DNA of 64,000 bases, taken from positions 1 through 64,000 of the forward strand of contig JANQPD010000061.1 in the NCBI GenBank assembly GCA_028285465.1, given 5' to 3'. Source of the DNA: Owenweeksia sp. Lineage in GTDB: Bacteria; Bacteroidota; Bacteroidia; Flavobacteriales; Schleiferiaceae. A program made the position numbers and the translations under genes. This document shows, in pieces, positions 1-64,000 of the stretch. The first letter of the stretch is position 1. The number at the start of each line of letters is the position of its first letter. The notes under the pieces were generated by a model, which saw nothing but the letters and a program-made list of their open reading frames with translations, had not been told where the DNA came from and did not search any database.

Positions 1-191
1 TTTAAATATTAGTTAAAATGGGAAAGAAGGAAGTAAACCATGTTCACTCTAGTTAAGCACTATAGTTTGATTCGGACTTCCTTCTTCTGATCATGTTGAC
101 TCAAATAGAAATTAAGGGATCAAGCCCTATTATTAAGGAGTTGAGCTATGCATGATGTTCCCATTCATTTTTAACGGTTAAACTCAAAGTT
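1..191 (+). ncRNA. Candidate IS110 bridge-RNA / left-end leader
   Basis: Noncoding leader directly upstream of the IS110-family transposase. An 11-bp perfect inverted repeat is visible (24-34 with 76-86, 41-nt loop), and a second short hairpin lies at 115-128 (AGGG/CCCT). IS110 elements are known to encode a structured bridge RNA in the noncoding end next to the transposase start, which guides target and donor recognition. The position and the stem-with-large-loop shape agree with that, but no target- or donor-pairing loop could be proven. The left end of the element may lie outside the window. Confidence 0.45.
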
Positions 192-1205
192 ATGGACAAA
201 GAATGGATTTTCATTGGGGTAGATGTAAGTAAATATACCTTAGACCTTACAGCTATTACCTCAGAAGCGTTTGTTTACCATCAAATTGAAAACAAGCCCA
301 GGGCTGTTGTAAAGTATCTTCATAAGTTTTGCAAAAAGCTATTGGTAGAAGAAGATCGTATTTGCATGGGCATTGAAAATACCGGACGCTACAGCTGGCC
401 AGCTCTAACGGCTTTAAGTGCTACAGAGGTTCATCTATACTTGCTGTCTCCCCTTCACTTAAAACTTAGCATGGGTATGGTCAGAGGTAAAAATGATGTA
501 ATTGACAGCAAGCGAATAGCTTTGTTTCTAGCTAAGAATAAGCAGGGACTTACCCCTTACAAAGCAGCTGACAAAAGCCTTCAACAACTAAGCTTGCTAC
601 TATCAAGGCGTAATAAGCTCAAAAAACAACTTATGGCTGAAAGCAGTACAAAAGAGGATCTATTTGGCTTAGAGTCAAACGAAATCAGCAGTTTTATTGA
701 AAAGCAAAGCAGAGCGGCAATAGCCTACACCAAAAAGCTTATAGAAGAGCTGGAAGTAGAGATCGAAAAGCTCATTAAAGCCAATAAACAACTACAACAC
801 AAAATGAAATTAGCCACCAGTGTACCAGGGGTAGGTAAAGTATTAGGTTGGTATCTTTTGGTTAAAACCAATGCCTTTGAAAATATAGCTGATCCTAGAA
901 AGTTAGCCTGTTATGCCGGGGTAGCTCCTTTTGAGCATTCCTCTGGTATATCGGTAAGGGGAAGAACCAGAGTATCACCTTTTGCAGATAAACAACTCAA
1001 AAAGATACTACATATGGCCGCACTAAGGGTAACACACCTGGATGGTGAAATGCAGGAGTATTTTAAACGAAAAGTAGCCGAGGGGAAGAACAAAATGAGT
1101 GTTATCAATGCCCTCAGAAATAAAATTATTCATCGTGTAATGGCGGTAATCAGAGAAGACAGGCCCTACCAGAATAATTATAATAATCACTTGGCTATGT
1201 CATAG
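192..1205 (+). CDS. IS110-family transposase (DEDD recombinase)
   Basis: Transposase of an IS110-type insertion sequence, 337 aa, a usual length for the family. The N-terminal RuvC-like DEDD domain starts with the signature GVDVSK (residues 9-14) and has the second acidic region at GIENTGRYSW. A coiled linker (about 130-205) leads to the C-terminal Transposase_20 domain, beginning SVPGVGKVLG and continuing through CYAGVAPFEHSSG, which carries the conserved serine region. The reading frame is intact, so the copy may be active. No terminal inverted repeats are expected for this group, and none were seen at 1206-1300. The upstream 191 bases are a candidate bridge-RNA leader. The copy sits at the edge of an AT-rich accessory region. 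Confidence 0.95.
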   Translation: MDKEWIFIGVDVSKYTLDLTAITSEAFVYHQIENKPRAVVKYLHKFCKKLLVEEDRICMGIENTGRYSWPALTALSATEVHLYLLSPLHLKLSMGMVRGKNDVIDSKRIALFLAKNKQGLTPYKAADKSLQQLSLLLSRRNKLKKQLMAESSTKEDLFGLESNEISSFIEKQSRAAIAYTKKLIEELEVEIEKLIKANKQLQHKMKLATSVPGVGKVLGWYLLVKTNAFENIADPRKLACYAGVAPFEHSSGISVRGRTRVSPFADKQLKKILHMAALRVTHLDGEMQEYFKRKVAEGKNKMSVINALRNKIIHRVMAVIREDRPYQNNYNNHLAMS

Positions 1206-1318
1206 AAATCAAACTGACGGTATTTTGCTTATCCATTATTCACGTTAAGTTAACATTTTAATCAGGCGCTAAGAAGTGTAAAGGCGTAGCGACATATGGT
1301 AGACAAAGCACGTTTTTT

Positions 1319-1342
1319 AAAAGCCCTCAAAAGGGCTTTTTT
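1319..1342 (+). terminator. Rho-independent terminator
   Basis: Perfect stem AAAAGCCCT / AGGGCTTTT with a CAA-type loop, followed by a T run. It lies about 115 bases after the transposase stop and about 185 bases before the next gene, so it would isolate the insertion sequence from the regulator downstream. Because the 5' arm is preceded by a run of T and A bases, it could work on either strand. Confidence 0.7.
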
Positions 1343-1527
1343 CTTTATTAGCGCAGCAAAGCATCCTTTTATGGATTACCCAGGGAACAGCAAAACCGAG
1401 AAACAGAAGCCAAAAAGGGGAGTTGTCCAAACGGTCCTGGTTCTGGGGATACTTACAAAAGGCACAAACTGCAGAGCGCTTCTCAGAGCTGTATGGCCGG
1501 AAGTCTGAAACCTTTAAAACAAACTCA

Positions 1528-3165
1528 ATGAAAAAATCTCTTTTCCTCACCTTTCTCGCTTGTAGCCTTTCCATTTCATTGTTTTCCAATGCTAAACCCA
1601 CTGTGCACCAGGTTGATTCTTTACTCCTATTAGCTCGCAGCACGAAACCAGTTCCTAAGGAAGTGAAAATGCTTAGAGAAGCCAGCCTGCTATCCAAAAA
1701 AATAAATTATACTAAAGGTTACGTAGAAAGCAATTTGCGCATTGCGTATAGATTTTACCCTCTCCCGGCAAAAATGGGAGAGGTTGAACACATTATAGAA
1801 ACACTGGATAGGATTTACACCATAAATTCTTCCATTTTTTCTAGTTACTCGCTATGTCGTTATTTCGAATTAAAAGGGCTTGTGCTAAAGGAGCAATACG
1901 ACTTTTCAAACGCCTTGATCTACTACCTCAAAGCGGATTCCATTGCAGAAGTTATGGAAAACTTCACCCTTCGATTGGACATTTATCATCTATTGACGGT
2001 TTATTATCATGAGGTCGATAACCTGAAGATGACCTTAACCTACTCCAGAAAAGTACTCAACGCAACGAAAGACAGCTCAAAATACACCAATCAATACGCC
2101 TATACCCTATTTAATATGGGGCTGATTCATCTGGATCATGATCAATATGATAGTGCCTTATTTTATATCAACCAGTCCATACCGAAAAGTAGTATCCCTT
2201 TTTTGAGGGGAAATCAATACTTAGCTCTGGGACAAGCGTATTTAAAAAAAGATGAGGTTGATAGTGCCCAAAAATACGCCTATCTGGCCATGCCAATCGT
2301 AACCGGAAACAGGGATTTAAAAGGTAAGACTCAAAATTATAATCTACTGGGGTTGATCGAGCTCAGGAAAAAAAACCTGGATCAAGCCTTACTGAGCTTC
2401 CAAAAAGGGGTGCAACTTTCGGATTCTATAACCGTGTTAAACTATAAAGCAGAGCTACGTCAGAACCTTATCCGCACGTATTTACTCCAATCGGGCTACG
2501 ATGATGAAATCCTGGATGATCTTTCGGTGCTTAGAGACTCCCTGACTGCTGTGAAGACAAAAAAAAGAGACCGGGAGATTGCAGCCAAGTACGAAGTGGA
2601 AAAAAGGGAATTGAAGATTCAAAACCTTAAATCGGAAAACGCCAGGAAGAGGTCAATGATCTACTTGATTGTGATCAGTTCCGGCTCGCTTATGCTTATC
2701 CTGTTGACGGGGTTTTTGCTTAGGCGAAGGATCTTAAAAGCAAACCTTGAAAAGAAGCGTTTGGAAAACCAGGTTTTACACGCGCAGCTTGACAGCAGTA
2801 TCACCCAGGTCAAAAATCACGTGGATACCATTAAGGACTTAAAAGGTCAGATCAAAAGAAGTAAGATCGACAAAGAAAGCATTCACGAACTAACGGATTT
2901 ATTGGATCAAAGCTATATTCACGATAATTGCTGGTATAAAATAATTTGTCATTTTGATCAGATCCACGATGATTATACGCAAAAAATCAGGCAAAAATAC
3001 CAGAGCTTAACGAAAAATGATATCCGCCTATTGGTATTGATCAAATTGGATTATTCCAACAAAGCCATTGCGGAGGTTAAAAATGTTTCTGAGGGTAGTG
3101 TGAAAAAGGCCAAACAACGCTTATTGGCTAAAACCGGACTCTCGAATTTCAGTGAAATCACGTAA
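1528..3165 (+). CDS. TPR-repeat membrane protein with LuxR-like HTH
   Basis: Predicted one-component signal regulator, 545 aa. I chose the ATG at 1528 rather than the longer frame from 1423 because a clear signal peptide starts there (MKKSLFLTFLACSLSISLFSNA). A periplasmic tetratricopeptide-repeat solenoid follows (about residues 60-370; repeats with A-L-x-Y-Y-L-K-A and N-M-G-L patterns), then one membrane helix (IYLIVISSGSLMLILLTGFL), a coiled coil, and a C-terminal helix-turn-helix of LuxR type (LTKNDIRLLVLIKLDYSNKA, then SVKKAKQRLLAKTGL). This architecture is common in Bacteroidota, where TPRs sense and the cytoplasmic HTH binds DNA. The target is unknown; the secreted-protein genes downstream on the same strand are possible targets (inference). 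Confidence 0.8.
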   Translation: MKKSLFLTFLACSLSISLFSNAKPTVHQVDSLLLLARSTKPVPKEVKMLREASLLSKKINYTKGYVESNLRIAYRFYPLPAKMGEVEHIIETLDRIYTINSSIFSSYSLCRYFELKGLVLKEQYDFSNALIYYLKADSIAEVMENFTLRLDIYHLLTVYYHEVDNLKMTLTYSRKVLNATKDSSKYTNQYAYTLFNMGLIHLDHDQYDSALFYINQSIPKSSIPFLRGNQYLALGQAYLKKDEVDSAQKYAYLAMPIVTGNRDLKGKTQNYNLLGLIELRKKNLDQALLSFQKGVQLSDSITVLNYKAELRQNLIRTYLLQSGYDDEILDDLSVLRDSLTAVKTKKRDREIAAKYEVEKRELKIQNLKSENARKRSMIYLIVISSGSLMLILLTGFLLRRRILKANLEKKRLENQVLHAQLDSSITQVKNHVDTIKDLKGQIKRSKIDKESIHELTDLLDQSYIHDNCWYKIICHFDQIHDDYTQKIRQKYQSLTKNDIRLLVLIKLDYSNKAIAEVKNVSEGSVKKAKQRLLAKTGLSNFSEIT

Positions 3166-3758
3166 TGATTTGTTGCTCTAAATTTCAAATAGCGAGATCA
3201 GGACCTGCTTAACCTCCTTTTTATTCTAAGCACTTTCCGGCCGGGGCTTGTACTATAGGCCGGAAGGGCATGTGTCTGGCATAGTGTACTGTTTTACCAC
3301 ACTTCATCCTGAATAAGCTTTGTGTATCATTTCCCTACGCACGGATTTTTCCAGTAAAAACCCGCCAACGTGCAGTTTATGTTTGGAATCCATTCTTACA
3401 CAATCTGTGATTAAATCGTTGATATTTAGACTGTTGAAAAATGTATACCTTTTGTACACCTCAAAAAAAAGGTAGTCTTTAGAACTTTCCTGTAGTTTTA
3501 AAAAAGCATTTAGCAATTAATCAAATCCTGACCACAAACAGGTTTATAACCTGGGCACAATGCGCGAAAAAAAAACGGTAAAGAAATGACAAATAAAAAA
3601 CAGTGCTTGTTACGAAATCATAGTCCACCTATACCTATCATTTGGAATGACAACACAAATTTTAAAAAAGCAAATCGACCATATATGATCCCTCATGTAT
3701 AGGATATGGCTTTCAAATGCCTTTAGATAAATAACAATTTCACCAAAATAACAAGCTT
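3166..3758. other. Gene-poor AT-rich gap
   Basis: 593 bases with no convincing gene. It contains one strong hairpin (3235-3265) and a 70-codon minus-strand frame (3304-3516) with no recognisable domain and biased composition, which I regard as unlikely to be real. The last 100 bases are very AT-rich and probably hold the promoter of the secreted-protein gene at 3759, but no clear TAnnTTTG box was found. Confidence 0.5.
3235..3265. terminator. GC-rich hairpin after TPR regulator
   Basis: Perfect 8-bp inverted repeat TTCCGGCC / GGCCGGAA around a 15-base loop, 70 bases after the stop of the TPR/HTH gene. No T tract follows on either strand, so it is a weak terminator at best and could instead be a transcript-end stabiliser. 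Confidence 0.35.
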
Positions 3759-5339
3759 ATGAAATTCAAAACACAACTCTTAATACTTATAACTGCATTT
3801 TGCACGTATAACATATTCGGACAAATTAACACAGAGATAATCGATATTACGGTAGATAATCAAACCATTGTAAGCAATTGTAATTCGATAGATTTAGAAG
3901 ACAATAACACTGTTAGCTTAGACATTTACTTCAAGCTTACAAAACCAAGTGCTCAAGCGGTTAGTACAGTAAATGTAAAAGCTCTGTTAAAATACTCTAG
4001 TAATTCTACTGGAGATGAGCAAGGTACTTATACACTGCCATCAACTGGCTGGAGCAATAATAATACAGAGTTCTATGGAACAATACCCCTTAATCTTTCT
4101 GCAAACGACATTCAGGTAAATGGTAGTAGCATTTTTATTAAATCCATAACCAGTAGTGGTGTTGAATCCAATAGTTGCGAATACCCTCTTGAAAAAGACG
4201 AAGTACCGTCATTCAGCTTAGCACCTACCAGCATTACCGTTTCTTGTGGTAGCACTTCAGTGGAGAGTTTTGATGTAACACCAACGAATATTCCAAGTGG
4301 TGCCACCGTAAGCTATCAATGGAATGTAGGAAGTGGCTGGCTTAGAAATGGCAACCCGGTTTCAAGCTTTACCACTACCTCCACAAATATCCAGTTGACA
4401 CCTTATCAATACCCACCAGACGATGTACGTGTAACTCCAATATTAAACGGTGTAAGTTATCCTCAATTAACTTGCACGGTAAGTTCGGGTTCCTTTAACC
4501 CGACTATAAATATTGTGGGTGATGATTATGTTTGTAATTCTGGTATTTATACCCTTGACAATATAGCCAGTTTCAACAATCTTACGGTGCAATCCGTTAG
4601 CTCATCTAATAACAATATAGCCACGGCAAGTTATAATGCGGCTAATGGTGAAATAACCGTAAACAAGGTTTCGGATGGCATTATCTCACTCTCAGTAATA
4701 ATACAAAACTCTTGTAACCAGATAAAAGTCACAACCAAAGAATTACAAATTGGGATTCCTGCATCCGTTTTTAATGCAACAATAACAGGTAGTGATGATG
4801 TTTGCCAAGGGCAGAATTACACGTATACGCTTGTTGGTGCCAATCATCCTTGTATAAATGGTGTTGTTTGGAGCGGGTCATCAAACTTGAACATCGTTCC
4901 ACAAACTTCAAATACCATTACGGTTAGCAAAAACAATTTTGATAATGATTATGCTGGGCAAATAACGGCAAGCATTCCTGGCAGTACAACAAGTGTCAGT
5001 AAAGGCGTTTGGGTAGGTGTGCCGGGTAGCAATGCCCTCTCAATACAAAAAATAGATGCCTTTGATTTATACGCTGGCAGATGGTCAAAGCTTAGAGCAC
5101 GATATACTCCTCTGATGTATGTATCCAATGGTCCATTGGACGTGGCTTTTGAATGGCAGATACCTAACAGCCAGATAAGAAATTATGCAAATACTGCCTA
5201 CAAGGATGTGAATCCGAATCGTATTGGCCAGTTAACCATTGGCGTGAGAGCTACATGTGATTGTGGCAACGGACAATGGAAATACAGAACGTTTGATGTA
5301 GATGGCGGTGGAGGATTGATACCTGTAGGTGGAAATTAA
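3759..5339 (+). CDS. Secreted protein with PKD/Ig-like segments
   Basis: Exported protein of unknown function, 526 aa, starting with a signal peptide (MKFKTQLLILITAFCTYNIFGQ). The body is Ser/Thr/Asn/Val-rich beta-strand sequence typical of bacterial adhesin-like Ig or PKD-like folds. Two segments repeat a motif: VGDDYVCNSGIYTLDNI and GSDDVCQGQNYTYTLV. The same pattern recurs late in the hydrolase encoded downstream (ISGVNQFCTGSQTFSAPVGA). The C-terminus is rich in Gly (DVDGGGGLIPVGG) and lacks a recognisable T9SS sorting domain, so how it stays at the surface is unclear. The two genes are 250 bp apart on the same strand and probably serve the same surface structure (inference). No catalytic motif was seen. 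Confidence 0.75.
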   Translation: MKFKTQLLILITAFCTYNIFGQINTEIIDITVDNQTIVSNCNSIDLEDNNTVSLDIYFKLTKPSAQAVSTVNVKALLKYSSNSTGDEQGTYTLPSTGWSNNNTEFYGTIPLNLSANDIQVNGSSIFIKSITSSGVESNSCEYPLEKDEVPSFSLAPTSITVSCGSTSVESFDVTPTNIPSGATVSYQWNVGSGWLRNGNPVSSFTTTSTNIQLTPYQYPPDDVRVTPILNGVSYPQLTCTVSSGSFNPTINIVGDDYVCNSGIYTLDNIASFNNLTVQSVSSSNNNIATASYNAANGEITVNKVSDGIISLSVIIQNSCNQIKVTTKELQIGIPASVFNATITGSDDVCQGQNYTYTLVGANHPCINGVVWSGSSNLNIVPQTSNTITVSKNNFDNDYAGQITASIPGSTTSVSKGVWVGVPGSNALSIQKIDAFDLYAGRWSKLRARYTPLMYVSNGPLDVAFEWQIPNSQIRNYANTAYKDVNPNRIGQLTIGVRATCDCGNGQWKYRTFDVDGGGGLIPVGGN

Positions 5340-5591
5340 GCGCTGTGCCTGACGTAATGTATAGCTCATTGCGGCTAATGGCTAACCACTAGAGCTGTTC
5401 TTAATTGAAATTGTACCGCAAGTACAGCCGTTTAGATTCATAGATTTTGTTATCAGGTTACCACCAGATAGTTTAATAAGGGTAAAAACCGCTGTACTTG
5501 CTTTTGCTCAAACGAAAATTCAAGCTTACTTAAACCGCAAAAAGCCATACACGAAGCCGTTTCAGGGAAAATCGTTTTGTCTAAATGAAAT

Positions 5592-8500
5592 ATGAATAAA
5601 ATGAAAAGATATTTACTGTTTGTCATTTGCTTAATTGCATCTTCTAATGTGCAAGCTCAAAATACTGCTTATGCCAATCGAATGCAGCACATCTTTGGCA
5701 ATATAGATCAGACCAAAGTCACCACCGGCTATCTTAAGGAATTTGGTGTGCGATTAGCCAATATAGAAGCTTGTAATGGCAGTTTATCGAATGACAATTT
5801 TGTAACCCAAAATGAATGGCAAAAACTATATGGCTCTTTGTACTCTATGCGCGTAGGTGCAGTAGCCAATAACATGACAGCTCCACAAACGGTCAATGCG
5901 CAATTAGAAACACAGCAAAACAATACAAACCACATACTTTTTGCCGTACAACACTATAACTACCAGCAGTATAAAACTAATGCCTACACCAATGGAGATG
6001 TCACGATAAGTAATGATCGCATTTTTGATGTAGCCGGTCGTAATCCTTACGACACCAAAACACTTTTCGCGGTTACACCGCTTAAACAACACTTACAAGG
6101 CAACACATTCGTATTTAGACTGCCCAGCACCCTAGTTTATACCAATACTGGCTTAAGTGTTAGCACGGTGCAAATAGATTTTGATAATGGTCAAGGTTAT
6201 CAAACCGTTACAATAGATGGTAGAAAAACCATTAGCTATACTTCAGGCGGAGAAAAGGAAATTAAGGTTAAAATTTTGTTTGGCAATGGCACAACTTTAT
6301 ATAGCCATTCCAAAATCTTATTGAACTTTATACCTTCTGCTACAAAAAGTCAAGCGCGTTCTAATGGGGCAGGGTTTCTCAATCAAAACAATACCTTATG
6401 GTTTAATAACCCTGTAAGCGGTGCTCCCTGGAGTGGAAGTTCTGCAACAGGACGCGTAACCATAAGGCTGGCACCAGGACATGGCCAACTCATAAAGCCT
6501 TTGATCATTATTGAAGGTTTTGACCCTGAAAACAGTTTTGACTATTTTAATTTAATTCTTGACCCTGATAATGGTGGATTGAATGTTATAATTGACCCTG
6601 CAGCAAATTTAACCCTAAATCAGGCCATAGAGAATGAGAGTTATGACCTGGTTTTTGTGGACTTTGTGAATAGCACAGATTTTATTCAACGCAATGCCTA
6701 TATGGTTGAAGAGGTAATACGCCAAATCAACCAGTTGAAAGCAGTAAGTGGTAGTACAGAAAAAAATGTTGTTTTAGGCATGAGCATGGGCGGCTTAGTG
6801 GGCCGTTATGCCCTACGACACATGGAGATTGAAGGAGAAACTCATGACACTAAGCTTTATGTTAGCCACGACACACCGCATCAAGGGGCCAATGTCCCCC
6901 TGGCGGCACAAGCCCTGGTGAGACACCTGGTAGGTGAACAAGTATCGCTACCCGTATTTCTTAGCCTATTCAATATTAATCTTTTCGATTTTGATGATAA
7001 TTTTTCGGAGTTAGGTGAGGGATTAGCGCTATTGCAATCACCAGCTGCTAAACAGATGTTAATTTATCAATTGCAAGGTACCGGTGATGGCGTTTCTGTT
7101 GATAACAGCACGCTACATCATAGTTTTTTAACTGAATATAAGAACATGGGGTATCCGCAACAGGATGGCATAAGAAACATAGCTATTGCCAATGGAACAG
7201 AATGTGGTACACCCCTTAACTTTAATGCTTACGATGATATCGTAAACGCCAATCTTAACGTGGATATATCGGCATTTAACGCAATATTGGCGTTTGTGAA
7301 TGCGCTTTCTATAAACCCGCTAAAAGCGATATCTTCTGCTTTGTCAACCGATACGGATTTAAGGGCCCAATTTACTTTAAGGGCTTTACCATCTCAACGT
7401 TCAGGACGAGTATACAGAGGACGGGTCTTCATCAAAAAAACAATTTTGTTTCTCATTACGGTCCATGAGGATTTAATTGATGAAGAAAATGTTTATTCGA
7501 CCTCGAATATGTTGGCCTTAGATAATGCAAATGGCGGTATATACGATATCGACAACTTTGCGCCCTTACCAGCAGAACTTGAGCAGTATGTGTTGCAAGA
7601 ACGTTTTAATTTTATACCCATTTATAGTAGCCTGGATGTTGGAAGTGGTCATGTAACCATTACTCCGGGTGATCTTACCGCTGAATATAACCCTACCGCA
7701 CCACCCCAGGCTCCCAACAGCATACCATTTGACAACTTCTTTACGAATCCAATCAATAGCGTAGATCATCTTCTATTTACAAAAAATAATGGCCAGTGGT
7801 TGAGGTCAGAGTTGGCGGGTTCACCACAAATATTGTCCTGCGCTTTTGCTTGTGCCAGCAATTTGGTGATCTCAGGCGTAAATCAGTTCTGCACCGGATC
7901 GCAAACATTTTCAGCACCAGTAGGCGCAGATACCTATCAGTGGCAGCTATTTACTGATCCAATACCATTGACAGATACCCCCCTGAACGGTAACGTGCAT
8001 GTTACATCTGCTACAAACACCAATAGCATTACCATAGCGCACACGGGTAATAGAAGTGGATGGTACAATTTAAGGGTGGTGATTAATAGTGCACATTGTA
8101 ATCTTCAAAACATAGCCTTAATAAAGCGTGTATACGTTGGTGCGCCAACCGTAAGTTCCATAAGCGTTTCTCAAGATCCCAGTGGTGCGCATTTTAGCCC
8201 CAATGCAACACCCCAGAGTTGTGAGGTTCCTTTGCGTTTGGATTTCGAACCGGCTTATTCCGGTGTCACTGACATTGAATGGGAAAAAATTACCACGGAC
8301 GTAGACTGGTCCAGAGACTATTTAAACTACCCGGGTAGACATGTATACTTATTTCCAACTTGTAACAAAGCATTTAAGTTTAGGGTTCGGGCTAAAAACA
8401 GTTGTGGGTTTTGGTCTCCATGGCGCGAATTAACTTATACTATTACTGAATGTTCAACGACTTGCCAAACCCCAGGCGGTAATCTGGTAAGCGACAATTT

Positions 8501-8807
8501 CATTATTTATCCTGTTCCCGCAAATAACGTTTTGAATTTAGGAGTTGTTCACAATCCGACCTGGAACTTCCCGAGTTTATCACCTTTTACAAACCCCAAT
8601 AATCCAAATCCCAACCCTGGTACGGTAACCTATCCAAAAGTTACGTTGAATGTTGCATTCTATAATAATCTGGGAAACCAGGTGCATTCTACTGTTGTTC
8701 AAGGTTTACCAAACCAAATTGATGTATCAAGTTTGCCGCCAGGAAACTATATCATGACCATACAGTATTTGGGTCAAATAGAAACGCATAACATCCAGAT
8801 AAACTAA
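5592..8807 (+). CDS. T9SS-secreted lipase-like alpha/beta hydrolase
   Basis: Large secreted serine hydrolase, 1071 aa. The signal peptide is MKRYLLFVICLIASSNVQAQ; the start may be 5592 or the second Met at 5601. The hydrolase domain spans about residues 300-560: a core strand LIIIEGFDPEN (Asp311), then the nucleophile elbow GMSMGG with Ser398, followed by VSHDTPHQGANVP, which matches the D-x-P-H-x-G-A pattern of lipases and PGAP1-like esterases. Ig/PKD-like segments follow (about 755-960). The C-terminus is a type A T9SS sorting domain (FIIYPVPANN ... IDVSSLPPGNYIMTIQ), so the protein is exported by T9SS and attached to or released from the surface. The substrate is unknown; a lipid or other ester is likely from the fold. 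Confidence 0.85.
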   Translation: MNKMKRYLLFVICLIASSNVQAQNTAYANRMQHIFGNIDQTKVTTGYLKEFGVRLANIEACNGSLSNDNFVTQNEWQKLYGSLYSMRVGAVANNMTAPQTVNAQLETQQNNTNHILFAVQHYNYQQYKTNAYTNGDVTISNDRIFDVAGRNPYDTKTLFAVTPLKQHLQGNTFVFRLPSTLVYTNTGLSVSTVQIDFDNGQGYQTVTIDGRKTISYTSGGEKEIKVKILFGNGTTLYSHSKILLNFIPSATKSQARSNGAGFLNQNNTLWFNNPVSGAPWSGSSATGRVTIRLAPGHGQLIKPLIIIEGFDPENSFDYFNLILDPDNGGLNVIIDPAANLTLNQAIENESYDLVFVDFVNSTDFIQRNAYMVEEVIRQINQLKAVSGSTEKNVVLGMSMGGLVGRYALRHMEIEGETHDTKLYVSHDTPHQGANVPLAAQALVRHLVGEQVSLPVFLSLFNINLFDFDDNFSELGEGLALLQSPAAKQMLIYQLQGTGDGVSVDNSTLHHSFLTEYKNMGYPQQDGIRNIAIANGTECGTPLNFNAYDDIVNANLNVDISAFNAILAFVNALSINPLKAISSALSTDTDLRAQFTLRALPSQRSGRVYRGRVFIKKTILFLITVHEDLIDEENVYSTSNMLALDNANGGIYDIDNFAPLPAELEQYVLQERFNFIPIYSSLDVGSGHVTITPGDLTAEYNPTAPPQAPNSIPFDNFFTNPINSVDHLLFTKNNGQWLRSELAGSPQILSCAFACASNLVISGVNQFCTGSQTFSAPVGADTYQWQLFTDPIPLTDTPLNGNVHVTSATNTNSITIAHTGNRSGWYNLRVVINSAHCNLQNIALIKRVYVGAPTVSSISVSQDPSGAHFSPNATPQSCEVPLRLDFEPAYSGVTDIEWEKITTDVDWSRDYLNYPGRHVYLFPTCNKAFKFRVRAKNSCGFWSPWRELTYTITECSTTCQTPGGNLVSDNFIIYPVPANNVLNLGVVHNPTWNFPSLSPFTNPNNPNPNPGTVTYPKVTLNVAFYNNLGNQVHSTVVQGLPNQIDVSSLPPGNYIMTIQYLGQIETHNIQIN

Positions 8808-8888
8808 GTCTAAACGGATGTAGTCGGCACCGTGCATGCTCAGTGGAAATGCCTTTAAAACTAAGCGATTGTTAAGGTTGCCAGAAAC

Positions 8889-8923
8889 AAATATCTGTTT
8901 ATCAAAAAGATAAACAGATATTT
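8889..8923. terminator. Perfect 15-bp hairpin terminator
   Basis: AAATATCTGTTTATC and its exact reverse complement are separated by AAAAA. It lies 80 bases after the stop of the hydrolase gene. The arms end in AAA/TTT but no longer T tract follows, so termination is likely but not certain. It is symmetrical and could act in both directions. Confidence 0.55.
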
Positions 8924-9052
8924 CCATGAAGAGTGAACCTCTTCTGGTCGTTGTTTTCATCTATAGACTGTTACCTGGCTTAGCGCTTTTGTTGGTTAGT
9001 CTCTCGCTTGTGATACCTCGTTGATATAAGGTTACAATTTCACTATAAAACA

Positions 9053-9330
9053 GTGCCCGTGATTGCCGAGTACATCCGATGGAGCTATAAATACCTCGAC
9101 AAGCATATTGCCGAGGAAGCCAGAAGGGTTACAGCCACCGGTTTATTACCTAAAGACCAGCTCCTAATTTCTATTGTCTGAGCGGACAAAAAAAGTACGC
9201 CTTACGCACAAGCTACATCAAGCAACGTTTGTAGATATCTCCATCAGTAAGAACGTATTACATCAGAAAATGTGGTTTTACCAATCCCGTTGAGCCTTTA
9301 TATCACCTTCTTAAAAAGGCCGAGACAAAG
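9053..9330 (+). pseudogene. Decayed coding remnant
   Basis: In a region with no open gene, + strand reading gives coding-like pieces in different frames. One is a 42-codon piece at 9053-9181 (VPVIAEYIRWSYKYLDKHIA, then EEARRVTATGLLPKDQLLIS). The next is GQKKYALRTSYIKQRL from about 9184, and a third ends in CGFTNPVEPLYHLLKKAETK at about 9330. Stops and frame changes separate them. This looks like the 3' part of a gene broken by indels, possibly from a mobile element, but I cannot name the family. It lies just upstream of the T9SS gene at 9405. Confidence 0.35.
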
Positions 9331-9404
9331 AGATGACATCCTTAATGATTAGGCAACGCCCACCAAATTATGCATCTAATCATAACAAACCACAAAATGT
9401 TTTC

Positions 9405-11351
9405 ATGATGAATACTACAAATAAGAATATTACGTATATTCTAACAATACTATTAAGTTTTTCTCTTAGCACAACACTCTTGTCTCAAGGCAAAATACAC
9501 AAGAGTAATATGACCCCTGAAGCTATACTTTGGAGTGAAGACTTTGCCAATGGATTTTCCAACAGTGCGAATGGTTCCTGGGTAACATCGGGCACCCAGG
9601 GAAATATTATAGAATACGATTTTGATGGTCCGGATAGCCTTGCCGGCTTTGGGGCAATACCATCCACAACTGCGTCTAATGGCTTTGCCATATTTGACTT
9701 CCACAAGAAGGTTACCGGAGCGAATAGTATTCAAGCCATACTCACCTCGCCCGTTATTGACCTGGGCGTAAATACGACTAGTGCTCAACTCAAAATACAA
9801 ACTATGTTGTATTACTGCTGCAATGGAGTAGACAGTATGACCATAGAGTTCAGCACTGACGGAGGAATAAACTTTCCCAATAGTGTTAACCTAAGTAAGC
9901 TTGTTGGTGTTAACAACCAACACTGGGAAAAGGGAGGTGTCGGTCGTAGTTTCAGATGGAAGATCTCCGACTATATAGCAGCGGACCCAACCAATGTGGT
10001 CATTCGATTTAACTGGACATCTCCGGGAAATTTCACTTCCGGACCAAATGCCAATTATTTCTGGATGATTGATGATATAGAGATTACGACCGTACCGGAC
10101 CACGCGCTGGAGTTTGTGAGCGGTCCCACAGGTGAACCCAAAACAGATGTAATCTTTGACAATGATGCAAGCAACCCAAAACAAGGATATGTAGCCCTCA
10201 ATCAAGTGAAGCCCATTTCCTTTGATGCCAACATTTTAAATTATGGGACCGTAACACAAACCAATGTTTTGTTGACGGTTGATGTTTTGGATGCCAACCT
10301 GAATTCCATTCAAAGCTTGGTTTCAGCTACTCCGGTAACCATGGCTGAAAACGATATTGTTACCTATTCAACTTTTTTTACACCCACCTGGACACCTACC
10401 AATATTGGAAAATACTATCTTGTTTTTAGTGCTAGCACGGATAGCAGCAGTGTAGCTGGATTTGAGGCGCCCACAGATACCTTTAAGCTTGAAGTAACCA
10501 GCAATCTAATGTCACTCGACTGGGGCAACTTTGACAATGAAATAGGTTCTGAAGAGTTAGGGCCTGATAGCAGCGCCATAGCCTCTCTTTTAGACTTTCC
10601 AAATGCTGATCCGGATACAACCAACTACATATTTATAGATTCTGTCCATGTTGGGTTTGGACCTTCTACCGCAGCTGGAGGCGCCATTCGTATAGCGATT
10701 TACCCTGAGAGTGCTTTTCAGCCCGGTCCAAGTGGCTTCACAGGTTCTCCCGTAATTTCAAAGCGGTTTATGGTAACTAGTGGCATGCCCGGCACAGTAG
10801 TAGCTTTCGCTATGAGAGATAGCTTGTTTAACCCCAGCTCACAAAGCTATGATAAGTTTGGTACGGCATTGATGAGTGGCCAGAAATATTACTTTTTAGT
10901 ATATATGTACGCCAATGGAGGCGCCAATCCTATCAGTATAATGAACGACCAAAAAGTCTTACAATCCAATCTTAGTTCACTCATGTATAACCAATACGAT
11001 GTTCGTTGGTGGACGGGTTTTTTTAATAGCAGAGTCTTAAACGCTCCATGGATTCGGGCACAGTTGGTATCAACCCCTCCCCCTGGCATTGGTTTGTTCG
11101 AGGCAAAGACTGAAAAATTTAGTATTTACCCCAATCCCGCAACGGATTATTTGAACATTTCTTTTTCGCGTGAAGGAGAGTATCAACTAGAGTTAATCAA
11201 TCTCTCCGGAGAGCTCGTCAAAACGTTTTCAATTCATGCCTATGGGAACGATGTACATAGCATTAATTTAACAGGGTTAGCCAAAGGAGTTTACCATGTA
11301 AGCTTGAAAGAAGACAGAGTTTCCCAGCATGTAACATTGATTTTAAATTGA
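9405..11351 (+). CDS. T9SS type A surface protein, adhesin-like
   Basis: Exported protein, 648 aa from the chosen ATG at 9405 (9408 is equally possible). The frame is open back to 9333, but the extra residues are not signal-like, whereas MMNTTNKNITYILTILLSFS is a signal peptide. Residues about 45-230 form a choice-of-anchor or MAM-like jelly roll (LWSEDFANGFSNSANGSWV; FAIFDFHKK; LTSPVIDLG; FWMIDDIEI). A central beta-rich part follows. The C-terminus is a T9SS type A sorting domain (FSIYPNPATDYLNISFS ... GLAKGVYHVSLK). The likely role is a surface-attached or released adhesin or glycan-binding protein; no catalytic residues are evident. It stands alone, preceded by decayed sequence and followed by a convergent gene. 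Confidence 0.8.
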   Translation: MMNTTNKNITYILTILLSFSLSTTLLSQGKIHKSNMTPEAILWSEDFANGFSNSANGSWVTSGTQGNIIEYDFDGPDSLAGFGAIPSTTASNGFAIFDFHKKVTGANSIQAILTSPVIDLGVNTTSAQLKIQTMLYYCCNGVDSMTIEFSTDGGINFPNSVNLSKLVGVNNQHWEKGGVGRSFRWKISDYIAADPTNVVIRFNWTSPGNFTSGPNANYFWMIDDIEITTVPDHALEFVSGPTGEPKTDVIFDNDASNPKQGYVALNQVKPISFDANILNYGTVTQTNVLLTVDVLDANLNSIQSLVSATPVTMAENDIVTYSTFFTPTWTPTNIGKYYLVFSASTDSSSVAGFEAPTDTFKLEVTSNLMSLDWGNFDNEIGSEELGPDSSAIASLLDFPNADPDTTNYIFIDSVHVGFGPSTAAGGAIRIAIYPESAFQPGPSGFTGSPVISKRFMVTSGMPGTVVAFAMRDSLFNPSSQSYDKFGTALMSGQKYYFLVYMYANGGANPISIMNDQKVLQSNLSSLMYNQYDVRWWTGFFNSRVLNAPWIRAQLVSTPPPGIGLFEAKTEKFSIYPNPATDYLNISFSREGEYQLELINLSGELVKTFSIHAYGNDVHSINLTGLAKGVYHVSLKEDRVSQHVTLILN

Positions 11352-11527
11352 TAAACTACACTTCTTAACACCTGGTGTTTGTGCATAGTGGATTCTGCAT
11401 GCCTGGAAGGACCACTCCGATGATTATAAACAATTGTCTCATTAGGTTATTGGGTTCGGCAAAATGGTTTTCCCAGGTTGTATGACGTATCGCGCCTATT
11501 CCAACTTTCCCGGGAATATCTGGTCCT

Positions 11528-12037
11528 TTAATAAAAACCTATGCCGATTCCCAATAGGGCTGAAGCAAATGGCACATGGCCGTTGTAATTGCCGTACAAG
11601 GTGATGCTGTATTGCAGAAGCCCTAATCTGAGACCTGCTTTAATCTGGGAAAAAGCGCCCAAAGTATATAGAATTCTATCGGTGGCATGAGAAGTATAGA
11701 AAAGACTGCTACCGGCTACTTTTTTAGTTGGGTGATAAACTAAACCTAAACCATAATTCAGGTTGATAAAGGAAAATCTATTGTAGAATATCCAGCCGTG
11801 ACCGAGGTCGAAAGAACCGACTTGCCCATGGCCCAATATTTCAGAACTTCCCATGACACCCAAAGACAAGGTGTTTTTTTCTGAGTAAACAAGATTTAAA
11901 GAGATTGAAGCGCCTAAAGGGTGGGGTGTACTGGCTCCAAGAGAAATATCAAACCAGCCTCCGGGGATCCTTTTCTCCTGCGCAAAGACATCGTTTGAAG
12001 CTATCATAAGAAGAAAGAATAGGGATAACTTTTTCAT
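11528..12037 (-). CDS. Small exported beta-barrel-like protein
   Basis: Exported hypothetical protein, 169 aa. The signal peptide is MKKLSLFFLLMIASNDVFAQ. The mature part is made of alternating, aromatic-rich strands (ISLNLVYSEKNTLSLGVMG; FINLNYGLGLVYH; LRLGLLQYSITLYGNYN) separated by Gly/Ser turns and ends in an aromatic residue (GIGIGFY). This is the usual look of a small 8-strand outer-membrane barrel. No family was recognised. It converges with the T9SS gene at 9405-11351 and has a gene-poor region upstream, so it is probably monocistronic. Confidence 0.65.
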   Translation of the reverse strand: MKKLSLFFLLMIASNDVFAQEKRIPGGWFDISLGASTPHPLGASISLNLVYSEKNTLSLGVMGSSEILGHGQVGSFDLGHGWIFYNRFSFINLNYGLGLVYHPTKKVAGSSLFYTSHATDRILYTLGAFSQIKAGLRLGLLQYSITLYGNYNGHVPFASALLGIGIGFY

Positions 12038-13037
12038 AGCTTAACTTTTTTCTAAAGTCCGAAAGAGCAGCCAATGCTGAAAACGGAATTTAGCTACGGC
12101 AAAATCATAAATAATGGAAATTGTAAAAAAAGGAAATGCTCTAATTAACCCGGGATAACGATTTGTAAAAAATGCAAAAAGCGAAGCAGAAAGGAGCAGA
12201 AAAGACAATAAGACCTGAGTTCATTTACTATATAGCCCAACCTTTATATGCAAAAATTTAGCGTTGCGTGCGGTTGTGTGAAACGCATAAAGCGCCCTGG
12301 AAAGGCCTCAGTGAAAAAGATCAAGTTACTAAACCAGGTGTGGGTTATAAGGTATGTGCCAGACAGAAAGCTTATGCTTATAGCTGCATCAAACGAAGGC
12401 TTTAGCACTTTAGTATTGCGTTTATGATGCACTGACTTTGCAATAAGGCATATTCAAGGATAAGGGGGATAATAGAGAAGGTATGCCTTGTAAGCTGTAT
12501 TATATGCCTTAGAATAAAATTAGCAGCTTAATTTGTTGGTTATATTATGTTTTATAAACATATTTGCATAAGTTTTAATATGCCAGAGAGTAAAAAGTTT
12601 ATTTATGAATCGAGTAGATCAACCCTTATTGATCTGTAGAGAAGTGTATTGTGAAGTTTACAAAAGGGCATACTCAACTTGAGAAAAAAGGAACACCTAT
12701 GTAAAAGCAGCCTATAGCAATAACCTTAGGTAAATACAAGTGAAGTCCGATAAAATGCGCCACGCACATAATCGGCAAGAACATGGCCGATGCCCGGATC
12801 TTTCTTGTTTTTATCTATACAGAACCCTCAAAGTTTCAAGACATGAAGCAAATAAACCAAACCTTACACTAACCCTGCCTTGACCAAAGGAGACCGGGAT
12901 CAGCCGGAGCCTTTCCTGCTGACCGGTCTTTTAGTACGCGCGAGATGAACTGGTGCTGGTTGTTCAAGAGGGTAGCATTAAAAAGATACCCTCTCTTTTT
13001 ACACTACCGGAATGGATTCTACGTCCGCAGCAAGGAT
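12038..13037. other. Gene-poor region with possible debris
   Basis: About 1 kb without a supported gene. A 59-codon + strand frame (12248-12427, Lys/Arg-rich) and a 62-codon minus frame overlap each other at the same place, and neither has domain evidence. Around 12850-12945 a + frame reads TKPYTNPALTKGDRDQPEPF and then stops, which looks like the 3' tail of a lost gene. An orphan + strand terminator follows at 12967-13000. The base composition is strongly AT-rich up to about 12.7 kb. Confidence 0.45.
12967..13000 (+). terminator. Orphan + strand intrinsic terminator
   Basis: Stem AGAGGGTA (12967-12974) / TACCCTCT (12987-12994), followed by C and five T on the + strand. No intact + strand gene precedes it, and the neighbouring gene is on the minus strand. 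It probably marks the end of a lost + strand gene or of an unannotated transcript. Confidence 0.55.
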
Positions 13038-13397
13038 TTATTGCTCGGAGGCAAGAAGCCCCTTCAGACTGTCTTTAAAGCGTTGCTTGGCAATGGCCAT
13101 GTCGATAATCGTAAGTATGGAGTTTTTTTCTTTTTCGTCCAGTTGGTCGATCAGCTTTACCTTTTCCAGCAAAGGTACATTGATCTCCTTGTCCAGTTCC
13201 TGCTCCTCACTAAGGAGTTCCGAAACGGATACTTCAAACACCTTGGCTATCTTCTTAAGGGAGGCAAGGGTGGGTTCTACTTTTCCACTTTCAATACGGC
13301 TGTATTGCCCTTGATTGATGTTGATCTCCAAAGCCACTTCCTTTTGTGAAAGTTTCCGCAACGTCCTGAGTTGTTTTATCCTGAGGGCCAAATCCAC
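13038..13397 (-). CDS. XRE-family HTH transcriptional regulator
   Basis: Small DNA-binding regulator, 119 aa. The N-terminal Cro/CI-type HTH (residues 4-62) is complete: RIKQLRTLRKLSQKEVALE, then NINQGQYSRIESGKVEPTL and LKKIAKVFEVSVSELL. It is followed by an acidic linker and a helical C-terminus (LLEKVKLIDQLDEKEKNSI) that may dimerise. This layout is common in Bacteroidota, often near mobile or variable DNA, and is not tied to one function. The gene stands alone between two gene-poor stretches. It may autoregulate from its own upstream region, but no operator could be defined. Confidence 0.85.
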   Translation of the reverse strand: MDLALRIKQLRTLRKLSQKEVALEININQGQYSRIESGKVEPTLASLKKIAKVFEVSVSELLSEEQELDKEINVPLLEKVKLIDQLDEKEKNSILTIIDMAIAKQRFKDSLKGLLASEQ

Positions 13398-13872
13398 TGT
13401 TCTGAGGCTTATTAACTATTAAAGGTAGTACTCAATGATCTGAAATGAAATTAACCGCTTCACCTGCCATAGCAGATATGCTTGAAGTGCATATTAAAAA
13501 AACAAAGAGCATGTATTTCGGTAAAGTTCTTATACGGATTTAGAGGCAAGCCGGATGTAATCAATTCTACCGGTATGCGTACAATAGTCTTTTTTTAGCA
13601 TAATTCAAATAAACCGATATCAACGGTTATACACAGGAGTATTTGACGAATGTTTATGAGACAAGACCAGATTAGGGATACTCGGGAAGGCTGCATGTGT
13701 GGTGTACGTGCTATATACCGTGGAGCAATGGCCTTAAGCACCCTGAATCCGGGCAGCAAGGTAGAGGTATTTTTAAATTTTATTGTAAGGGCTTACTTAA
13801 GTTTCTGATATGGCTTCATTACTGGAATGTATACAGCGCATAGAAAAGGCAGGTGCCGGGACGCATAAAACG
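13398..13872. other. Noncoding gap
   Basis: About 475 bases with no supported gene. A 50-codon + strand frame with an ATG at 13656 and stop at 13806-13808 can be read, but it has no recognisable motif and no clear start signals. The stretch upstream of the XRE gene probably holds its promoter. Nothing else was seen. Confidence 0.4.
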
Positions 13873-13902
13873 AAAACAGGCACTCCTTTGGGAGCGCCTG
13901 TT
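13873..13902 (-). terminator. Terminator of the PKD-protein gene
   Basis: Hairpin AACAGGC / GCCTGTT with a second inner stem (CTCC / GGAG) and one mismatch. Read on the minus strand it is followed by TTTTCGTTTT. It lies 30 bases beyond the stop of the PKD/T9SS gene. Confidence 0.7.
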
Positions 13903-13931
13903 CGTATTTAGGTGGTGGAGTACGAAATAGA

Positions 13932-15755
13932 CTACTTATTCAGCAGCACCTTTTCGAGCTTTGCCACGTGCCCGTGCTTGATCATAATGTAATACGTGCC
14001 GGAGGCAAATTCCGCTTTATCCGCTGCCCATTCTACGGTATGCGCACCTGCTTCCTGTTTTCCGTTAAGCAAGGTGGCCACCTGTTGCATAGCTGCATTG
14101 TATACCGCAATGTGTACATCCAGGGCCGTTTCATTTTCAAAGGCAACGTACAGCCTGCCCGAGCTCGGATTCGGGTATACCCGGGGCGCAAAAGGCAGTC
14201 CTTGTACCTGGTTGCTTCCGCTGCCGGGAGTTGTTTTAAAGCCGGGTGCCGGTTGGTCCGGGTTGAAACAATCCCTGATCTCTATTTGCAGGCAGATGGT
14301 TTCGTCACACAAGCTGCCGTCCGGAGCCATCATAATAACGGTAAAACAAACGGTGTATATTCCATTTGCGGCATAGGTATGTGTGGGATTCTGCAGGGTA
14401 GAGGTATTGCCGTCTCCAAAATCCCAGGACCAACCTACGATCTCGCAATCTGCATCGGCAAAACCAAAGAAGTTTACCTCACATTTGTTGATGTCAAAAC
14501 CAAAATCCAGGTTGGCCACACAGGGGCAGTCCTTATCACATTCTACTTCTACATCATAGCAGATGGTGCTTTCACACTCTTGGGTGCCGTCTGTACCAAA
14601 TACCTTCAGGCATACGGTATACACCCCTGAAGCAGCATAAGTATGAATGGGGTTTTGCAGGGTGGAGGTATTGCCATCCCCAAAATCCCACTCCCAGCCG
14701 GTGATCTCTGTGCAACTGCTAAAGGTAGAAAGATCCTCAAAGCGTACACGGCACCGGTCTACACTGAACCCGAAATCTGCGTTGATGTCACAGGTGCAGG
14801 TATCACAATCAACGGTTACGTCATAGCATACGCTATCGGTGCAGCAGTCGCCTGCATCATTCAGCCCAACGGTGGTGAGGCATACGGTATACGTGCCGGA
14901 GCCGGGGAAGGTATGCAGAGGGTTGGCCCCGGTGCCGGTAGTGCCATCTCCAAAATCCCACTGCCAGCCCAGTACATTGGTACAGCAGTTCCCGGAAGAG
15001 GCCTCGTTAAACTGTACGGTACACGTATCTCCTGCGGTGAACGTATAGTCAGCCGTAACATCGCAGGGGCAGGCCTGTCCACCCCCGATCGGGCTAATGC
15101 TTACATTGTCAATGCGCATTTCAGATTGGCTGGGGTTTCCCTGCGGGGCAGGTGTCCCGGGAGGTGTTCCGGTCCATAGCGGATGAAACCAAATTTGGGT
15201 ATAATTACTCGTTGGGGTATACACTACGCTGATGTTGTACCAGTTGTTGTAATCATAGTTGGCCACAAGGTCCTGCCAGATCACTTCATTAGCTACCACA
15301 GGAAAGGCGTAAGCGCCGGAGGAAGCACTTAAGGCACTGGTTGCTTGTACATTCACCGTGGCCCCATCGGCTTTGCCGTTGGTTTGCAGGTCAAAACAAA
15401 TCAGGTAAGATTGCCCTGCCTGGAAATCGTAGCAATTGAATACGCCTTCTCCTCTTTGTTGCCCGCTGGAGTGCCTGTATGACCACATCCACATGCTTCT
15501 GTCTGGCAAGGCTTGGGTGGTAGGGTCGCCATGCGATACAAACCAACCGGGCATGTTGTTATTAATGGCAGTAGCGCTGTTGGTGACAATGGCTGTTGCC
15601 GGAAGGTTAAAATTTCCATTTACCAAAGCACTGGGCGGGCTGGTACAATTCTGCGCCTGTACATTATTGAGAAAAGGCAGAAGGAGCATACACATAAGCA
15701 ACCCGGCAAGGCGTTGCCAAAAACGATAATTTTTAGTTTGAGTAGAAGATTTCAT
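13932..15755 (-). CDS. T9SS-secreted protein with three PKD domains
   Basis: Exported protein, 607 aa. The signal peptide (RLAGLLMCMLLLPFLNNVQA) follows a short N-terminal extension. Residues about 35-225 are a beta-sandwich of choice-of-anchor or carbohydrate-binding type (SYLICFDLQTNGKADGATV; EMRIDNVSI). Three PKD repeats follow, each with the signature W-D-F-G-D-G (WQWDFGDGTTGTG, WEWDFGDGNTSTL, WSWDFGDGNTSTL) and H-T-F/Y ... YTVC, separated by Cys-rich linkers (CPCDVTADYTF, CDTCTCDINADFGF). The C-terminus is a T9SS type A sorting domain (RVYPNPSSGRLYVAF ... ASGTYYIMIKHG). It is probably a surface adhesin or polymer-binding protein. It lies directly downstream of a two-component system on the same strand, so it is a plausible target (inference). 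Confidence 0.85.
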   Translation of the reverse strand: MKSSTQTKNYRFWQRLAGLLMCMLLLPFLNNVQAQNCTSPPSALVNGNFNLPATAIVTNSATAINNNMPGWFVSHGDPTTQALPDRSMWMWSYRHSSGQQRGEGVFNCYDFQAGQSYLICFDLQTNGKADGATVNVQATSALSASSGAYAFPVVANEVIWQDLVANYDYNNWYNISVVYTPTSNYTQIWFHPLWTGTPPGTPAPQGNPSQSEMRIDNVSISPIGGGQACPCDVTADYTFTAGDTCTVQFNEASSGNCCTNVLGWQWDFGDGTTGTGANPLHTFPGSGTYTVCLTTVGLNDAGDCCTDSVCYDVTVDCDTCTCDINADFGFSVDRCRVRFEDLSTFSSCTEITGWEWDFGDGNTSTLQNPIHTYAASGVYTVCLKVFGTDGTQECESTICYDVEVECDKDCPCVANLDFGFDINKCEVNFFGFADADCEIVGWSWDFGDGNTSTLQNPTHTYAANGIYTVCFTVIMMAPDGSLCDETICLQIEIRDCFNPDQPAPGFKTTPGSGSNQVQGLPFAPRVYPNPSSGRLYVAFENETALDVHIAVYNAAMQQVATLLNGKQEAGAHTVEWAADKAEFASGTYYIMIKHGHVAKLEKVLLNK

Positions 15756-16063
15756 AATGTTAAATTTTGTTTAAGTAAAGTTTTTAAAAAGTAGACTTTT
15801 CCGTTCCTTGAAAAGGAAGGTAAGTACAGAATCCGCCTTTGGCGTGGGAGGGGTAAAAAAATCTTGTTTTTAATGTTTCATAGGCAATATTTTAGCAATA
15901 AAAGAGAATAAAAATAAACGCACGCATTACAGAAAGCTTCCGGCAAAAGCTGTCTGTAAACAAGTAAGAGATTACTTAGAAGGCGGATTAAAGCTAGGAA
16001 TAAAAAGAAGCGCTTTTCTACATCAATGAGCAGGTGTTAAAAAAGCCAGGATAAGTGTATACC
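15756..16063. other. Intergenic region with regulatory potential
   Basis: About 308 bases between the response regulator stop and the PKD-protein start, both on the minus strand. It must hold the PKD-gene promoter. A 6-bp inverted repeat (TTCCTT-GAA-AAGGAA, 15804-15818) lies about 50 bases upstream of the PKD start. No terminator with a T tract was seen after the response regulator gene. Confidence 0.3.
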
Positions 16064-16810
16064 TTAATAAACAAAATAGCGAAAGAATTCACTTTTTTTA
16101 CGTGCAGAAACAGGAATCAGTGCATTGTTTTCTAATGTAATACAACCTCCGCCTTTTCCTTTACTATAGTGCTTAACTTTTTTTAAATGGATAAGGTATT
16201 TATGGTGGGTGCGTAAGAAACCAAAGGGGGCCAGTTCAGTTTCAAACTGTGCCAGGGTGCGGCACACCACTTCTTTACGGGCGGGCAGGTAAATGTTTGT
16301 ATAATTGCTGTCGGCTTCCAGGTAAAGGATATCTTCTATTTCCAGAAAGTCCAGGCCGTTCAGGGTAGGAACGGCGATTTTAGAAATGTGCGCATAAGCC
16401 CGTTTGTGGAAAGCAAGGTCTTCCGCTCGTTGTGTTTTCAACAAGCATGCTTTTACTTTTTCTACGGAGGCTCTGAACTCTGAAGAGCTTAAGGGCTTCA
16501 ATACATAGTCGGCGGCAGCGGCTTTAATGGCTCTTATGGCGTATTTGTCGTGTGCGGTAGTAAAAATCACGGCAGGAGGTTGTTCGGGCAGGCCTTCTAA
16601 GAGTTCAAACCCGGAGCCACCGGGCATTTCCACATCCAGGAACAAGAGTTCCGGTTGGAGTTTGGTTATTTCCCGGCAAGCAAGGGAAAAATCCCCGGTA
16701 TCGCAAACCACTTCCATTTCGGGAAAATAGTCTTTCAGCAAAAGGCGGATCAAACCCCGCGCATCGGCTTCATCGTCTACTATGGCAATTTTAAACGTTG
16801 ATGTTTTCAT
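16064..16810 (-). CDS. LytTR-family response regulator
   Basis: Cytoplasmic response regulator of the LytR/AgrA type, 248 aa. The receiver domain (residues 6-125) has the acidic pair DD12-13 and the phospho-acceptor Asp59 (LLFLDVEMPGGSG), with Thr in IFTTAHD and Lys in YVLKPL. The LytTR DNA-binding domain (about 148-246) reads ILYLEADSNYTNIYL, RTHHKYLIHLKKVKHY and LIPVSARKK. It overlaps the 3' end of the sensor kinase gene by 20 bp and is translated with it. The kinase phosphorylates Asp59, and the LytTR domain then binds promoter DNA. The target genes are unknown; the PKD/T9SS gene just downstream is the nearest candidate. Confidence 0.92.
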   Translation of the reverse strand: MKTSTFKIAIVDDEADARGLIRLLLKDYFPEMEVVCDTGDFSLACREITKLQPELLFLDVEMPGGSGFELLEGLPEQPPAVIFTTAHDKYAIRAIKAAAADYVLKPLSSSEFRASVEKVKACLLKTQRAEDLAFHKRAYAHISKIAVPTLNGLDFLEIEDILYLEADSNYTNIYLPARKEVVCRTLAQFETELAPFGFLRTHHKYLIHLKKVKHYSKGKGGGCITLENNALIPVSARKKSEFFRYFVY

Positions 16811-19769
16811 AATGGATCGGGGGAATTAAAAGTTCTACCAATGTACCCTGACTGGCTGCGCCCGGCACTTTGCAGAGAGGGCTTATGCGTAGCTGGATAC
16901 CCAGTTGAAATAGTTCGTTATAGGCTTTTACCCGGCCTCTCGAAAGCCGCATTCCGAGCTTTTTTCGAGAACCGGAGGGGCTTTTCCCGTTTATCCCGGG
17001 ACCGTTGTCGGTAATATGTACTTGCAACCAGTGGTTTGAAAGCTCCAGGATCTCGATAGAGACCTTTCCATGCTCCGTATGCCGCGCCACGCCGTGTTTC
17101 AGGGCATTTTCCACATGAGGTTGCAACAGCATGGCCGGCAATAAACGTAGTTTGCTGATGTTTTCCGGGATGTTTACCGTATAGGTCAGGCGCTCCTTGA
17201 AGCGCATTTTTTCGAGTTTCAGGTAATTGCTCAGGTACTTTACCTCATCCTCCAAAGGAGCAAACATGCGCTGCGAAAGCTCCATGGTTTGCCGGATAAG
17301 GGCCGAAAAATGATCGAGGTATTGCCCGACACTTCGGTAGTCGTTCTGGTAGGCAAAAAACTGAATGGAATTGAGGCAATTGTAAATGAAGTGCGGGTTA
17401 ATCTGTGCCTTGATGGCCTCCAATTCCAATTCGGCCAGCTTTCTCTTTTGTTTGAGTTTGGCAAAGGCCTTTTTCTTGTGTTTCCATAAGGAATAGTAAA
17501 GGGACGAGCCGAGAAGCAGAAGGAGGAAAAGGAGGACCAGAAAACGAAACCAGGCCGTTTGCCAGAGTGCCGGGTGTATAGTAATACCCATCTGTGTGAC
17601 TGGTTCGCCTCCCTCCCCGTTTGGGTTGAGCGCTTGTACTTCAAACGTATAGGTTCCCGGGGGCAAGGCGCTGAAATTCGCCACCGGGTTTTGTGTGTTA
17701 AACCAGTGTGCGCTATAGCCTTTCAGCGTATAGCGATAACTCGCTTTGCCCGCTTCCGGAAACGCGAAGGCACTGAACCCGATAGACAGGTTTCCTACAG
17801 GATAGGAGTGTGCTATATGCCGGGGGAGGTAAGTTGTGCTGTCTCCGGCAGAGGCGTGCAATATACGTACGGCATAAGGTGCGTTTTTCCTTTGGTGTTG
17901 TAAAGGCAATATACAGGGCCCCCCGGAAGTAACCGCGTAAAGCGTATCTCTTTCTACCCATAGGGAAGATACACTTGCTGAAGGGAAGCCATCTGAAAAA
18001 CCATAATGCACAACCTCTTCAACTTTGCGCCCTTTAAGCGTGAGGCGATACACACCCCGGTCGGTAGCCAGCCAGAAAGTAGAGCTGTCTTCCTTAAAGA
18101 TCTGCCGGATGATACCCGGTTTAAAATCCTGTTCTACCTCCACAGGCCAGGCTTTAAGGTGTTTCCATTGGTATAGGAAGAGCCCGTCTGCCATTGTGCC
18201 CACGAGGGCGATTTGATCGCTTACATATTCTATATCGGTAATATTCGCTTGCCGAAGTGCGGCGTGCGCAACTTTTTTGAACCGGGAACCACTATGCCCG
18301 CTTATCCACAAACCATGCGGGGTGCCTATAAGTACAGCTTCTGCAAAGGGTAGAATGGCCGTACAACGATGCGAAAAAGAAAGGGGGCTCACTTTTTCGG
18401 TGGAGGGCAAAGCAAGAGAAACGGAAAAACCTCCGTTGTTGGAAGCGAAGAGAAGACAGCTGTCGTCCCAGCCGGTGCGAACATCTTTCAAAGAAGCGGG
18501 AATGCTTAACTGTTGTGTAACCTGCCAACTCTTTTTTGTCTGCTTGACAAAACTGAGGTGTCCTTCCGGACTACAAATACAAAGCAGGTTTTTATATGTG
18601 GACAGCACGCTTACGCCTTCCGACATATGGGGGCTCAGGGGAAAATCGGTATACCTGCCCTGCCGGAGCACACCCAGGCGGGCGCTGTTTTCGTAGCCGA
18701 AAAAAACGTTTCCCAGACGGTCGCCACTTACAAAAGTTGGAAGATAGGAAGGGAAACCCAATTTGCGCAGGCGGAGGTAGTTCTGCCACTGTGCCACAGG
18801 GATAAAATAAAGTCCTTTGCGTTTGGTGGTAAACCAAAGGTTGTGCTCCCGGTCAGAAAACACATGGTTCACCACTGTTGTGGGGAGCAGGTGTATGGGC
18901 CTGGTTTGCGTATTTATTTTGGAGATAGGCCCCCAATAATGAATACCGGCTTCTTTATAGGTTGCCCAAAGGCAGCCATGCTGGTCAACAATAAGTTGCT
19001 TTGGTTCCAGGTTTACCTCGCGGGTATTAATAAGAGACAACTCATCTCCGTTTTTGCGCTGGTAAAAAGCCAGCCGTTGTTGCCGGGCGTTGTAGCCCGC
19101 TATATATTGCCCGTGGGTACTAAAACCCATCATGGATAAACCTTGAAACAGGGAAGTGTCTTCTTTTACCCGGAAAGCGCTAAGTGTATGCGTAAGGGTA
19201 TTGTATTTTTTAAGCCCCTGGTCCTTTATACCCAACACCAACTGGTGATTATAGGCATGTTGTAAGCTAAAGGGCTGTGCTATATTCAGGGCTACTTTTT
19301 CAAGTTTGCCTTTCCGGAAACGAAATAGAAAGTCACGGTTTCGCGTGTCGCCCAGCCAGCTGTTTCCGTTGCCCCGGTCAGATACAAGACTGTTGAGGTG
19401 CGCATGTTGTACCTGCCGCAAGAGGCTGTCTCGATCTTCGTTTACGATGCTGCCCTTATGGTAATAGGCGATCGCGTTAACAAGTGGAGTCAGCAGCACA
19501 AAACCTCCTGTAGAAGGCAAAGCCTGCGTGATTTCTTTGTCTTTCAACCCATTGTGCTCATCGAACACGCTGAAGCGGTGCCCATCGTAGCGAATGGCCC
19601 CTTTATTGGAGCCGATCCAGATAAAGCCGCTGCTGTCCTGGTTTACAATGTAGCCGGTGGTAGCCGTATACCCGTCTGACTCGTCAAACACGCGCATCCC
19701 GGGAATTTGAGCGACCAAGGCACCACCAGCCACCGACAAGGCAGCGGCCAGAATACAAGTGAGTTTCAT
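16791..19769 (-). CDS. Beta-propeller sensor histidine kinase (LytS-like)
   Basis: Membrane sensor kinase, 992 aa. The signal peptide is MKLTCILAAALSVAGGALVA. The large periplasmic part holds two-component-regulator propeller repeats (YIVNQDSSGFIWIGSNKGAI, HNLWFTTKRKGLYFI, TFWLATDRGVYRLTL) and a Y_Y_Y domain (about 667-717, SYRYTLKGYSAHWF, LPPGTYTFEVQALN). A membrane helix at about 733-756 leads to a His_kinase domain of PF06580 type with QINPHFIYN (His793) and an ATPase N-box and G-box (LQPHVENALKHG, ITDNGPGIN at about 921-929). This architecture resembles hybrid polysaccharide sensors of Bacteroidota but signals through a separate LytTR regulator, encoded by the overlapping gene downstream. 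The ligand is unknown. Confidence 0.92.
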   Translation of the reverse strand: MKLTCILAAALSVAGGALVAQIPGMRVFDESDGYTATTGYIVNQDSSGFIWIGSNKGAIRYDGHRFSVFDEHNGLKDKEITQALPSTGGFVLLTPLVNAIAYYHKGSIVNEDRDSLLRQVQHAHLNSLVSDRGNGNSWLGDTRNRDFLFRFRKGKLEKVALNIAQPFSLQHAYNHQLVLGIKDQGLKKYNTLTHTLSAFRVKEDTSLFQGLSMMGFSTHGQYIAGYNARQQRLAFYQRKNGDELSLINTREVNLEPKQLIVDQHGCLWATYKEAGIHYWGPISKINTQTRPIHLLPTTVVNHVFSDREHNLWFTTKRKGLYFIPVAQWQNYLRLRKLGFPSYLPTFVSGDRLGNVFFGYENSARLGVLRQGRYTDFPLSPHMSEGVSVLSTYKNLLCICSPEGHLSFVKQTKKSWQVTQQLSIPASLKDVRTGWDDSCLLFASNNGGFSVSLALPSTEKVSPLSFSHRCTAILPFAEAVLIGTPHGLWISGHSGSRFKKVAHAALRQANITDIEYVSDQIALVGTMADGLFLYQWKHLKAWPVEVEQDFKPGIIRQIFKEDSSTFWLATDRGVYRLTLKGRKVEEVVHYGFSDGFPSASVSSLWVERDTLYAVTSGGPCILPLQHQRKNAPYAVRILHASAGDSTTYLPRHIAHSYPVGNLSIGFSAFAFPEAGKASYRYTLKGYSAHWFNTQNPVANFSALPPGTYTFEVQALNPNGEGGEPVTQMGITIHPALWQTAWFRFLVLLFLLLLLGSSLYYSLWKHKKKAFAKLKQKRKLAELELEAIKAQINPHFIYNCLNSIQFFAYQNDYRSVGQYLDHFSALIRQTMELSQRMFAPLEDEVKYLSNYLKLEKMRFKERLTYTVNIPENISKLRLLPAMLLQPHVENALKHGVARHTEHGKVSIEILELSNHWLQVHITDNGPGINGKSPSGSRKKLGMRLSRGRVKAYNELFQLGIQLRISPLCKVPGAASQGTLVELLIPPIHYENINV

Positions 19770-19780
19770 GAAGCGTAGAG

Positions 19781-19810
19781 TTCCTGATTAAATGTACAAG
19801 AAATCAGGAA
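19781..19810 (-). promoter_or_regulatory. Inverted repeat before sensor kinase
   Basis: A perfect 9-bp inverted repeat, TTCCTGATT / AATCAGGAA with a 12-base spacer, lies 12-41 bases upstream of the kinase ATG. The spacing suits a dimeric regulator site or a leader hairpin. It is seen directly in the sequence; its function is inferred. Confidence 0.4.
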
Positions 19811-19923
19811 ATGAAGACTTCTTTAAGAGGCGTTAAAATTCTATGCGCAGAAGTTTTTGCGCAACAAAGCATAAGCGCATTCAAAGGAAGAAAAAAGACA
19901 AAACCGGATAAAAGGGTAAGCGC

Positions 19924-20475
19924 TTATTTTACCTTGAAAGGAATAACCAGGCCGGTTTCTTCCCACTGCAAACGCATAATGTGTGGCTGACTTTTTTCAA
20001 GGCTAATGGTAAACATTTCCACTTCTTTGCTGAGCTTATTCACCGGAACTTCCAGGCTGAGCACATCGTATTCCGCTTCGCGGGAAGGCACCGATTCCCA
20101 GTTTACCCCCCAACTGTACTGTTTGCTGTTCCACATTACCTTCCAGTTTATTTTGCCGGGAATGGTCCAGAGCGTGTACTCCCCCTGCGGCAGGGTTTCT
20201 CCCATGATCAGCAGGTCTTTGTTGGTGGTAAAAGCAGTGGCTTCGTTGGCCCCGGTACGCCACACCTGGCCGTAAGGCACCAGGTCTCCGAATATTCTGC
20301 GGCCCCGCTTACTCGGACGGTTGTAAAAGATCTCGATTTTGGTTTCTCCTTCCGCGAGGGTTATCGTGCTTTCGGGGCTGGCTTTTTTAGTATTGTGCTT
20401 CAATAGCTGGAAGGCACCAAAGAGCAGGGCGCCCACTACTACAATCACGATGATCAACCACTTCAAGAATTTCAT
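19924..20475 (-). CDS. DUF2911 membrane-anchored protein
   Basis: Protein of the DUF2911 family, 183 aa, function unknown. One N-terminal membrane helix or uncleaved signal (WLIIVIVVVGALLFGAFQLL) leaves the rest in the periplasm. The DUF2911 core is well kept: IEIFYNRPSKRGRRIFGDLV, PYGQVWRTGANEATAF and PQGEYTLWTIPGKINWKVMW, a small beta-sandwich with invariant RTGANE. Family members are often lipoproteins or signal-peptide proteins found in Bacteroidota and related phyla. It stands alone on the minus strand, divergent from the marC-like gene, with about 125 bp of shared promoter region between them. Confidence 0.85.
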   Translation of the reverse strand: MKFLKWLIIVIVVVGALLFGAFQLLKHNTKKASPESTITLAEGETKIEIFYNRPSKRGRRIFGDLVPYGQVWRTGANEATAFTTNKDLLIMGETLPQGEYTLWTIPGKINWKVMWNSKQYSWGVNWESVPSREAEYDVLSLEVPVNKLSKEVEMFTISLEKSQPHIMRLQWEETGLVIPFKVK

Positions 20476-20574
20476 GCCGCTGGATTTAAAGGGTCAAAAG
20501 TAAGGCAATTTGAGCAGCGCGCTTACATCTTGAATAAAATCAATGGGCTCTACGGAGAAGCAAGGGAATGAGGC

Positions 20575-20582
20575 TATTTTTG
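20575..20582 (+). promoter_or_regulatory. TAnnTTTG promoter box before marC-like gene
   Basis: TATTTTTG, an exact match to the Bacteroidota -7 consensus TAnnTTTG, lies 19 bases before the ATG at 20602. A start of transcription around 20588 would leave a leader of roughly 14 bases. Confidence 0.5.
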
Positions 20583-20601
20583 CCAAATATTTGCACGCGG
20601 T

Positions 20602-21177
20602 ATGAGTTTTAATTTCAAAGAGATCTTATCGGCCACTATGATCCTGTTTGCCGTGATCGACATCATCGGCAGCATCCCCATTATCATCAGCCTGCGCAGC
20701 AAGGTGGGCCATATTCAAAGTGAAAAAGCCACCCTGGTGGCCGCGGGCATTATGGTAGTTTTCTTATTCCTGGGGGAAAGCATTTTGGGGTATTTGGGTG
20801 TAGACGTCAACAGCTTTGCCGTAGCCGGTTCCTTTGTGCTTTTCTTTTTAGCCCTTGAAATGGTGCTGGGCGTAGACCTGATCAAGAATGAAGAGCCGAA
20901 ATCGGCCTCCATCGTGCCCATTGCTTTTCCACTGATTGCCGGGGCGGGCACCATGACCACCCTGCTCTCTATACGGGCCGAATATGCCGCCCAGAACATC
21001 GTAGTAGCCATACTGCTTAACTGCTTGCTGGTATACGGAGTGCTTAAAAGTGCGGCCTGGCTGGAGCGGAAACTGGGTAGCTCGGGCATCAACATTTTGC
21101 GCAAGGTGTTTGGCATCATCTGTATGGCCATCGCGGTAAAGCTGTTCTCGGAAAACGCGAAGGCACTTTTTGGATAA
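20602..21177 (+). CDS. MarC family integral membrane protein
   Basis: Inner-membrane protein of the MarC (UPF0056) family, 191 aa, a typical length. About six hydrophobic helices are visible. Family landmarks are the N-terminal ILFAVIDIIGSIPIIISL, with the D-x-x-G-x-x-P pattern, and the duplicated half IVPIAFPLIAGAGTMTTLLS, with P-L-x-A-G-x-G. These re-entrant loops suggest a transporter-like fold. The proposed export or antibiotic-resistance role of MarC has not held up, so the substrate is unknown. It has its own promoter (TATTTTTG at 20575). It is not in an obvious operon with glyQS, which begins 104 bp downstream with its own promoter. Confidence 0.9.
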   Translation: MSFNFKEILSATMILFAVIDIIGSIPIIISLRSKVGHIQSEKATLVAAGIMVVFLFLGESILGYLGVDVNSFAVAGSFVLFFLALEMVLGVDLIKNEEPKSASIVPIAFPLIAGAGTMTTLLSIRAEYAAQNIVVAILLNCLLVYGVLKSAAWLERKLGSSGINILRKVFGIICMAIAVKLFSENAKALFG

Positions 21178-21269
21178 GGCGTTGCAGCGGGTGAAACCAT
21201 GGTGACCCCCTTTCTCAAGTCAGGTGGAATTTATTCCGGGATAGGAAATTATAGTCAGGCAGATATAAA

Positions 21270-21277
21270 TACTTTTG
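21270..21277 (+). promoter_or_regulatory. Promoter box of glyQS, possibly leaderless
   Basis: TACTTTTG fits the Bacteroidota -7 element TAnnTTTG. Only four bases (CGCC) separate it from the ATG at 21282, so transcription would begin at or next to the start codon. The same box-to-ATG spacing occurs before panD. Confidence 0.5.
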
Positions 21278-21281
21278 CGCC

Positions 21282-22820
21282 ATGAACGAAGACAAGCTTT
21301 TTCAGAACATCATCGCGCACGCCAAGGAATATGGCTTTATTTTTCAAAGCAGCGAGATCTATGACGGCATGCAGGCCATTTACGACTATGGCCAGAACGG
21401 GGCTGAACTCAAGAAAAACATCCGGGAGTATTGGTGGAAGGCCATGGTGCAAATGCATGAAAACATCGTGGGCATAGACAGTGCCATTTTTATGCACCCT
21501 GCGGTATGGAAAGCCAGTGGCCACGTGGATGCGTTCAACGATCCCTTGATCGACAACAAAGACAGCAAAAAGCGTTACCGGGCCGATGTGTTGCTCGAGG
21601 AGTATGCCGAAAAGCTGCGGCAGAAAGCCATTAAAGAATGTGCTAAGGCAGCCAAACGCTTTGGAGATAGCTTTGACGAAGAGATGTACCGCGCCACTAA
21701 CCCGCGCGTAAAAGGCTACCTGGAAGAGGCGGATGAAACCATGGCCCGTATGGCCAGAAGCCTTGAGGGGGGGAACCTGGCCGATGTAAAAGCATTGATA
21801 GAAGAGAAAGGCATTGCCGACCCGGTATCCGGTTCAAAAAACTGGACTGAGGTGCGCCAGTTTAACCTTATGTTTGGCACGCAAATGGGTTCCGTGGCCG
21901 ATGGGGCCAGCGCAGTATACCTGCGCCCTGAAACGGCACAGGGAATCTTTGTCAATTTCCTGAATGTGCAAAAAACCGGGAGGATGAAGATCCCTTTTGG
22001 CATCGCGCAAACGGGCAAAGCCTTTCGCAATGAAATCGTAGCCCGCCAGTTCATTTTTCGCATGCGCGAATTTGAGCAGATGGAAATGCAGTTCTTCGTG
22101 CGTCCGGGCGAAGAGATGTCTTTTTATGAAAAATGGAAGGAAAAGCGCATGGCCTGGCATAAAGCACTGGGCCTGGGAGAGGGCAACTACCGTTTCCACA
22201 ACCACGATAAGCTGGCACATTACGCCAATGCTGCGGCCGATATTGAGTTCAATTTTCCTTTCGGCTTCAAGGAGCTGGAGGGCATACACAGCCGCACGGA
22301 TTTTGACCTCAAAGCGCATGAACAACATTCGGGTAAAAAGCTGCAGTATTTTGATCCTGAGCTCAATAAGAGCTACGTACCCTATGTGGTGGAAACCTCG
22401 ATAGGGCTGGACCGTATGTTTTTAGCCATACTGAGTGCGGCATACCGGGAAGAAACCCTGGAAGATGGAAGCCAACGCACGGTATTGCGCATTCCTATGG
22501 CTTTGGCCCCGGTAAAAGTAGCTGTATTGCCCTTGCTGAAAAAAGACGGTTTACCGGAAATAGCGCGGGAGGTACTTCGTGAACTACAGCTGGATTTTAA
22601 CTGCCAGTATGACGAAAAGGATGCAATTGGCAAACGCTACCGCAGGCACGATGCGATCGGTACCCCACTGTGCGTTACAGTAGATCATCAAACAAAAGAA
22701 GATCAGACGGTTACGCTTAGGAACAGGGATACCATGGAGCAAAGCCGGGTATCTATAGACCGCTTAGCCACAATGGTGAGTAAACAAGTGAGCCTTAAAT
22801 CGTTACTTCAGGTCCTCTAA
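21282..22820 (+). CDS. glyQS: Glycyl-tRNA synthetase, class II homodimeric type
   Basis: Charges tRNA-Gly with glycine using ATP, in the cytoplasm; 512 aa. It is the single-chain (alpha2, eukaryote/archaea-like) form that is standard in Bacteroidota, not the alpha2beta2 form. The N-terminus is characteristic (AKEYGFIFQSSEIYDGMQAI, DYGQNGAELKKNIREYWW). Class II motif 2 is at FRNEI (248-252) followed by RMREFEQMEMQFF. Motif 3 is TSIGLDRMF with GLDR at 375-378. The anticodon-binding domain is about 400-512 (LAPVKVAVLPLLKKDGLPEI; RYRRHDAIGTPLCVTVD). The gene is preceded by a very close TACTTTTG box, so the mRNA may be leaderless. All key residues appear intact. Confidence 0.97.
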   Translation: MNEDKLFQNIIAHAKEYGFIFQSSEIYDGMQAIYDYGQNGAELKKNIREYWWKAMVQMHENIVGIDSAIFMHPAVWKASGHVDAFNDPLIDNKDSKKRYRADVLLEEYAEKLRQKAIKECAKAAKRFGDSFDEEMYRATNPRVKGYLEEADETMARMARSLEGGNLADVKALIEEKGIADPVSGSKNWTEVRQFNLMFGTQMGSVADGASAVYLRPETAQGIFVNFLNVQKTGRMKIPFGIAQTGKAFRNEIVARQFIFRMREFEQMEMQFFVRPGEEMSFYEKWKEKRMAWHKALGLGEGNYRFHNHDKLAHYANAAADIEFNFPFGFKELEGIHSRTDFDLKAHEQHSGKKLQYFDPELNKSYVPYVVETSIGLDRMFLAILSAAYREETLEDGSQRTVLRIPMALAPVKVAVLPLLKKDGLPEIAREVLRELQLDFNCQYDEKDAIGKRYRRHDAIGTPLCVTVDHQTKEDQTVTLRNRDTMEQSRVSIDRLATMVSKQVSLKSLLQVL

Positions 22821-22895
22821 TTTTGAAGCATACATGTGAAATACAGTAATTTGATTACATTCGCAGGAGTTTTAATAACCAAATTTAAAGGGAAA

Positions 22896-23159
22896 ATGAA
22901 AAAGGTAAACCTATTTGCGCTGGCACTTTTATTCGTAGGTGCTATGGCATGCAACAACACAGAAAGTGCTACGGAAGAAGCAGGCGAGAGCATGGAAGAA
23001 GTAGTCGAGGAAGTAGAAGAAGGAGCAGATGAGATGGGCGATGACATGGAAGAAGCTGCTGAAGAAGTAGAAGAAGAAATGGAAGGCGATGGCATGGAAG
23101 AAGCCTCTATGGAGGAAGAAGCGCCAGCCGAAGAAGCCGCTGAAGAAACAGAAGCTTAA
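22896..23159 (+). CDS. Very acidic Glu-rich small lipoprotein
   Basis: Small exported lipoprotein, 87 aa. I chose the ATG at 22896 over the open frame from 22836 because a lipoprotein signal starts there (MKKVNLFALALLFVGAMAC) and AAAGGGAAA precedes it. After the lipobox Cys the mature part (69 residues) contains 29 Glu and 4 Asp by hand count and no Lys or Arg. The sequence is built on E-E-x-x-E-E heptad-like steps with Met, Ala and Val at the remaining sites. It may form one long acidic helix. Similar short Glu-rich lipoproteins are found in Bacteroidota but have no known function. Cation binding or envelope spacing are possibilities only. A strong terminator follows. Confidence 0.8.
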   Translation: MKKVNLFALALLFVGAMACNNTESATEEAGESMEEVVEEVEEGADEMGDDMEEAAEEVEEEMEGDGMEEASMEEEAPAEEAAEETEA

Positions 23160-23183
23160 TCGCACTTCGTTTTAGCATTGCAA

Positions 23184-23220
23184 AAGGCCTTGCTCCCCTG
23201 AGCAGGGCCTTTTTCTTTTT
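23184..23220 (+). terminator. Strong intrinsic terminator
   Basis: 12-bp stem AAGGCCTTGCTC / GAGCAGGGCCTT with one G-T pair and a CCCT loop, followed by TTTTCTTTTT. It ends the Glu-rich lipoprotein transcript 25 bases after its stop. Confidence 0.9.
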
Positions 23221-23301
23221 GCCCCTTCTTTTGAACGACTTCTTTCTACCTTTTACCGATTTGTGGTATGGGTTCGTGTCTTACCTACTTTCTTTGAGTA
23301 T

Positions 23302-24387
23302 ATGAGAATCCATAAGCTTGACGGACTGCGTGGCATCTTTAGCTTGATGGTGCTTTTTTTCCATTACCCAAAGCCCTTGCTGCCCGCGTTTATTGGAGAA
23401 AACTTCTTTGTCCGCGAGTCCTACACTTTTGTGGATTTTTTCTTTGTGCTATCCGGCTTTGTAATTGCATACAACTACCATGGCCTGAGTACGCGACAGG
23501 CGTTTTGGACCTACATTAAAAAGCGCTTTATACGGCTGTACCCCCTTATGGTATACACTACCTTGCTCATGTTTGCCTTTAAGGTTTTCTTTACCCTTTA
23601 CCTGCCGCAATACGTGCAGAACCCCGAGTCTTTTTACGTGAGTGCCCTAAAAACCTTAGATGGTCTTTTGTTGACCAACTCATTTCCTGTCCTGACCAGC
23701 AGCGAGGGCATAAATGTACCCTCCTGGTCTATATCGGCCGAATTTGTAGCGTACTTCAGTTTTGGCATACTGGCTGTTTTAGTAACAGGAGCCAGGCGTA
23801 ATTATGCCTTTTTAACCCTTATGCTACTGAGTTATGCTTTGTTGCTGGTATTGGGAAAAACGATAGATACCAGTGGCGACTACGGGTTTTTGCGGGCTCT
23901 GCTCTCTTTCAACGTGGGCTTTTTTGTCTGGCACTTTTCTAAAAGCACCTTGCGCTTACCCAATGGCCTTGAGTTTCTCTTTCCCCTCGTGCTTGCGGCA
24001 CTTTTTTATGCGCTTCACCTGCAGGGAGAGTGGAGCGTTGAAAAGCAGCTTATTGGGCTTAGCTGCATACCGCTCTTCTTCGGCTTGTCTATTTTTATGT
24101 TCTTAAAAACAGACGGCCTGTTAAGCCGTTGGCTAAGCACCCGGCCACTAAAGTTTTTGGGAGACATCAGCTACTCCCTTTATCTAAACCACTGGCTGAT
24201 CATTATCCTGGTGCCCAAAGCTTTTTTTTCTGCCCTTAAACTGCCACAAAGTACAACCAATCAATTGCTGGTCTTTATGGGAACCATAGCCATTGCCCTG
24301 GCGTATTCTTACTTCACATATCTCTACGTAGAAAAGAGAGTAAGCCGGCAATTGCGCAAGCGGTTCTTAAAAAAGACGCGGGAGTAA
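23302..24387 (+). CDS. Acyltransferase 3 family membrane protein (OafA-like)
   Basis: Polytopic inner-membrane O-acyltransferase, 361 aa from the ATG at 23302. The frame is open from 23263, but the family begins with the R-x-x-x-L-D-G-L-R-G motif found here as RIHKLDGLRGIFSLMVLFFH (with His of the F-F-H motif). About ten hydrophobic helices follow; conserved features include FFVLSGFVIAYNY and RRFIRLYP-like KKRFIRLYPLMV, then LGDISYSLYLNHWLII near the end. Family members transfer acetyl or other acyl groups onto surface sugars such as O-antigen or exopolysaccharide. The acceptor here is unknown. The gene ends 5 bp before the convergent S41 protease gene. Confidence 0.9.
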   Translation: MRIHKLDGLRGIFSLMVLFFHYPKPLLPAFIGENFFVRESYTFVDFFFVLSGFVIAYNYHGLSTRQAFWTYIKKRFIRLYPLMVYTTLLMFAFKVFFTLYLPQYVQNPESFYVSALKTLDGLLLTNSFPVLTSSEGINVPSWSISAEFVAYFSFGILAVLVTGARRNYAFLTLMLLSYALLLVLGKTIDTSGDYGFLRALLSFNVGFFVWHFSKSTLRLPNGLEFLFPLVLAALFYALHLQGEWSVEKQLIGLSCIPLFFGLSIFMFLKTDGLLSRWLSTRPLKFLGDISYSLYLNHWLIIILVPKAFFSALKLPQSTTNQLLVFMGTIAIALAYSYFTYLYVEKRVSRQLRKRFLKKTRE

Positions 24388-24392
24388 GGCTT

Positions 24393-25997
24393 TTACTTTG
24401 CTTCTTCGCCAAGAGGTCCACTGAGGTCAAAACCCTCTTCCAGTTTTAACAAAGCCATGCGTATAGCGGGATCAGAAGGCGCGTAGGCTTCCTGGAAACC
24501 ATCGCTTCCATAGAGACTATAGGCAAGGTATGCCTTCAGGCGGTTGCGGAGCAGGGCATCTGCCGTGGGGGGCAATTGGTTGATGTATGCCATACGGTTG
24601 GGGAAGAAATAGGCCAACATGGTACTGTCGACCACAAAGTCCTGCATAAAGTCCTCACGTGAGCGCGCATTGAAGTAAGCGCGGTTTTTATCGACATAGG
24701 TAAAAGCCGCTTCGTCAAAATTTACCACCAGCCCCAGGTGGTATACAATGGTGGCACTGCGGCTCGTGTCAAAAGGCACTTCTATGTCGGGTGCAATACC
24801 TCCTCCTCCGTACATAGAGCGTCCTGAAATGGTCTTGTACTCTTGTGGGCTCACGTAAGCACTGTCCTGGTGGGGTACGTGTGCCCCGTAGCCTTTTTGT
24901 TCCAGGTACCCCCGGTCGTACTCATTGTATGGTTTTTGTATGCTTCGTCCGCTGGGCGTGAAGTAGCGTTGCGTGGTAAGCCTAAGTTTAGAACCGTCCC
25001 TAAGGGTCATCTCTTCCTGTACCAGACCCTTTCCAAAAGACCTGCGCCCTATGATCAGGCCGCGGTCATTGTCTTGCACAGCCCCGGAAACGATCTCACT
25101 TGCACTGGCGGAGCCTTCGTTGATCAACACCACCAGGTCTCCATCTTTAAATTCTCCCTTTCGCGAAGCGTACAATTCGTCTCCTTCCCCGTTCCTGTCG
25201 CGGGTAAACACAATGAGCTGCCCGTTTTCCAGGAACTGGTTGCACACCTCTTTAGCGGCCTTTAGTAAACCTCCCGGGTTGTCGCGCAAGTCCAGCACCA
25301 ACTTTTTAGCGCCCCTGGCCTTAAGTTCAATAAGGGCTCCCTTTAGTTCTTTACCGGTGGTTTCCGCAAAGCGGGTAACTTTTACATAAGCGGTATTGGC
25401 ATTGAGCATAAAAGCACTTTGTACGCTTTTTATCGGCACTTTGCCCCGTTCTACGGTTAAGCCGGCCAGTTTTTTACTCAGAGGGTTGTATACCTGTAAA
25501 AGCACCTTGCTTCCTGCTTCGCCCTTTAAACGGCCGGTAACATCACTGCTTTGAATACCCGGTCCGTACAGTATTTCATCGTTGGCGCTAAGTATGCGGC
25601 TGCCGCTTTGTATGTTCGCTTTCTCGGCCGGCCCCCCTTCCAATACGCGCACTACAGTGAGGGTGTCGTGGTACAGCTTAAATTCTATGCCAATGCCTTC
25701 AAAACTTCCTTCTATGTTTTCGTTCAGGGAAGCGACATCATCTAAAGGGATGTAAGACGAGTGCGGGTCGAGTTTGCGTAACATGCCTACAATGGTCATA
25801 TCCAGCAGGCTGTCCGTGTTTACTTCATCCAGGTATTCAAAATCAATGTAATTGATGATCTGTTTTACCTTCTCCTCACGTGGATCACCCGCGGCAAAAC
25901 CAGGGGTGCGGCCAGGAAAATTCAGGAACATTCCGATCAGAATGCCCAAAACCACGGCAAAAGAGAGGTAAATGGGCCAGAGTATATTACGTTTCAC
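24393..25997 (-). CDS. S41 family C-terminal processing protease
   Basis: Periplasmic serine protease of the CtpA type, 534 aa, with an N-terminal membrane anchor or signal (WPIYLSFAVVLGILIGMFL). The PDZ domain is at about 85-165 (ENIEGSFEGIGIEFKLYHDT; VRVLEGGPAEKANIQSGSRI). The S41 catalytic domain has LVLDLRDNPGGLLKAA, the Ser motif EGSASASEIVSGAVQD and the Lys motif GRRSFGKGLVQ. A C-terminal helical extension follows (YVDKNRAYFNARSREDFMQD). Such enzymes cleave exposed C-termini of envelope proteins. The gene overlaps the end of the upstream dCMP deaminase gene by 11 bp, so the two are co-transcribed. A second, longer S41 protease lies at 48751-50883. Confidence 0.93.
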   Translation of the reverse strand: MKRNILWPIYLSFAVVLGILIGMFLNFPGRTPGFAAGDPREEKVKQIINYIDFEYLDEVNTDSLLDMTIVGMLRKLDPHSSYIPLDDVASLNENIEGSFEGIGIEFKLYHDTLTVVRVLEGGPAEKANIQSGSRILSANDEILYGPGIQSSDVTGRLKGEAGSKVLLQVYNPLSKKLAGLTVERGKVPIKSVQSAFMLNANTAYVKVTRFAETTGKELKGALIELKARGAKKLVLDLRDNPGGLLKAAKEVCNQFLENGQLIVFTRDRNGEGDELYASRKGEFKDGDLVVLINEGSASASEIVSGAVQDNDRGLIIGRRSFGKGLVQEEMTLRDGSKLRLTTQRYFTPSGRSIQKPYNEYDRGYLEQKGYGAHVPHQDSAYVSPQEYKTISGRSMYGGGGIAPDIEVPFDTSRSATIVYHLGLVVNFDEAAFTYVDKNRAYFNARSREDFMQDFVVDSTMLAYFFPNRMAYINQLPPTADALLRNRLKAYLAYSLYGSDGFQEAYAPSDPAIRMALLKLEEGFDLSGPLGEEAK

Positions 25998-26439
25998 GTG
26001 TAATGCTTTCTATTTGGTGGATCTCTACCCCCGCTTTGGCTAAGAAATCCAATCCATTTGAATCTTTATAACGCTCTATGTACACCAATCGTTTAATGCC
26101 CGCCTGGTGAATGAGTTTGCTGCAATCTTTGCAGGGCGACATAGTAAGGTAGAGCGTGGCCCCTTTGCAGCTGTGTGTGCTGCCGGCTACTTTCAGTATG
26201 GCGTTGGCTTCGGCATGCAGTACATACCATTTGGTATAGCCTTCTTCGTCTTCGCAACAATTTTCAAAGCCCGTTGGCGTGCCGTTGTACCCGTCTGAAA
26301 TGATCATGCGGTCTTTTACGATCAAGGCGCCTACTTTCCTGCGGGCACAATGAGATAGCTGGGCCCACTCCTGCGCCATACGTAAATAGGCCAGATCATA
26401 GCGTTCTTGTTTTGCTGTATCGCTCTTTTTTTGTTGCAT
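25987..26439 (-). CDS. dCMP deaminase / ComEB-like cytidine deaminase
   Basis: Zinc-dependent deoxycytidylate deaminase, 150 aa, converting dCMP to dUMP for dTTP synthesis in the cytoplasm. The zinc site is complete: HAEANAIL (His ligand and catalytic Glu) and PCKDC (two Cys ligands) in LTMSPCKDCSKLIHQAG. The substrate-binding segment VGALIVKDRMIISDGYNGTP, then GFENC, is typical for the dCMP deaminase branch. The N-terminus (YDLAYLRMAQEWAQLSHCAR) also matches. The stop overlaps the start of the S41 protease gene, so the two genes form an operon read from about 26440 leftward. The pairing is found in other Flavobacteria; the two products have no obvious functional link. Confidence 0.93.
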   Translation of the reverse strand: MQQKKSDTAKQERYDLAYLRMAQEWAQLSHCARRKVGALIVKDRMIISDGYNGTPTGFENCCEDEEGYTKWYVLHAEANAILKVAGSTHSCKGATLYLTMSPCKDCSKLIHQAGIKRLVYIERYKDSNGLDFLAKAGVEIHQIESITRET

Positions 26440-26580
26440 AACCTAACTTAAAAACAATAGGGCATTTCCGGAAGGGAGGGGTATGGGGTTTTTTGCGGCT
26501 TTGTGTTGGCCATACGGGCTTCCTCAAATTCGGTTCGGTGCAAAGATGAGAAATTGAAAAGAAGCTTTCACAAAGCTTGA

Positions 26581-27426
26581 TTAATCCTGTTTATGAAGAG
26601 ATTGTTCCTGTAAAAAGTGCTGTAAGGTTTCGTTGAATAGTTCAGGGTGGTCCAGGTTCGTAAAATGCCCGGTGCCTTTTAGCTCTTTTAAGGTGAAGTT
26701 TCCTCTTTCCCGGAAGGCTTTTAGGCTGCTGTCCAGTTCCTGGTTTATTTCCGTATCCATTTCTCCTTTTATGAGCATGGCGGGCACGCGGGAACCTTTA
26801 ATTACATCTAAATAGTCAAAACAACCCAGTACCGGCAGCATGGCCAATACTGTATTTTTAGGCGTTTGCGCGATCATTTCTGCGATTTTGGCTTTGGCGT
26901 ATGCCGACCTCCCGGCCGTTGCAGACAATTTGGCCATACGCTTCATACCCATCAACCGGTAAACGAACTTCATCAAGCCGAGGACGAAGCCGGGCTTTTT
27001 TAGCTTTCCGGTGGTACCGAAAGTGGTAAAAGACTGCAGCCGCCCGGCATGTGCCTTCAACAGCTCGAAGCCCACATTGCCTCCCATGGAATTGCCGATG
27101 TAATGGACGCGTGTAATACCCAGTTTGTCCAGGAGCGCTATGATGTCTTCCGCTAACGTATCCAGTGCAAAGTTGGTATGGGAAAAAGGCTCTTTTAATT
27201 TGGAGCTTCCATGCCCCCGCAAAGAAACGGAGAGCACTTTGTAGACATGGCTGAAATGGGCATGTTGTTGTTCAAATTGACTCAGGTTGGCCCCCAGGCC
27301 GTGTACAAAAAGCAGGGTTTCGGAATGCTCTTCCCCGCTTAGCAAGTATTCCATGTCCAGGTTTTTAAAGGGCGCTAACCGGATCTTTCTAAGCAGGTCT
27401 TCAGATTGGAATGTGTAGGTGTTCAT
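26581..27426 (-). CDS. Alpha/beta hydrolase
   Basis: Cytoplasmic alpha/beta-hydrolase fold protein, 281 aa, without a signal peptide. The oxyanion strand is LLFVHGLGANLSQFE (HGxG), followed by VSLRGHGSS. The nucleophile elbow is GNSMGG (Ser) in VHYIGNSMGGNVGFELLKAH. The acid strand is MLIKGEMDTEI, and the catalytic His is in LKGTGHFTNLDHPELF. The sequence resembles small-molecule ester or lactone hydrolases (for example the MhpC/PcaD group), but the substrate cannot be told from sequence. It is a single gene between the deaminase operon and an HTH gene, all on the minus strand, with about 55 bp to the upstream gene. Confidence 0.88.
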   Translation of the reverse strand: MNTYTFQSEDLLRKIRLAPFKNLDMEYLLSGEEHSETLLFVHGLGANLSQFEQQHAHFSHVYKVLSVSLRGHGSSKLKEPFSHTNFALDTLAEDIIALLDKLGITRVHYIGNSMGGNVGFELLKAHAGRLQSFTTFGTTGKLKKPGFVLGLMKFVYRLMGMKRMAKLSATAGRSAYAKAKIAEMIAQTPKNTVLAMLPVLGCFDYLDVIKGSRVPAMLIKGEMDTEINQELDSSLKAFRERGNFTLKELKGTGHFTNLDHPELFNETLQHFLQEQSLHKQD

Positions 27427-27482
27427 AGGGTGCCAAGATACATCCGCACATTATTTCTAAGGGCATAATTAAGCCGAAGGGT

Positions 27483-28031
27483 TCACTTTTTCGGGGCCGG
27501 TGCCGGGGAACGGCCGCTTGCTTCCTGGGCCGCCAATAATTCTTTGATCATTTCCAATGTAGTAGTGGTGAAATGCGCCATTTTCTCATGCATGCGGTTT
27601 TCCAGCGCTTTGAGTTCGTCTTGCGTAACCATTTCCTCCTGGTACACCGGCTTGCCTTCTGCAGCCTGGGGTGGCCTTTCATCTGTTGGGTCATAAGAAG
27701 GCCTTTCGGCAGAAGAATCCAAGCCCCGCTTTATTTTACCGGGCGCCAGAAAGGCGGCTCCCCTTCCGGTGATCATATAATCCCAGTTGATCTCGGGAAA
27801 GTGTTTGTGAATAGCCATGCAAAATTTTACACTTGGCAGATTTTGTCCTCTAAGGGTTTTGTGTACCAAACTACCTCCTACTCCAATGGTTTGGGCAAAG
27901 GCATTGCCGGAATATTGAAGTTCGTCCAGGATAAATTTGAGACGGGTGCCAAATGAATTTTCTTCTTTGGTTGTCAATTTATTAGTATATTCGTGTAAAA
28001 TTTGACCTGAAAAGACTTGAGGAAGAATCAA
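27483..28031 (-). CDS. XRE-like HTH regulator with coiled-coil tail
   Basis: Probable DNA-binding protein, 182 aa as an ATG frame. An alternative TTG start at 27977 gives 164 aa and places the HTH directly at the N-terminus, and is equally likely. The HTH region is FGTRLKFILDELQYSGNAFA, then VGGSLVHKTLRGQNLPSVKF and IHKHFPEINWDYMITGRG, a phage-repressor-like form common in Bacteroidota. A charged, Pro-rich linker and a helical C-terminus (ELKALENRMHEKMAHFTTTT) follow, ending SPAPAPKK. It diverges from a 66-aa gene, and a perfect 6-bp inverted repeat (28047-28064) sits between them as a possible operator. This is the left edge of the accessory block to 33.5 kb. Confidence 0.75.
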   Translation of the reverse strand: MILPQVFSGQILHEYTNKLTTKEENSFGTRLKFILDELQYSGNAFAQTIGVGGSLVHKTLRGQNLPSVKFCMAIHKHFPEINWDYMITGRGAAFLAPGKIKRGLDSSAERPSYDPTDERPPQAAEGKPVYQEEMVTQDELKALENRMHEKMAHFTTTTLEMIKELLAAQEASGRSPAPAPKK

Positions 28032-28046
28032 ATTTTACTTGCGTTA

Positions 28047-28064
28047 TTGTATCAATTTATACAA
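28047..28064. promoter_or_regulatory. Operator-like inverted repeat between divergent genes
   Basis: TTGTAT-CAATTT-ATACAA, a perfect 6-bp inverted repeat with a 6-base spacer. It lies between the HTH regulator (minus) and the 66-aa gene (plus), ending 9 bases before the latter's ATG. Size and place suit a repressor site, but this is inference. Confidence 0.4.
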
Positions 28065-28072
28065 AAAAGACC

Positions 28073-28273
28073 ATGCCTAAGAGAATCCCCAAAGAAATCA
28101 AACAACAGATACGGAAAGAGTTTACCGAGATGTACGTCCACAAAAGAATGCGCGTTAAGGAAATCGATAGGATCCTGCTTCCCAAGTTCAACATTGCCAT
28201 AAGCACGAGGCGAACGCTTATCTCTACCCAGGAAGCACGCCTGTTTTATGCTAAAATACTTCCACCCGAGTAA
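28073..28273 (+). CDS. Small basic protein, 66 aa
   Basis: Unrecognised small protein rich in Lys and Arg, with predicted helices (IPKEIKQQIRKEFTEMYVHK, RMRVKEIDRILLPKFNIAIS). The pattern of helix, turn, I-D-R-I-L, then A-I-S-T-R-R-T-L, could be a small HTH similar to those of transposase or resolvase N-termini. It diverges from an HTH regulator with an operator-like repeat between. It looks coding because the frame is clean, the codon use resembles its neighbours, and the product is amphipathic and regular. Function unknown. Confidence 0.55.
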   Translation: MPKRIPKEIKQQIRKEFTEMYVHKRMRVKEIDRILLPKFNIAISTRRTLISTQEARLFYAKILPPE

Positions 28274-28330
28274 GCCTTCTCTTTGTTAAGCTCGCAGATA
28301 TTCGTGTCATTTCATAACTCTACTCCACTC

Positions 28331-28471
28331 ATGAGCTACCCCGAATCCATCACCCACATAAACCAGCGCATTGCGAAACTGCAAGAGCGCGCGGCCTTAC
28401 TACGCAAAGAACTGGCCAGAGATTTGGCCGAGAACCGTGCCGTTATGGCCCGCTTAAAAAAGCTGACCTGA
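28331..28471 (+). CDS. Small coiled-coil protein, 46 aa
   Basis: Short frame starting at the ATG at 28331 (an upstream Met at 28283 is possible but less likely). The product (MSYPESITHINQRIAKLQER, then AALLRKELARDLAENRAVMA) shows regular I/L heptads with Arg, Lys and Glu and is almost surely one long coiled-coil helix. No family was recognised. It lies 57 bases after the 66-aa gene on the same strand and may be in the same transcript, which would end at the hairpin repeat at 28544-28606. Confidence 0.5.
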   Translation: MSYPESITHINQRIAKLQERAALLRKELARDLAENRAVMARLKKLT

Positions 28472-28543
28472 TGTTGTTTGGCAAAGCGGTAGGCCGCTGC
28501 AGGCTCCTTTTAAGCGTAGAGCCTGGATGCGTGCCCCTTCTTT

Positions 28544-28594
28544 GGTTAGGGCAGGAAAGGCGCAGGGGCTTTTGGGTTTGCCCAGAGCCCCTGT
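28544..28594 (+). repeat. 51-bp hairpin repeat, copy A
   Basis: First copy of a repeat that matches 33398-33448 at 48 of 51 positions with no gaps (hand alignment). It folds as nested hairpins: outer CAGGGGCT / AGCCCCTG and inner TGGG-TTTG-CCCA. In this copy a T tract (TTTTTTCTTTTTT) follows, so it can act as a + strand terminator for the two small genes before it. A shared TGGATGCGT also lies 20 bases upstream here and 27 bases upstream in copy B. Confidence 0.8.
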
Positions 28595-28606
28595 TTTTTC
28601 TTTTTT
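28565..28606 (+). terminator. Intrinsic terminator within repeat copy A
   Basis: Outer stem CAGGGGCT / AGCCCCTG followed by six T, C and six T on the + strand. It probably ends the transcript of the 66-aa and 46-aa genes. Confidence 0.75.
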
Positions 28607-28866
28607 GTAAGTGCCCGGAGATATTTTTCCATACTTAACTCTGATAAGTCAAGAAAGGAACGGGTATCCAATAAACTAACAGATTAGACAAAGAAAAGTT
28701 TCATCGAACTGTTTGAGAGAATAAAATAGCCATGCTTTGCAACACTCTGTAAGCAATGGCGCCCAATGGAGTACTACTGTTCATCATTTAAAATCTAAGC
28801 AGACATTTTGAGTGCTGCCCTTCTCTAATCTAGGCTTCCTATCCAATCCCACCTTAGGATCTATGT

Positions 28867-29088
28867 CTATGGATCAATCTTGAATAGTTCTTCGAGCTTT
28901 ACTTCCAATGCGGTGGCAATGCGGTAGAAAACGTAGGCCGAAGAGTTGATGTTCCCCATTTCGATACGGGCCATCCAGGAACTTTCCCGCTCGCACCTGC
29001 GGGCCAACTCGGCCTGATGGACCCCTTTGGATTCGCGGATCTCCCGTATGCGTTGTCCGATCTTAACGAGCAATTCTTTTTTGTCCAT
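28867..29088 (-). CDS. Short XRE-family HTH regulator
   Basis: Small Cro/CI-like regulator, 73 aa, almost only the HTH domain: IGQRIREIRESKGVHQAELA, then RRCERESSWMARIEMGNINS and VFYRIATALEVKLEELFKI. It is transcribed away from the transglutaminase-like/RHS array, which starts 280 bases away on the other strand. Its position suits a local repressor of the array (inference). Its own leader contains a minus-strand terminator-like hairpin (29127-29162), an unusual place that suggests attenuation or insulation from upstream transcription. Confidence 0.85.
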   Translation of the reverse strand: MDKKELLVKIGQRIREIRESKGVHQAELARRCERESSWMARIEMGNINSSAYVFYRIATALEVKLEELFKIDP

Positions 29089-29126
29089 TGGCCCCTTCTG
29101 TTCCGAAAAGGCAATTTGGATACTTC

Positions 29127-29162
29127 ATATAAAAAAAATGCTACCGGATACGATAGCATTTT
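29127..29162 (-). terminator. Terminator-like hairpin in HTH leader
   Basis: Perfect 9-bp stem AAAATGCTA / TAGCATTTT with a 10-base loop. Read on the minus strand it ends in a run of eight T. It stands about 40 bases upstream of the minus-strand HTH gene, in the divergent region before the effector array. It may be an attenuator, a block to read-through, or an operator palindrome. Confidence 0.55.
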
Positions 29163-29367
29163 ATATATTCGCATGAGAGGATATCTGGTAAGAACCACAT
29201 AGGCACTAGAATTTGAGCACATGCTCCCTTTAATTGTAAAGAGCATATGTATGTGAAACACTGGATAGTTCCATAGCAAACACTAAAAGATCGTTTTCTT
29301 TCAGCCTACATATACCGGAGTCCTCTATTTTGTATATTAGACAGTGAACATTTGAAAACAATTAGCC

Positions 29368-30672
29368 ATGAAACCGACCTTTACCGGGCTAATGCTTGTA
29401 TTTTTTGGATTTGCGGTGTGTGCTCAGAATCCCCATATACAGGGTCTTCCGGGACGGCCTGACCCGGCCCGTTATTTTCAGCCGCAAATTGGGGTGCCGC
29501 AGATCAATATGCCAGCACCGCCTTCGTCTTTTGGCATGAAACCCGCATGGTCGCCCAATCCTGTTGTACCCAACCCGACCCCCGAGAGCATTATGAGAGA
29601 GCAACGGGCGCAGCAACAGGCGCAGGCGCGGATGTACGCAGGAAATAGCGCCCGCAATTACGACATGCCCCCCTGTGTTCCCGCACAGGACATCCGCCCT
29701 TATTACGAGGCTTTTACAGAAATTAAGGCCATGCTGGACGGCACGCAGCCTAAAGATTTAGGCCGCGCGGTTTTCTTATCGGAGAACGCCTATCTTAAAA
29801 ATCTGGATTATGAGGCGTTCAATCAGGGCTTGGAGAATATTGTATTCTCGCTGCTGGATCAGATCAAAAAAGAGGGGAACAGCATTGAAGACAATACCGC
29901 CAAGATCATGATGCTGCATCGGTTTTTTACCGATACCATGCGTATTTATAATCGCCAAAGCGGGAAATATGAAACACATTACCCCAAGCATTATGATTTT
30001 GAAGACCCACGTGGAGATGTGGATATCACCAAGCAGTTTGTTACCAAGCTGATCCGGGAAGAAAGCGGGCAATGCCATTCCATGCCTTTCCTGTTTTTGA
30101 TCCTCGCACAAAAAATGAAGGTGGAAGCCTATCTCTCAACCGCACCGAGCCATAATTATATCCGCTTCAGACATCAACGGAAATGGTATAACCTTGAACT
30201 CACCAATGGACACCTTACCTCGCATTCATATGTCATTGGCTCGGGCAAGGTCAAAGTAGAAGCCATACAGACCCGTCTGTTCATGGATACGATTACGATC
30301 GAGAAAAGCATTGCTCATGCACTCACCGATTTGGCGTCTTATTACCACGAAGAATTTTGCTATGATGCCTTTTACAGGGATGTTGTCCATATCGCCCTTG
30401 ACTATGAACCCATGAATGCATCGGGTCTGGCGGCTTTAAGCAATTACTATACGGCATGGTTTGAACACGCGAAAAAAGTTGCGGGCAATCCCCCTTATGC
30501 ATATCTGGACCGTTTTCCGCAGCTTAGAGAGATCTTTGGGGCATGCAATGCCTTACACCACCATTTGAATGAGATCGGCTATCAGGAAATGAGCGATGAA
30601 GAATATGAGCAGTGGCGGCAAGATGTGAATAGAGACTGGCACCGAAAAACGTTAAAAGAATTAAAGCCGTAA
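29368..30672 (+). CDS. Exported transglutaminase-fold protein A
   Basis: Exported protein, 434 aa. Signal peptide MKPTFTGLMLVFFGFAVCAQ. A Pro-rich, low-complexity stretch follows (about 25-100, with GLPGRPDPARYFQPQ and QRAQQQAQARM), then a helical part and a transglutaminase-like core. The putative triad is Cys236 (SGQCHSMPFLF), His262 (SHNYIRF) and Glu277 (YNLELTNG), with 26 and 15 residues between. The order Cys, His, acid and the strand after His match the papain/transglutaminase fold, but Glu replaces the usual Asp. The C-terminal part is helical. The next gene encodes a paralog with the same motifs. Both stand before an RHS-hinge effector, so a role in processing or cross-linking that effector or the target envelope is possible (inference). 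Confidence 0.7.
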   Translation: MKPTFTGLMLVFFGFAVCAQNPHIQGLPGRPDPARYFQPQIGVPQINMPAPPSSFGMKPAWSPNPVVPNPTPESIMREQRAQQQAQARMYAGNSARNYDMPPCVPAQDIRPYYEAFTEIKAMLDGTQPKDLGRAVFLSENAYLKNLDYEAFNQGLENIVFSLLDQIKKEGNSIEDNTAKIMMLHRFFTDTMRIYNRQSGKYETHYPKHYDFEDPRGDVDITKQFVTKLIREESGQCHSMPFLFLILAQKMKVEAYLSTAPSHNYIRFRHQRKWYNLELTNGHLTSHSYVIGSGKVKVEAIQTRLFMDTITIEKSIAHALTDLASYYHEEFCYDAFYRDVVHIALDYEPMNASGLAALSNYYTAWFEHAKKVAGNPPYAYLDRFPQLREIFGACNALHHHLNEIGYQEMSDEEYEQWRQDVNRDWHRKTLKELKP

Positions 30673-30674
30673 GC

Positions 30675-31751
30675 GTGAAGCCCTTATTGATCTGCATAAT
30701 ATTGGTTTTCTGCGGTTCTGTGCTTCAGGCGCAGGAACACCCTTATATGGTCGCTTATAAACAGCTTGATAGTATGCTGAACGGCAAGGCACCCATAAAC
30801 TTCAAAAAGGCCGTGATAAGCGTAGAGAATGCCTATTATGACGGCAGGCTGCCCGTAGAGATGATGGAGCGTGAAATAAAGCGGCTGGCGGCCCTGGCCT
30901 TAGGCTATAAACAGGCCAACGCTATAGCCTATGAGGGGCGTGACCGTGAGCGCTTTGCCACATACGGGTCGGTCTTTAAAGTGATGAGCGATACGGTTAA
31001 GGTGGTCTTTGCACCGGGCGATACGCTCAACCATTTGCCCTTCACATATGACTTTGAAGATATAGCCGGGCGCCATGACTGGTCAAAGATGTTTGTTTCA
31101 AAGCTGCTGCGTACCGGAACAGGAAACTGCCATTCCCTGCCGTATTTGTATAAAATGGTGGTAGAAGAACTAGGCGAAAACACGCATCTGGCACTCGCCC
31201 CTAAGCATGTGTACATCAAACACCGCTCGGATATGTTGGGTATGTACAATACGGAACTCACCAGTGGCACCTTCCCGATTGATGCATGGCTGATGGCTTC
31301 GGGCTATATCCATCTGGAGGCCATTCAAAACGGCCTGTACATGGAAGCCTTAAGCGACAAACAATCCATTGCCCTGTGTCTGGTAGATCTGGCGCAAGGC
31401 TATGAGCATAAATACGGTATGGATGATGTGCGGTTTATTTTGCTATGCGTGGAAGCCGCCCTTGCGCACTACCCCAACTACCCTAATGCACTTTTGCTTC
31501 AATCAGAAGCCTTAAAAGCCGTGTTAGATCAACTGGCACAACAGCGGCAGGCGGCGCAAACACAGGCCGAAAAAGACAGCTTACAAGCCCGTCATCAAAA
31601 GGTACTCGACCATTACACCGGGTTGATTAAACACATACACACATTGGGATACCGCCACATGCCCGAAGAGATGTATTTGCAGTGGCTGGCCTCCATCAAA
31701 GAGCAACGCAAATATCAAAATCCACAACTAAACACCCTTAAAACCTACTGA
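30675..31751 (+). CDS. Exported transglutaminase-fold protein B (paralog)
   Basis: Exported paralog of the preceding protein, 358 aa, starting at a GTG 2 bases after its stop, so translation is probably coupled. Signal peptide MKPLLICIILVFCGSVLQAQ. It lacks the Pro-rich N-terminal region. Shared blocks with protein A include LDSMLNGKAP (A: IKAMLDGTQP), AVISVENAYY (A: AVFLSENAYL), YDFEDIAGRHD (A: YDFEDPRGDVD), the Cys motif TGNCHSLPYLY (Cys152), His178 (APKHVYIKH) and Glu194 (YNTELTSG). Spacing of the triad (26 and 16) matches protein A. A C-terminal helical region follows, with TPR-like ALAHYPNYPNALLLQSEAL and an RQAAQTQAEKD coiled coil. The retained triad in both copies argues for catalysis in both. 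Substrate unknown. Confidence 0.7.
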   Translation: MKPLLICIILVFCGSVLQAQEHPYMVAYKQLDSMLNGKAPINFKKAVISVENAYYDGRLPVEMMEREIKRLAALALGYKQANAIAYEGRDRERFATYGSVFKVMSDTVKVVFAPGDTLNHLPFTYDFEDIAGRHDWSKMFVSKLLRTGTGNCHSLPYLYKMVVEELGENTHLALAPKHVYIKHRSDMLGMYNTELTSGTFPIDAWLMASGYIHLEAIQNGLYMEALSDKQSIALCLVDLAQGYEHKYGMDDVRFILLCVEAALAHYPNYPNALLLQSEALKAVLDQLAQQRQAAQTQAEKDSLQARHQKVLDHYTGLIKHIHTLGYRHMPEEMYLQWLASIKEQRKYQNPQLNTLKTY

Positions 31752-31753
31752 TC

Positions 31754-32764
31754 GTGAAAAAACTAACCGTCCTTTTTTTACTCTGCGGCCTTTGGGCGTC
31801 TGCCCAAACCAACCCCTATAAAGGCATGGGGGAAAAGGCCGAAAAGCTTGGCAGCAATATATTGACGCTGAGCAAGGGGCAATTCAATGAATTCTTCGAT
31901 AACGACACCATTGTCCAGATCGGCTCCGCCCTTTACAACGTGTTGACAGAAGAAGTCGTGGGCTTCGTAGAATACAAAACCCAAAATGACAATGACGAAG
32001 AAAGCCCCAACACCCACAGGCCGGATATTGTCAGCATGTGGCTTAGCGTTGACCCCTTGGCGCACTTGTTCCCCCATTTAACCCCGTACAATTTTGTTGA
32101 AAACAATCCCATAAACTTAATAGACCCCACAGGGATGGCGCCATGGAAGCCTGGGGTAGATGGAAACGGCAATACCACATATATCGCTGAAAAAGGAGAT
32201 AGTCCTAAAACTTTAGCAGATCAGTACGGTCTTACTCAAAACCAAGCAGAGCAGATTACTGGGACAACAGGCTCAACGCCAATAGCCGAAGGAACGAAAA
32301 TATCAGGACAAAAAGTTAAGAGTACAACGGGAAGTGATATCCTTTCTCTTGATTTGAATTCAGAAATGGCCACTGACCAAAGAACCATAGATCAGGCAGT
32401 TTTTGCTATGGATCATTCAAGAGCAAAAGGTGATATTGGATTTTATTCAACAGACTACTTTGGTAACGCAAAATATAAAAACGTAATAAATGCTAGTGGT
32501 TCCTTAATAGTTGACGGAGAGTCTATCCCTTTAGAATTACAACTACCAGTATATAGGCCATCTACCTTTGATGGCTCCAGCCGTTCTACATTCTTGGGTA
32601 ACTCCCCTTACACCATAAAACAAACTTCTGGGAATAGGTTTAAACAAACCGACTTGTTGATGTTTGACTTATTCCATCCTGACACAAAAAATAGGATGGG
32701 AGGCTACAGAATTTTAGCACCTAGGGGTAAATCAGATAAGTTGTACGACAGGTTAAGCAGATAA
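31754..32764 (+). CDS. Sec-exported RHS-hinge protein with variable C-terminus
   Basis: Putative polymorphic toxin, 336 aa, GTG start 2 bases after the preceding stop. Signal peptide MKKLTVLFLLCGLWASAQ. Residues 95-127 are an RHS-repeat core hinge (MWLSVDPLAHLFPHLTPYNF, then ENNPINLIDPTG at 124-127), the place where RHS toxins are cut and where C-terminal toxin domains are exchanged. No YD repeats precede it; only about 75 residues lie between signal and hinge. A LysM-like segment follows (about 143-170, TYIAEKGDSPKTLADQYG). The last 140 residues are an unrecognised domain (FAMDHSRAKGDIGFYSTDYF; LLMFDLFHPDTKNRMGGYRI). GC falls by eye from about 50% to about 33% just after the hinge. A probable immunity gene follows 21 bases later. 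Confidence 0.75.
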   Translation: MKKLTVLFLLCGLWASAQTNPYKGMGEKAEKLGSNILTLSKGQFNEFFDNDTIVQIGSALYNVLTEEVVGFVEYKTQNDNDEESPNTHRPDIVSMWLSVDPLAHLFPHLTPYNFVENNPINLIDPTGMAPWKPGVDGNGNTTYIAEKGDSPKTLADQYGLTQNQAEQITGTTGSTPIAEGTKISGQKVKSTTGSDILSLDLNSEMATDQRTIDQAVFAMDHSRAKGDIGFYSTDYFGNAKYKNVINASGSLIVDGESIPLELQLPVYRPSTFDGSSRSTFLGNSPYTIKQTSGNRFKQTDLLMFDLFHPDTKNRMGGYRILAPRGKSDKLYDRLSR

Positions 32765-32785
32765 ACAAATTAGATTTAATAATAC

Positions 32786-33367
32786 ATGTTCCTCAAAAAA
32801 GCATACATAAAACTTATATGGCTTGCACTTATAGGTTTGTTTTTAAATAATTGTCACGCACAGACAGATATACGTTCGTCTATCCGTCAATGTGTTAAAG
32901 ATAAAACAGATAAGCATTTTCAAGATCTCTACAGTGAATCTACTTTAGATGTTTATCTAATGGTAGACTCCATAGAAAGTAGTCTTCGGTCCGCTGATAT
33001 TCTGAAAGACCTTAGTAAAAAAGAATATCTAAGGTTAGTTGAAGGCGTGAAGAAATCAGACAGTGCCCTTATTGAGAACAATACCATAAAAGAGTTTAGC
33101 ACTATCTCTGGCCTTGTGGTGAGTGATATAGTTTCGTTTTGCCCTTATAAAACAGTAGTAGAGCAAGAAAATGAGATAGAGTCTTCTCTAGTAAATCAAT
33201 TTAGGTTAAGTCAAAGGCTTTTGGCCACAGGTTATGAGTTCTCTTTGATAAAAGAGTATATCGTTGATATCGCTTCTAAAGACTTTGAAGCGGTTGAATA
33301 TAGGACACCAATAATGATTATGTTATTATTTCATCTGGAAAACAAAATTCTTGAACGCACCCGATGA
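32786..33367 (+). CDS. Exported partner of RHS-hinge protein (immunity candidate)
   Basis: Unrecognised exported protein, 193 aa, 21 bases after the RHS-hinge gene. The N-terminus is a signal peptide (YIKLIWLALIGLFLNNCHAQ); Cys could be lipidated, but the lipobox is poor, so cleavage at AHQ-type CHAQ is as likely. The mature part is helical and acidic (YSESTLDVYLMVDSIESSLR; DILKDLSKKEYLRLVEGVKK). AT-rich composition matches the toxin C-terminal region, not the core upstream, so the two were probably gained together. Position and composition fit an immunity protein. Export of the partner would place toxin action in the periplasm or envelope (inference). Confidence 0.6.
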   Translation: MFLKKAYIKLIWLALIGLFLNNCHAQTDIRSSIRQCVKDKTDKHFQDLYSESTLDVYLMVDSIESSLRSADILKDLSKKEYLRLVEGVKKSDSALIENNTIKEFSTISGLVVSDIVSFCPYKTVVEQENEIESSLVNQFRLSQRLLATGYEFSLIKEYIVDIASKDFEAVEYRTPIMIMLLFHLENKILERTR

Positions 33368-33397
33368 CAATGGATGCGTTTGGAGCCCTCTTCTTCA

Positions 33398-33448
33398 GGT
33401 TAGGGCAGGAAAGGAGCAGGGGCTTTTGGGTTTGCCCAAGGCCCCTGT
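33398..33448 (+). repeat. 51-bp hairpin repeat, copy B
   Basis: Second copy of the repeat at 28544-28594, with 3 differences in 51. It starts 31 bases after the stop of the immunity candidate. The nested hairpin is kept (outer stem CAGGGGC / GCCCCTG) but no T tract follows at once; TTTTTTTT occurs 26 bases later. The two copies bracket the 28.6-33.4 kb array. Confidence 0.8.
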
Positions 33449-33558
33449 ACTCTCCCGGCCTGTAAGGGCTTGGTTTTTTTTGATACTAAATGCTCCTTCA
33501 AACAAGGGTTTATTGACCGATAATCCTTTCCACTCCGGGTTCAAAATGGGATAAGTCT

Positions 33559-34494
33559 GTGATTATCGGAGAAACCCCCGGTTCCTTCGGAGAGCCTTTT
33601 AATGCGACCGGGCTTGTACATAGCTGCTTCCCGGAAGAAGTCGTTGCCCGTTTTAAAATCACACAAAGCAATGCTAGTTTTACGGAGCCCTATCTCTTGT
33701 TAAAGAGCAAAAGAAGAAGTCATTTGATAAAACAATTCCCTGGCAAACCGGAAAACACTGCGGCCTGGATGCGAACCATTTTAGCCGGCCTAACTTTGTT
33801 TTATGTGCTTTATGTATTCAAGGGGTATAACATCCAGCAGGGGGTTTCGTACTCCGGTCATACCCTCTTAACCCGTTGCGTGCTGTTTGGCCTGGCAAAT
33901 GCGCTGGTATTTTACTTGTTTGAGTTTCACCTGCTGAGGGCATATCCCGTTACAACTGCGCCAGGAAAACTGGCCTGGAGGCTGGCAGAGTTGCTGGCAG
34001 GAGGTAGCATAACTTTTCTCCTATTCAACTATTTCTGGTCCTGGTCCGAATGGTTTTGGCCGGCCTATACCCGCTTAATGGCCGAATACCTGCTGGTTAT
34101 GGTCATTCCCACCTTCATCGTTTCGGGATATACGTTTTTAAGGACAAAAAAAAGCCGTACTCAAGCCTCTTCCTTAAAGTTTGTTTCCGAAAACGGGAAG
34201 GACATCCTGCACATTTCTCCAAAAGATTTTTTATTCGTTAAGGCAGCAGGCAACTATGTAGAGGTACACTTTCTTAGCGGTGAAGTCCCGCAAATGAGGC
34301 TCATCCGCAACAGCCTCAAAAAAATAGAAGACACGTACCGGGGCCATCAACACTTTGTGCGGTGCCACCGGAGCTACATTGTGAACCCCGCCAAAATCGA
34401 TAAAATATACAAACGCAAGGGAAAAGCAGCGCTCTTAATCGCCCGGATAACCATCCCGCTTGCCGCTGCCTATGAAACGCATTTCCTACCCTAA
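33559..34494 (+). CDS. Membrane-bound LytTR transcriptional regulator
   Basis: Membrane regulator, 311 aa as a GTG-start frame. The real start is uncertain: homologous proteins begin shortly before the first helix, here about residue 60-71 (for example the ATG at 33769). Four hydrophobic helices are visible (MRTILAGLTLFYVLYVF; LLTRCVLFGLANALVFYLF; LLAGGSITFLLFNYF; YLLVMVIPTFIVSGYTFL). A cytoplasmic LytTR DNA-binding domain follows, with FLFVKAAGNYVEVHFL, HFVRCHRSYIVNPAKIDKIY and ITIPLAAAYE. This is the common Bacteroidota design in which a membrane module replaces a receiver domain. The downstream serine hydrolase frame opens directly at its stop, so the two form an operon. Confidence 0.82.
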   Translation: MIIGETPGSFGEPFNATGLVHSCFPEEVVARFKITQSNASFTEPYLLLKSKRRSHLIKQFPGKPENTAAWMRTILAGLTLFYVLYVFKGYNIQQGVSYSGHTLLTRCVLFGLANALVFYLFEFHLLRAYPVTTAPGKLAWRLAELLAGGSITFLLFNYFWSWSEWFWPAYTRLMAEYLLVMVIPTFIVSGYTFLRTKKSRTQASSLKFVSENGKDILHISPKDFLFVKAAGNYVEVHFLSGEVPQMRLIRNSLKKIEDTYRGHQHFVRCHRSYIVNPAKIDKIYKRKGKAALLIARITIPLAAAYETHFLP

Positions 34495-34599
34495 GTGCAA
34501 AACGCATTTCATCCCTTATTTGGCTTTTTCGTACCAAAACAGGCCCAATGGCCCATGGGTACACCTTTTCTTAAGATTTTTGGCGCCTTATTGTACAGA

Positions 34600-35751
34600 A
34601 TGAAACGAATTGCTTGGCTCATCCTTTGTTGCCCGGTCTTTTTCCATTTCAGTTGCAAAAGGCCGGAACCCGTACAGGTTAAAACAGCCTTTTATGCGAT
34701 CGACTCCTTGTTGAAGGCGGAAAATGAGGCCGGTCGGTTTAGCGGAAGTGTAGTGATCGGAACGGCAGACACGCTATTGTATGCGCGCAATACCGGTCTG
34801 GCTTCCAGGGTGTGGAACGCTCCTGTGAACGACACCACCCGCTTCGACATTGCTTCGGTAAACAAATCTTTTATTGCCCTGCTCACCCTGCAAGCCGTGG
34901 AGGAAGGGCGTCTTAACATACACGACCGGTTAGCGGACTTATTGAAGCACATGGATTATTCCGGGTACTTTGATGATGAGATCACCCTACACCACTTGTT
35001 GACCCATACCTCGGGGCTGCCGGATTACAGGGGCGTTTCGGATACGCTGGCGTCCAATGGATTTCTTCGTTTTAAACGCCTGCAGTTCAGCAACGGGGCC
35101 TATGTCGATTTCATCAGTCAGCTAAAACCCGTGGGGAAGCCCGGGGAAAAGTTCTATTACAGCAACTTTGCATATCACCTGCTTTGCATCCTGCTGGAAG
35201 AGGTATACCAGGCCCCTTTTAGCAGTATCCTCAACGCCAAAATAACAAAGCCCCTCGGGCTTAGGCATACGTTTTCTACCACAAGCAACCGGGAAGTATT
35301 CCAAAACGTGGCTGAGGGCTACAATTATCTGCCTGGTACTAATAAATGGATCAGGAACGACTTCATTGACCTGACCCTGGGCAGGCGTATTTTTTCATCC
35401 GCGCGCGACTTATTTAAGTGGGGGCAGGCCATGAGCAATACTTCGCTCCTTAGCACTGCATCAATGGACCTTATGCATACAAACCACCTCCGGCTTCTTT
35501 CCGATAGCGTTTCCTATGGCTACGGATGGGTGGTATTTGGACCGGAAGAGCACTTTCACATGGGTGACCTGGGGATCAAGGCACCCTACATCATACATGG
35601 AGGGGAAACGGGCGGCTATAAAGCCATGCTGGTAAATGTAGATTCCGGAAGGCTGATCGTCAGCTTACTCGCCAATACGGGTTCGCGTACAGAGGAAATG
35701 ACACTGACCCATAAAATCATCGCTAATCTGATCGACAATGAAAACACCTGA
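34600..35751 (+). CDS. Serine beta-lactamase-like hydrolase, lipoprotein
   Basis: Penicillin-binding-protein/class C beta-lactamase-family hydrolase, 383 aa from the ATG at 34600, where a lipoprotein signal starts (MKRIAWLILCCPVFFHFSC). The catalytic motif S-x-x-K is in DIASVNKSFIALLTL, the Y-x-N motif is YYSNFAYHLLCILLEE, and the third motif is HGGETGGYKAML (H-x-G), as in esterases and D-aminopeptidases of this family. LLTHTSGLPDYRG is a family hallmark. Such proteins are often periplasmic esterases or peptidases, not true beta-lactamases. It is followed, with a 14-bp overlap, by a tandem-domain exported protein and preceded by a LytTR regulator, so the three form an operon. Confidence 0.88.
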   Translation: MKRIAWLILCCPVFFHFSCKRPEPVQVKTAFYAIDSLLKAENEAGRFSGSVVIGTADTLLYARNTGLASRVWNAPVNDTTRFDIASVNKSFIALLTLQAVEEGRLNIHDRLADLLKHMDYSGYFDDEITLHHLLTHTSGLPDYRGVSDTLASNGFLRFKRLQFSNGAYVDFISQLKPVGKPGEKFYYSNFAYHLLCILLEEVYQAPFSSILNAKITKPLGLRHTFSTTSNREVFQNVAEGYNYLPGTNKWIRNDFIDLTLGRRIFSSARDLFKWGQAMSNTSLLSTASMDLMHTNHLRLLSDSVSYGYGWVVFGPEEHFHMGDLGIKAPYIIHGGETGGYKAMLVNVDSGRLIVSLLANTGSRTEEMTLTHKIIANLIDNENT

Positions 35752-36466
35752 ACGCTTATGCGCAGCGCTCGTGCTGTTTATGACGTTTTACTCTTCGCCG
35801 GGAGCAAAGGCCCAATCTATAACCGGGCTGTGGGAAGTAAAACAAGTAACCGTAGATAAAGATACCCTGACCCCGGTAGCCAAGTGGATGCAGATAGATG
35901 GAGAAGGTTCGTATACCTCGGGCAACGGCTGGCTGCAAAATGGGGAAGGAAGCTGGACATTTGATCGAAGATCAAGTGCCCTCAGCATGAAGGAAACCCG
36001 GGGCTTGCTGGACCCTTTTGGCCCTTTCAAAGTGACCTTTGCAGGAGATAGCGAAATGCGCTGGGAAAGGGTGGAAGAGGGGGCCAGGGTGCTTGTGCAT
36101 CTGCAGCGGGTAGAAAAGCTACCCAGGTCTATCGCGGATGAGGTGCAGGGGCTTTGGGACCTTAAAGAGGTGACCCTTGGGGACAGCTCCCTACTCGACT
36201 CTCTTGACCCGGGCAACCGCCATTACCTTTTTATACGCTGGGACCGGGTGTACGTGGAAAGAACGGCATCCGGCAAAAGGGCAACGGGCTACTGGCATAT
36301 GCATGGGCACAGGCCAGAACTGACTTTATTGAGCCATTTGCACGGCCGCCCGCCCGAAAGCTGGCGCGTTTCGGTAAGCGGGAATGAACTGAAAATGACC
36401 GGTGTTTCGGAAACCAACCGGCATATAGTGCGTACCTATCTGCGCCTACGTGCGTTCCCTGATTGA
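35738..36466 (+). CDS. Exported tandem lipocalin-like domain protein
   Basis: Exported protein, 242 aa, overlapping the preceding gene by 14 bp. Signal peptide RLCAALVLFMTFYSSPGAKA. The mature part is an internal duplication of about 105 residues: the first copy begins GLWEVKQVTVDKDTLTP (with GNGWLQNGEGSWTFD), the second GLWDLKEVTLGDSSLLD (with GKRATGYWHMHG). Both repeat G-L-W-x-(V/L)-K-(Q/E)-V-T followed by alternating strands. This suggests two lipocalin- or avidin-like barrels, with G-x-W at the start of each. No family assignment is certain. Coupling to a serine hydrolase suggests a joint role, perhaps ligand binding, but this is inference. It converges on the beta-helix gene. Confidence 0.7.
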   Translation: MKTPERLCAALVLFMTFYSSPGAKAQSITGLWEVKQVTVDKDTLTPVAKWMQIDGEGSYTSGNGWLQNGEGSWTFDRRSSALSMKETRGLLDPFGPFKVTFAGDSEMRWERVEEGARVLVHLQRVEKLPRSIADEVQGLWDLKEVTLGDSSLLDSLDPGNRHYLFIRWDRVYVERTASGKRATGYWHMHGHRPELTLLSHLHGRPPESWRVSVSGNELKMTGVSETNRHIVRTYLRLRAFPD

Positions 36467-36487
36467 CTTTCGTTATACCTGGCAGGT

Positions 36488-38587
36488 CTACCGGAGTACT
36501 ATTCGATCCGTTTGCACTTCCCCATTCTCGCTTTCCCATCGGAGTAAGTAGGTACCACGTGGCAAGCCGGGAAGTTGAAGTTGGCTTTCTCCTTTGAGCT
36601 TTCTTTTGTACACCGTTTTTCCACTCAGGTCTGATACGGCTATCGTTGCCGGGCCGGGGCCTTTTGTTTGTATGTGGATACGCCCGTAGGTAGGGTTTGG
36701 GTAGAAGGCCAGCCAGCCTCTTGAATAATTGGGGTCTTCCATGGAGAATTCATAATAAGCCAGGCATGCTGACGTATCTGAGCAGTTGCCTTTGGTCAGT
36801 ACTACGGCATAATCTCCATTAGATGCGGGGAAGAAAGATGAGTCTGTAGCTCCTGGAATAGAGGCATAGCCATTGGTGCAATCTACCCATTGATAGCTTG
36901 TTCCGCTGTCATTTGCCGAAGCTAAGATCCAGCCGTTTTGAATAAATACCGCTGTATCGATAGAGGTGAGGGTTAAAACAAGCACATTAACAGAATCCAA
37001 ACCATTCGCGTTGTAGGAAGAGTCTGTATAGGTATCCGACTGGGAATAGACGTTTCCGTTCCATAAAAATTCCTGGCACGCAACAGCGGTGTCGGTACGC
37101 ACAACAGGCCGCTCTGCTGCGCCTGCGTCCCTGGTTCCGAAGATCACCCCATTTTGTGCATCGGTATAGTCCTGCGGATGCCCCGTGTTCAAGGCCAGGC
37201 TTGTTGGGCCAGGCATAAGGGTTTTTCCGTATCCACCGTAAAACCCAAAGGGTTCGAGTCCCAGCATCGAAAAGGGGATATTGGTCTGATCGGTAGGAAC
37301 GGCAAAAGAGGGATTGTCCTTAATGATGTTGTATCCCCGGTTGGTCACCGTCATATTGTCTTCAACAGAAGCTCCTGAACCGCCCCCAACGATTATGGAG
37401 CTGCTTATCCTGAAGCTGTAATCGGGGTCTCCATCAACCAGGGCTTTGGCCGAAGAAGTAGTATTGAGGATGCTGGAGTTTATGAGGTCTATATGCCAAC
37501 TGTTTAGGGTGCTTAGCGCAATCGCGGGCGCTTCGTTATTGTATAGGGTTGAGGTTTTTAACTGTACGTAAGACTCCTGAAAATAGCAAGCACCCCCATT
37601 ATTAAAGCTTCCGCTAACGGTGTATTGATTGTTTGTAAAGGTAGAGTTGTTGACATACAGGGAATCCACCCCGGCAGTATATATACCTCCCCCATTGCCT
37701 TGAATGGCTTTATTGCCGTTAAAAGAGCAACTTTCTATATCAACTCTTCCATAAGTTGATAAAAAAGCAAGGGCTCCTCCGCCTCTTTCGGATTCATTGT
37801 TTTCAAAAATACAATATGCAAACCGTGAGTTGGCGGCTCCGTTGAGGTGCACTGCCCCGCCACCGGCAAGCGTAAAATCGGTGGATACGCGGTTGCTCCT
37901 GAATGTACAATGGGAAAACAAACCTTTACCAAGGGCAACAAGGACCGCCCCTCCTGATTGGCAGGTGCTGTTTCCGTTAAAAGAACAATTTTCGGCCCTC
38001 AGGGTGCCAAAAGTCACTTCGATGGCGCCTCCCGAGCCGTAACCGGTTAAGCTTGAACAGGAAGCAGACCCATTGTTGCTGAATGTGCAGTCTTCCAACT
38101 TGAGGTCTCCATTGTATATGCTTATGGCGCCGCCACTGGGAAAATTCCCGGAAACCAGGTTATGGCGGAACACACAGTTCTTAAGGGATAAGGAGTGAAG
38201 ACGATTTGAATAAATTACCCCTCCGCCAGACGATGTGGAGAAATTTGTAAATACAAAGTTGCTTAGGTAGACCGGGCCAAGCCATGAATCTACATCTAGG
38301 TTAAAAGCCCTGTTGGCATTGACGCCTGTAACATAGAGCGTATCGGCCCCCTGTATTGCCCCAAATATGGTGAGGGGACTGTCGATCTCTATTTGACTGT
38401 GCAATTTCAGGGTATCGCTTCCATTCGACAATAAGCCAGGGTCTATTTGAATGGTGTCTCCCGAATGCGCGTTGTTTATAAGCTCCCTTAATGAACCGGG
38501 CCCTGTGTCATTTAAATTGTTAACGGTATGGATCTGGCTGTAAGCCACTAAGGGAAAAAAAAGCAGGAGAACGGCAAGTGCGCGCAT
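36488..38587 (-). CDS. T9SS surface protein with parallel beta-helix
   Basis: Exported protein, 699 aa. Signal peptide MRALAVLLLFFPLVAYSQ. Residues about 20-470 form a right-handed parallel beta-helix of choice-of-anchor Q type: NNLNDTGPGSLRELINNAHS, then turns with FSNNGSASC, ENCSFNGNSTCQSGGAVLV, FENNESERGGGALAF and NKAIQGNGGGIYTAG. A linker with DAGAAERP is typical for the family. About 490-610 is a beta-sandwich (CQEFLWNGNVYSQSDTY; YQWVDCTNGYASIPGATDSS). The C-terminus is a T9SS type A sorting domain (GWLAFYPNPTYGRIHIQT ... GLPRGTYLLRW). It is probably a surface adhesin or polymer-binding protein; no catalytic residues of a pectate lyase were seen. It is monocistronic. Confidence 0.87.
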   Translation of the reverse strand: MRALAVLLLFFPLVAYSQIHTVNNLNDTGPGSLRELINNAHSGDTIQIDPGLLSNGSDTLKLHSQIEIDSPLTIFGAIQGADTLYVTGVNANRAFNLDVDSWLGPVYLSNFVFTNFSTSSGGGVIYSNRLHSLSLKNCVFRHNLVSGNFPSGGAISIYNGDLKLEDCTFSNNGSASCSSLTGYGSGGAIEVTFGTLRAENCSFNGNSTCQSGGAVLVALGKGLFSHCTFRSNRVSTDFTLAGGGAVHLNGAANSRFAYCIFENNESERGGGALAFLSTYGRVDIESCSFNGNKAIQGNGGGIYTAGVDSLYVNNSTFTNNQYTVSGSFNNGGACYFQESYVQLKTSTLYNNEAPAIALSTLNSWHIDLINSSILNTTSSAKALVDGDPDYSFRISSSIIVGGGSGASVEDNMTVTNRGYNIIKDNPSFAVPTDQTNIPFSMLGLEPFGFYGGYGKTLMPGPTSLALNTGHPQDYTDAQNGVIFGTRDAGAAERPVVRTDTAVACQEFLWNGNVYSQSDTYTDSSYNANGLDSVNVLVLTLTSIDTAVFIQNGWILASANDSGTSYQWVDCTNGYASIPGATDSSFFPASNGDYAVVLTKGNCSDTSACLAYYEFSMEDPNYSRGWLAFYPNPTYGRIHIQTKGPGPATIAVSDLSGKTVYKRKLKGESQLQLPGLPRGTYLLRWESENGEVQTDRIVLR

Positions 38588-38700
38588 GGGATGTATGTTT
38601 ATAGGTTTGGGGTAAAGGTATGGTAAAAGTGTAAGCGGGATATGTCCTTAAAAATTTAGCTTTGCCCGCACTAAGTCTTACATAATGCTTAGTTTGACCT

Positions 38701-39225
38701 ATGGATTACAAAGAATTTATGGACGCGGTACAATTCTGGTTTCATGCACACCTTACGGAGTTGATCGTCTCCCTCTGTATAGTTTTGGTATATTTTATCA
38801 GCAACAAGGTTGCCAGGCGCCTGGTGCGCAGGCACGGGGCTAAAAACCTGTTTGACAAATCCAGGATGCTCTACGTGATGAAGGTCATCGGCCTGGCCAA
38901 CCTCATTGTGTTTGCCGTTCTGTTGGGCTTCACCTGGGGCATAACCCTCTCGGGCTTATCCTTCTACTTCGCCAGTGTCTTTACCATCGTAGGGGTAGCG
39001 CTCTTTGCCAACTGGTCTATACTCAGCAACCTTACTGCCTCTGTGATCCTGTTCTTTTTCTTTCCCTACAAAATCGGCACGCGCATCCGGATACAGGATG
39101 GCGACAACTCTGTAGAAGGCCTGATCCTGGACATTACCATGTTTTACATAAAAATAGAAACCACAGAAGGCAAAGTAGTTTCCTACCCCAATAACCTGGC
39201 TATACAAAAACCTTTTTTCTATTAA
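38701..39225 (+). CDS. Small MscS-type mechanosensitive channel
   Basis: Inner-membrane protein, 174 aa, of the short MscS-like group in Bacteroidota. Three helices: LIVSLCIVLVYFISNKVARR, then VIGLANLIVFAVLLGFTW and the pore helix FASVFTIVGVALFANWSILS. The MscS beta domain follows (IGTRIRIQDGDNSVEGLILD ... VVSYPNNLAIQKP). It lacks the large C-terminal cytoplasmic alpha/beta domain of E. coli MscS, so the channel, if formed, would be minimal. It has no linked genes and converges with the cobalamin operon. A full-length MscS-type channel (457 aa) is encoded at 54390-55763. Confidence 0.88.
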   Translation: MDYKEFMDAVQFWFHAHLTELIVSLCIVLVYFISNKVARRLVRRHGAKNLFDKSRMLYVMKVIGLANLIVFAVLLGFTWGITLSGLSFYFASVFTIVGVALFANWSILSNLTASVILFFFFPYKIGTRIRIQDGDNSVEGLILDITMFYIKIETTEGKVVSYPNNLAIQKPFFY

Positions 39226-39360
39226 TGCTTAAAGGGATCCCCCTATGTATGCATCGGGGCACACGGGAGAGCAGGGTGGTGTCTTTTTGAATAGCAAACC
39301 AATCTTTGAGTTGCAGGTAAACCTGCTACAAAATAGCTAAACCGCTCCTTTAGGGTATGC

Positions 39361-40398
39361 CTATCTGAAATAAAACCCACCTGGAATGATCCCGGCTAAA
39401 AACTCTTTTTTTAACCTGCCGTTGCTTTGATAAACAGAGATGTTTCCGCGCTGCACAAAATCAATAGCATCGCTTAGGTATAGGTCTCCGCTTTTCGAGT
39501 GAATAGCTAAACTATAGTAGTTTCTGTTATCGCCTGAAATGTATGCCGATGTGGCAAGGGCGGTATTGCTAATGGCCAGGCGGTAAACGTCTTGGTTCAA
39601 ATAATACAGTGTGTCTCCGCTACCATTAATACAGAGGTCGGCCGGGTTGTCTTCCGCATTGGGAAACCATAAACTTTGTTCCACGCTTAGGTTGGCTGCG
39701 TTTATCCGGTGTAGACTGGCGTTTTCATTTTGGCTGCTACTTCCGCTACAGGCTACCCAAAGTTTACCGTTTTTGTCTTCCACGATGGAGTTGGCTCCGT
39801 AACCCACTTCAAGGCTGTCCGTAATTTGGTCCGTTGCCGTGTTAATCACAAAAATGTAATTCCTATCGCGGTTGGTTATAAAGGCATTTCCAAAGGCAAG
39901 TATCAGCTCTTCTGTCCAGCCCGGGCAGGCTATTTCACCCATTTTGCTATTGGCGTTTAAGTCAATGATATGGATGGCGTCTGCAAAAAGATCCGTTACA
40001 TAAGCCTTTGCTTTATTTATAGGTAAAAAATAGCGTGGAGATGTAAGCCCGGTAATGACGCCTTCGGAAACAAAAGTGTCTTCATTTACCACTTCTATTT
40101 TCCCTGAATTATTTACGACTACGTAAGCCTTGCCATTGAAAAAGCGCATGGATTGGCATACATCGCCTAAAGGTCTGCCGTTGGCGGGCTCAAACACATC
40201 TTGCACCGCATTTTCTAAACCATCCTCATAATAACTTATCGAGGCATTGCCAAACTGAAAGTTTCCTTCATTGGCAATATAAACACCATCGCTACCGCCT
40301 GTAAGTACCGGCTCATTTATTACAGGTGGCTCGTCTTTAATGCAACCTGCTGTAGCAAATAAAATAAAAACCAGACTGCACTTAAGGGCTCTAATCAT
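39361..40398 (-). CDS. BtuG-like beta-propeller lipoprotein
   Basis: Surface lipoprotein, 345 aa, lipobox FATAGC. The mature part is a YncE/DUF5074-like beta-propeller (GSDGVYIANEGNFQFGNASI; MRFFNGKAYVVVNNSGKIEV; NAFITNRDRNYIFVINTATD; DKNGKLWVACSGSS). It is the last gene of an operon led by a cobalamin riboswitch and a TonB-dependent receptor. In Bacteroides, BtuG is a surface beta-propeller that captures B12 and passes it to BtuB. The fold, lipid anchor and gene company all agree, so this is probably the flavobacterial counterpart, but binding is inferred. It overlaps the upstream gene by 8 bp. Confidence 0.78.
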   Translation of the reverse strand: MIRALKCSLVFILFATAGCIKDEPPVINEPVLTGGSDGVYIANEGNFQFGNASISYYEDGLENAVQDVFEPANGRPLGDVCQSMRFFNGKAYVVVNNSGKIEVVNEDTFVSEGVITGLTSPRYFLPINKAKAYVTDLFADAIHIIDLNANSKMGEIACPGWTEELILAFGNAFITNRDRNYIFVINTATDQITDSLEVGYGANSIVEDKNGKLWVACSGSSSQNENASLHRINAANLSVEQSLWFPNAEDNPADLCINGSGDTLYYLNQDVYRLAISNTALATSAYISGDNRNYYSLAIHSKSGDLYLSDAIDFVQRGNISVYQSNGRLKKEFLAGIIPGGFYFR

Positions 40399-41377
40399 AC
40401 TTTACAACTAGCTTTTTGGTAACGTTTACATGTCTCTTTGATAGCTGTAAAAAATAAACACCTTGAGGTAATGTGGATACATTTAATCTATAAGTGCCTG
40501 CGTTTGAAAAACCGGATAGGTTTACCTTTTCACCCGTAGCGTTTAGCAGCCCAATAGTAAGATTTTCAATGTCCATACCTTCAATGTTCACCCATTCTTT
40601 TGCGGGATTGGGATAAACAGAGATTTTGCTTTCCACAAGAGCTTCGTCAACGCTTATGCTTTGGTTATTGATCACACCAACGGCATCGAGATCAAAGCCG
40701 CTGCTTGCAAAAGGCGTACTCCACGGATCGTTGATCTTTTTGCCAAATTGGTCAAAGCTGGCAAATTGGGCTTGAATGCTGCCCACCACATCAATTATTT
40801 TTACATGCGTTATGGCATTTATATTCAAATTGGGTTCTGCAGCCAACTCCTGAAGGTCAAAGGGAGTACCGTAGTTGGCACGGTATTTCCCGGCCAGATT
40901 GTTGACTTCAGTGGCGTCGGTTAAGCCAAAGCTCCCAGTTTGTAGCGTATCTTGTGTATTTGAAGTTGCCGGAAACCTGAAAAAGTCAACGCCATTTGAA
41001 CTCACCTCCACAAAAGCCAATTCCAGGAAATCATCGCTAAAGCTATTTTCAAACACGGCAAAATCCCAACCTGGGCCGTTGCTGATGGGTGTGTTGAAAC
41101 GCAAAATGGCCACGCCCCTGTCTCCCAGGCTTACCACTCCATTCATTCCGGCTGCACCTATAGCTGAGCTGCTGTCGCCCGCCGTGGCAAAACCCAGGGA
41201 CGTGTCCGATACATCTTGCAGCCCCCGCATAATGGAGCAAGCACTGGCCCAATCAATAAACACGGCGCTATCTTTAAAAATGGCCGTGCTGCCTGGCTGC
41301 CCCGCGGGAGGGGCAAATTGGGCACGTCCACTTAGCGCGGACGTACCCAATAATAAAAGCGCAATTAATTTTTTCAT
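40391..41377 (-). CDS. T9SS surface protein of the cobalamin operon
   Basis: Exported protein, 328 aa, signal peptide KKLIALLLLGTSALSGRA. The main domain (about 45-230) has VSLGDRGVAILRFNTPISNG, GPGWDFAVFENSFSDDFLEL, AFVEVSSNGVDFFRFPATS and AITHVKIIDVVGSIQ, a jelly-roll-like surface-protein family often found beside TonB receptors. The C-terminus is a T9SS type A sorting domain (ISVYPNPAKEWVNIEGMD ... TLPQGVYFLQLSK). It overlaps its upstream neighbour by 4 bp and its downstream neighbour by 8 bp and is thus tightly coupled in the riboswitch operon. A role in B12 capture at the surface is likely from context only. Confidence 0.8.
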   Translation of the reverse strand: MKKLIALLLLGTSALSGRAQFAPPAGQPGSTAIFKDSAVFIDWASACSIMRGLQDVSDTSLGFATAGDSSSAIGAAGMNGVVSLGDRGVAILRFNTPISNGPGWDFAVFENSFSDDFLELAFVEVSSNGVDFFRFPATSNTQDTLQTGSFGLTDATEVNNLAGKYRANYGTPFDLQELAAEPNLNINAITHVKIIDVVGSIQAQFASFDQFGKKINDPWSTPFASSGFDLDAVGVINNQSISVDEALVESKISVYPNPAKEWVNIEGMDIENLTIGLLNATGEKVNLSGFSNAGTYRLNVSTLPQGVYFLQLSKRHVNVTKKLVVKYD

Positions 41378-42522
41378 TGTTTAATAAAACGTTGTACAGC
41401 CGTAGTATTTTTCTCTGTAAAGCTAAGGGTATAGATGCCTTTTGGCAGGCTGCTTACATTTATACCACTGTTTCCGTAAACGGTGTTTTGCACTACTATC
41501 CTACCCATGGCATCGGTAATTTTTATGTTTAATTCCCCCGAGGTACTGAAATGATCAGAACCGATGAAAAGAACATCTGAAGCCGGGTTTGGATAAAGAT
41601 CCAAGGTGTGGGACATTTCATTTTCAAATAGACCAATGGTGTTTGGCGCTGCAACCGGATGGCCGGGGCGTAGGGCCGGGTCAAAATCCGTATAAGAGCA
41701 ACCAAACAGCTCACCGTTTTGTAGCGTATCGCCAATGCCTATGTTAAGATCCCAGTTGCCTAAATTAGTAGCGCTGTACGTGCCCCAAAAATTCGGGTTG
41801 CCACCGATGCCTGCAAAGCTGTTGTAGGTAATGTCGTTTAAAAAGCCGCCGCTTATGGCCACAGAAAAGTTGGCATCAGCAGCGTCTACAGCTTCCAGCA
41901 TATCCTGCCCGGTAGCAATGCCTGAATACAAATAACCCCAGGCAAAGGAAGAACTGCCCGAGGCGTCCTGAAAGTCAACCACCAGTACGGCAGAATCTGT
42001 ACCGTTGCCTACCCAAAAATCCACGTCTTGCGCGGTAAACCCAAATGGCTCAAAAGCCGGAATGGGCGTGCGGGGCGCCAAAGCAGGACTGAAGTCGGTG
42101 AAAGAGCAACCGAAATATTCGCCATTGGCCAATGAGGTGGAAATTCCGGCGTTCATACTCAAAGTAGCTATGCTGGTGCCGCTCCATGTACTCCAAAAAA
42201 AGCCGTTGGTACCGCCAATACCTTGTTGTTTACCGTAAACGATGTCATTAAGAAAACCTCCTGCAATGGCCACGGAAAAATTAACGTCTGCCGCAGCGAT
42301 GGCATTGAGCATATCCTCACCGGTAGCCGTGCCATTGTGCAGATAGCCCCAGGCGTATGCACTATCCCAGGTGGCGTTTTGAAAATCTACGACCAATACG
42401 GAAGAGTCAGTTCCAGAACCTATCCAATACTCCACCTCGGAAAAGTTGAACTGGGCCTGTGCATTTTGAAAAGTAAAAAAGCCCACAAAGGCTAAGATGG
42501 AAGAAAGTAACGGTTTTTTCAT
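41374..42522 (-). CDS. T9SS protein with tandem duplicated domain, cobalamin operon
   Basis: Exported protein, 382 aa, signal peptide (SILAFVGFFTFQNAQA). Two copies of a domain of about 125 residues stand in tandem: copy 1 about 27-150 (EYWIGSGTDSSVLVVDFQN, WGYLHNGTATGEDMLNAIAA, FSVAIAGGFLNDIVYG), copy 2 about 165-290 (DFWVGNGTDSAVLVVDFQD, WGYLYSGIATGQDMLEAVDA, FSVAISGGFLNDITYN). They are over half identical by eye. The layout (an early strand, T-x-x-D-M-L helix, F-L-N-D-I strand, W, then N-G-E near the end) recalls DUF4430 or the C-terminal domain of transcobalamin, a B12 binder; this likeness is inference. A T9SS type A sorting domain ends it (DLYPNPASDVLFIGS ... SLPKGIYTLSF). Confidence 0.8.
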   Translation of the reverse strand: MKKPLLSSILAFVGFFTFQNAQAQFNFSEVEYWIGSGTDSSVLVVDFQNATWDSAYAWGYLHNGTATGEDMLNAIAAADVNFSVAIAGGFLNDIVYGKQQGIGGTNGFFWSTWSGTSIATLSMNAGISTSLANGEYFGCSFTDFSPALAPRTPIPAFEPFGFTAQDVDFWVGNGTDSAVLVVDFQDASGSSSFAWGYLYSGIATGQDMLEAVDAADANFSVAISGGFLNDITYNSFAGIGGNPNFWGTYSATNLGNWDLNIGIGDTLQNGELFGCSYTDFDPALRPGHPVAAPNTIGLFENEMSHTLDLYPNPASDVLFIGSDHFSTSGELNIKITDAMGRIVVQNTVYGNSGINVSSLPKGIYTLSFTEKNTTAVQRFIKQ

Positions 42523-42545
42523 TTGTAATGGTTTTGATGAAAGGG

Positions 42546-44462
42546 TTATGAATTGTTAAATTGAATAGAGATCCCTGTATTGAAGTGTATACGGGGCATT
42601 GCGCGGTTGCGCAACACCTGGTATTGCTCGTTCCACAGGTTGTTGATCTGAAAAAATACATTGCTCTTTAGCTGTTTTACAGGGAACCGGTAGGTTAGCA
42701 TTACCGAACCCAAATCAAAAGGGGCTAAAAATTGCGTGTTATCGGTAGAGGTATAACGATAGCCCACATAATTGTGGCGATACGTAAAGCCGAACCTTTG
42801 ATAACTGAGGCTGATTTTCCCCAAACCGGAGTACATGGGTGTATAGATGAGTTGCTGCCCTAAAGATTGATCGTTATCCGCTTTGCTCTTTTGGTTGGTG
42901 GACACTACATAATTGGTAATCAGGCCTAAGCCAATAGTACACTTCCCAAGTTGAAAATTAAACTTACTGTCGCTTTCCACGCCCCGGCTCCATACTTGCA
43001 TTAAATTTTGAGGACTCCAAAAACCATTGCTTGGTAGCCAAAGGATCCAATCTTGCACATTACGGGTAAAGGCGGTTATTTCCGTTACAAAACTGAGTTT
43101 CCTTTTGCCCAAGCGCAATTTTGCACCCACCTCTGCCGCGTAGCCGTTTTCTGGCTTTAAGTTTGGGTTGCCACCAGGCTCCCAGTACAAATCGTTGAAA
43201 GTAGGGATGCGATACACGCGTGAGGCATTTGCTTTAAGCTTGAGCCCATCCGTAAGCCTGTAATCCACACCCGCAGCGTACGTAAAAGGAACCAAGGTGC
43301 CATCTACCCATTCCGTTCTGGCGGAAGCTTGCCCTTCCCATTTTTTGTTAGCCGAGGTATATTGATAGGCGGTGAAAAGCGCCAACCGGTTTTGTTGAGG
43401 GCTATTTTCAAAGTTTGGATGACTGGCCAGTGAAAAAGTGTTGTGTATGCCTGCCGAAAGTTGATGCCTTTCATTAAAGTGAAACTTCGTTTCGCTTTCC
43501 GCAATAAACTGGCGCGTGCGGGTACGGTCATCAATATCTGACAATGCATCACTATACACCAGTATTTCGTCTAGCCAGCCACTACGTATATAGGTTTGAA
43601 ATTGCTCACGTACAAATTTCCATTCTGCCGAAAGGCGCAGCGTCCGGTCTTTTTGTCTAGCCAGGCTTTGCTCTTGCAAGATGCTGGGGGGAATGTTTCT
43701 ATCCGTGTTTTGCAGCCAGGCGTTTAGGTTTAAGGTTTGCCCTTTTCCCAGCAGCCATTTATTTTCGTTTACTACCCCTTGGCTTTTGAGCTCTGCGTTG
43801 CTTTGGCGCACTTCTTCCTGCTTTTCAGCAGATGGCCGCAGGTATAAAAAATCATTACGTGCACTAAGGTTAAAAACCTGTAGAGAACTCACAAACCGCT
43901 TACGGCTAAGGCTCACCTTGGCGCTTTGCCTGAAATTGGAAAAACTTCCGGCCGAAAGATTTAGTGAAGCACTGAAACCTTGGTTGAATTTTGCTTTATT
44001 TACCAATTGCACGGCTCCCGCTACCGCTCCGCTTCCATAGAGTGCGCTGCCGCTCCCATGTTGTATATACACCTCATCTGCCAGGTTTACCGGAACCAGG
44101 GAAAAATCCAGTTGACCATTCATGGGGCTGGAAAGAGGAAGGCCATTCCAAAGCACGGCTGTATGGTTGGCACTTCCCCCCCTCAAAGAACTGGCGGCTA
44201 AGGAACCAAGGCCATAGCTGCGGATAAACATAGGGCTTTCATCGGCCAGTAAATCCGCTAGACTTTGCTGTTGGTAAACCTGTATGGCAGTAGAGTCAAA
44301 AGTGGTGACTTTACTTCCCGGCTGCTGGCCAAGCAGCCTTGGGGCAATTACGGTAGCCTCTTGCAAGGCAAAGGTGCTGTCAGCGCTTTTTGACTGTGCC
44401 GGCAAAACGTTTGCCTTAAGCATGAATAAAAAAAGTATGGTGCCTAATACCCTTTGTTGCAT
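42546..44462 (-). CDS. TonB-dependent cobalamin receptor (BtuB-like)
   Basis: Outer-membrane TonB-dependent receptor, 638 aa. The signal peptide is QQRVLGTILFLFMLKANVLPA. The plug domain (about 45-150) has a TonB-box-like start (LQEATVIAPRL), LADLLADESPMFIRSYG, SLRGGSANHTAVLWNGLPLS and VYIQHGSGSALYGSGAVAGA. A 22-strand barrel follows with the usual end (FFQINNLWNEQYQVL ... NTGISIQFNNS, aromatic near the end). Substrate is taken to be cobalamin because a cobalamin riboswitch lies about 180 bp upstream on the same strand and a BtuG-like lipoprotein is in the operon. The two T9SS genes follow 23 bp downstream. It lacks linked btuFCD genes here. Confidence 0.9.
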   Translation of the reverse strand: MQQRVLGTILFLFMLKANVLPAQSKSADSTFALQEATVIAPRLLGQQPGSKVTTFDSTAIQVYQQQSLADLLADESPMFIRSYGLGSLAASSLRGGSANHTAVLWNGLPLSSPMNGQLDFSLVPVNLADEVYIQHGSGSALYGSGAVAGAVQLVNKAKFNQGFSASLNLSAGSFSNFRQSAKVSLSRKRFVSSLQVFNLSARNDFLYLRPSAEKQEEVRQSNAELKSQGVVNENKWLLGKGQTLNLNAWLQNTDRNIPPSILQEQSLARQKDRTLRLSAEWKFVREQFQTYIRSGWLDEILVYSDALSDIDDRTRTRQFIAESETKFHFNERHQLSAGIHNTFSLASHPNFENSPQQNRLALFTAYQYTSANKKWEGQASARTEWVDGTLVPFTYAAGVDYRLTDGLKLKANASRVYRIPTFNDLYWEPGGNPNLKPENGYAAEVGAKLRLGKRKLSFVTEITAFTRNVQDWILWLPSNGFWSPQNLMQVWSRGVESDSKFNFQLGKCTIGLGLITNYVVSTNQKSKADNDQSLGQQLIYTPMYSGLGKISLSYQRFGFTYRHNYVGYRYTSTDNTQFLAPFDLGSVMLTYRFPVKQLKSNVFFQINNLWNEQYQVLRNRAMPRIHFNTGISIQFNNS

Positions 44463-44635
44463 ATACGCATTGTAAAAATTTCATTTACAGATGCTTGTCG
44501 ATAAAAGGTACAGTAGGAGTAGGTTGAGATAGGGTTTCCCAGAAGAAAATACAGGTGTAATCCCTTATAATAAAACCTTGACCGTTGCTTTATACCGCGA
44601 AAGCACCATCATTTTTTGCCCGTTGGGCAATTAAA

Positions 44636-44800
44636 GAAAAGGCAGGTCTCCTGACTTGTAACGGTTCTACCGTCCTTCCCATCTCAATTGTTTGACAGTG
44701 GACAATTTTGGTACAACCTATGCGGTTACTCACAGTTGCGCGACAGTTCGTGATTTGCACACGATTCCCTTTTAATGCACAGTTAAGTGCAACGCTTTTC
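44636..44800 (-). promoter_or_regulatory. Cobalamin riboswitch
   Basis: Conserved riboswitch blocks are seen on the minus strand in the expected order. First comes GGGAATC...TGCAAATC (about 44754-44770), then the B12 box GCGCAACTGTGA (44731-44742) and, after a variable stem, AAGTCAGGAGACCTGCC (44641-44657). It lies about 180 bases upstream of the BtuB-like receptor gene in the same direction. When adenosylcobalamin or another cobalamin binds, expression of the uptake operon is expected to fall. No clear terminator hairpin with a T tract was found between it and the ATG, so control may be translational. Confidence 0.93.
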
Positions 44801-45147
44801 AGTTAAAAAATGAAAATGAACAATTTTATGACCGCGAAAATAAGCAATAAAAGGAAACCTAAAGTTTCGGGTTTCTTTTTTGATCGCGATCCGTTGCGCT
44901 TTAAGAATTAATTGCTGGTAAGGGGCACTGTACCAAAAGCAGCACGCAGCTTAAACATCTTTACCGGATGCTTTTCAGCATTATGGCTTTATATATGCGC
45001 AAGGGAAATCTTGTACTTAAAAACCTTTGGAGGTCCTTAAAGCCAAGGTTTCCATCCTTAGCGTTGTCCCGAGATGCGAGGCGGTGTAAATAGCGTGGAA
45101 GGAGCTAGGCCGTATCGGCTTTCAACAAAAAGGAAAGAGTATTGCAG
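44801..45147. other. Intergenic gap, no gene seen
   Basis: About 350 bases between the riboswitch and the tRNA terminator. It must contain the promoter of the cobalamin operon (reading left) but no exact TAnnTTTG box was found; TTGCTTATTTTCG on the minus strand near 44850 is the best partial match. No coding sequence was recognised. Confidence 0.4.
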
Positions 45148-45185
45148 TAAAAAAGCCGTGCAAAACAAACTTTCGCACGGCTTTT
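45148..45185 (-). terminator. Terminator of tRNA-Leu
   Basis: Stem AAGCCGTGC / GCACGGCTT (9 bp) with a run of six T on the minus strand, directly downstream of the tRNA-Leu gene. Confidence 0.88.
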
Positions 45186-45192
45186 GCTTAAG

Positions 45193-45274
45193 TACCCAGG
45201 GCCGGAGTCGAACCGGCACATCCGAAGATATTGGTGTTTGAGACCAACGCGTCTACCAATTCCGCCACCTGGGC
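45193..45274 (-). tRNA. tRNA-Leu (anticodon CAA)
   Basis: Read on the minus strand, the sequence begins GCCCAGGTGGCGGAATTGG and folds as a class II tRNA. The anticodon stem-loop is TTGGT-CTCAAAC-ACCAA, giving anticodon CAA for the leucine codon UUG. A short variable arm follows (TATCTTCGGATG), then the T arm GCCGG-TTCGACT-CCGGC and acceptor CCTGGGT with a G-U pair at the end. CCA is not encoded. An intrinsic terminator follows. Confidence 0.95.
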
Positions 45275-45454
45275 AGGTTTTTGTTACCGTTTTGCTTTGC
45301 GGCTCCCTTATGCGGGAAACAACCATGGCACATAGATAGGGTGCTTTCAAAACGGTCGGCAAAAGTAGGTAAAGCTTTCGGGATTCTCAAACACGCCCTT
45401 TAAAAAATCTAAAAAGCCCCGGGCGATTATTTTATTTCTTCGGGAATAATTAGT

Positions 45455-45462
45455 TACATTTG
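45455..45462 (+). promoter_or_regulatory. TAnnTTTG promoter box of prs operon
   Basis: TACATTTG matches the Bacteroidota -7 consensus; it lies 52 bases before the prs ATG at 45515. A start at about 45468 would give a leader of about 45 bases. Confidence 0.55.
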
Positions 45463-45514
45463 CAGCCCTTTTTTGAAGGCGTATAAAATCATCAGTACCA
45501 AAGGTTTAAGCAGG

Positions 45515-46447
45515 ATGTTGCCACAGGCTAAAATATTTGCTACCCGCAGCTCGCAGGAACTGGCCCTGCGCATTGCCGAACAGTATGGGCAGGCATTGGG
45601 TAAGGTGGAGTTTACCGAGTTCAGCGACGGGGAGTTTCAACCTTCTTTTGAAGAGACCGTGCGGGGCGGTAGGGTATTCCTGGTGGGCAGCACCATGCAG
45701 CCTACCCAAAACCTGATGGAGCTTTTGTTGATGATCGATGCAGCTAAGCGGGCTTCGGCCAAACACATCACCGCAGTGCTTCCCTATTTCGGCTGGGCAC
45801 GTCAGGATCGTAAAGATAAGCCGCGTGTACCCATAGGAGCGAAAATGGTAGCCAACCTGCTTACAGCAGCCGGGGCTACGCGCATCATGACCATGGATCT
45901 GCATGCAGACCAGATACAAGGCTTTTTTGAAGTACCCGTAGACCACATTTTTGCTTCCTCTTTATTCGTGCCCCACATTAAGGGCCTGGGCCTGGAAGCG
46001 CTTACCATTGCCTCACCGGATATGGGTGGCTCAAAAAGGGCCAACAATTACGCCAAGTGGCTGGAGAGTGAAGTAGTGATCTGCTACAAACAGCGCAAAA
46101 AAGCCAACATAATAGATAAGATGACGGTAATTGGCAATGTAGAGGGCCGCAACGTGGTGATGATCGATGATATGATTGACACTGCGGGCACGCTTACCAA
46201 GGCAGCCGACATGTTGATGGAGCAAGGCGCTTTAAGCGTACGCGCCTACTGTACCCACGGGGTGCTTAGCGGTAAGGCGATGGAAAGGATAGATAAGTCA
46301 AAGCTTCAGGAACTCGTAATTACCGATACGATTCCGCATGAAGCATTGAGTAACAAAATAACGGTATTATCCGTGGCAGAGCTTTTTGGGAACGTGATGC
46401 GCAAAGTGCACAAGCACGAGTCCATCAGCTCACATTTTTTAGAGTAA
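45515..46447 (+). CDS. prs: Ribose-phosphate pyrophosphokinase
   Basis: Makes PRPP from ribose 5-phosphate and ATP for nucleotide, His and Trp synthesis; 310 aa from the ATG at 45515. The frame is open from 45473, but homologs begin at MLPQAKIFATRSSQELALRI. Family motifs are intact: the FSDGEFQ segment for ATP and Mg, the flexible-loop YFGWARQDRKDKPRVPIGAK, the catalytic-Mg site TMDLHADQIQGFF and the PRPP loop VVMIDDMIDTAGTLTKA. It is first in an operon with rplY (20 bp downstream) and pth (12 bp further). This is a standard order in Bacteroidota. Confidence 0.97.
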   Translation: MLPQAKIFATRSSQELALRIAEQYGQALGKVEFTEFSDGEFQPSFEETVRGGRVFLVGSTMQPTQNLMELLLMIDAAKRASAKHITAVLPYFGWARQDRKDKPRVPIGAKMVANLLTAAGATRIMTMDLHADQIQGFFEVPVDHIFASSLFVPHIKGLGLEALTIASPDMGGSKRANNYAKWLESEVVICYKQRKKANIIDKMTVIGNVEGRNVVMIDDMIDTAGTLTKAADMLMEQGALSVRAYCTHGVLSGKAMERIDKSKLQELVITDTIPHEALSNKITVLSVAELFGNVMRKVHKHESISSHFLE

Positions 46448-46467
46448 ATTAAAACCAGAATAGTAGA

Positions 46468-47094
46468 ATGGAATCAATTACTATCAACGGTACGTTAAGA
46501 CAAGATGTTGGCACAAAAACCGCCAAACTTCTGAGAAGAGAAGGCAATGTACCCTGTGTTATTTATGGAGGTGAGGAAAATGTGCATTTCTACACACCGG
46601 CCGCCAGTTTCAGGAAATTGCTTTACACACCCGAAGCGCACCTGGTGATCATTGAGATAGAAGGAAAGCAGTATAAGGCCGTGATCCGCGATGCGCAGTT
46701 CCACCCGGTAAATGACGAAGTGGAGCACGTGGATTTTTACGAGCTTATAGCGGGTAAGCCGGTAACCATTGAAGTACCCATTAAGCTCTTGGGGAACGCC
46801 CGTGGTGTACGGAATGGAGGGCGCCTTAAGGTAAACCTGAGAAAGCTTAGGGTGAAAGCTACCGAAGAGAACCTTCCCGGCTTTATAGAACACAACATTG
46901 AAGATGTACGGATTGGCGAATCTGTACGCGTGAAAGACATCTCTGTTTCCGGTTACGAAATTATCGATATTCCGGAGCGCGCTATCCTTACCATACAAAC
47001 TTCCCGTAATGCGGTAGACGAAGAGGAGGAAGAGGAAAGCACTGAGGAAGGAGCTGAGGCTTCTGCCGAGGAAACCGCTTCTACCGAAGCTTAA
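46468..47094 (+). CDS. rplY: 50S ribosomal protein L25, Ctc form
   Basis: Binds 5S rRNA in the large ribosomal subunit; 208 aa, the long Ctc type with two domains. The N-terminal L25 domain (about 1-90) has LRQDVGTKTAKLLRREGNVP, CVIYGGEENVHFYT, VIRDAQFHPVNDEVEHVDFY. The C-terminal TL5-like domain (about 95-185) includes GNARGVRNGGRLKVNLRKL and LPGFIEHNIEDVRIGESVRV. An acidic tail (EEEEEESTEEGAEASAEE) ends it, as is usual in Bacteroidota. It is the second gene of prs-rplY-pth. Confidence 0.97.
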   Translation: MESITINGTLRQDVGTKTAKLLRREGNVPCVIYGGEENVHFYTPAASFRKLLYTPEAHLVIIEIEGKQYKAVIRDAQFHPVNDEVEHVDFYELIAGKPVTIEVPIKLLGNARGVRNGGRLKVNLRKLRVKATEENLPGFIEHNIEDVRIGESVRVKDISVSGYEIIDIPERAILTIQTSRNAVDEEEEEESTEEGAEASAEETASTEA

Positions 47095-47106
47095 GCAAAG
47101 GGCGTT

Positions 47107-47670
47107 TTGAAGAAGTTCCTGGTAGCCGGTCTCGGAAACATTGGAGCTGAGTACGCAGAAACGCGCCACAATATAGGATTTAAAGTGCTGGACTTCCTTG
47201 CGGATAAGTCCGGCACTTTTTTTTCGAATAAGCGCTACGCAGATGTAGCGCAATATGCACTTAAGGGCCGCACCTTTGTGTTGATCAAGCCCACCACCTT
47301 TATGAACCTGAGCGGGAAGGCCTTGAACTACTGGTTGCGGGAGGAAAAGATCCCGCTGGAGCATCTTTTGGTGGTACTGGATGATATTGCTTTGCCCTTT
47401 GGTGCGCTACGCCTGAAAACTAAGGGAAGCGATGGAGGCCATAACGGCCTTAAAAGCATCAATCAGGTGTTGGGCAGACAGGATTATGCCCGTTTACGTT
47501 TTGGCATAGATGGCAATTTTCCCAAAGGCCGGCAAATAGAATATGTCCTTGGGACATGGAGTGAAGAAGAAAATCAGGCCTTAAATACTCATATTGAACG
47601 CGCCGCAAAGGCGATAGAAAGTTTTGCCCTTGCCGGCCCGGCCCTTACCATGAACCAGTATAACGGTTAA
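47107..47670 (+). CDS. pth: Peptidyl-tRNA hydrolase
   Basis: Releases tRNA from stalled peptidyl-tRNA; 187 aa, TTG start at 47107, 12 bases after the rplY stop. Catalytic His21 lies in AETRHNIGFKVLDFL, and N11, in LGNIGAEY, is conserved. The substrate-binding and catalytic Asp region is VLDDIALPFGALRLKTKGSDGGHNGLKSI when split around the family signature GSDGGHNGLKSI. The C-terminal lid helix follows. The length is normal for the family. It ends 1 bp before the convergent ABC permease gene. Confidence 0.96.
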   Translation: MKKFLVAGLGNIGAEYAETRHNIGFKVLDFLADKSGTFFSNKRYADVAQYALKGRTFVLIKPTTFMNLSGKALNYWLREEKIPLEHLLVVLDDIALPFGALRLKTKGSDGGHNGLKSINQVLGRQDYARLRFGIDGNFPKGRQIEYVLGTWSEEENQALNTHIERAAKAIESFALAGPALTMNQYNG

Positions 47671-47671
47671 G

Positions 47672-48739
47672 CTATTTTAACCGTACGTCCAACGCATCGC
47701 GCAGGGCATTTCCCAGCAACATAAAAGCAAGTACCAGCACCATAATGGCTACACCAGGGGCTATGGCAAGGTGAGCTTTGTCCACGATGAGGTAGGCATA
47801 ATGATCTTTGATCATGCTGCCCCAGCTAGGCATAGGCGGTTGCGCCCCGATCCCTAAAAAGGAAAGGCCGCTTTCTATGAGAATAGCAGCAGCAAAGTTT
47901 GCAGCCGAGATCACGATGACGGGGGCAAAGGCATTGGGTAAAATATGGCGCAACATAATCCGCAGATCGCTAAAGCCCAGTACTTGAGCAGCCTGTACAT
48001 ACTCCTTTTCCCGAATGCCCAAAAACTGGCCGCGTACCACCCGGGCTACCTCTACCCACATGGTAAACCCTACGGCAATGAATACTTGCCAAAAGCCTTT
48101 TCCCAAAGCGAGAGTAATGGCAATAACCATAAGCAGGGTGGGAATGGACCAGATGACGTTGATAAACCACATGATGAGCTTATCGATTTTACCTCCGTAG
48201 TATCCAGCCACGGCACCCAGCGGAATGCCGATGAGCAGGCTTATGAAAACGGAGACAAAACCTACCGAAAAAGATACGCGTGTACCCAGTATGATGCGGC
48301 TCAATAAATCGCGGCCGTACTTATCCGTACCCAATAGAAAGCGTGTAGGTACTACTTTTGCTTTACCCTGTTGTTGTACTACAGCCACGCGCTTTTCCGG
48401 TCCGCTGCTGTGCTCTGCGAGATAAGGCTTGTAATACAGGCTGTCGCTTGCCTCGTACCAACTGCTCACAGGAATTTGCTCGTAAGCAGGTTCTACGCCC
48501 GTAAACCATTTTTCCAGGGAGCTTTGTTCGTTGTTTACGGCACGGGGAAGATGCAACATCTGTACCTGGAAACCCGGTTTTTTTCCCGCCAGTACCAGGT
48601 GCATACGGTTGGCGTTGGGCGAATGATCGGGCATAAGGAGATAGGCAAAAACGGCCACAAAAAAAGCAAGGGAAACAACAAGTATTCCCCCTGCGCCTAA
48701 AGGATTTTTCCAAAGCTTTCTAATGGTGTCTGCTGCCAA
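47672..48739 (-). CDS. ABC transporter permease, Dpp/Opp type
   Basis: Inner-membrane permease of the oligopeptide/dipeptide/nickel uptake type (OppC/DppC-like), 355 aa. One N-terminal helix (GGILVVSLAFFVAVFAYLLM), a long periplasmic insert (about 40-130) and five helices in the BPD_transp_1 domain, with the EAA loop near AAQVLGFSDLRIMLRHILPN and the signature GIPLGAVAGYYGGKIDKLIM. LLGTDKYGRDLLSRIILGTR is typical of OppC. The partner permease, ATPases and binding protein are not in the window, which is common in Bacteroidota. It follows the tail-specific protease gene by 11 bp and is probably co-transcribed with it. Substrate unknown. Confidence 0.9.
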   Translation of the reverse strand: MAADTIRKLWKNPLGAGGILVVSLAFFVAVFAYLLMPDHSPNANRMHLVLAGKKPGFQVQMLHLPRAVNNEQSSLEKWFTGVEPAYEQIPVSSWYEASDSLYYKPYLAEHSSGPEKRVAVVQQQGKAKVVPTRFLLGTDKYGRDLLSRIILGTRVSFSVGFVSVFISLLIGIPLGAVAGYYGGKIDKLIMWFINVIWSIPTLLMVIAITLALGKGFWQVFIAVGFTMWVEVARVVRGQFLGIREKEYVQAAQVLGFSDLRIMLRHILPNAFAPVIVISAANFAAAILIESGLSFLGIGAQPPMPSWGSMIKDHYAYLIVDKAHLAIAPGVAIMVLVLAFMLLGNALRDALDVRLK

Positions 48740-48750
48740 AAAAGAAGAAC

Positions 48751-50883
48751 TTAGCTTTCCAGTTCTATCATCACTTTCAGGGCCTCAGCAAGGTAGAGGT
48801 CCTTGCGCAGGTTCTTAAACCAGGCTTCGTTTTTCTCTTCTTTTTCCTCGTCTCCTTTTATGCTTTCCTCGTCTGCAGATGTATTGCTTACCAGCAGCGC
48901 TTCTTCCGCTTTCCGGATGTTCTCAAAGCGCTTGTTGCGTGCACGCAGTTCATTTTGTTCCTGGTGGTACACATCAAAATTGAGGTTTACAATAGAGTTT
49001 TCCTGCTCACTTTTTAACCATTGTGCGTACTCATCGATCAAGGCAAACTTTTCATTTTCCCGGATGCTTTTGTTTGCGTGGTCTATGGCTGCGCTAAACT
49101 TATCTTCATTGCGTTCATAGATGGCGTACTCGGCCGGGGTAATCTCATCATAGGGGAGGGCAAACTCCTGCTCTTTCTCTCCAAAATCTATGTAGGTATA
49201 ATTGTCGGGCAGTACAATGTCGCTTTGTACTCCACGCAATTGTGGTGTACCCCCGTTAATGCGGTAATACTTCTGTATGGTAAGCTTAAGGGCACCCAGC
49301 GGTTTCAGGTCGTTGTACCCAAAACTAACCGCCCGGTCCATGTCGTACAGGTTTTGCACCGTGCCTTTACCAAAGGTGGATTTGCTCCCTATGATGAGGC
49401 CGCGTTTGTAATCTTGTATGGCAGCTGCAAAGATCTCTGAGGCGGAGGCGCTGAACTGGTTTACCATTACCACCAACGGGCCGTCATAAGTAGTACCTGA
49501 CGTCCGGTCTTTAAGCACCTTAGGTTCCCGTCCCGGGGTTACCACCTGTACTACCGGGCCTTTATCTATGAAGAGCCCTACCATATCAATTACACCTTGC
49601 AAAGTGCCCGTCCCGTTATTGCGCTGCTCAACGATTACGCCCTTTACGTTTTCCTTTTTCAGTTTCTCCAACTCCAGGCGCACATCTTCGGCACAGTCGC
49701 GGCCGTCTTTGTCGTTGAAGTTCACGTAAAATTTCGGCAGCTTGATGTAGCCCGTTTTTTCATCGCCTTCACCCAGTATGGCTGATTTGGCAAACGTGGC
49801 ATCCAGTTCGATGATGTCGCGGATAATGGGGATCTCCATTTTGCTGCCATCGAGCTTTTGTACGCTGAGGATCACCTCGGTACCTTTCGGGCCACGTATA
49901 TAATTTACGGCTTTACGCACCGACATGCCCACTAGGTCTACTACTTCCTCTTTCTTATCTCCCTGCGTTACTTTAAGGATCTTGTCGCCTACTTCCAGGT
50001 CGCCCTGTTTCCAGCAGGGGCTACCTGTTATGATGCGGCTGATGGTTACATAATCGCCTTTTTGCTGCAATTGCGCACCAATGCCTTCCAGTTGGCCGCT
50101 CATGCCTATTTCAAAGTCTTCCTGGCGCTCGGGCGGGAAATACTGGGTGTGGGGGTCGTATACATTGGTAATGGCGTTCATGTAAATGCCAATCCAGTCA
50201 ATGCGGTCCATACCTCCCAGGTTGGTAAACCAGTCTTCATGTAATTCTTTTTCCTTTTTGCGCGCTTCTTCTTCCAAAACGGCAAACTCTTTTATGTCTA
50301 CCGTAGTATCGTTTTCTTCCAGGGCCTTTTCCTGTTCATACAAGTGTTCCTCCACCCGCATCAACACGCGGCTCTTTAAATACCTGCGCCAACGGTCTTC
50401 CAGCTCTTCCTCGCTGCTGGCAAAGGCCAGCTTTTCATCATCGCGTTCCAGGGTTTCGTTTCGCGTGAAGTTGAAAGGCCTGTTCAAAAGGTCACGGTAG
50501 TAACGTTGACTTTGTTTGAAACGGTTTTCATAAAGCGCATATGCTTCGGTAAAAAAACCCAGGTTGGTGTTTTTAAACTCGTCATCCAGCAAGGTTTTAT
50601 ACCGCTCTAGTTTTCCAATATCCTCTTTCAAGAAGAAGCGCTTGTTGAAATCCAGGTTTTCCAGAAACTGCCCGTATACTTTTTCCGAGAAAGCATTGTC
50701 AATTTTAGCCGGGGCATAGTGGTTGGTGTTGAGTACATTGTATACCAGGTTGAGGATGATCTGGTCTTTTTTACTGCTCTCGCGGGCATGCGGCTCGTAA
50801 AAACCAAAGGCCACGGCTATCATGGCCCCTAAGAACAAATACCGCAAACGGTTAAACCCTTCTATAAACTTCATCTTACGCAA
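48751..50883 (-). CDS. prc: Tail-specific protease (Prc-like, S41 family)
   Basis: Periplasmic C-terminal processing protease, 710 aa, Prc subgroup. The N-terminus has one hydrophobic segment (RYLFLGAMIAVAFGFY). An N-terminal helical domain with VYGQFLENLDFNKRFFLKED is followed by the PDZ domain (about 240-330; GQLEGIGAQLQQKGDYVTIS). The S41 domain has VIVEQRNNGTGTLQGVIDMV, the Ser motif NQFSASASEIFAAAIQDYKR and Lys in SKSTFGKGTVQNLYD. The C-terminal DUF3340-like region includes SFGYNDLKPLGALKLTIQKY and YRINGGTPQLRGVQSDIVLP. It degrades mis-tagged envelope proteins. It is the first gene of an operon with the permease. Confidence 0.92.
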   Translation of the reverse strand: MRKMKFIEGFNRLRYLFLGAMIAVAFGFYEPHARESSKKDQIILNLVYNVLNTNHYAPAKIDNAFSEKVYGQFLENLDFNKRFFLKEDIGKLERYKTLLDDEFKNTNLGFFTEAYALYENRFKQSQRYYRDLLNRPFNFTRNETLERDDEKLAFASSEEELEDRWRRYLKSRVLMRVEEHLYEQEKALEENDTTVDIKEFAVLEEEARKKEKELHEDWFTNLGGMDRIDWIGIYMNAITNVYDPHTQYFPPERQEDFEIGMSGQLEGIGAQLQQKGDYVTISRIITGSPCWKQGDLEVGDKILKVTQGDKKEEVVDLVGMSVRKAVNYIRGPKGTEVILSVQKLDGSKMEIPIIRDIIELDATFAKSAILGEGDEKTGYIKLPKFYVNFNDKDGRDCAEDVRLELEKLKKENVKGVIVEQRNNGTGTLQGVIDMVGLFIDKGPVVQVVTPGREPKVLKDRTSGTTYDGPLVVMVNQFSASASEIFAAAIQDYKRGLIIGSKSTFGKGTVQNLYDMDRAVSFGYNDLKPLGALKLTIQKYYRINGGTPQLRGVQSDIVLPDNYTYIDFGEKEQEFALPYDEITPAEYAIYERNEDKFSAAIDHANKSIRENEKFALIDEYAQWLKSEQENSIVNLNFDVYHQEQNELRARNKRFENIRKAEEALLVSNTSADEESIKGDEEKEEKNEAWFKNLRKDLYLAEALKVMIELES

Positions 50884-51094
50884 AAATAATTCTTGCTAAG
50901 ATAACGTTTCATAAAGCAATTTGATTGCGGCTGCCAAGCTTCCGGTTTGTTAATGTTTTCTTAAAACAATTTTTAACCTCTTGCAAAGGGCCCACCAGGC
51001 TGTTTTTATTGATATTTGCCCCACTCAATCCGGGGCATACCCGCTTTGGTTTGGACATATACCCCTATCTCTTTGCTACTTTAATACTCTATTT

Positions 51095-53494
51095 ATGCGC
51101 AATTTTTTATGGGCTTTATGCCTTTTGCCTGTGGTTTTAGCGGCCCAGGAAAAAGCCGTGCTTAGCGGCTATGTTAAAGATGCTACTACCGGAGAAGACC
51201 TCATTGGAGCGAGCATAGCTGTGGATAACCCTAAGACAGGTACCGTTACTAATGTATATGGTTTTTATTCCCTGTTCCTTCCAGAAGGAACATACGAAAT
51301 TGATTTTCAATACATCGGGTATCAAAGAGTACGCAAACAGGTAGTACTGAAGGGAGATCAGTCCCTGGATGTAGAGCTCCAGCCCATCACTACGCAATTG
51401 GAGGCAGCGGAAGTAACGGCCGAAAAGATTGATGCGAACGTGAAAAGCATAGAGATGAGTGTGGCTAAACTCGATGTAAAGGAGATCGAAAAAGTTCCTC
51501 AGCTTTTAGGAGAAACGGACATTATACGCACGCTGACCTTACTGCCGGGTGTAAGCACGGTAGGGGAGGGGTCTAACGGCTTTAACGTACGGGGAGGAGG
51601 GGCAGATCAAAACCTGATCTTGTTGGATGAGGCCCCGGTATACAATTCCAGCCACCTTTTTGGGTTTTTCTCCATTTTTAATGCGGATGCGGTTAAGGAC
51701 GTAAAGCTCTACAAAGGAGGCATTCCAGCGCAATACGGGGGCCGGTTGAGCTCGGTGGTGGATGTGCGCCAGAAGGAGGGCAACACCAAGAATTTTGCCG
51801 CCCAGGGGGGGATAGGCCTTTTGAGCAGCCGTTTGCTGGTAGAAGGCCCCATCGTGAAAGACGAAGCCTCCTTTATGGTGGCAGCCCGGAGGAGCTATGC
51901 AGATGTTTTTTTAGCTCTTTCCAGTGATCCTGCCATCAACCAGAACACCCTTTATTTTTATGACCTGAACACCAAGCTCAACTGGCGCGTGGGTGAAAAA
52001 GACCGGCTTTTCCTTTCCGGTTACTTCGGGCGTGACGTATTTGGTATAGACAACCTCTTTGGCTTTGACTGGGGCAACGGTACCGGCAGCCTTCGCTGGA
52101 ACCACCTGTTCAGTAAAAAGCTGTTTGCCAACTTTACAGCCATTTATTCGGACTATACCTATTCCATAGGCTCGGATGACGAAGAAAATGAGAACAGCAA
52201 CTTCAACCTGCTTTCGCGCATCCAGGATTTTCACCTGGAAGGAGAATTTAACTATTACATAAACCCGGACAACCGCATTGATTTTGGTTTTGAAGCCATT
52301 TATTACCGCTTTAGCCCGGGAAGGGTAGAGGCGGGTTTCCTGGAAGACCCTTTGGAGTTGGAAAAAGAATATGCGCTGGAACCTTCACTTTACATCAGCC
52401 AGGAACTGAAGTTGGGGCAGCGCACTACGGTACAATATGGTTTGCGCTATTCGAGCTTTTACAAGCTCGGGGCAAAAACCGTGTATCAATACGCCAATCC
52501 GGAGCTGCCTTTGACCGAAGAGGTAATAGACTCTACCGTATATGGCCGCGGGGAAGTGGTAGCAGGTTTTGACGGGCTGCAGGGTCTGGAACCGCGCCTG
52601 GCCATAAACTACCTGATCAATGAAAACGTAAGCCTGAAGGCAAGTTACAACCGCACGCGCCAGTATATCCAGTTGATCAGCAATACAACCACACCAACCC
52701 CTGTAGATCTTTACCGCCCTGCCGGAGAATACATACAACCGGCAACGGTAAACCAGGTGGCATTGGGCTATTTCCAAAACTTTAACGACAATATGTACGA
52801 GGCTTCTGTAGAGGTATATTATAAGGACCTGGACAATATCGTGGATTACCGGGATGGAGCCGACCTGATCTTTAACGAGAACATAGAGACGGAAATCCTG
52901 CGCGGAGGCATCGGGCGGGCCTACGGATTGGAGTTTTTACTGCGCAAACGCACCGGCCGGCTTACCGGGTGGTTAGGTTATACGCTTTCGCGGAGTGAGC
53001 GCAAGCTGGATGGCCCCTCAGCTGCTCAGGACATTAACCTGGGCGACTGGTACCTGGCAAACTTTGATAAGCCGCATGATTTCTCTTTAGTAGCGAATTA
53101 TGCACTTACCAAGAAATGGGATATAGGCGGTATTTTCGTGTACCAGACCGGGCGTCCGTTTACCTTACCGGAGGGCAAGTACCAGTTTGAAGAATTTACC
53201 ATCCCGATCTATACCAAAAGAAACAACGGGCGTATCACGGATTATTACCGCGTGGATGTATCGGCAACGTATTCACCGGAGCGTAAACCCAATAAAAGGT
53301 TTTACAGCAGTTGGTCTTTCGGGATATACAATTTGCTGGCCAGGCGCAATGCATACTCCATTTTCTTTCAACCCGTGGCCAATGGTCAGGACATTACCGA
53401 GGCGCAGGAAAACAGCTTTTATGACACACAGGCGGTACGCCTTGCCATTTTTGGCACTATGATCCCTTCTGTAACCTGGAACTTCAATTTTTAA
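51095..53494 (+). CDS. TonB-dependent receptor with carboxypeptidase-like domain
   Basis: Outer-membrane receptor, 799 aa from the ATG at 51095, where a signal peptide begins (MRNFLWALCLLPVVLAAQ). The N-terminal CarboxypepD_reg-like domain (about 20-105) has LSGYVKDATTGEDLIGASIA and GFYSLFLPEGTYEIDFQYIG. The plug (about 140-240) includes VPQLLGETDIIRTLTLLPGV and GFNVRGGGADQNLILLDEAP. The barrel follows (to about 799), ending in SVTWNFNF. The plug sequence and the DUF4249 gene downstream mark it as the receptor of a TonB/DUF4249 pair whose substrate is not known. Co-transcription is likely: the next gene starts 11 bp later. Confidence 0.93.
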   Translation: MRNFLWALCLLPVVLAAQEKAVLSGYVKDATTGEDLIGASIAVDNPKTGTVTNVYGFYSLFLPEGTYEIDFQYIGYQRVRKQVVLKGDQSLDVELQPITTQLEAAEVTAEKIDANVKSIEMSVAKLDVKEIEKVPQLLGETDIIRTLTLLPGVSTVGEGSNGFNVRGGGADQNLILLDEAPVYNSSHLFGFFSIFNADAVKDVKLYKGGIPAQYGGRLSSVVDVRQKEGNTKNFAAQGGIGLLSSRLLVEGPIVKDEASFMVAARRSYADVFLALSSDPAINQNTLYFYDLNTKLNWRVGEKDRLFLSGYFGRDVFGIDNLFGFDWGNGTGSLRWNHLFSKKLFANFTAIYSDYTYSIGSDDEENENSNFNLLSRIQDFHLEGEFNYYINPDNRIDFGFEAIYYRFSPGRVEAGFLEDPLELEKEYALEPSLYISQELKLGQRTTVQYGLRYSSFYKLGAKTVYQYANPELPLTEEVIDSTVYGRGEVVAGFDGLQGLEPRLAINYLINENVSLKASYNRTRQYIQLISNTTTPTPVDLYRPAGEYIQPATVNQVALGYFQNFNDNMYEASVEVYYKDLDNIVDYRDGADLIFNENIETEILRGGIGRAYGLEFLLRKRTGRLTGWLGYTLSRSERKLDGPSAAQDINLGDWYLANFDKPHDFSLVANYALTKKWDIGGIFVYQTGRPFTLPEGKYQFEEFTIPIYTKRNNGRITDYYRVDVSATYSPERKPNKRFYSSWSFGIYNLLARRNAYSIFFQPVANGQDITEAQENSFYDTQAVRLAIFGTMIPSVTWNFNF

Positions 53495-53505
53495 TACCTG
53501 TACAA

Positions 53506-54375
53506 ATGAAAAAGATAATCACCTTTCTATGCATAATCGTTTTAGGTGCGGGTTGCACAGATGTTATTGATATAGAAACCCCTAACCGGGAAGTAAGCAT
53601 TGCCGTGCAGGGCGAAGTAACCGATGTCCGGGGAACCCTGGTTAAGGTATCGCTTACGGCAGGGTATTTTGATCAGGGCCAGACACCTGTAATCAATGAT
53701 GCTACCGTGCAGTTACTGGAAGACGGCATAGTGGTAAGCAGTCTTATGCGGGATACTGTTGACGGGCAGTACAGAAGCAATTACAACGGAACGGTAGGCA
53801 GTAACTACCAGATAAGGGTTGCGGTACCCTCTAACAGCACCTCTGGTTTTAAAGAAAGCACCTGGTTGAGTACCCCGGAACGCATGAACCGCATTTTTGC
53901 CCTGGATTCTTTTGCCATAAAGTATCTCGACAGGAATACTTTCCCCCAGGTATTTGATGAGGGATTCTATGCCTTGGTTTACTTCCAGGAGCCTGAAGGA
54001 GAGGGGGATGTATACCGCTGGAAGGTATACGAAAACGGAGTACAGGAAGCGCAGACCTTGCTTACGGTTGATGACGAGTTCGTAGATGGCGGGTACTTTG
54101 GCGGACCCAACTCTTTGCTGCCCGCTTTTAACTATTTTGGCCCCATCGAAGAAGAAGGGGATAGCCTTGGCCTGGAATTTTTCTCTATTTCCAAGGCACA
54201 TCAGGAATACCTGGCGCTTATCGGGGAGCAGATCTTCCAGGTAGGGGGGCCTTTCGCTGCTCCGCCAGCAGCCGTAATTGGGAATATATACAATGAAGAC
54301 GATCCCGATGAATTTGGTTTTGGTTATTTTGTAGCGTCAGCCGTATCCAGTGGCGGCATTACGTATAACCCCTAA
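53506..54375 (+). CDS. DUF4249 surface lipoprotein
   Basis: Lipoprotein, 289 aa, with lipobox LGAGC after KKIITFLCIIVL. It shows DUF4249 features: TDVIDIETPNREVSIAVQGE, VKVSLTAGYFDQGQTPVIND, ATVQLLEDG and YQIRVAVPS, then EYLALIGEQIFQVGGPFAAP near the end. DUF4249 proteins are nearly always encoded next to a TonB-dependent receptor with a CarboxypepD-like domain, as here, and are thought to be a substrate-binding or accessory partner at the cell surface. The substrate is unknown. It is followed by an MscS-type gene 14 bp later, which may be part of the same transcript. Confidence 0.9.
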   Translation: MKKIITFLCIIVLGAGCTDVIDIETPNREVSIAVQGEVTDVRGTLVKVSLTAGYFDQGQTPVINDATVQLLEDGIVVSSLMRDTVDGQYRSNYNGTVGSNYQIRVAVPSNSTSGFKESTWLSTPERMNRIFALDSFAIKYLDRNTFPQVFDEGFYALVYFQEPEGEGDVYRWKVYENGVQEAQTLLTVDDEFVDGGYFGGPNSLLPAFNYFGPIEEEGDSLGLEFFSISKAHQEYLALIGEQIFQVGGPFAAPPAAVIGNIYNEDDPDEFGFGYFVASAVSSGGITYNP

Positions 54376-54389
54376 CAGGAATTTTGTAA

Positions 54390-55763
54390 ATGGAAGACGA
54401 AATAGAAGATTTAAAGGAAGTAAAAGACCAGGCGATGGAGTCACTCACCCTGGAGCATTGGGCGTATGATTGGTTTATGGAATTGGGCGCCAGCCAGGAC
54501 ATGGCCAATTATTTAACCATTGCCCTGGATCTCGTTTTACTATTCCTCATCGCTTTTGTGGTTGATTTTATTGGACGGAGGGTCATCCTGAGTTTTGTGA
54601 GGTCTTACGTTAAGAAATCGAAAAACGAATACGATGATGTGCTCTACGATAAAAAGGTATTTACCAGCCTGGCACACCTCTTGCCAGCCGCCATCATTTA
54701 CTATGCCCTTCCGTACATCTTAGAAGACCTGGCCATTTCCATAGTGCTCATTCATAAGATCATTACCATTTACATGATTGTGGTGGTGCTCACCGTGATC
54801 GCACGCTTTTTAAGGGCGGTGGAATACATAGGCTTGCGTACAACGCGTTTCCAGGGCAAGCCGATCAGCAGCTACATACAGGTATTTATCCTGCTTTCTT
54901 ACATTGTTGGCGGGGTGCTGATCATTTCCATGTTGGTAGGTAAATCGCCCCTTACTATCATTACGGCTTTTGGTGCCGCAACAGCTGTGTTGTTGTTGGT
55001 CTTCAGGGATGCCATTCTCGGCCTGGTGGCCAGCATCCAGATCTCGGCAAACGATATGGTACGCCTGGGAGATTGGGTGAGTATGGACAAATACGGGGCG
55101 GATGGTGATGTGATAGAAATTAACCTGACTACGGTGAAAGTTCGCAATTGGGACAAAACCATTACAACCGTACCTACCTATGCTTTCATAGCCGACAGTT
55201 TTAAAAACTGGCGGGGTATGGAAACCATGGGGGTGCGCAGAATAAAGCGTGCCTTGCATATAGACCTTAGCACGGTAAGCTTTGTAGATGACGAGATGCG
55301 GAGCCGGTTTATCAAATTTGAGCGTATTCGCGGGTATGTAGAAAAGCGGCAGCAGGAAATAGATGCGTATAACAAAGCGCAAAAGGTTGACAAAAACGAA
55401 CTGCTCAACGGAAGGCATATGACCAACCTGGGCATGTTCAGGCGTTATGCATTGGCTTATCTGGAAGAGCACCCTAAGATCGATCAAAAAGAAACGGTGA
55501 TGGTGCGTCAGTTACAGCCTTCGGAAACAGGCTTGCCGCTGGAGATCTACTGCTTTAGCAGCGATATTGCCTGGGTTAACTACGAAGGCATACAGTCTGA
55601 TATATTCGATCACCTTATTGCAGCTGCTCCAAAATTTGGCTTGCGTGTTTTCCAAAACCCCAGCGGAGCCGACTTTGGTCGCTTGCGGGAAAGCAGCACC
55701 AGAAAGCAAGCGGAAAAAACAGACAAGCAAGAGGGAGGAAAGTCAGAAAACCTGCAGGGATAG
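54390..55763 (+). CDS. MscS-family mechanosensitive channel
   Basis: Inner-membrane mechanosensitive channel, 457 aa. A short N-terminal soluble part is followed by four to five helices (YLTIALDLVLLFLIAFVVDF; LAHLLPAAIIYYALPYILED; IITIYMIVVVLTVIARFL; YIQVFILLSYIVGGVLIISM). The pore helix and MscS core are well kept (ITAFGAATAVLLLVFRDAIL, GLVASIQISANDMVRLGDWV, DGDVIEINLTTVKVRNWDKT). A long C-terminal region ends in a low-complexity charged tail (RESSTRKQAEKTDKQEGG). The family opens to release solutes during osmotic downshock. The gene is the last + strand gene before a strong bidirectional terminator. Confidence 0.93.
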   Translation: MEDEIEDLKEVKDQAMESLTLEHWAYDWFMELGASQDMANYLTIALDLVLLFLIAFVVDFIGRRVILSFVRSYVKKSKNEYDDVLYDKKVFTSLAHLLPAAIIYYALPYILEDLAISIVLIHKIITIYMIVVVLTVIARFLRAVEYIGLRTTRFQGKPISSYIQVFILLSYIVGGVLIISMLVGKSPLTIITAFGAATAVLLLVFRDAILGLVASIQISANDMVRLGDWVSMDKYGADGDVIEINLTTVKVRNWDKTITTVPTYAFIADSFKNWRGMETMGVRRIKRALHIDLSTVSFVDDEMRSRFIKFERIRGYVEKRQQEIDAYNKAQKVDKNELLNGRHMTNLGMFRRYALAYLEEHPKIDQKETVMVRQLQPSETGLPLEIYCFSSDIAWVNYEGIQSDIFDHLIAAAPKFGLRVFQNPSGADFGRLRESSTRKQAEKTDKQEGGKSENLQG

Positions 55764-55809
55764 GCATATTTCACCCTTTACTTAGTGATTGCTGCAGATG
55801 TAAGAAGCA

Positions 55810-55854
55810 AAAACAACAAGGCGGCCAGGAATTTCCTCGCCGCCTTGTTGTTTT
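55810..55854. terminator. Bidirectional terminator between MscS and glmS
   Basis: A 16-bp perfect stem, AAAACAACAAGGCGGC / GCCGCCTTGTTGTTTT, with a 13-base loop that itself can pair (AGGAA / TTCCT). It ends in TTTT on both strands and lies between the stops of two convergent genes. Confidence 0.92.
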
Positions 55855-55872
55855 ACCATTAAGCCTGTTTAT

Positions 55873-57717
55873 TTATTCTACCGTAACGGACTTGGCCAGG
55901 TTCCTGGGCTGGTCCACATTGCAGCCTCTGAGCACCGCAATGTGGTAGCTGAGCAGTTGTAAAGGGATGGTAGTGATCAGGGGAGTAAAGGCTTCTTTGG
56001 TGTCAACTACTTCGATCACGTAATCGGCAATGGAGGCGATTTCAGTATCTCCTTCTACCACAATGGCGATAATTTTACCATTGCGGGCCTTTACTTCCTG
56101 TATGTTGCTTACGATCTTTTCGTATTGCTGGTTTTTAGGCGCTATAACCACTACCGGCATGTTTTCATCAATAAGTGCAATAGGGCCATGTTTCATTTCT
56201 GCAGCGGGGTACCCTTCGGCATGAATGTAGCTGATCTCTTTAAGCTTTAAGGCTCCTTCCAGGGCTACCGGAAAATCATACCCCCTTCCGAGATAGAGAA
56301 AATTGCGTGCATCCTTAAACAACTCGGAAATGCCACGGGTTTGGGCATCGCTTTTCAGCATGTCTGCAATTTTATCGGGAATAGAATGCAACTCGGTTAA
56401 TAACTCGTGGTAATAAGAGGTTTTGAGCAGGCCTTTGTCGTGCGCCAGGCTAATGGCCATCATACTCAAAACGGCCACTTGCGCGGTAAAGGCTTTGGTT
56501 GAGGCCACCCCTATTTCAGGTCCGGCGTGTGTATACGCTCCAGCATGTGTTTCACGGGCAATACTCGATCCCACCACATTACACACCCCGAATATAAAAG
56601 CTCCTTTTTCCTTGGCCAGTTTAATGGCGGCAAGCGTATCGGCTGTCTCGCCCGATTGGCTAATGGCGATTACCACATCCCTTTCCGTAATTACCGGGTT
56701 GCGGTACCTGAATTCAGAAGCGTATTCTACTTCTACCGGTATCCGGGCCAGGTCTTCGAACATGTACTCTGCAACCAAACCGGCATGCCACGAAGTACCA
56801 CATCCGATGATGATGATCCTGTCGGCATTCAGGAATTTTTCGCGGTACTCAAACAGCCCTCCCAATTTTATTACCCCCTGTTCAGGCAGTAAACGTCCAC
56901 GCAGGGTGTCACCAATAGATTTGGGCTGCTCATAGATCTCCTTGAGCATAAAGTGGTCATACCCCCCTTTCTCAATCGCCTCCAGGTCCATCTGAAGTTG
57001 GTGGATGTAGGGGCGGACGGTTTTGTTGTTGGGAATGGACTTTACCGTAATTTCTTTTCCGCGTTCTACCACTGCCATTTCATTGTCTTCCAGGTAAACG
57101 GCGCTTTTGGTGTATTCTAAAAAGGGAGTAGCATCACTGGCAATGAAGTGTTCATTCTCGCCAATTCCTATTACCAGGGGGCTTCCCTTCCGGGCAACCA
57201 CGATCTGGTCTTCGTTGTTTACATCAAAAACGGCAATGGCGTATGCGCCAACTACTTGGTTCAGGGCAATACGCACCGCTTTTTCAAGACTAACTTCTTC
57301 TGCCTTTTTAATGTCCTCGATCAGGTTTACCAATACTTCCGTATCTGTATCGCTGCTAAAAGTAAACCCGCGTTTCAGCAAGGCCTCTTTTATGGAGGCA
57401 TAATTTTCAATGATCCCGTTGTGGATTAGTACCAGGTTCCCGCTATTGCTTTTGTGCGGGTGGGCATTTACATCATTCGGGGGGCCGTGTGTAGCCCAGC
57501 GGGTATGGCCTATGCCCATAGTAGCCTCGCTTATATGCCCGTTAATTAAAGCTTCCAGGTCGGCCACTTTGCCTTTACACTTGTTCAGGCTAAGGCCAGA
57601 GCCATTTAATACCGCAATACCGGCGCTGTCATACCCCCGGTACTCCAATCTTCGTAAGCCATTTATGATTACGGGAACTGCATTTCTATGACCGACATAA
57701 CCTACTATTCCGCACAT
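55873..57717 (-). CDS. glmS: Glutamine-fructose-6-phosphate aminotransferase
   Basis: Makes glucosamine 6-phosphate from fructose 6-phosphate and glutamine, the first step to UDP-GlcNAc for peptidoglycan and LPS; 614 aa. The N-terminal glutaminase domain starts with the nucleophile Cys2 (MCGIVGYVGHRNAVPV) and has RRLEYRGYDSAGIAVL and GHTRWATHGPP. Two SIS sugar-isomerase domains follow (IIGCGTSWHAGLVAEYMFED; ISQSGETADTLAAIKLAKE; LYLGRGYDFPVALEGALKLK; HAEGYPAAEMKHGPIALID). It ends with the normal NLAKSVTVE. It is third in an operon after the glycogen-synthase-like and DUF4270 genes (5 bp gap). This order is a flavobacterial hallmark. Confidence 0.98.
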   Translation of the reverse strand: MCGIVGYVGHRNAVPVIINGLRRLEYRGYDSAGIAVLNGSGLSLNKCKGKVADLEALINGHISEATMGIGHTRWATHGPPNDVNAHPHKSNSGNLVLIHNGIIENYASIKEALLKRGFTFSSDTDTEVLVNLIEDIKKAEEVSLEKAVRIALNQVVGAYAIAVFDVNNEDQIVVARKGSPLVIGIGENEHFIASDATPFLEYTKSAVYLEDNEMAVVERGKEITVKSIPNNKTVRPYIHQLQMDLEAIEKGGYDHFMLKEIYEQPKSIGDTLRGRLLPEQGVIKLGGLFEYREKFLNADRIIIIGCGTSWHAGLVAEYMFEDLARIPVEVEYASEFRYRNPVITERDVVIAISQSGETADTLAAIKLAKEKGAFIFGVCNVVGSSIARETHAGAYTHAGPEIGVASTKAFTAQVAVLSMMAISLAHDKGLLKTSYYHELLTELHSIPDKIADMLKSDAQTRGISELFKDARNFLYLGRGYDFPVALEGALKLKEISYIHAEGYPAAEMKHGPIALIDENMPVVVIAPKNQQYEKIVSNIQEVKARNGKIIAIVVEGDTEIASIADYVIEVVDTKEAFTPLITTIPLQLLSYHIAVLRGCNVDQPRNLAKSVTVE

Positions 57718-57722
57718 AACGT

Positions 57723-59075
57723 TTAGGGTTTGGTGTAGTACACTATTAACTTGGGTGTCTCCAGTAAACTTTTACCACCTTTGAGCACCGTTCGGTTAGA
57801 TACGGTAGATTTGTTTACAGGGACTATGGCAAAGGTGGGTATTTTTGCAGTATTGTCAAGGGCATTTAAGGTGACAAATAATTCCCTGGTAAATTCAAAG
57901 CGGTACCTGTTGTCCCTTAAGTCTCCCCGTAGCAAGCCCCCCCCTCCAGCACCGGAGCTAAAGTCTAAAGTAAGTGAGCCCGGCACATCGTTTTCCACCT
58001 GGCGGATCTCCAGGCTGCTGTGGGCAGGATACCCTCCGGTAGTGGTACGCTCTATAGGTACTTCAATGAAAGCCCGGTTGATCACAAAGTTTTGATCGAG
58101 TAAAGTGTCAAGCCCTTCAAAGGAAAGCGTGGTAAACACTCCGCCCATACTTTGCACGTAGGCTACTTCACTATCCGCATTCGCAGTGTCAAAAGCGACC
58201 GGGTAAGTGCTGTAGTCTTGCTCGAACGTGCTGAAACCAATGGGTACGGTAGTTTTGTTTTGCGAAAAATTGAGTTCAACCGATTCTGTAGTGGTAGAGG
58301 TATCAGCGAGGCGGTAAAAAATAAGTAGCCGGGAATACACACTGGCAGGGCTTATGCTCAGGATGCTTCCGGAACCTTCCTGCACACTTACTTTAATACC
58401 GGGAAAATAGGTCCTGAAATCCTCATTGGTGGCAAAAGCGCTAAATCCATCTCCCTGGTCAGCAAAAGTTTGCTGAAAGAAAGAGGGGTCCAAGGGAATT
58501 TTGATTGAAGAAGGAACAGCTTCTCCTTCGAATGCAACAGGTGTTCCGGGCCGGGGGGTAAAATTGCTTAGTTCTCCTAACTGGGTACCGGTTACAGGTT
58601 CAAAACTGCTGTAAAAAGTACTGTCGCGGGATAAATTTTCGGCAAGGGTATGTACGGACCAACTCATGGGAGAAAGCGTGTCTCCGTAACTGCCAACTGT
58701 ACGCAGGTAAAGATTTACGGAATCTACTATGGGGGTGGTACCGAAACTGGGGTTGAGGTCTTCAAGGATCATCTCACTTACAAACTCCGCTTTAGCCTGG
58801 CCGAAAAGCGGGTCTACATACGTACCGATCAGCTTAATACTTCCATAGCCGTTTACGAGCAGGCGTTGACCGTCATAATTGATGGCAACCAACAAGCTAT
58901 CCTGATTGCGGGTGGCGGTAATAGCCCCAAATTCAATTACGTCTGCATCCGGCACAGCGCCTATAATTTGATCAAAACCCAGTCCCTCATTGGGTTTTTC
59001 GCAAGCTAAAAAAACAAAAGGAGCCATTAGTACAATAATGGCTCGCTTAAGAGTGAAAATGGGTTTATGTATCAT
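57723..59075 (-). CDS. DUF4270 lipoprotein
   Basis: Exported lipoprotein of the DUF4270 family, 450 aa, lipobox FVFLAC. The mature part is an all-beta surface protein, with LNPSFGTTPIVDSVNLYLR, YVQSMGGVFTTLSFEGLDTL and NRAFIEVPIER near the middle, and NRTVLKGGKSLLETPKLIVY at the end, all typical of DUF4270. Its function is unknown, but the position between a glycogen-synthase-like gene and glmS is conserved in Flavobacteria. It lies 7 bp after the first and 5 bp before the second gene on the minus strand, so the three are one transcript. Confidence 0.9.
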   Translation of the reverse strand: MIHKPIFTLKRAIIVLMAPFVFLACEKPNEGLGFDQIIGAVPDADVIEFGAITATRNQDSLLVAINYDGQRLLVNGYGSIKLIGTYVDPLFGQAKAEFVSEMILEDLNPSFGTTPIVDSVNLYLRTVGSYGDTLSPMSWSVHTLAENLSRDSTFYSSFEPVTGTQLGELSNFTPRPGTPVAFEGEAVPSSIKIPLDPSFFQQTFADQGDGFSAFATNEDFRTYFPGIKVSVQEGSGSILSISPASVYSRLLIFYRLADTSTTTESVELNFSQNKTTVPIGFSTFEQDYSTYPVAFDTANADSEVAYVQSMGGVFTTLSFEGLDTLLDQNFVINRAFIEVPIERTTTGGYPAHSSLEIRQVENDVPGSLTLDFSSGAGGGGLLRGDLRDNRYRFEFTRELFVTLNALDNTAKIPTFAIVPVNKSTVSNRTVLKGGKSLLETPKLIVYYTKP

Positions 59076-59082
59076 ATATCCG

Positions 59083-59901
59083 TTATGCTACCGACTCTTC
59101 TACACAAATCTGCTCATAGAGTTCCGCTACTTTAGCCGGAAGTTCTTCCGCAGGTACATAGGAAAGAAAGTTATTAACGTTGTTCTGGATATATTCTTTT
59201 ATATCGGAGTTTATATTTTCACTACCCGCAACGGCAGCATCACTATAATGCGCAGCTGCCTTATACAAGGCATTGTTGCTGAGGTTTTTGTAGCGTTCCA
59301 GTTCTTCTCCCTCAACACCGTCAAATTTAAGGTTATCTGTAAGGCTGGCAGGCATCTGGCGCTCCTCATGCGTATAAGCCGAAAATACAATTTTGCTGTC
59401 TGCAAAAAGCGGATCATCGTAGTAAAACTTCTTGATATACAAGGGCATAAAACTAGCCAACCACCCGTGGCAGTGGATTACATCGGGCGCCCAGCCCAGC
59501 TTGCGTACCGTTTCGATCACGCCCCGGCAGAAGAAAATAGCCCGTTGGTCGTTGTCGCTGAAAAACACATCATCCTCATCGCTAAAAGTAGCCTTGCGTT
59601 TAAAATACTCTTCATTGTCGATAAAATACACCTGGAGGCGGGCAGAGGGTACGGAAGCTACTTTGATGATAAGAGGCTGATCCATGTCATTTACAATGAT
59701 GTTGATGCCGCTCAAACGGATTACTTCGTGTAACTGGTGCCTTCTTTCATTGATAAGCCCGTAGCGCGGCATGAAGATGCGCACTTCGTGGCCCAGTTCG
59801 TTCATTTTTTTCGGTAAGTAGAGTGAGGGTTTGGATATTTCGTTTTCAGGTAGGTAAGGGTGAATCTCCTGACTCACGTACAAAATTCGTTTGGACTCCA
59901 T
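59083..59901 (-). CDS. Short glycogen/starch-synthase-like protein (GT5 N-domain)
   Basis: 272 aa, matching only the N-terminal Rossmann domain of GT5 glycogen synthases: RILYVSQEIHPYLPENEIS with the K-x-G-G-like position occupied by SKPSLYLPKKM, ELGHEVRIFMPRYGLINERR, NDQRAIFFCRGVIETVRKLG and PDVIHCHGWLASFMPLYIKK. The C-terminal GT-B half with the E-x7-E and KTGGL motifs is absent, so the usual glucosyltransfer is unlikely by this protein alone. The gene is not truncated by a mutation: its stop is followed after 7 bp by the DUF4270 start. This short form is common in Flavobacteria next to panC. Promoter TACTTTTG (59932-59939), divergent from panC. Confidence 0.88.
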   Translation of the reverse strand: MESKRILYVSQEIHPYLPENEISKPSLYLPKKMNELGHEVRIFMPRYGLINERRHQLHEVIRLSGINIIVNDMDQPLIIKVASVPSARLQVYFIDNEEYFKRKATFSDEDDVFFSDNDQRAIFFCRGVIETVRKLGWAPDVIHCHGWLASFMPLYIKKFYYDDPLFADSKIVFSAYTHEERQMPASLTDNLKFDGVEGEELERYKNLSNNALYKAAAHYSDAAVAGSENINSDIKEYIQNNVNNFLSYVPAEELPAKVAELYEQICVEESVA

Positions 59902-59931
59902 TAAGCTCAGCTTTTCTTCTTAAACAGAATG

Positions 59932-59939
59932 CAAAAGTA
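59932..59939 (-). promoter_or_regulatory. Promoter of glycogen-synthase-like operon
   Basis: On the minus strand TACTTTTG fits TAnnTTTG, and a TTG lies 20 bases upstream (AGTTGAAAA context) at the -33 distance. It is 30 bases before the ATG at 59901. Confidence 0.6.
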
Positions 59940-59972
59940 CTACTTTTTCACCAACTTTTCAACATATAATAA

Positions 59973-59980
59973 TAGCTTTG
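59973..59980 (+). promoter_or_regulatory. Promoter box of panC
   Basis: TAGCTTTG matches TAnnTTTG and lies 20 bases before the chosen panC start at 60001. It supports that start over the longer frame, whose Met codon at 59929 would lie upstream of the promoter. It is divergent from the minus-strand promoter at 59932-59939. Confidence 0.55.
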
Positions 59981-60000
59981 CCGCCAGTAAACCCCTTATA

Positions 60001-60843
60001 ATGCAGGTATTTCATAAAGCAGAAGACTTGCGTCAGTCCTTGGCTTCCGGGCGGGAAAAAGGAGCCGTTATTGGCTTTGTACCCACTATGGGCGCATTGC
60101 ATCAAGGTCACCTCAATTTAGTTGAAGAGGCACAGGGGCAGAGCGATGTGGTTGTGGTCAGTATTTTTGTGAACCCTACCCAATTCAACAACTCCAGCGA
60201 TTTAGCAAATTACCCGCGCCTCCCGCAAAAAGATATAGCGCTTCTCCGCCAGCAAGGAGTGCAGGTGGCTTTTATGCCTACCGAGGATGAGGTATACCCG
60301 CATGTGGTGGAAAGCGAGTCCTTTGGGTTTAATGGCCTGGATGAAGTGATGGAGGGTGCTTTCAGACCCGGACACTTCAAAGGGGTAGCAACAGTAGTAA
60401 AGCGGTTTTTTGAGATGGTAAGGCCGCACCTGGCCTTTTTCGGGGAAAAAGATTTTCAACAGCTACAGATCATTCGTGCCCTAGTGAAGCAACAGGCGTT
60501 GCCTGTACGCATAAGGGCAGTGCCCACGCAAAGGTCGGAAAAAGGCCTCGCCCTGAGCAGCCGTAATGCGCTATTAAGCGCAAGAGAAAGGGAAGAGGCC
60601 CTGCTTATTTACAACAGCCTGATGTGGGCAAAAAGCGAAGTGGCACACCAGAGCCCTGAGGCTATAGTAAAGGGCGTAAAACAAAGGTTTGCCGGTTCTT
60701 CTCTGCGCCTGGAGTATGTGCAAATTGCAGACGAAGAAAACTTACAACCCGTGACCCGGTTTAAGCAGGGTGTGGCCACCCGTATTTTCCTGGCGGCTTA
60801 TGCCGGACAAGTGCGGCTCATCGATAATGTGTCATTAATTTGA
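60001..60843 (+). CDS. panC: Pantoate-beta-alanine ligase
   Basis: Joins pantoate and beta-alanine with ATP to make pantothenate, in the cytoplasm; 280 aa from the ATG at 60001 (the frame runs back to 59929, but that lies before the promoter). Signatures: VGFVPTMGAL-type GFVPTMGALHQGHLNLVEEA with H34-x-G-H37, VSIFVNPTQFNNSSDLANYP, FGEKDFQQLQIIRALVKQ and the KMSKS-like RSEKGLALSSRNALLS. All parts are complete. It is the first gene of panC-panD-flippase-radA. Having panD 14 bp downstream gives both steps from aspartate to pantothenate in one locus. Confidence 0.97.
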   Translation: MQVFHKAEDLRQSLASGREKGAVIGFVPTMGALHQGHLNLVEEAQGQSDVVVVSIFVNPTQFNNSSDLANYPRLPQKDIALLRQQGVQVAFMPTEDEVYPHVVESESFGFNGLDEVMEGAFRPGHFKGVATVVKRFFEMVRPHLAFFGEKDFQQLQIIRALVKQQALPVRIRAVPTQRSEKGLALSSRNALLSAREREEALLIYNSLMWAKSEVAHQSPEAIVKGVKQRFAGSSLRLEYVQIADEENLQPVTRFKQGVATRIFLAAYAGQVRLIDNVSLI

Positions 60844-60845
60844 AG

Positions 60846-60853
60846 TAATTTTG
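60846..60853 (+). promoter_or_regulatory. Promoter box inside panC-panD junction, possibly leaderless
   Basis: TAATTTTG fits TAnnTTTG, and four bases (CGGC) separate it from the panD ATG, the same spacing as at glyQS. It would give panD its own leaderless transcript in addition to read-through from panC. Confidence 0.4.
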
Positions 60854-60857
60854 CGGC

Positions 60858-61208
60858 ATGCAAATTGAAGTGTTGAAATCGAAGATTCACCGGGTGAAAA
60901 TTACCGGTGCGGACTTGAATTATATTGGCAGCATCAGCATTGATGAAGCCTTGATGGAAGCGGCAAACGTGATTGAAGGAGAAAAAGTCTCCATCGTAAA
61001 CATAAACAATGGGGAACGGCTCGATACCTATGTGATCAAAGGGAAGAAGGGGAGTGGTGAAGTAACCATGAACGGCCCTGCGGCGCGCAGGGTCCAGCCC
61101 GGTGACATTGTCATTATCATCTCGTACGCACGAATGGAATTCGAGGAAGCCAAAACATTTACACCCACCGTGATCTTTCCCGATGAAACCAACAATAGCC
61201 TGCACTAG
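60858..61208 (+). CDS. panD: Aspartate 1-decarboxylase
   Basis: Pyruvoyl enzyme that makes beta-alanine from aspartate for pantothenate; 116 aa. The self-cleavage site is intact: Ser25 after Gly24 in [17 protein letters not shown]. Other marks are [20 protein letters not shown] and the active-site region [20 protein letters not shown]. The length is normal. It lies 14 bp after panC and 2 bp before the flippase-like gene. Confidence 0.97.
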
Positions 61209-61210
61209 CC

Positions 61211-62221
61211 TTGAGCAAAACTGTCAAAAATGTTTTCAAATACACCCTTTTTATAGCAATCGCGGCTGTTTGCTTTTACTTTGCTTTTCGCGATATAAAT
61301 TTTGAGGGCTTTGTAGCAGACCTGAAAAATGCCAAGTACGAGTATATTATAGCTTCTATGGTGATGGGGTATGCCGCTTTTATAAGCCGGGGTATGCGTT
61401 GGGTTTTGTTGCTTAAACCCATTGGCGAAAACGCCCATACCTGGCGGGCCATTCATGCGGTTGCCATAGGCTATCTCACCAATTTGCTGGTGCCACGCGC
61501 GGGTGAACTGGCGCGTTGTTCCAGCCTTTACCAGGCAGAGCGCATCCCGGTAAATAAGCTTTTCGGCACCGTGATCTTAGAGCGGTTGATCGACTTTATG
61601 ATGTTGATCCTCCTTACTTTGCTGACCTTTTTCCTCGAGTACGATCAGCTACAAGCCTTTTTCGATGATGCTTTTGCCGGCGAAGGTCAAACTGAACGAG
61701 GCAATACAATGAAAATTATCGGTGCCCTGCTTGTCCTGTCGGCTATAGCAGCCTTGTATTTCTTGCGCCATCGCTTTCAGCACCTTCCCTTTTATGCCAA
61801 GGTGAGGGATTTTTGGGACGGGCTTAAGGACGGTCTAAAATCAATAGGCAAGCTGGAAAGCAAACTCCCCTTTGTGCTCCATACCTTATTCATATGGTTG
61901 ATGTACTACCTCATGGTATACGTTTGCGTCTTTGCCTTGCCCCAAACGGAAAGTATTGATGCCAGCAGCGGCCTTTTTGTAATGATCGTAGCAGGCCTCG
62001 GCATGGTGGTACCCACTCCGGGTGGAGTAGGGAGCTACCACTACCTGGTAAAAATGGCGATGGTAGTGCTGGGAATTTCGGCTACGGTGGGCCTAAGTTT
62101 TGCCACTTTGGTGCATACCGGGCAGATTATCATGACCGTAGTAGGGGGAGTGATCGCCTTTGCCGCTATGGGACGCCACCGCATACGTAGAAAACGCGAA
62201 GCCGCCGCCCAAAAAGACTAG
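61211..62221 (+). CDS. Lysylphosphatidylglycerol-synthase-TM family protein
   Basis: Inner-membrane protein of the UPF0104/LPG_synthase_TM family, 336 aa, TTG start at 61211. Eight to nine hydrophobic helices are visible, with family marks MVMGYAAFISRGMRWVLLLK, NLLVPRAGELARCSSLYQAE, GTVILERLIDFMMLILLTLL, and GLGMVVPTPGGVGSYHYLVK. It lacks the catalytic domain of MprF, so it is probably a flippase or lipid-related transporter of unknown substrate. It is encoded tightly between panD and radA, an order conserved in Flavobacteria but without an obvious functional link. Confidence 0.92.
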   Translation: MSKTVKNVFKYTLFIAIAAVCFYFAFRDINFEGFVADLKNAKYEYIIASMVMGYAAFISRGMRWVLLLKPIGENAHTWRAIHAVAIGYLTNLLVPRAGELARCSSLYQAERIPVNKLFGTVILERLIDFMMLILLTLLTFFLEYDQLQAFFDDAFAGEGQTERGNTMKIIGALLVLSAIAALYFLRHRFQHLPFYAKVRDFWDGLKDGLKSIGKLESKLPFVLHTLFIWLMYYLMVYVCVFALPQTESIDASSGLFVMIVAGLGMVVPTPGGVGSYHYLVKMAMVVLGISATVGLSFATLVHTGQIIMTVVGGVIAFAAMGRHRIRRKREAAAQKD

Positions 62222-62226
62222 ACCGC

Positions 62227-63591
62227 ATGTCTAAAAAAGCTAAAACCACTTTTTTCTGCCAAAGCTGCGGGGCGCAACACAACAAATGGATGGGGCAGTG
62301 CAACCGCTGTGGCGAGTGGAATACTATCGTAGAAGAGGTAGTCAGCACCACTAAAACGCCTGCCTGGCAGAGCACCAATACACCCACACCCACGGCAGCC
62401 AAAGCAAAGCCTATCGCTCAGTTTTCAGCAGATAAAAACCAGCGTTTCAGCAGCCGCGATGCAGAGTTTGACAGGGTGTTGGGGGGAGGCATGGTGCAGG
62501 GGTCCGTTATTTTGATGGGCGGTGAGCCGGGCATTGGCAAATCTACCCTTATGTTGCAGGTAGCCTTAAAGCTGGGGCTTAAGGTGCTGTATGTGTCGGG
62601 AGAAGAAAGCGAGCAGCAAGTACAATTGCGGGCAAAACGTATCGGGATAAAAAACGAGCACTGTTATTTACTTTCCGCTACACAAACGCAGCAGATCTTC
62701 CAGCAAATAGCATTAATAGAACCAGACCTGGTCATTGTAGATTCTGTGCAAACCTTGCACAGCGCGCTTATAGAGAGCACCCCGGGTTCCGTCTCACAGA
62801 TCCGCCAGTGTGCGGCAGAATTTATTCAGTTTGCCAAAGAAAGCGACACCCCGGTTTTACTGATCGGGCACATTACAAAGGACGGGCATCTGGCCGGACC
62901 CAAGATCCTGGAGCATATGGTAGATACGGTGTTGCAGTTTGAAGGGGATCGCCACCACGTTTACCGCATCTTAAGAGCACATAAAAACCGCTTTGGCTCC
63001 ACGGCAGAGATTGGTATATACGAGATGTTCGGAGAAGGCCTTCGGGAAGTGAGCAACCCTTCGGAAATATTGATATCCAAGCGGGAAGAGGTGTTGAGCG
63101 GCAATGCTGTAGCGGCTACCCTGGAAGGCATTCGCCCTATGCTGATCGAGATCCAGGCACTGGTGAGTACGGCTGTGTACGGAACTCCGCAACGCAGTGC
63201 AACGGGTTTTGACGCCCGTAGGCTCAATATGCTCCTGGCCGTATTGGAAAAACGCTGTGGTTTTCACCTGGGAAGCAAAGATGTATTCCTCAACATTACG
63301 GGAGGTATCCGGGTGGACGACCCAGCCTTGGACCTGGCTGTAGTAGCGGCAATCCTTTCTTCCAGCGAAGATATGCCCCTTACCGAAAAAAGTTGCTTTG
63401 CCGCCGAGGTAGGCCTGAGCGGTGAGATAAGGCCGGTTTCCAGGCTGGAGCAACGGATCAGCGAAGCGGAGAAAATGGGTTTTGACGCCATCTATGTAAG
63501 CAGCCACAATAAAATTGCCTCTGGTAAGTACGCGATAAAAGTCAAAGCTTGCGCAAGGGTAGAAGAAGTATTTCAACACCTGTTCGGTTAA
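62227..63591 (+). CDS. radA: DNA repair protein RadA
   Basis: RecA-like ATPase that aids branch migration in recombination repair; 454 aa. The N-terminal zinc finger has four Cys (FFCQSCG at C11/C14, QCNRCGEW at C25/C28). Walker A is GGEPGIGKST (98-107). The RadA signature KNRFG (253-257) is in RAHKNRFGSTAEIG. The C-terminal Lon-protease-like domain, which lacks the protease nucleophile context, follows (GIRVDDPALDLAVVAAILSS; VGLSGEIRPVSRLEQRISEA). All are complete. It is the last gene of the panC operon (5 bp after the flippase-like gene). Confidence 0.97.
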   Translation: MSKKAKTTFFCQSCGAQHNKWMGQCNRCGEWNTIVEEVVSTTKTPAWQSTNTPTPTAAKAKPIAQFSADKNQRFSSRDAEFDRVLGGGMVQGSVILMGGEPGIGKSTLMLQVALKLGLKVLYVSGEESEQQVQLRAKRIGIKNEHCYLLSATQTQQIFQQIALIEPDLVIVDSVQTLHSALIESTPGSVSQIRQCAAEFIQFAKESDTPVLLIGHITKDGHLAGPKILEHMVDTVLQFEGDRHHVYRILRAHKNRFGSTAEIGIYEMFGEGLREVSNPSEILISKREEVLSGNAVAATLEGIRPMLIEIQALVSTAVYGTPQRSATGFDARRLNMLLAVLEKRCGFHLGSKDVFLNITGGIRVDDPALDLAVVAAILSSSEDMPLTEKSCFAAEVGLSGEIRPVSRLEQRISEAEKMGFDAIYVSSHNKIASGKYAIKVKACARVEEVFQHLFG

Positions 63592-63703
63592 CGAAAAGGC
63601 AAAGGCCTATTCTTATTTAAGGTAAAGCTATTCTAATTTGCTATCTTTTTCATTATTTGAGGGTTAGCATAAACCTTTTTGTGTTTTTCCAGTTTAGGGA
63701 GGC

Positions 63704-64000
63704 ATGAAAAAAATTGAGCCAGGTATTATCGTGGAGTTGAAATATACCCTTCGGGAAGAAGGTGTACATGGAGAAGTGCTCGAAGTAATGGATGAACATT
63801 GGCCTCTGAAGTTTTATTTTGGAGCGGGTAGCATGCTTCCCGCTTTCGAAAGCGCCTTGAAAGGCCTACATGAGGGGGCGCATTTTTCTTTTGGCCTTCC
63901 CGCCGAGGAAGCGTACGGGTTGATCGACCCGGGCAAGATAGAAGAGATAGCGTTTAAAGATCTGCCGCACAGCGAACAGTTCCCCAATAAGGCTTTTGTG
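63704..64000 (+). CDS. FKBP-type peptidyl-prolyl isomerase, SlyD-like (partial)
   Basis: The first 99 codons of a gene cut off by the right end of the window. MKKIEPGIIVELKYTLREEG, then FYFGAGSMLPAFESALKGLH, EGAHFSFGLPAEEAYGLIDP is the FKBP domain of SlyD-type isomerases with its inserted flap. It would speed cis-trans isomerisation of proline peptide bonds and act as a chaperone. The ATG at 63704 is preceded by GGGAGG, an unusual clear Shine-Dalgarno-like stretch for this group. Any His-rich metal-binding tail cannot be seen. Confidence 0.9.
   Translation, partial: MKKIEPGIIVELKYTLREEGVHGEVLEVMDEHWPLKFYFGAGSMLPAFESALKGLHEGAHFSFGLPAEEAYGLIDPGKIEEIAFKDLPHSEQFPNKAFV

What the first reader, a model, noticed from the sequence alone, without database searches (positions are those of the whole stretch)
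29368..33448. Possible new effector array: two transglutaminase-fold proteins + compact RHS-hinge toxin + exported partner
Seen: four + strand genes, the first three joined by 2-base gaps and GTG starts, the fourth 21 bases on, all with signal peptides. The third has an RHS-core hinge but no YD repeats. Known: RHS toxins carry an exchangeable C-terminal domain after the hinge and an immunity gene downstream. Inference: this is a minimal, Sec-exported polymorphic toxin system in which the two transglutaminase-fold proteins process, cross-link or attach the effector, or act on the target envelope. I know of no described system with this combination.
Basis: partly seen in the sequence, partly recalled or inferred. 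Interest (0 to 1): 0.75.

Follow-up and report, generated by a model that had tools for sequence, protein, structure and literature searches.

The report
Toxin operon with paired transglutaminase-fold enzymes
This four-gene stretch is one copy of a widespread but apparently undescribed bacterial weapon module, in which two related transglutaminase-fold enzymes (or one, in some loci) almost always sit beside a short exported toxin with an exchangeable tip and a likely protective protein; it matters because it points to a new way of preparing or mounting such toxins.

Summary
In detail: four co-directional, tightly spaced genes at 29368-33367. Comparative work turns the guess into a well-supported module. 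In 396 genomes of the order, the 12 with the conserved part of the hinge gene are exactly the 12 with intact transglutaminase-fold (TG) genes; across the phylum 56 of 61 stretches with a TG hit also hold the hinge protein, and the five exceptions are broken, truncated, divergent or distant. Cys-His-Glu is conserved in the TG proteins (98/98, 98/98, 97/98 plus one Asp). TG-B is repeatedly fused to the hinge protein. Hinge-protein N-parts are alike in 1104 of 1128 pairs, their C-terminal tips in 12; tips include known toxin folds (JAB1, GIY-YIG, HNH, REase-7, Ntox10, M23), and the Ntox10 tip is followed by its known immunity protein Imm27. This is a Sec-exported polymorphic toxin system with dedicated, probably active cysteine enzymes. 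Whether they cleave, cross-link or anchor the toxin is inferred, not shown. Nearest prior art is Zhang et al. 2012: toxins with an N-terminal 'inactive transglutaminase' followed by RHS repeats. The TG-B model resembles human menin (Z 16.2), without sequence support. The window's own tip has no relative of known activity.

The parts
29368..30672 (+). TG-A: signal peptide, Pro-rich N-terminal stretch (about aa 21-105), TG-fold domain, helical C-terminus; Cys236 (30073-30075), His262 (30151-30153), Glu277 (30196-30198)
   Evidence: Transglut_core2 E 0.053; triad; A clade
30675..31751 (+). TG-B: signal peptide, N-terminal helices, TG-fold core, TPR-like helices; Cys152 (31128-31130), His178 (31206-31208), Glu194 (31254-31256)
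   Evidence: (AF2 pLDDT 86)
31754..32764 (+). C: compact RHS-hinge toxin carrier with exchangeable C-terminal tip
31808..32035 (+). C: conserved N-domain (about aa 19-94, ..LSKGQFNEFFDNDTIVQIGSALYN..)
   Evidence: 1104 of 1128 pairs of N-parts (with hinge) alike
32036..32134 (+). C: RHS hinge (aa 95-127) with Asp100 (32051-32053) and Asp124 (32123-32125)
   Evidence: TIGR03696, partial; Asp100 47/48, Asp124 46/48
32138..32761 (+). C: variable tip of 208 aa, with a LysM-like stretch at about aa 140-177 by eye; activity unknown, no close relative in 396 genomes
32786..33367 (+). D: exported, AT-rich (34.5% GC) candidate immunity protein
   Evidence: by position only, no family match

Best explanation
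A Sec-exported polymorphic toxin module. Gene C makes a short carrier: a conserved N-domain and an RHS hinge holding an exchangeable toxin tip. Gene D makes the immunity protein for that tip, here exported to the envelope, which suggests that this tip acts in the envelope. Genes A and B make two ancient paralogous TG/papain-fold cysteine enzymes that work on C after export: most likely they process it or transfer it (thiol chemistry by Cys-His-Glu) so that it is released from, or fixed to, the cell surface before the tip enters a competitor. Shown by comparison: the conserved module, its linkage and fusions, the conserved triad, exchangeable tips, known toxin families in tips and one known toxin-immunity pair. 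Inferred: toxicity of this tip, protection by D, catalysis by A and B with C as substrate, and the delivery route.
For: Co-occurrence: 12 of 396 order genomes have the C N-domain and they are the same 12 that have intact TG genes; each of the 15 C genes sits at a TG locus. 56 of 61 TG stretches across the phylum carry it. TG-C gaps are usually a few bases. Fusions TG-B~C in 16 sampled proteins; the tree needs at least 3 label changes; A clade 99% and B/BC clade 96% SH-aLRT. Cys 98/98, His 98/98, Glu 97/98. N-parts alike in 1104/1128 pairs, tips in 12/1128. Near-identical N-parts with unrelated tips, in one locus (L098 82/29%, L100 79/29%, L148 94/34%) and between loci (L012/L014 97/23%); conversely L052/L061 share tip (85%) and downstream gene (78%) but differ in gene order. 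Tips: Toxin-JAB1 in 4, GIY-YIG in 2, Ntox10, Tox-MPTase2, Tox-REase-7, HNH, M23, M10; Ntox10 tip followed by Imm27. D lacks an export segment after the 5 nuclease/Ntox10 tips and has one after the 10 protease-like tips compared.
Against: No biochemistry. The third active-site residue is Glu, not the usual Asp, so activity is predicted only. The window's tip and D match no known toxin or immunity family. The hinge keeps both conserved aspartates of RHS cores, so C might cleave itself without A or B. A cis role (fused TG-B) fits processing more simply than attachment, but neither was tested. Many sampled loci come from one genus, so co-occurrence counts are not independent. Export calls are hydropathy heuristics.
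Confidence: 0.62

Rival explanations
1. A and B are non-enzymatic: they bind C and hold it at the cell surface as anchors or chaperones, as Zhang et al. proposed for the TG domains they judged inactive.
For: TG domains of polymorphic toxins were suggested to be peptide-binding anchors. B and fused proteins often have a lipobox-like signal. The menin-like fold is a peptide-binding scaffold in eukaryotes.
Against: Cys and His are invariant in 98 of 98 domains and Glu in 97, across A, B and fusions, which a pure scaffold would not need.
Confidence: 0.2
2. A and B are co-secreted effectors that modify the target cell's or the producer's own envelope to help the tip enter, rather than acting on C.
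For: All are exported; TG/papain-fold enzymes can cross-link proteins or hydrolyse envelope bonds (established knowledge).
Against: Repeated fusion of TG-B to the carrier, and strict linkage to the carrier's conserved N-domain whatever the tip, point to the carrier as partner.
Confidence: 0.12
3. A decayed or chance fragment of an RHS gene beside unrelated secreted TG-like proteins; no system.
For: The genome holds ordinary RHS genes with similar hinges, and only this genome of 88 in its family has the TG genes.
Against: Recurrence of the same order or fusion in dozens of loci across the phylum.
Confidence: 0.02

Closest known systems
Polymorphic toxins with 'inactive transglutaminase' domains (Zhang et al. 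2012, PMC3482391)
   Same: Sec-exported, TG domain linked to RHS-type toxins with variable tips; that paper also lists Ntox10 in Bacteroidetes with Imm27 and a transglutaminase, as found in fused locus L112.
   Different: Here the triad positions are conserved (as Cys-His-Glu), usually two separate TG genes, and a short hinge carrier without RHS repeats. The fused TG~C proteins may overlap with that group; its sequences could not be compared.
RHS/YD-repeat toxins and Tc-toxin C subunits
   Same: RHS hinge (..DP..PY..NNP..DPxG) before an exchangeable tip, with both conserved aspartates.
   Different: No YD-repeat shell; carrier of roughly 300-430 aa; TG partners.
Neisseria MafB/MafA toxins
   Same: Sec-exported polymorphic toxin with a dedicated partner proposed as surface anchor (PMC3482391).
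   Different: Unrelated N-domains and partner; no cysteine enzymes (established knowledge, not tested here).
Transglut_core2 family (PF13369) and menin (PF05053)
   Same: 22 of 30 TG members match PF13369 (best E 9.6e-5); the TG-B model aligns with menin over 255 residues (Z 16.2).
   Different: Window proteins are under the Pfam cut-off or unmatched; no sequence match to menin; human menin lacks the catalytic Cys.

Membership tests
Polymorphic toxin system | Conserved N-terminal part with unrelated exchangeable C-terminal tips | tested here: met
   1104/1128 N-part pairs alike against 12/1128 tip pairs; pairs with near-identical N and unrelated tip
Polymorphic toxin system | Tips belong to known toxin families | tested here: met
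   For the family: JAB1, GIY-YIG, Ntox10, MPTase2, REase-7, HNH, M23. Not for the window's own tip
Polymorphic toxin system | Cognate immunity gene directly downstream | tested here: met
   Ntox10/Imm27 pair in L112; tip and downstream gene conserved together in L052/L061. For window gene D by position only
Polymorphic toxin system | Toxic tip, protective partner | not testable with these tools
   needs expression assays
RHS toxin | RHS-associated core end (hinge) | tested here: met
   TIGR03696 partial match, 25.4 bits, below cut-off 32.5; hinge residues conserved
RHS toxin | RHS/YD repeat array forming a shell | tested here: not met
   No Pfam repeat match in C; the stretch before the hinge is about 95 aa including the signal peptide
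Zhang 'inactive transglutaminase' toxins | One or more triad residues lost | tested here: not met
   Cys 98/98, His 98/98, Glu 97/98 with Asp in the other; the usual Asp is replaced by Glu, which that study may have counted as a loss
Zhang 'inactive transglutaminase' toxins | TG domain directly after the signal peptide in the toxin polypeptide, followed by RHS repeats | tested here: not met
   Separate genes in the window; fused loci have TG~hinge with about 100 aa between, too short for a repeat array
Transglut_core2 (PF13369) | Score over curated cut-off | tested here: inconclusive
   Window A 13.4 bits of 23.5, B no match; 22 of 30 relatives match, best E 9.6e-5
Menin (PF05053) | Sequence match to the family profile | tested here: not met
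   No TG gene matched; hhalign probability 0.3%; HMM score within shuffles
Menin (PF05053) | Overall fold (N-terminal domain, TG-like thumb, TPR palm) | tested here: met
   Z 16.2, 255 aligned residues, 4.1 A, model residues 21-336; a shared fold shows neither kinship nor function
T6SS effector | Needs a T6SS in the genome | tested here: not met
   Bacteroidota TssC (PF17541) absent from the window's genome and from 11 of 20 genomes with the module; other TssC families not searched

The most novel reading that the evidence does not exclude
The paired TG proteins are catalytically active relatives of the so-called 'solely eukaryotic' tumour suppressor menin, working as toxin-maturation enzymes: menin would descend from an enzyme of a bacterial weapon system, and this module would be a new class of toxin processing.
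Probability: 0.2. Interest if true: 0.92.

Novelty: new variant of a known kind. Interest (0 to 1): 0.68.

Why it matters
Polymorphic toxins are major weapons between bacteria, but how Sec-exported ones in Bacteroidota are prepared and delivered without a type VI apparatus is largely open. A compact carrier of roughly 300-430 aa tied to two conserved cysteine enzymes is small enough to reconstitute and makes the question directly testable. The module also gives a genome-mining handle (TG-A/TG-B next to a hinge gene) for unknown toxin and immunity families, such as the window's own pair.

Tried and rejected
AlphaFold2 of C with 9 relatives failed (pLDDT 34); no fold claim is made for C. Relatives of the window's tip: only weak, short matches. 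Kinship with menin by sequence: three tests negative, so only fold resemblance is kept; the human menin sequence used there was checked against PDB entries. T6SS delivery: no Bacteroidota TssC in the host. T9SS: SprA is present in 20 of 20 genomes, uninformative; no sorting domain was matched on A-D. Direct PDB sequence search with TG profiles returned mainly TPR proteins at the C-terminus. Tip GC does not differ consistently from the TG genes (p 0.99), whereas gene D is AT-richer in 37 of 39 loci. Literature searches found no description of this gene combination; subscription journals are mostly not covered.

Full report
OBSERVATION. Four genes lie head to tail on the + strand: A 29368-30672 (434 aa), B 30675-31751 (358 aa), C 31754-32764 (336 aa), D 32786-33367 (193 aa), with gaps of 2, 2 and 21 bases. 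A and B are paralogues, 34% identical, sharing G-x-C-H-S, A-P-x-H and N-x-E motifs. C matches only the end of the RHS-associated core (TIGR03696, residues 95-128, E 1.5e-5, below the family cut-off) and no RHS repeat. All four start with an export segment by hydropathy and by eye.

CONSERVATION OF THE MODULE. No other sampled genome of the family has A or B (1 of 88), but 14 of 396 genomes of the order do, two of them only as fragments. A separate search of the same sample with the conserved N-domain of C found 12 genomes with strong matches: the same 12 that have intact A/B; the 15 C genes lie at TG loci. Two further weak matches hit only the generic hinge. At class level 27 of 395 genomes match the TG profile, and members occur in other classes of the phylum. 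Of 61 stretches with a TG match, 56 also hold the C N-domain; the five others are two fragments (L063, L064), one contig end (L151), one with a hinge gene whose N-part is divergent (L149) and one distant single TG protein without a hinge gene (L161). The counts are not phylogenetically independent, since many loci come from one genus, but the spread over classes is wide.

GENE ORDERS AND FUSIONS. Found: A-B-C-D as in the window; A-C-D..-B with the toxin and immunity genes between the two enzymes; single TG plus C; and A followed by a TG-B~C fusion (signal peptide, TG, hinge, tip). A tree of 98 TG domains gives an A clade (SH-aLRT 99) and a B/fusion clade (96), a small group of single-TG loci outside them, and at least three changes for the fused state (quick search, no bootstrap; a few short A proteins were labelled B). 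Repeated fusion is strong evidence that TG-B and the carrier act together.

ACTIVE SITE AND FOLD. Cys and His are invariant in 98 of 98 domains and Glu in 97, with Asp in one (78 of 78 for all three in the first set). This differs from the TG domains of polymorphic toxins that Zhang et al. 2012 judged inactive because triad residues were lost (PMC3482391); whether their set contains members of this family with Glu in place of Asp could not be checked. 22 of 30 members match Transglut_core2. The AF2 model of B is good (pLDDT 86, pTM 0.85). Its best solved match is human menin: Foldseek E 4.4e-3, and Z 16.2 over 255 residues from 21 to 336; the next unrelated row is Z 9.4, PNGase 8.0, a TGase 7.7. 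Sequence gives no support: no Menin Pfam match to these genes, hhalign probability 0.3%, HMM score within shuffles. A 2023 survey calls menin solely eukaryotic and notes that human menin lacks the catalytic Cys (PMC10318531). Only a fold resemblance is reported.

THE TOXIN. Over 48 C-type proteins, N-parts with hinge are alike in 1104 of 1128 pairs and tips in 12. Neighbouring or related copies have near-identical N-parts with unrelated tips (L098 82/29%, L100 79/29%, L148 94/34%, L012/L014 97/23% identity), and L052/L061 show the reverse: tips 85% and downstream genes 78% identical in different gene orders. Tips match JAB1 (4), GIY-YIG (2), Ntox10, MPTase2, REase-7, HNH, M23, M10 and DUF6973; several more carry HExxH. 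In L112 the Ntox10 tip is followed by Imm27, the pair listed by Zhang et al.. Downstream proteins lack an export segment after the five nuclease or Ntox10 tips and have one after the ten protease-like tips compared, as expected if immunity sits where the toxin acts (heuristic, with class calls partly by motif and by tip similarity). The window's D is exported, so its toxin probably acts in the envelope; its tip has no relative with a known activity. D is AT-rich (34.5% GC against 48% for A), as D genes are in 37 of 39 loci.

MECHANISM. Best reading: A and B are cysteine enzymes of TG/papain fold dedicated to the carrier C, which they process or attach after Sec export. Conserved module, fusion and triad are shown; catalysis, substrate and delivery are inferred. 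The main rival is a non-catalytic anchor. The host has no Bacteroidota-type TssC and 11 of 20 carriers of the module lack it; SprA of the T9SS is present in 20 of 20, so T9SS-dependent steps remain possible.

NOVELTY. Polymorphic toxins, RHS hinges and TG-linked toxins are known; a repeat-free hinge carrier strictly tied to one or two TG-fold proteins with a conserved triad was not found in the literature searched. Filed as a new variant of a known kind.

Noticed in passing
window 30675-31751 (TG-B model): Predicted fold resembles human menin over nearly the whole protein (Z 16.2, 255 residues), with no sequence-level support.
   Followed up: partly
own genome contigs C18 and C20 (L066, L067): Ordinary RHS genes and several short tandem ORFs with the same type of hinge, which look like cassettes of a separate RHS locus.
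   Followed up: partly
L148:5540-8762, L098:2930-5630, L100:3773-7859: Loci with two carrier genes, near-identical N-parts and unrelated tips, as if toxin cassettes were added or swapped.
   Followed up: partly
L050:4596-5375: An ORF on the opposite strand, taken for a transposase from its first residues only, interrupts the tip that is complete in the nearly identical L053.
   Followed up: no
L107:1445-2221: A tip that by eye resembles OmpA-like peptidoglycan-binding domains rather than a classical toxin.
   Followed up: no
L160:4072-4968, L161:4366-5223: Distant TG-family proteins of about 290 aa, apparently SirB1-like, not linked to hinge genes; a possible outgroup.
   Followed up: no
window 36488-38587: A large secreted protein on the - strand with a Por_Secre_tail (T9SS) sorting domain and PMP repeats, not part of the module.
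   Followed up: no
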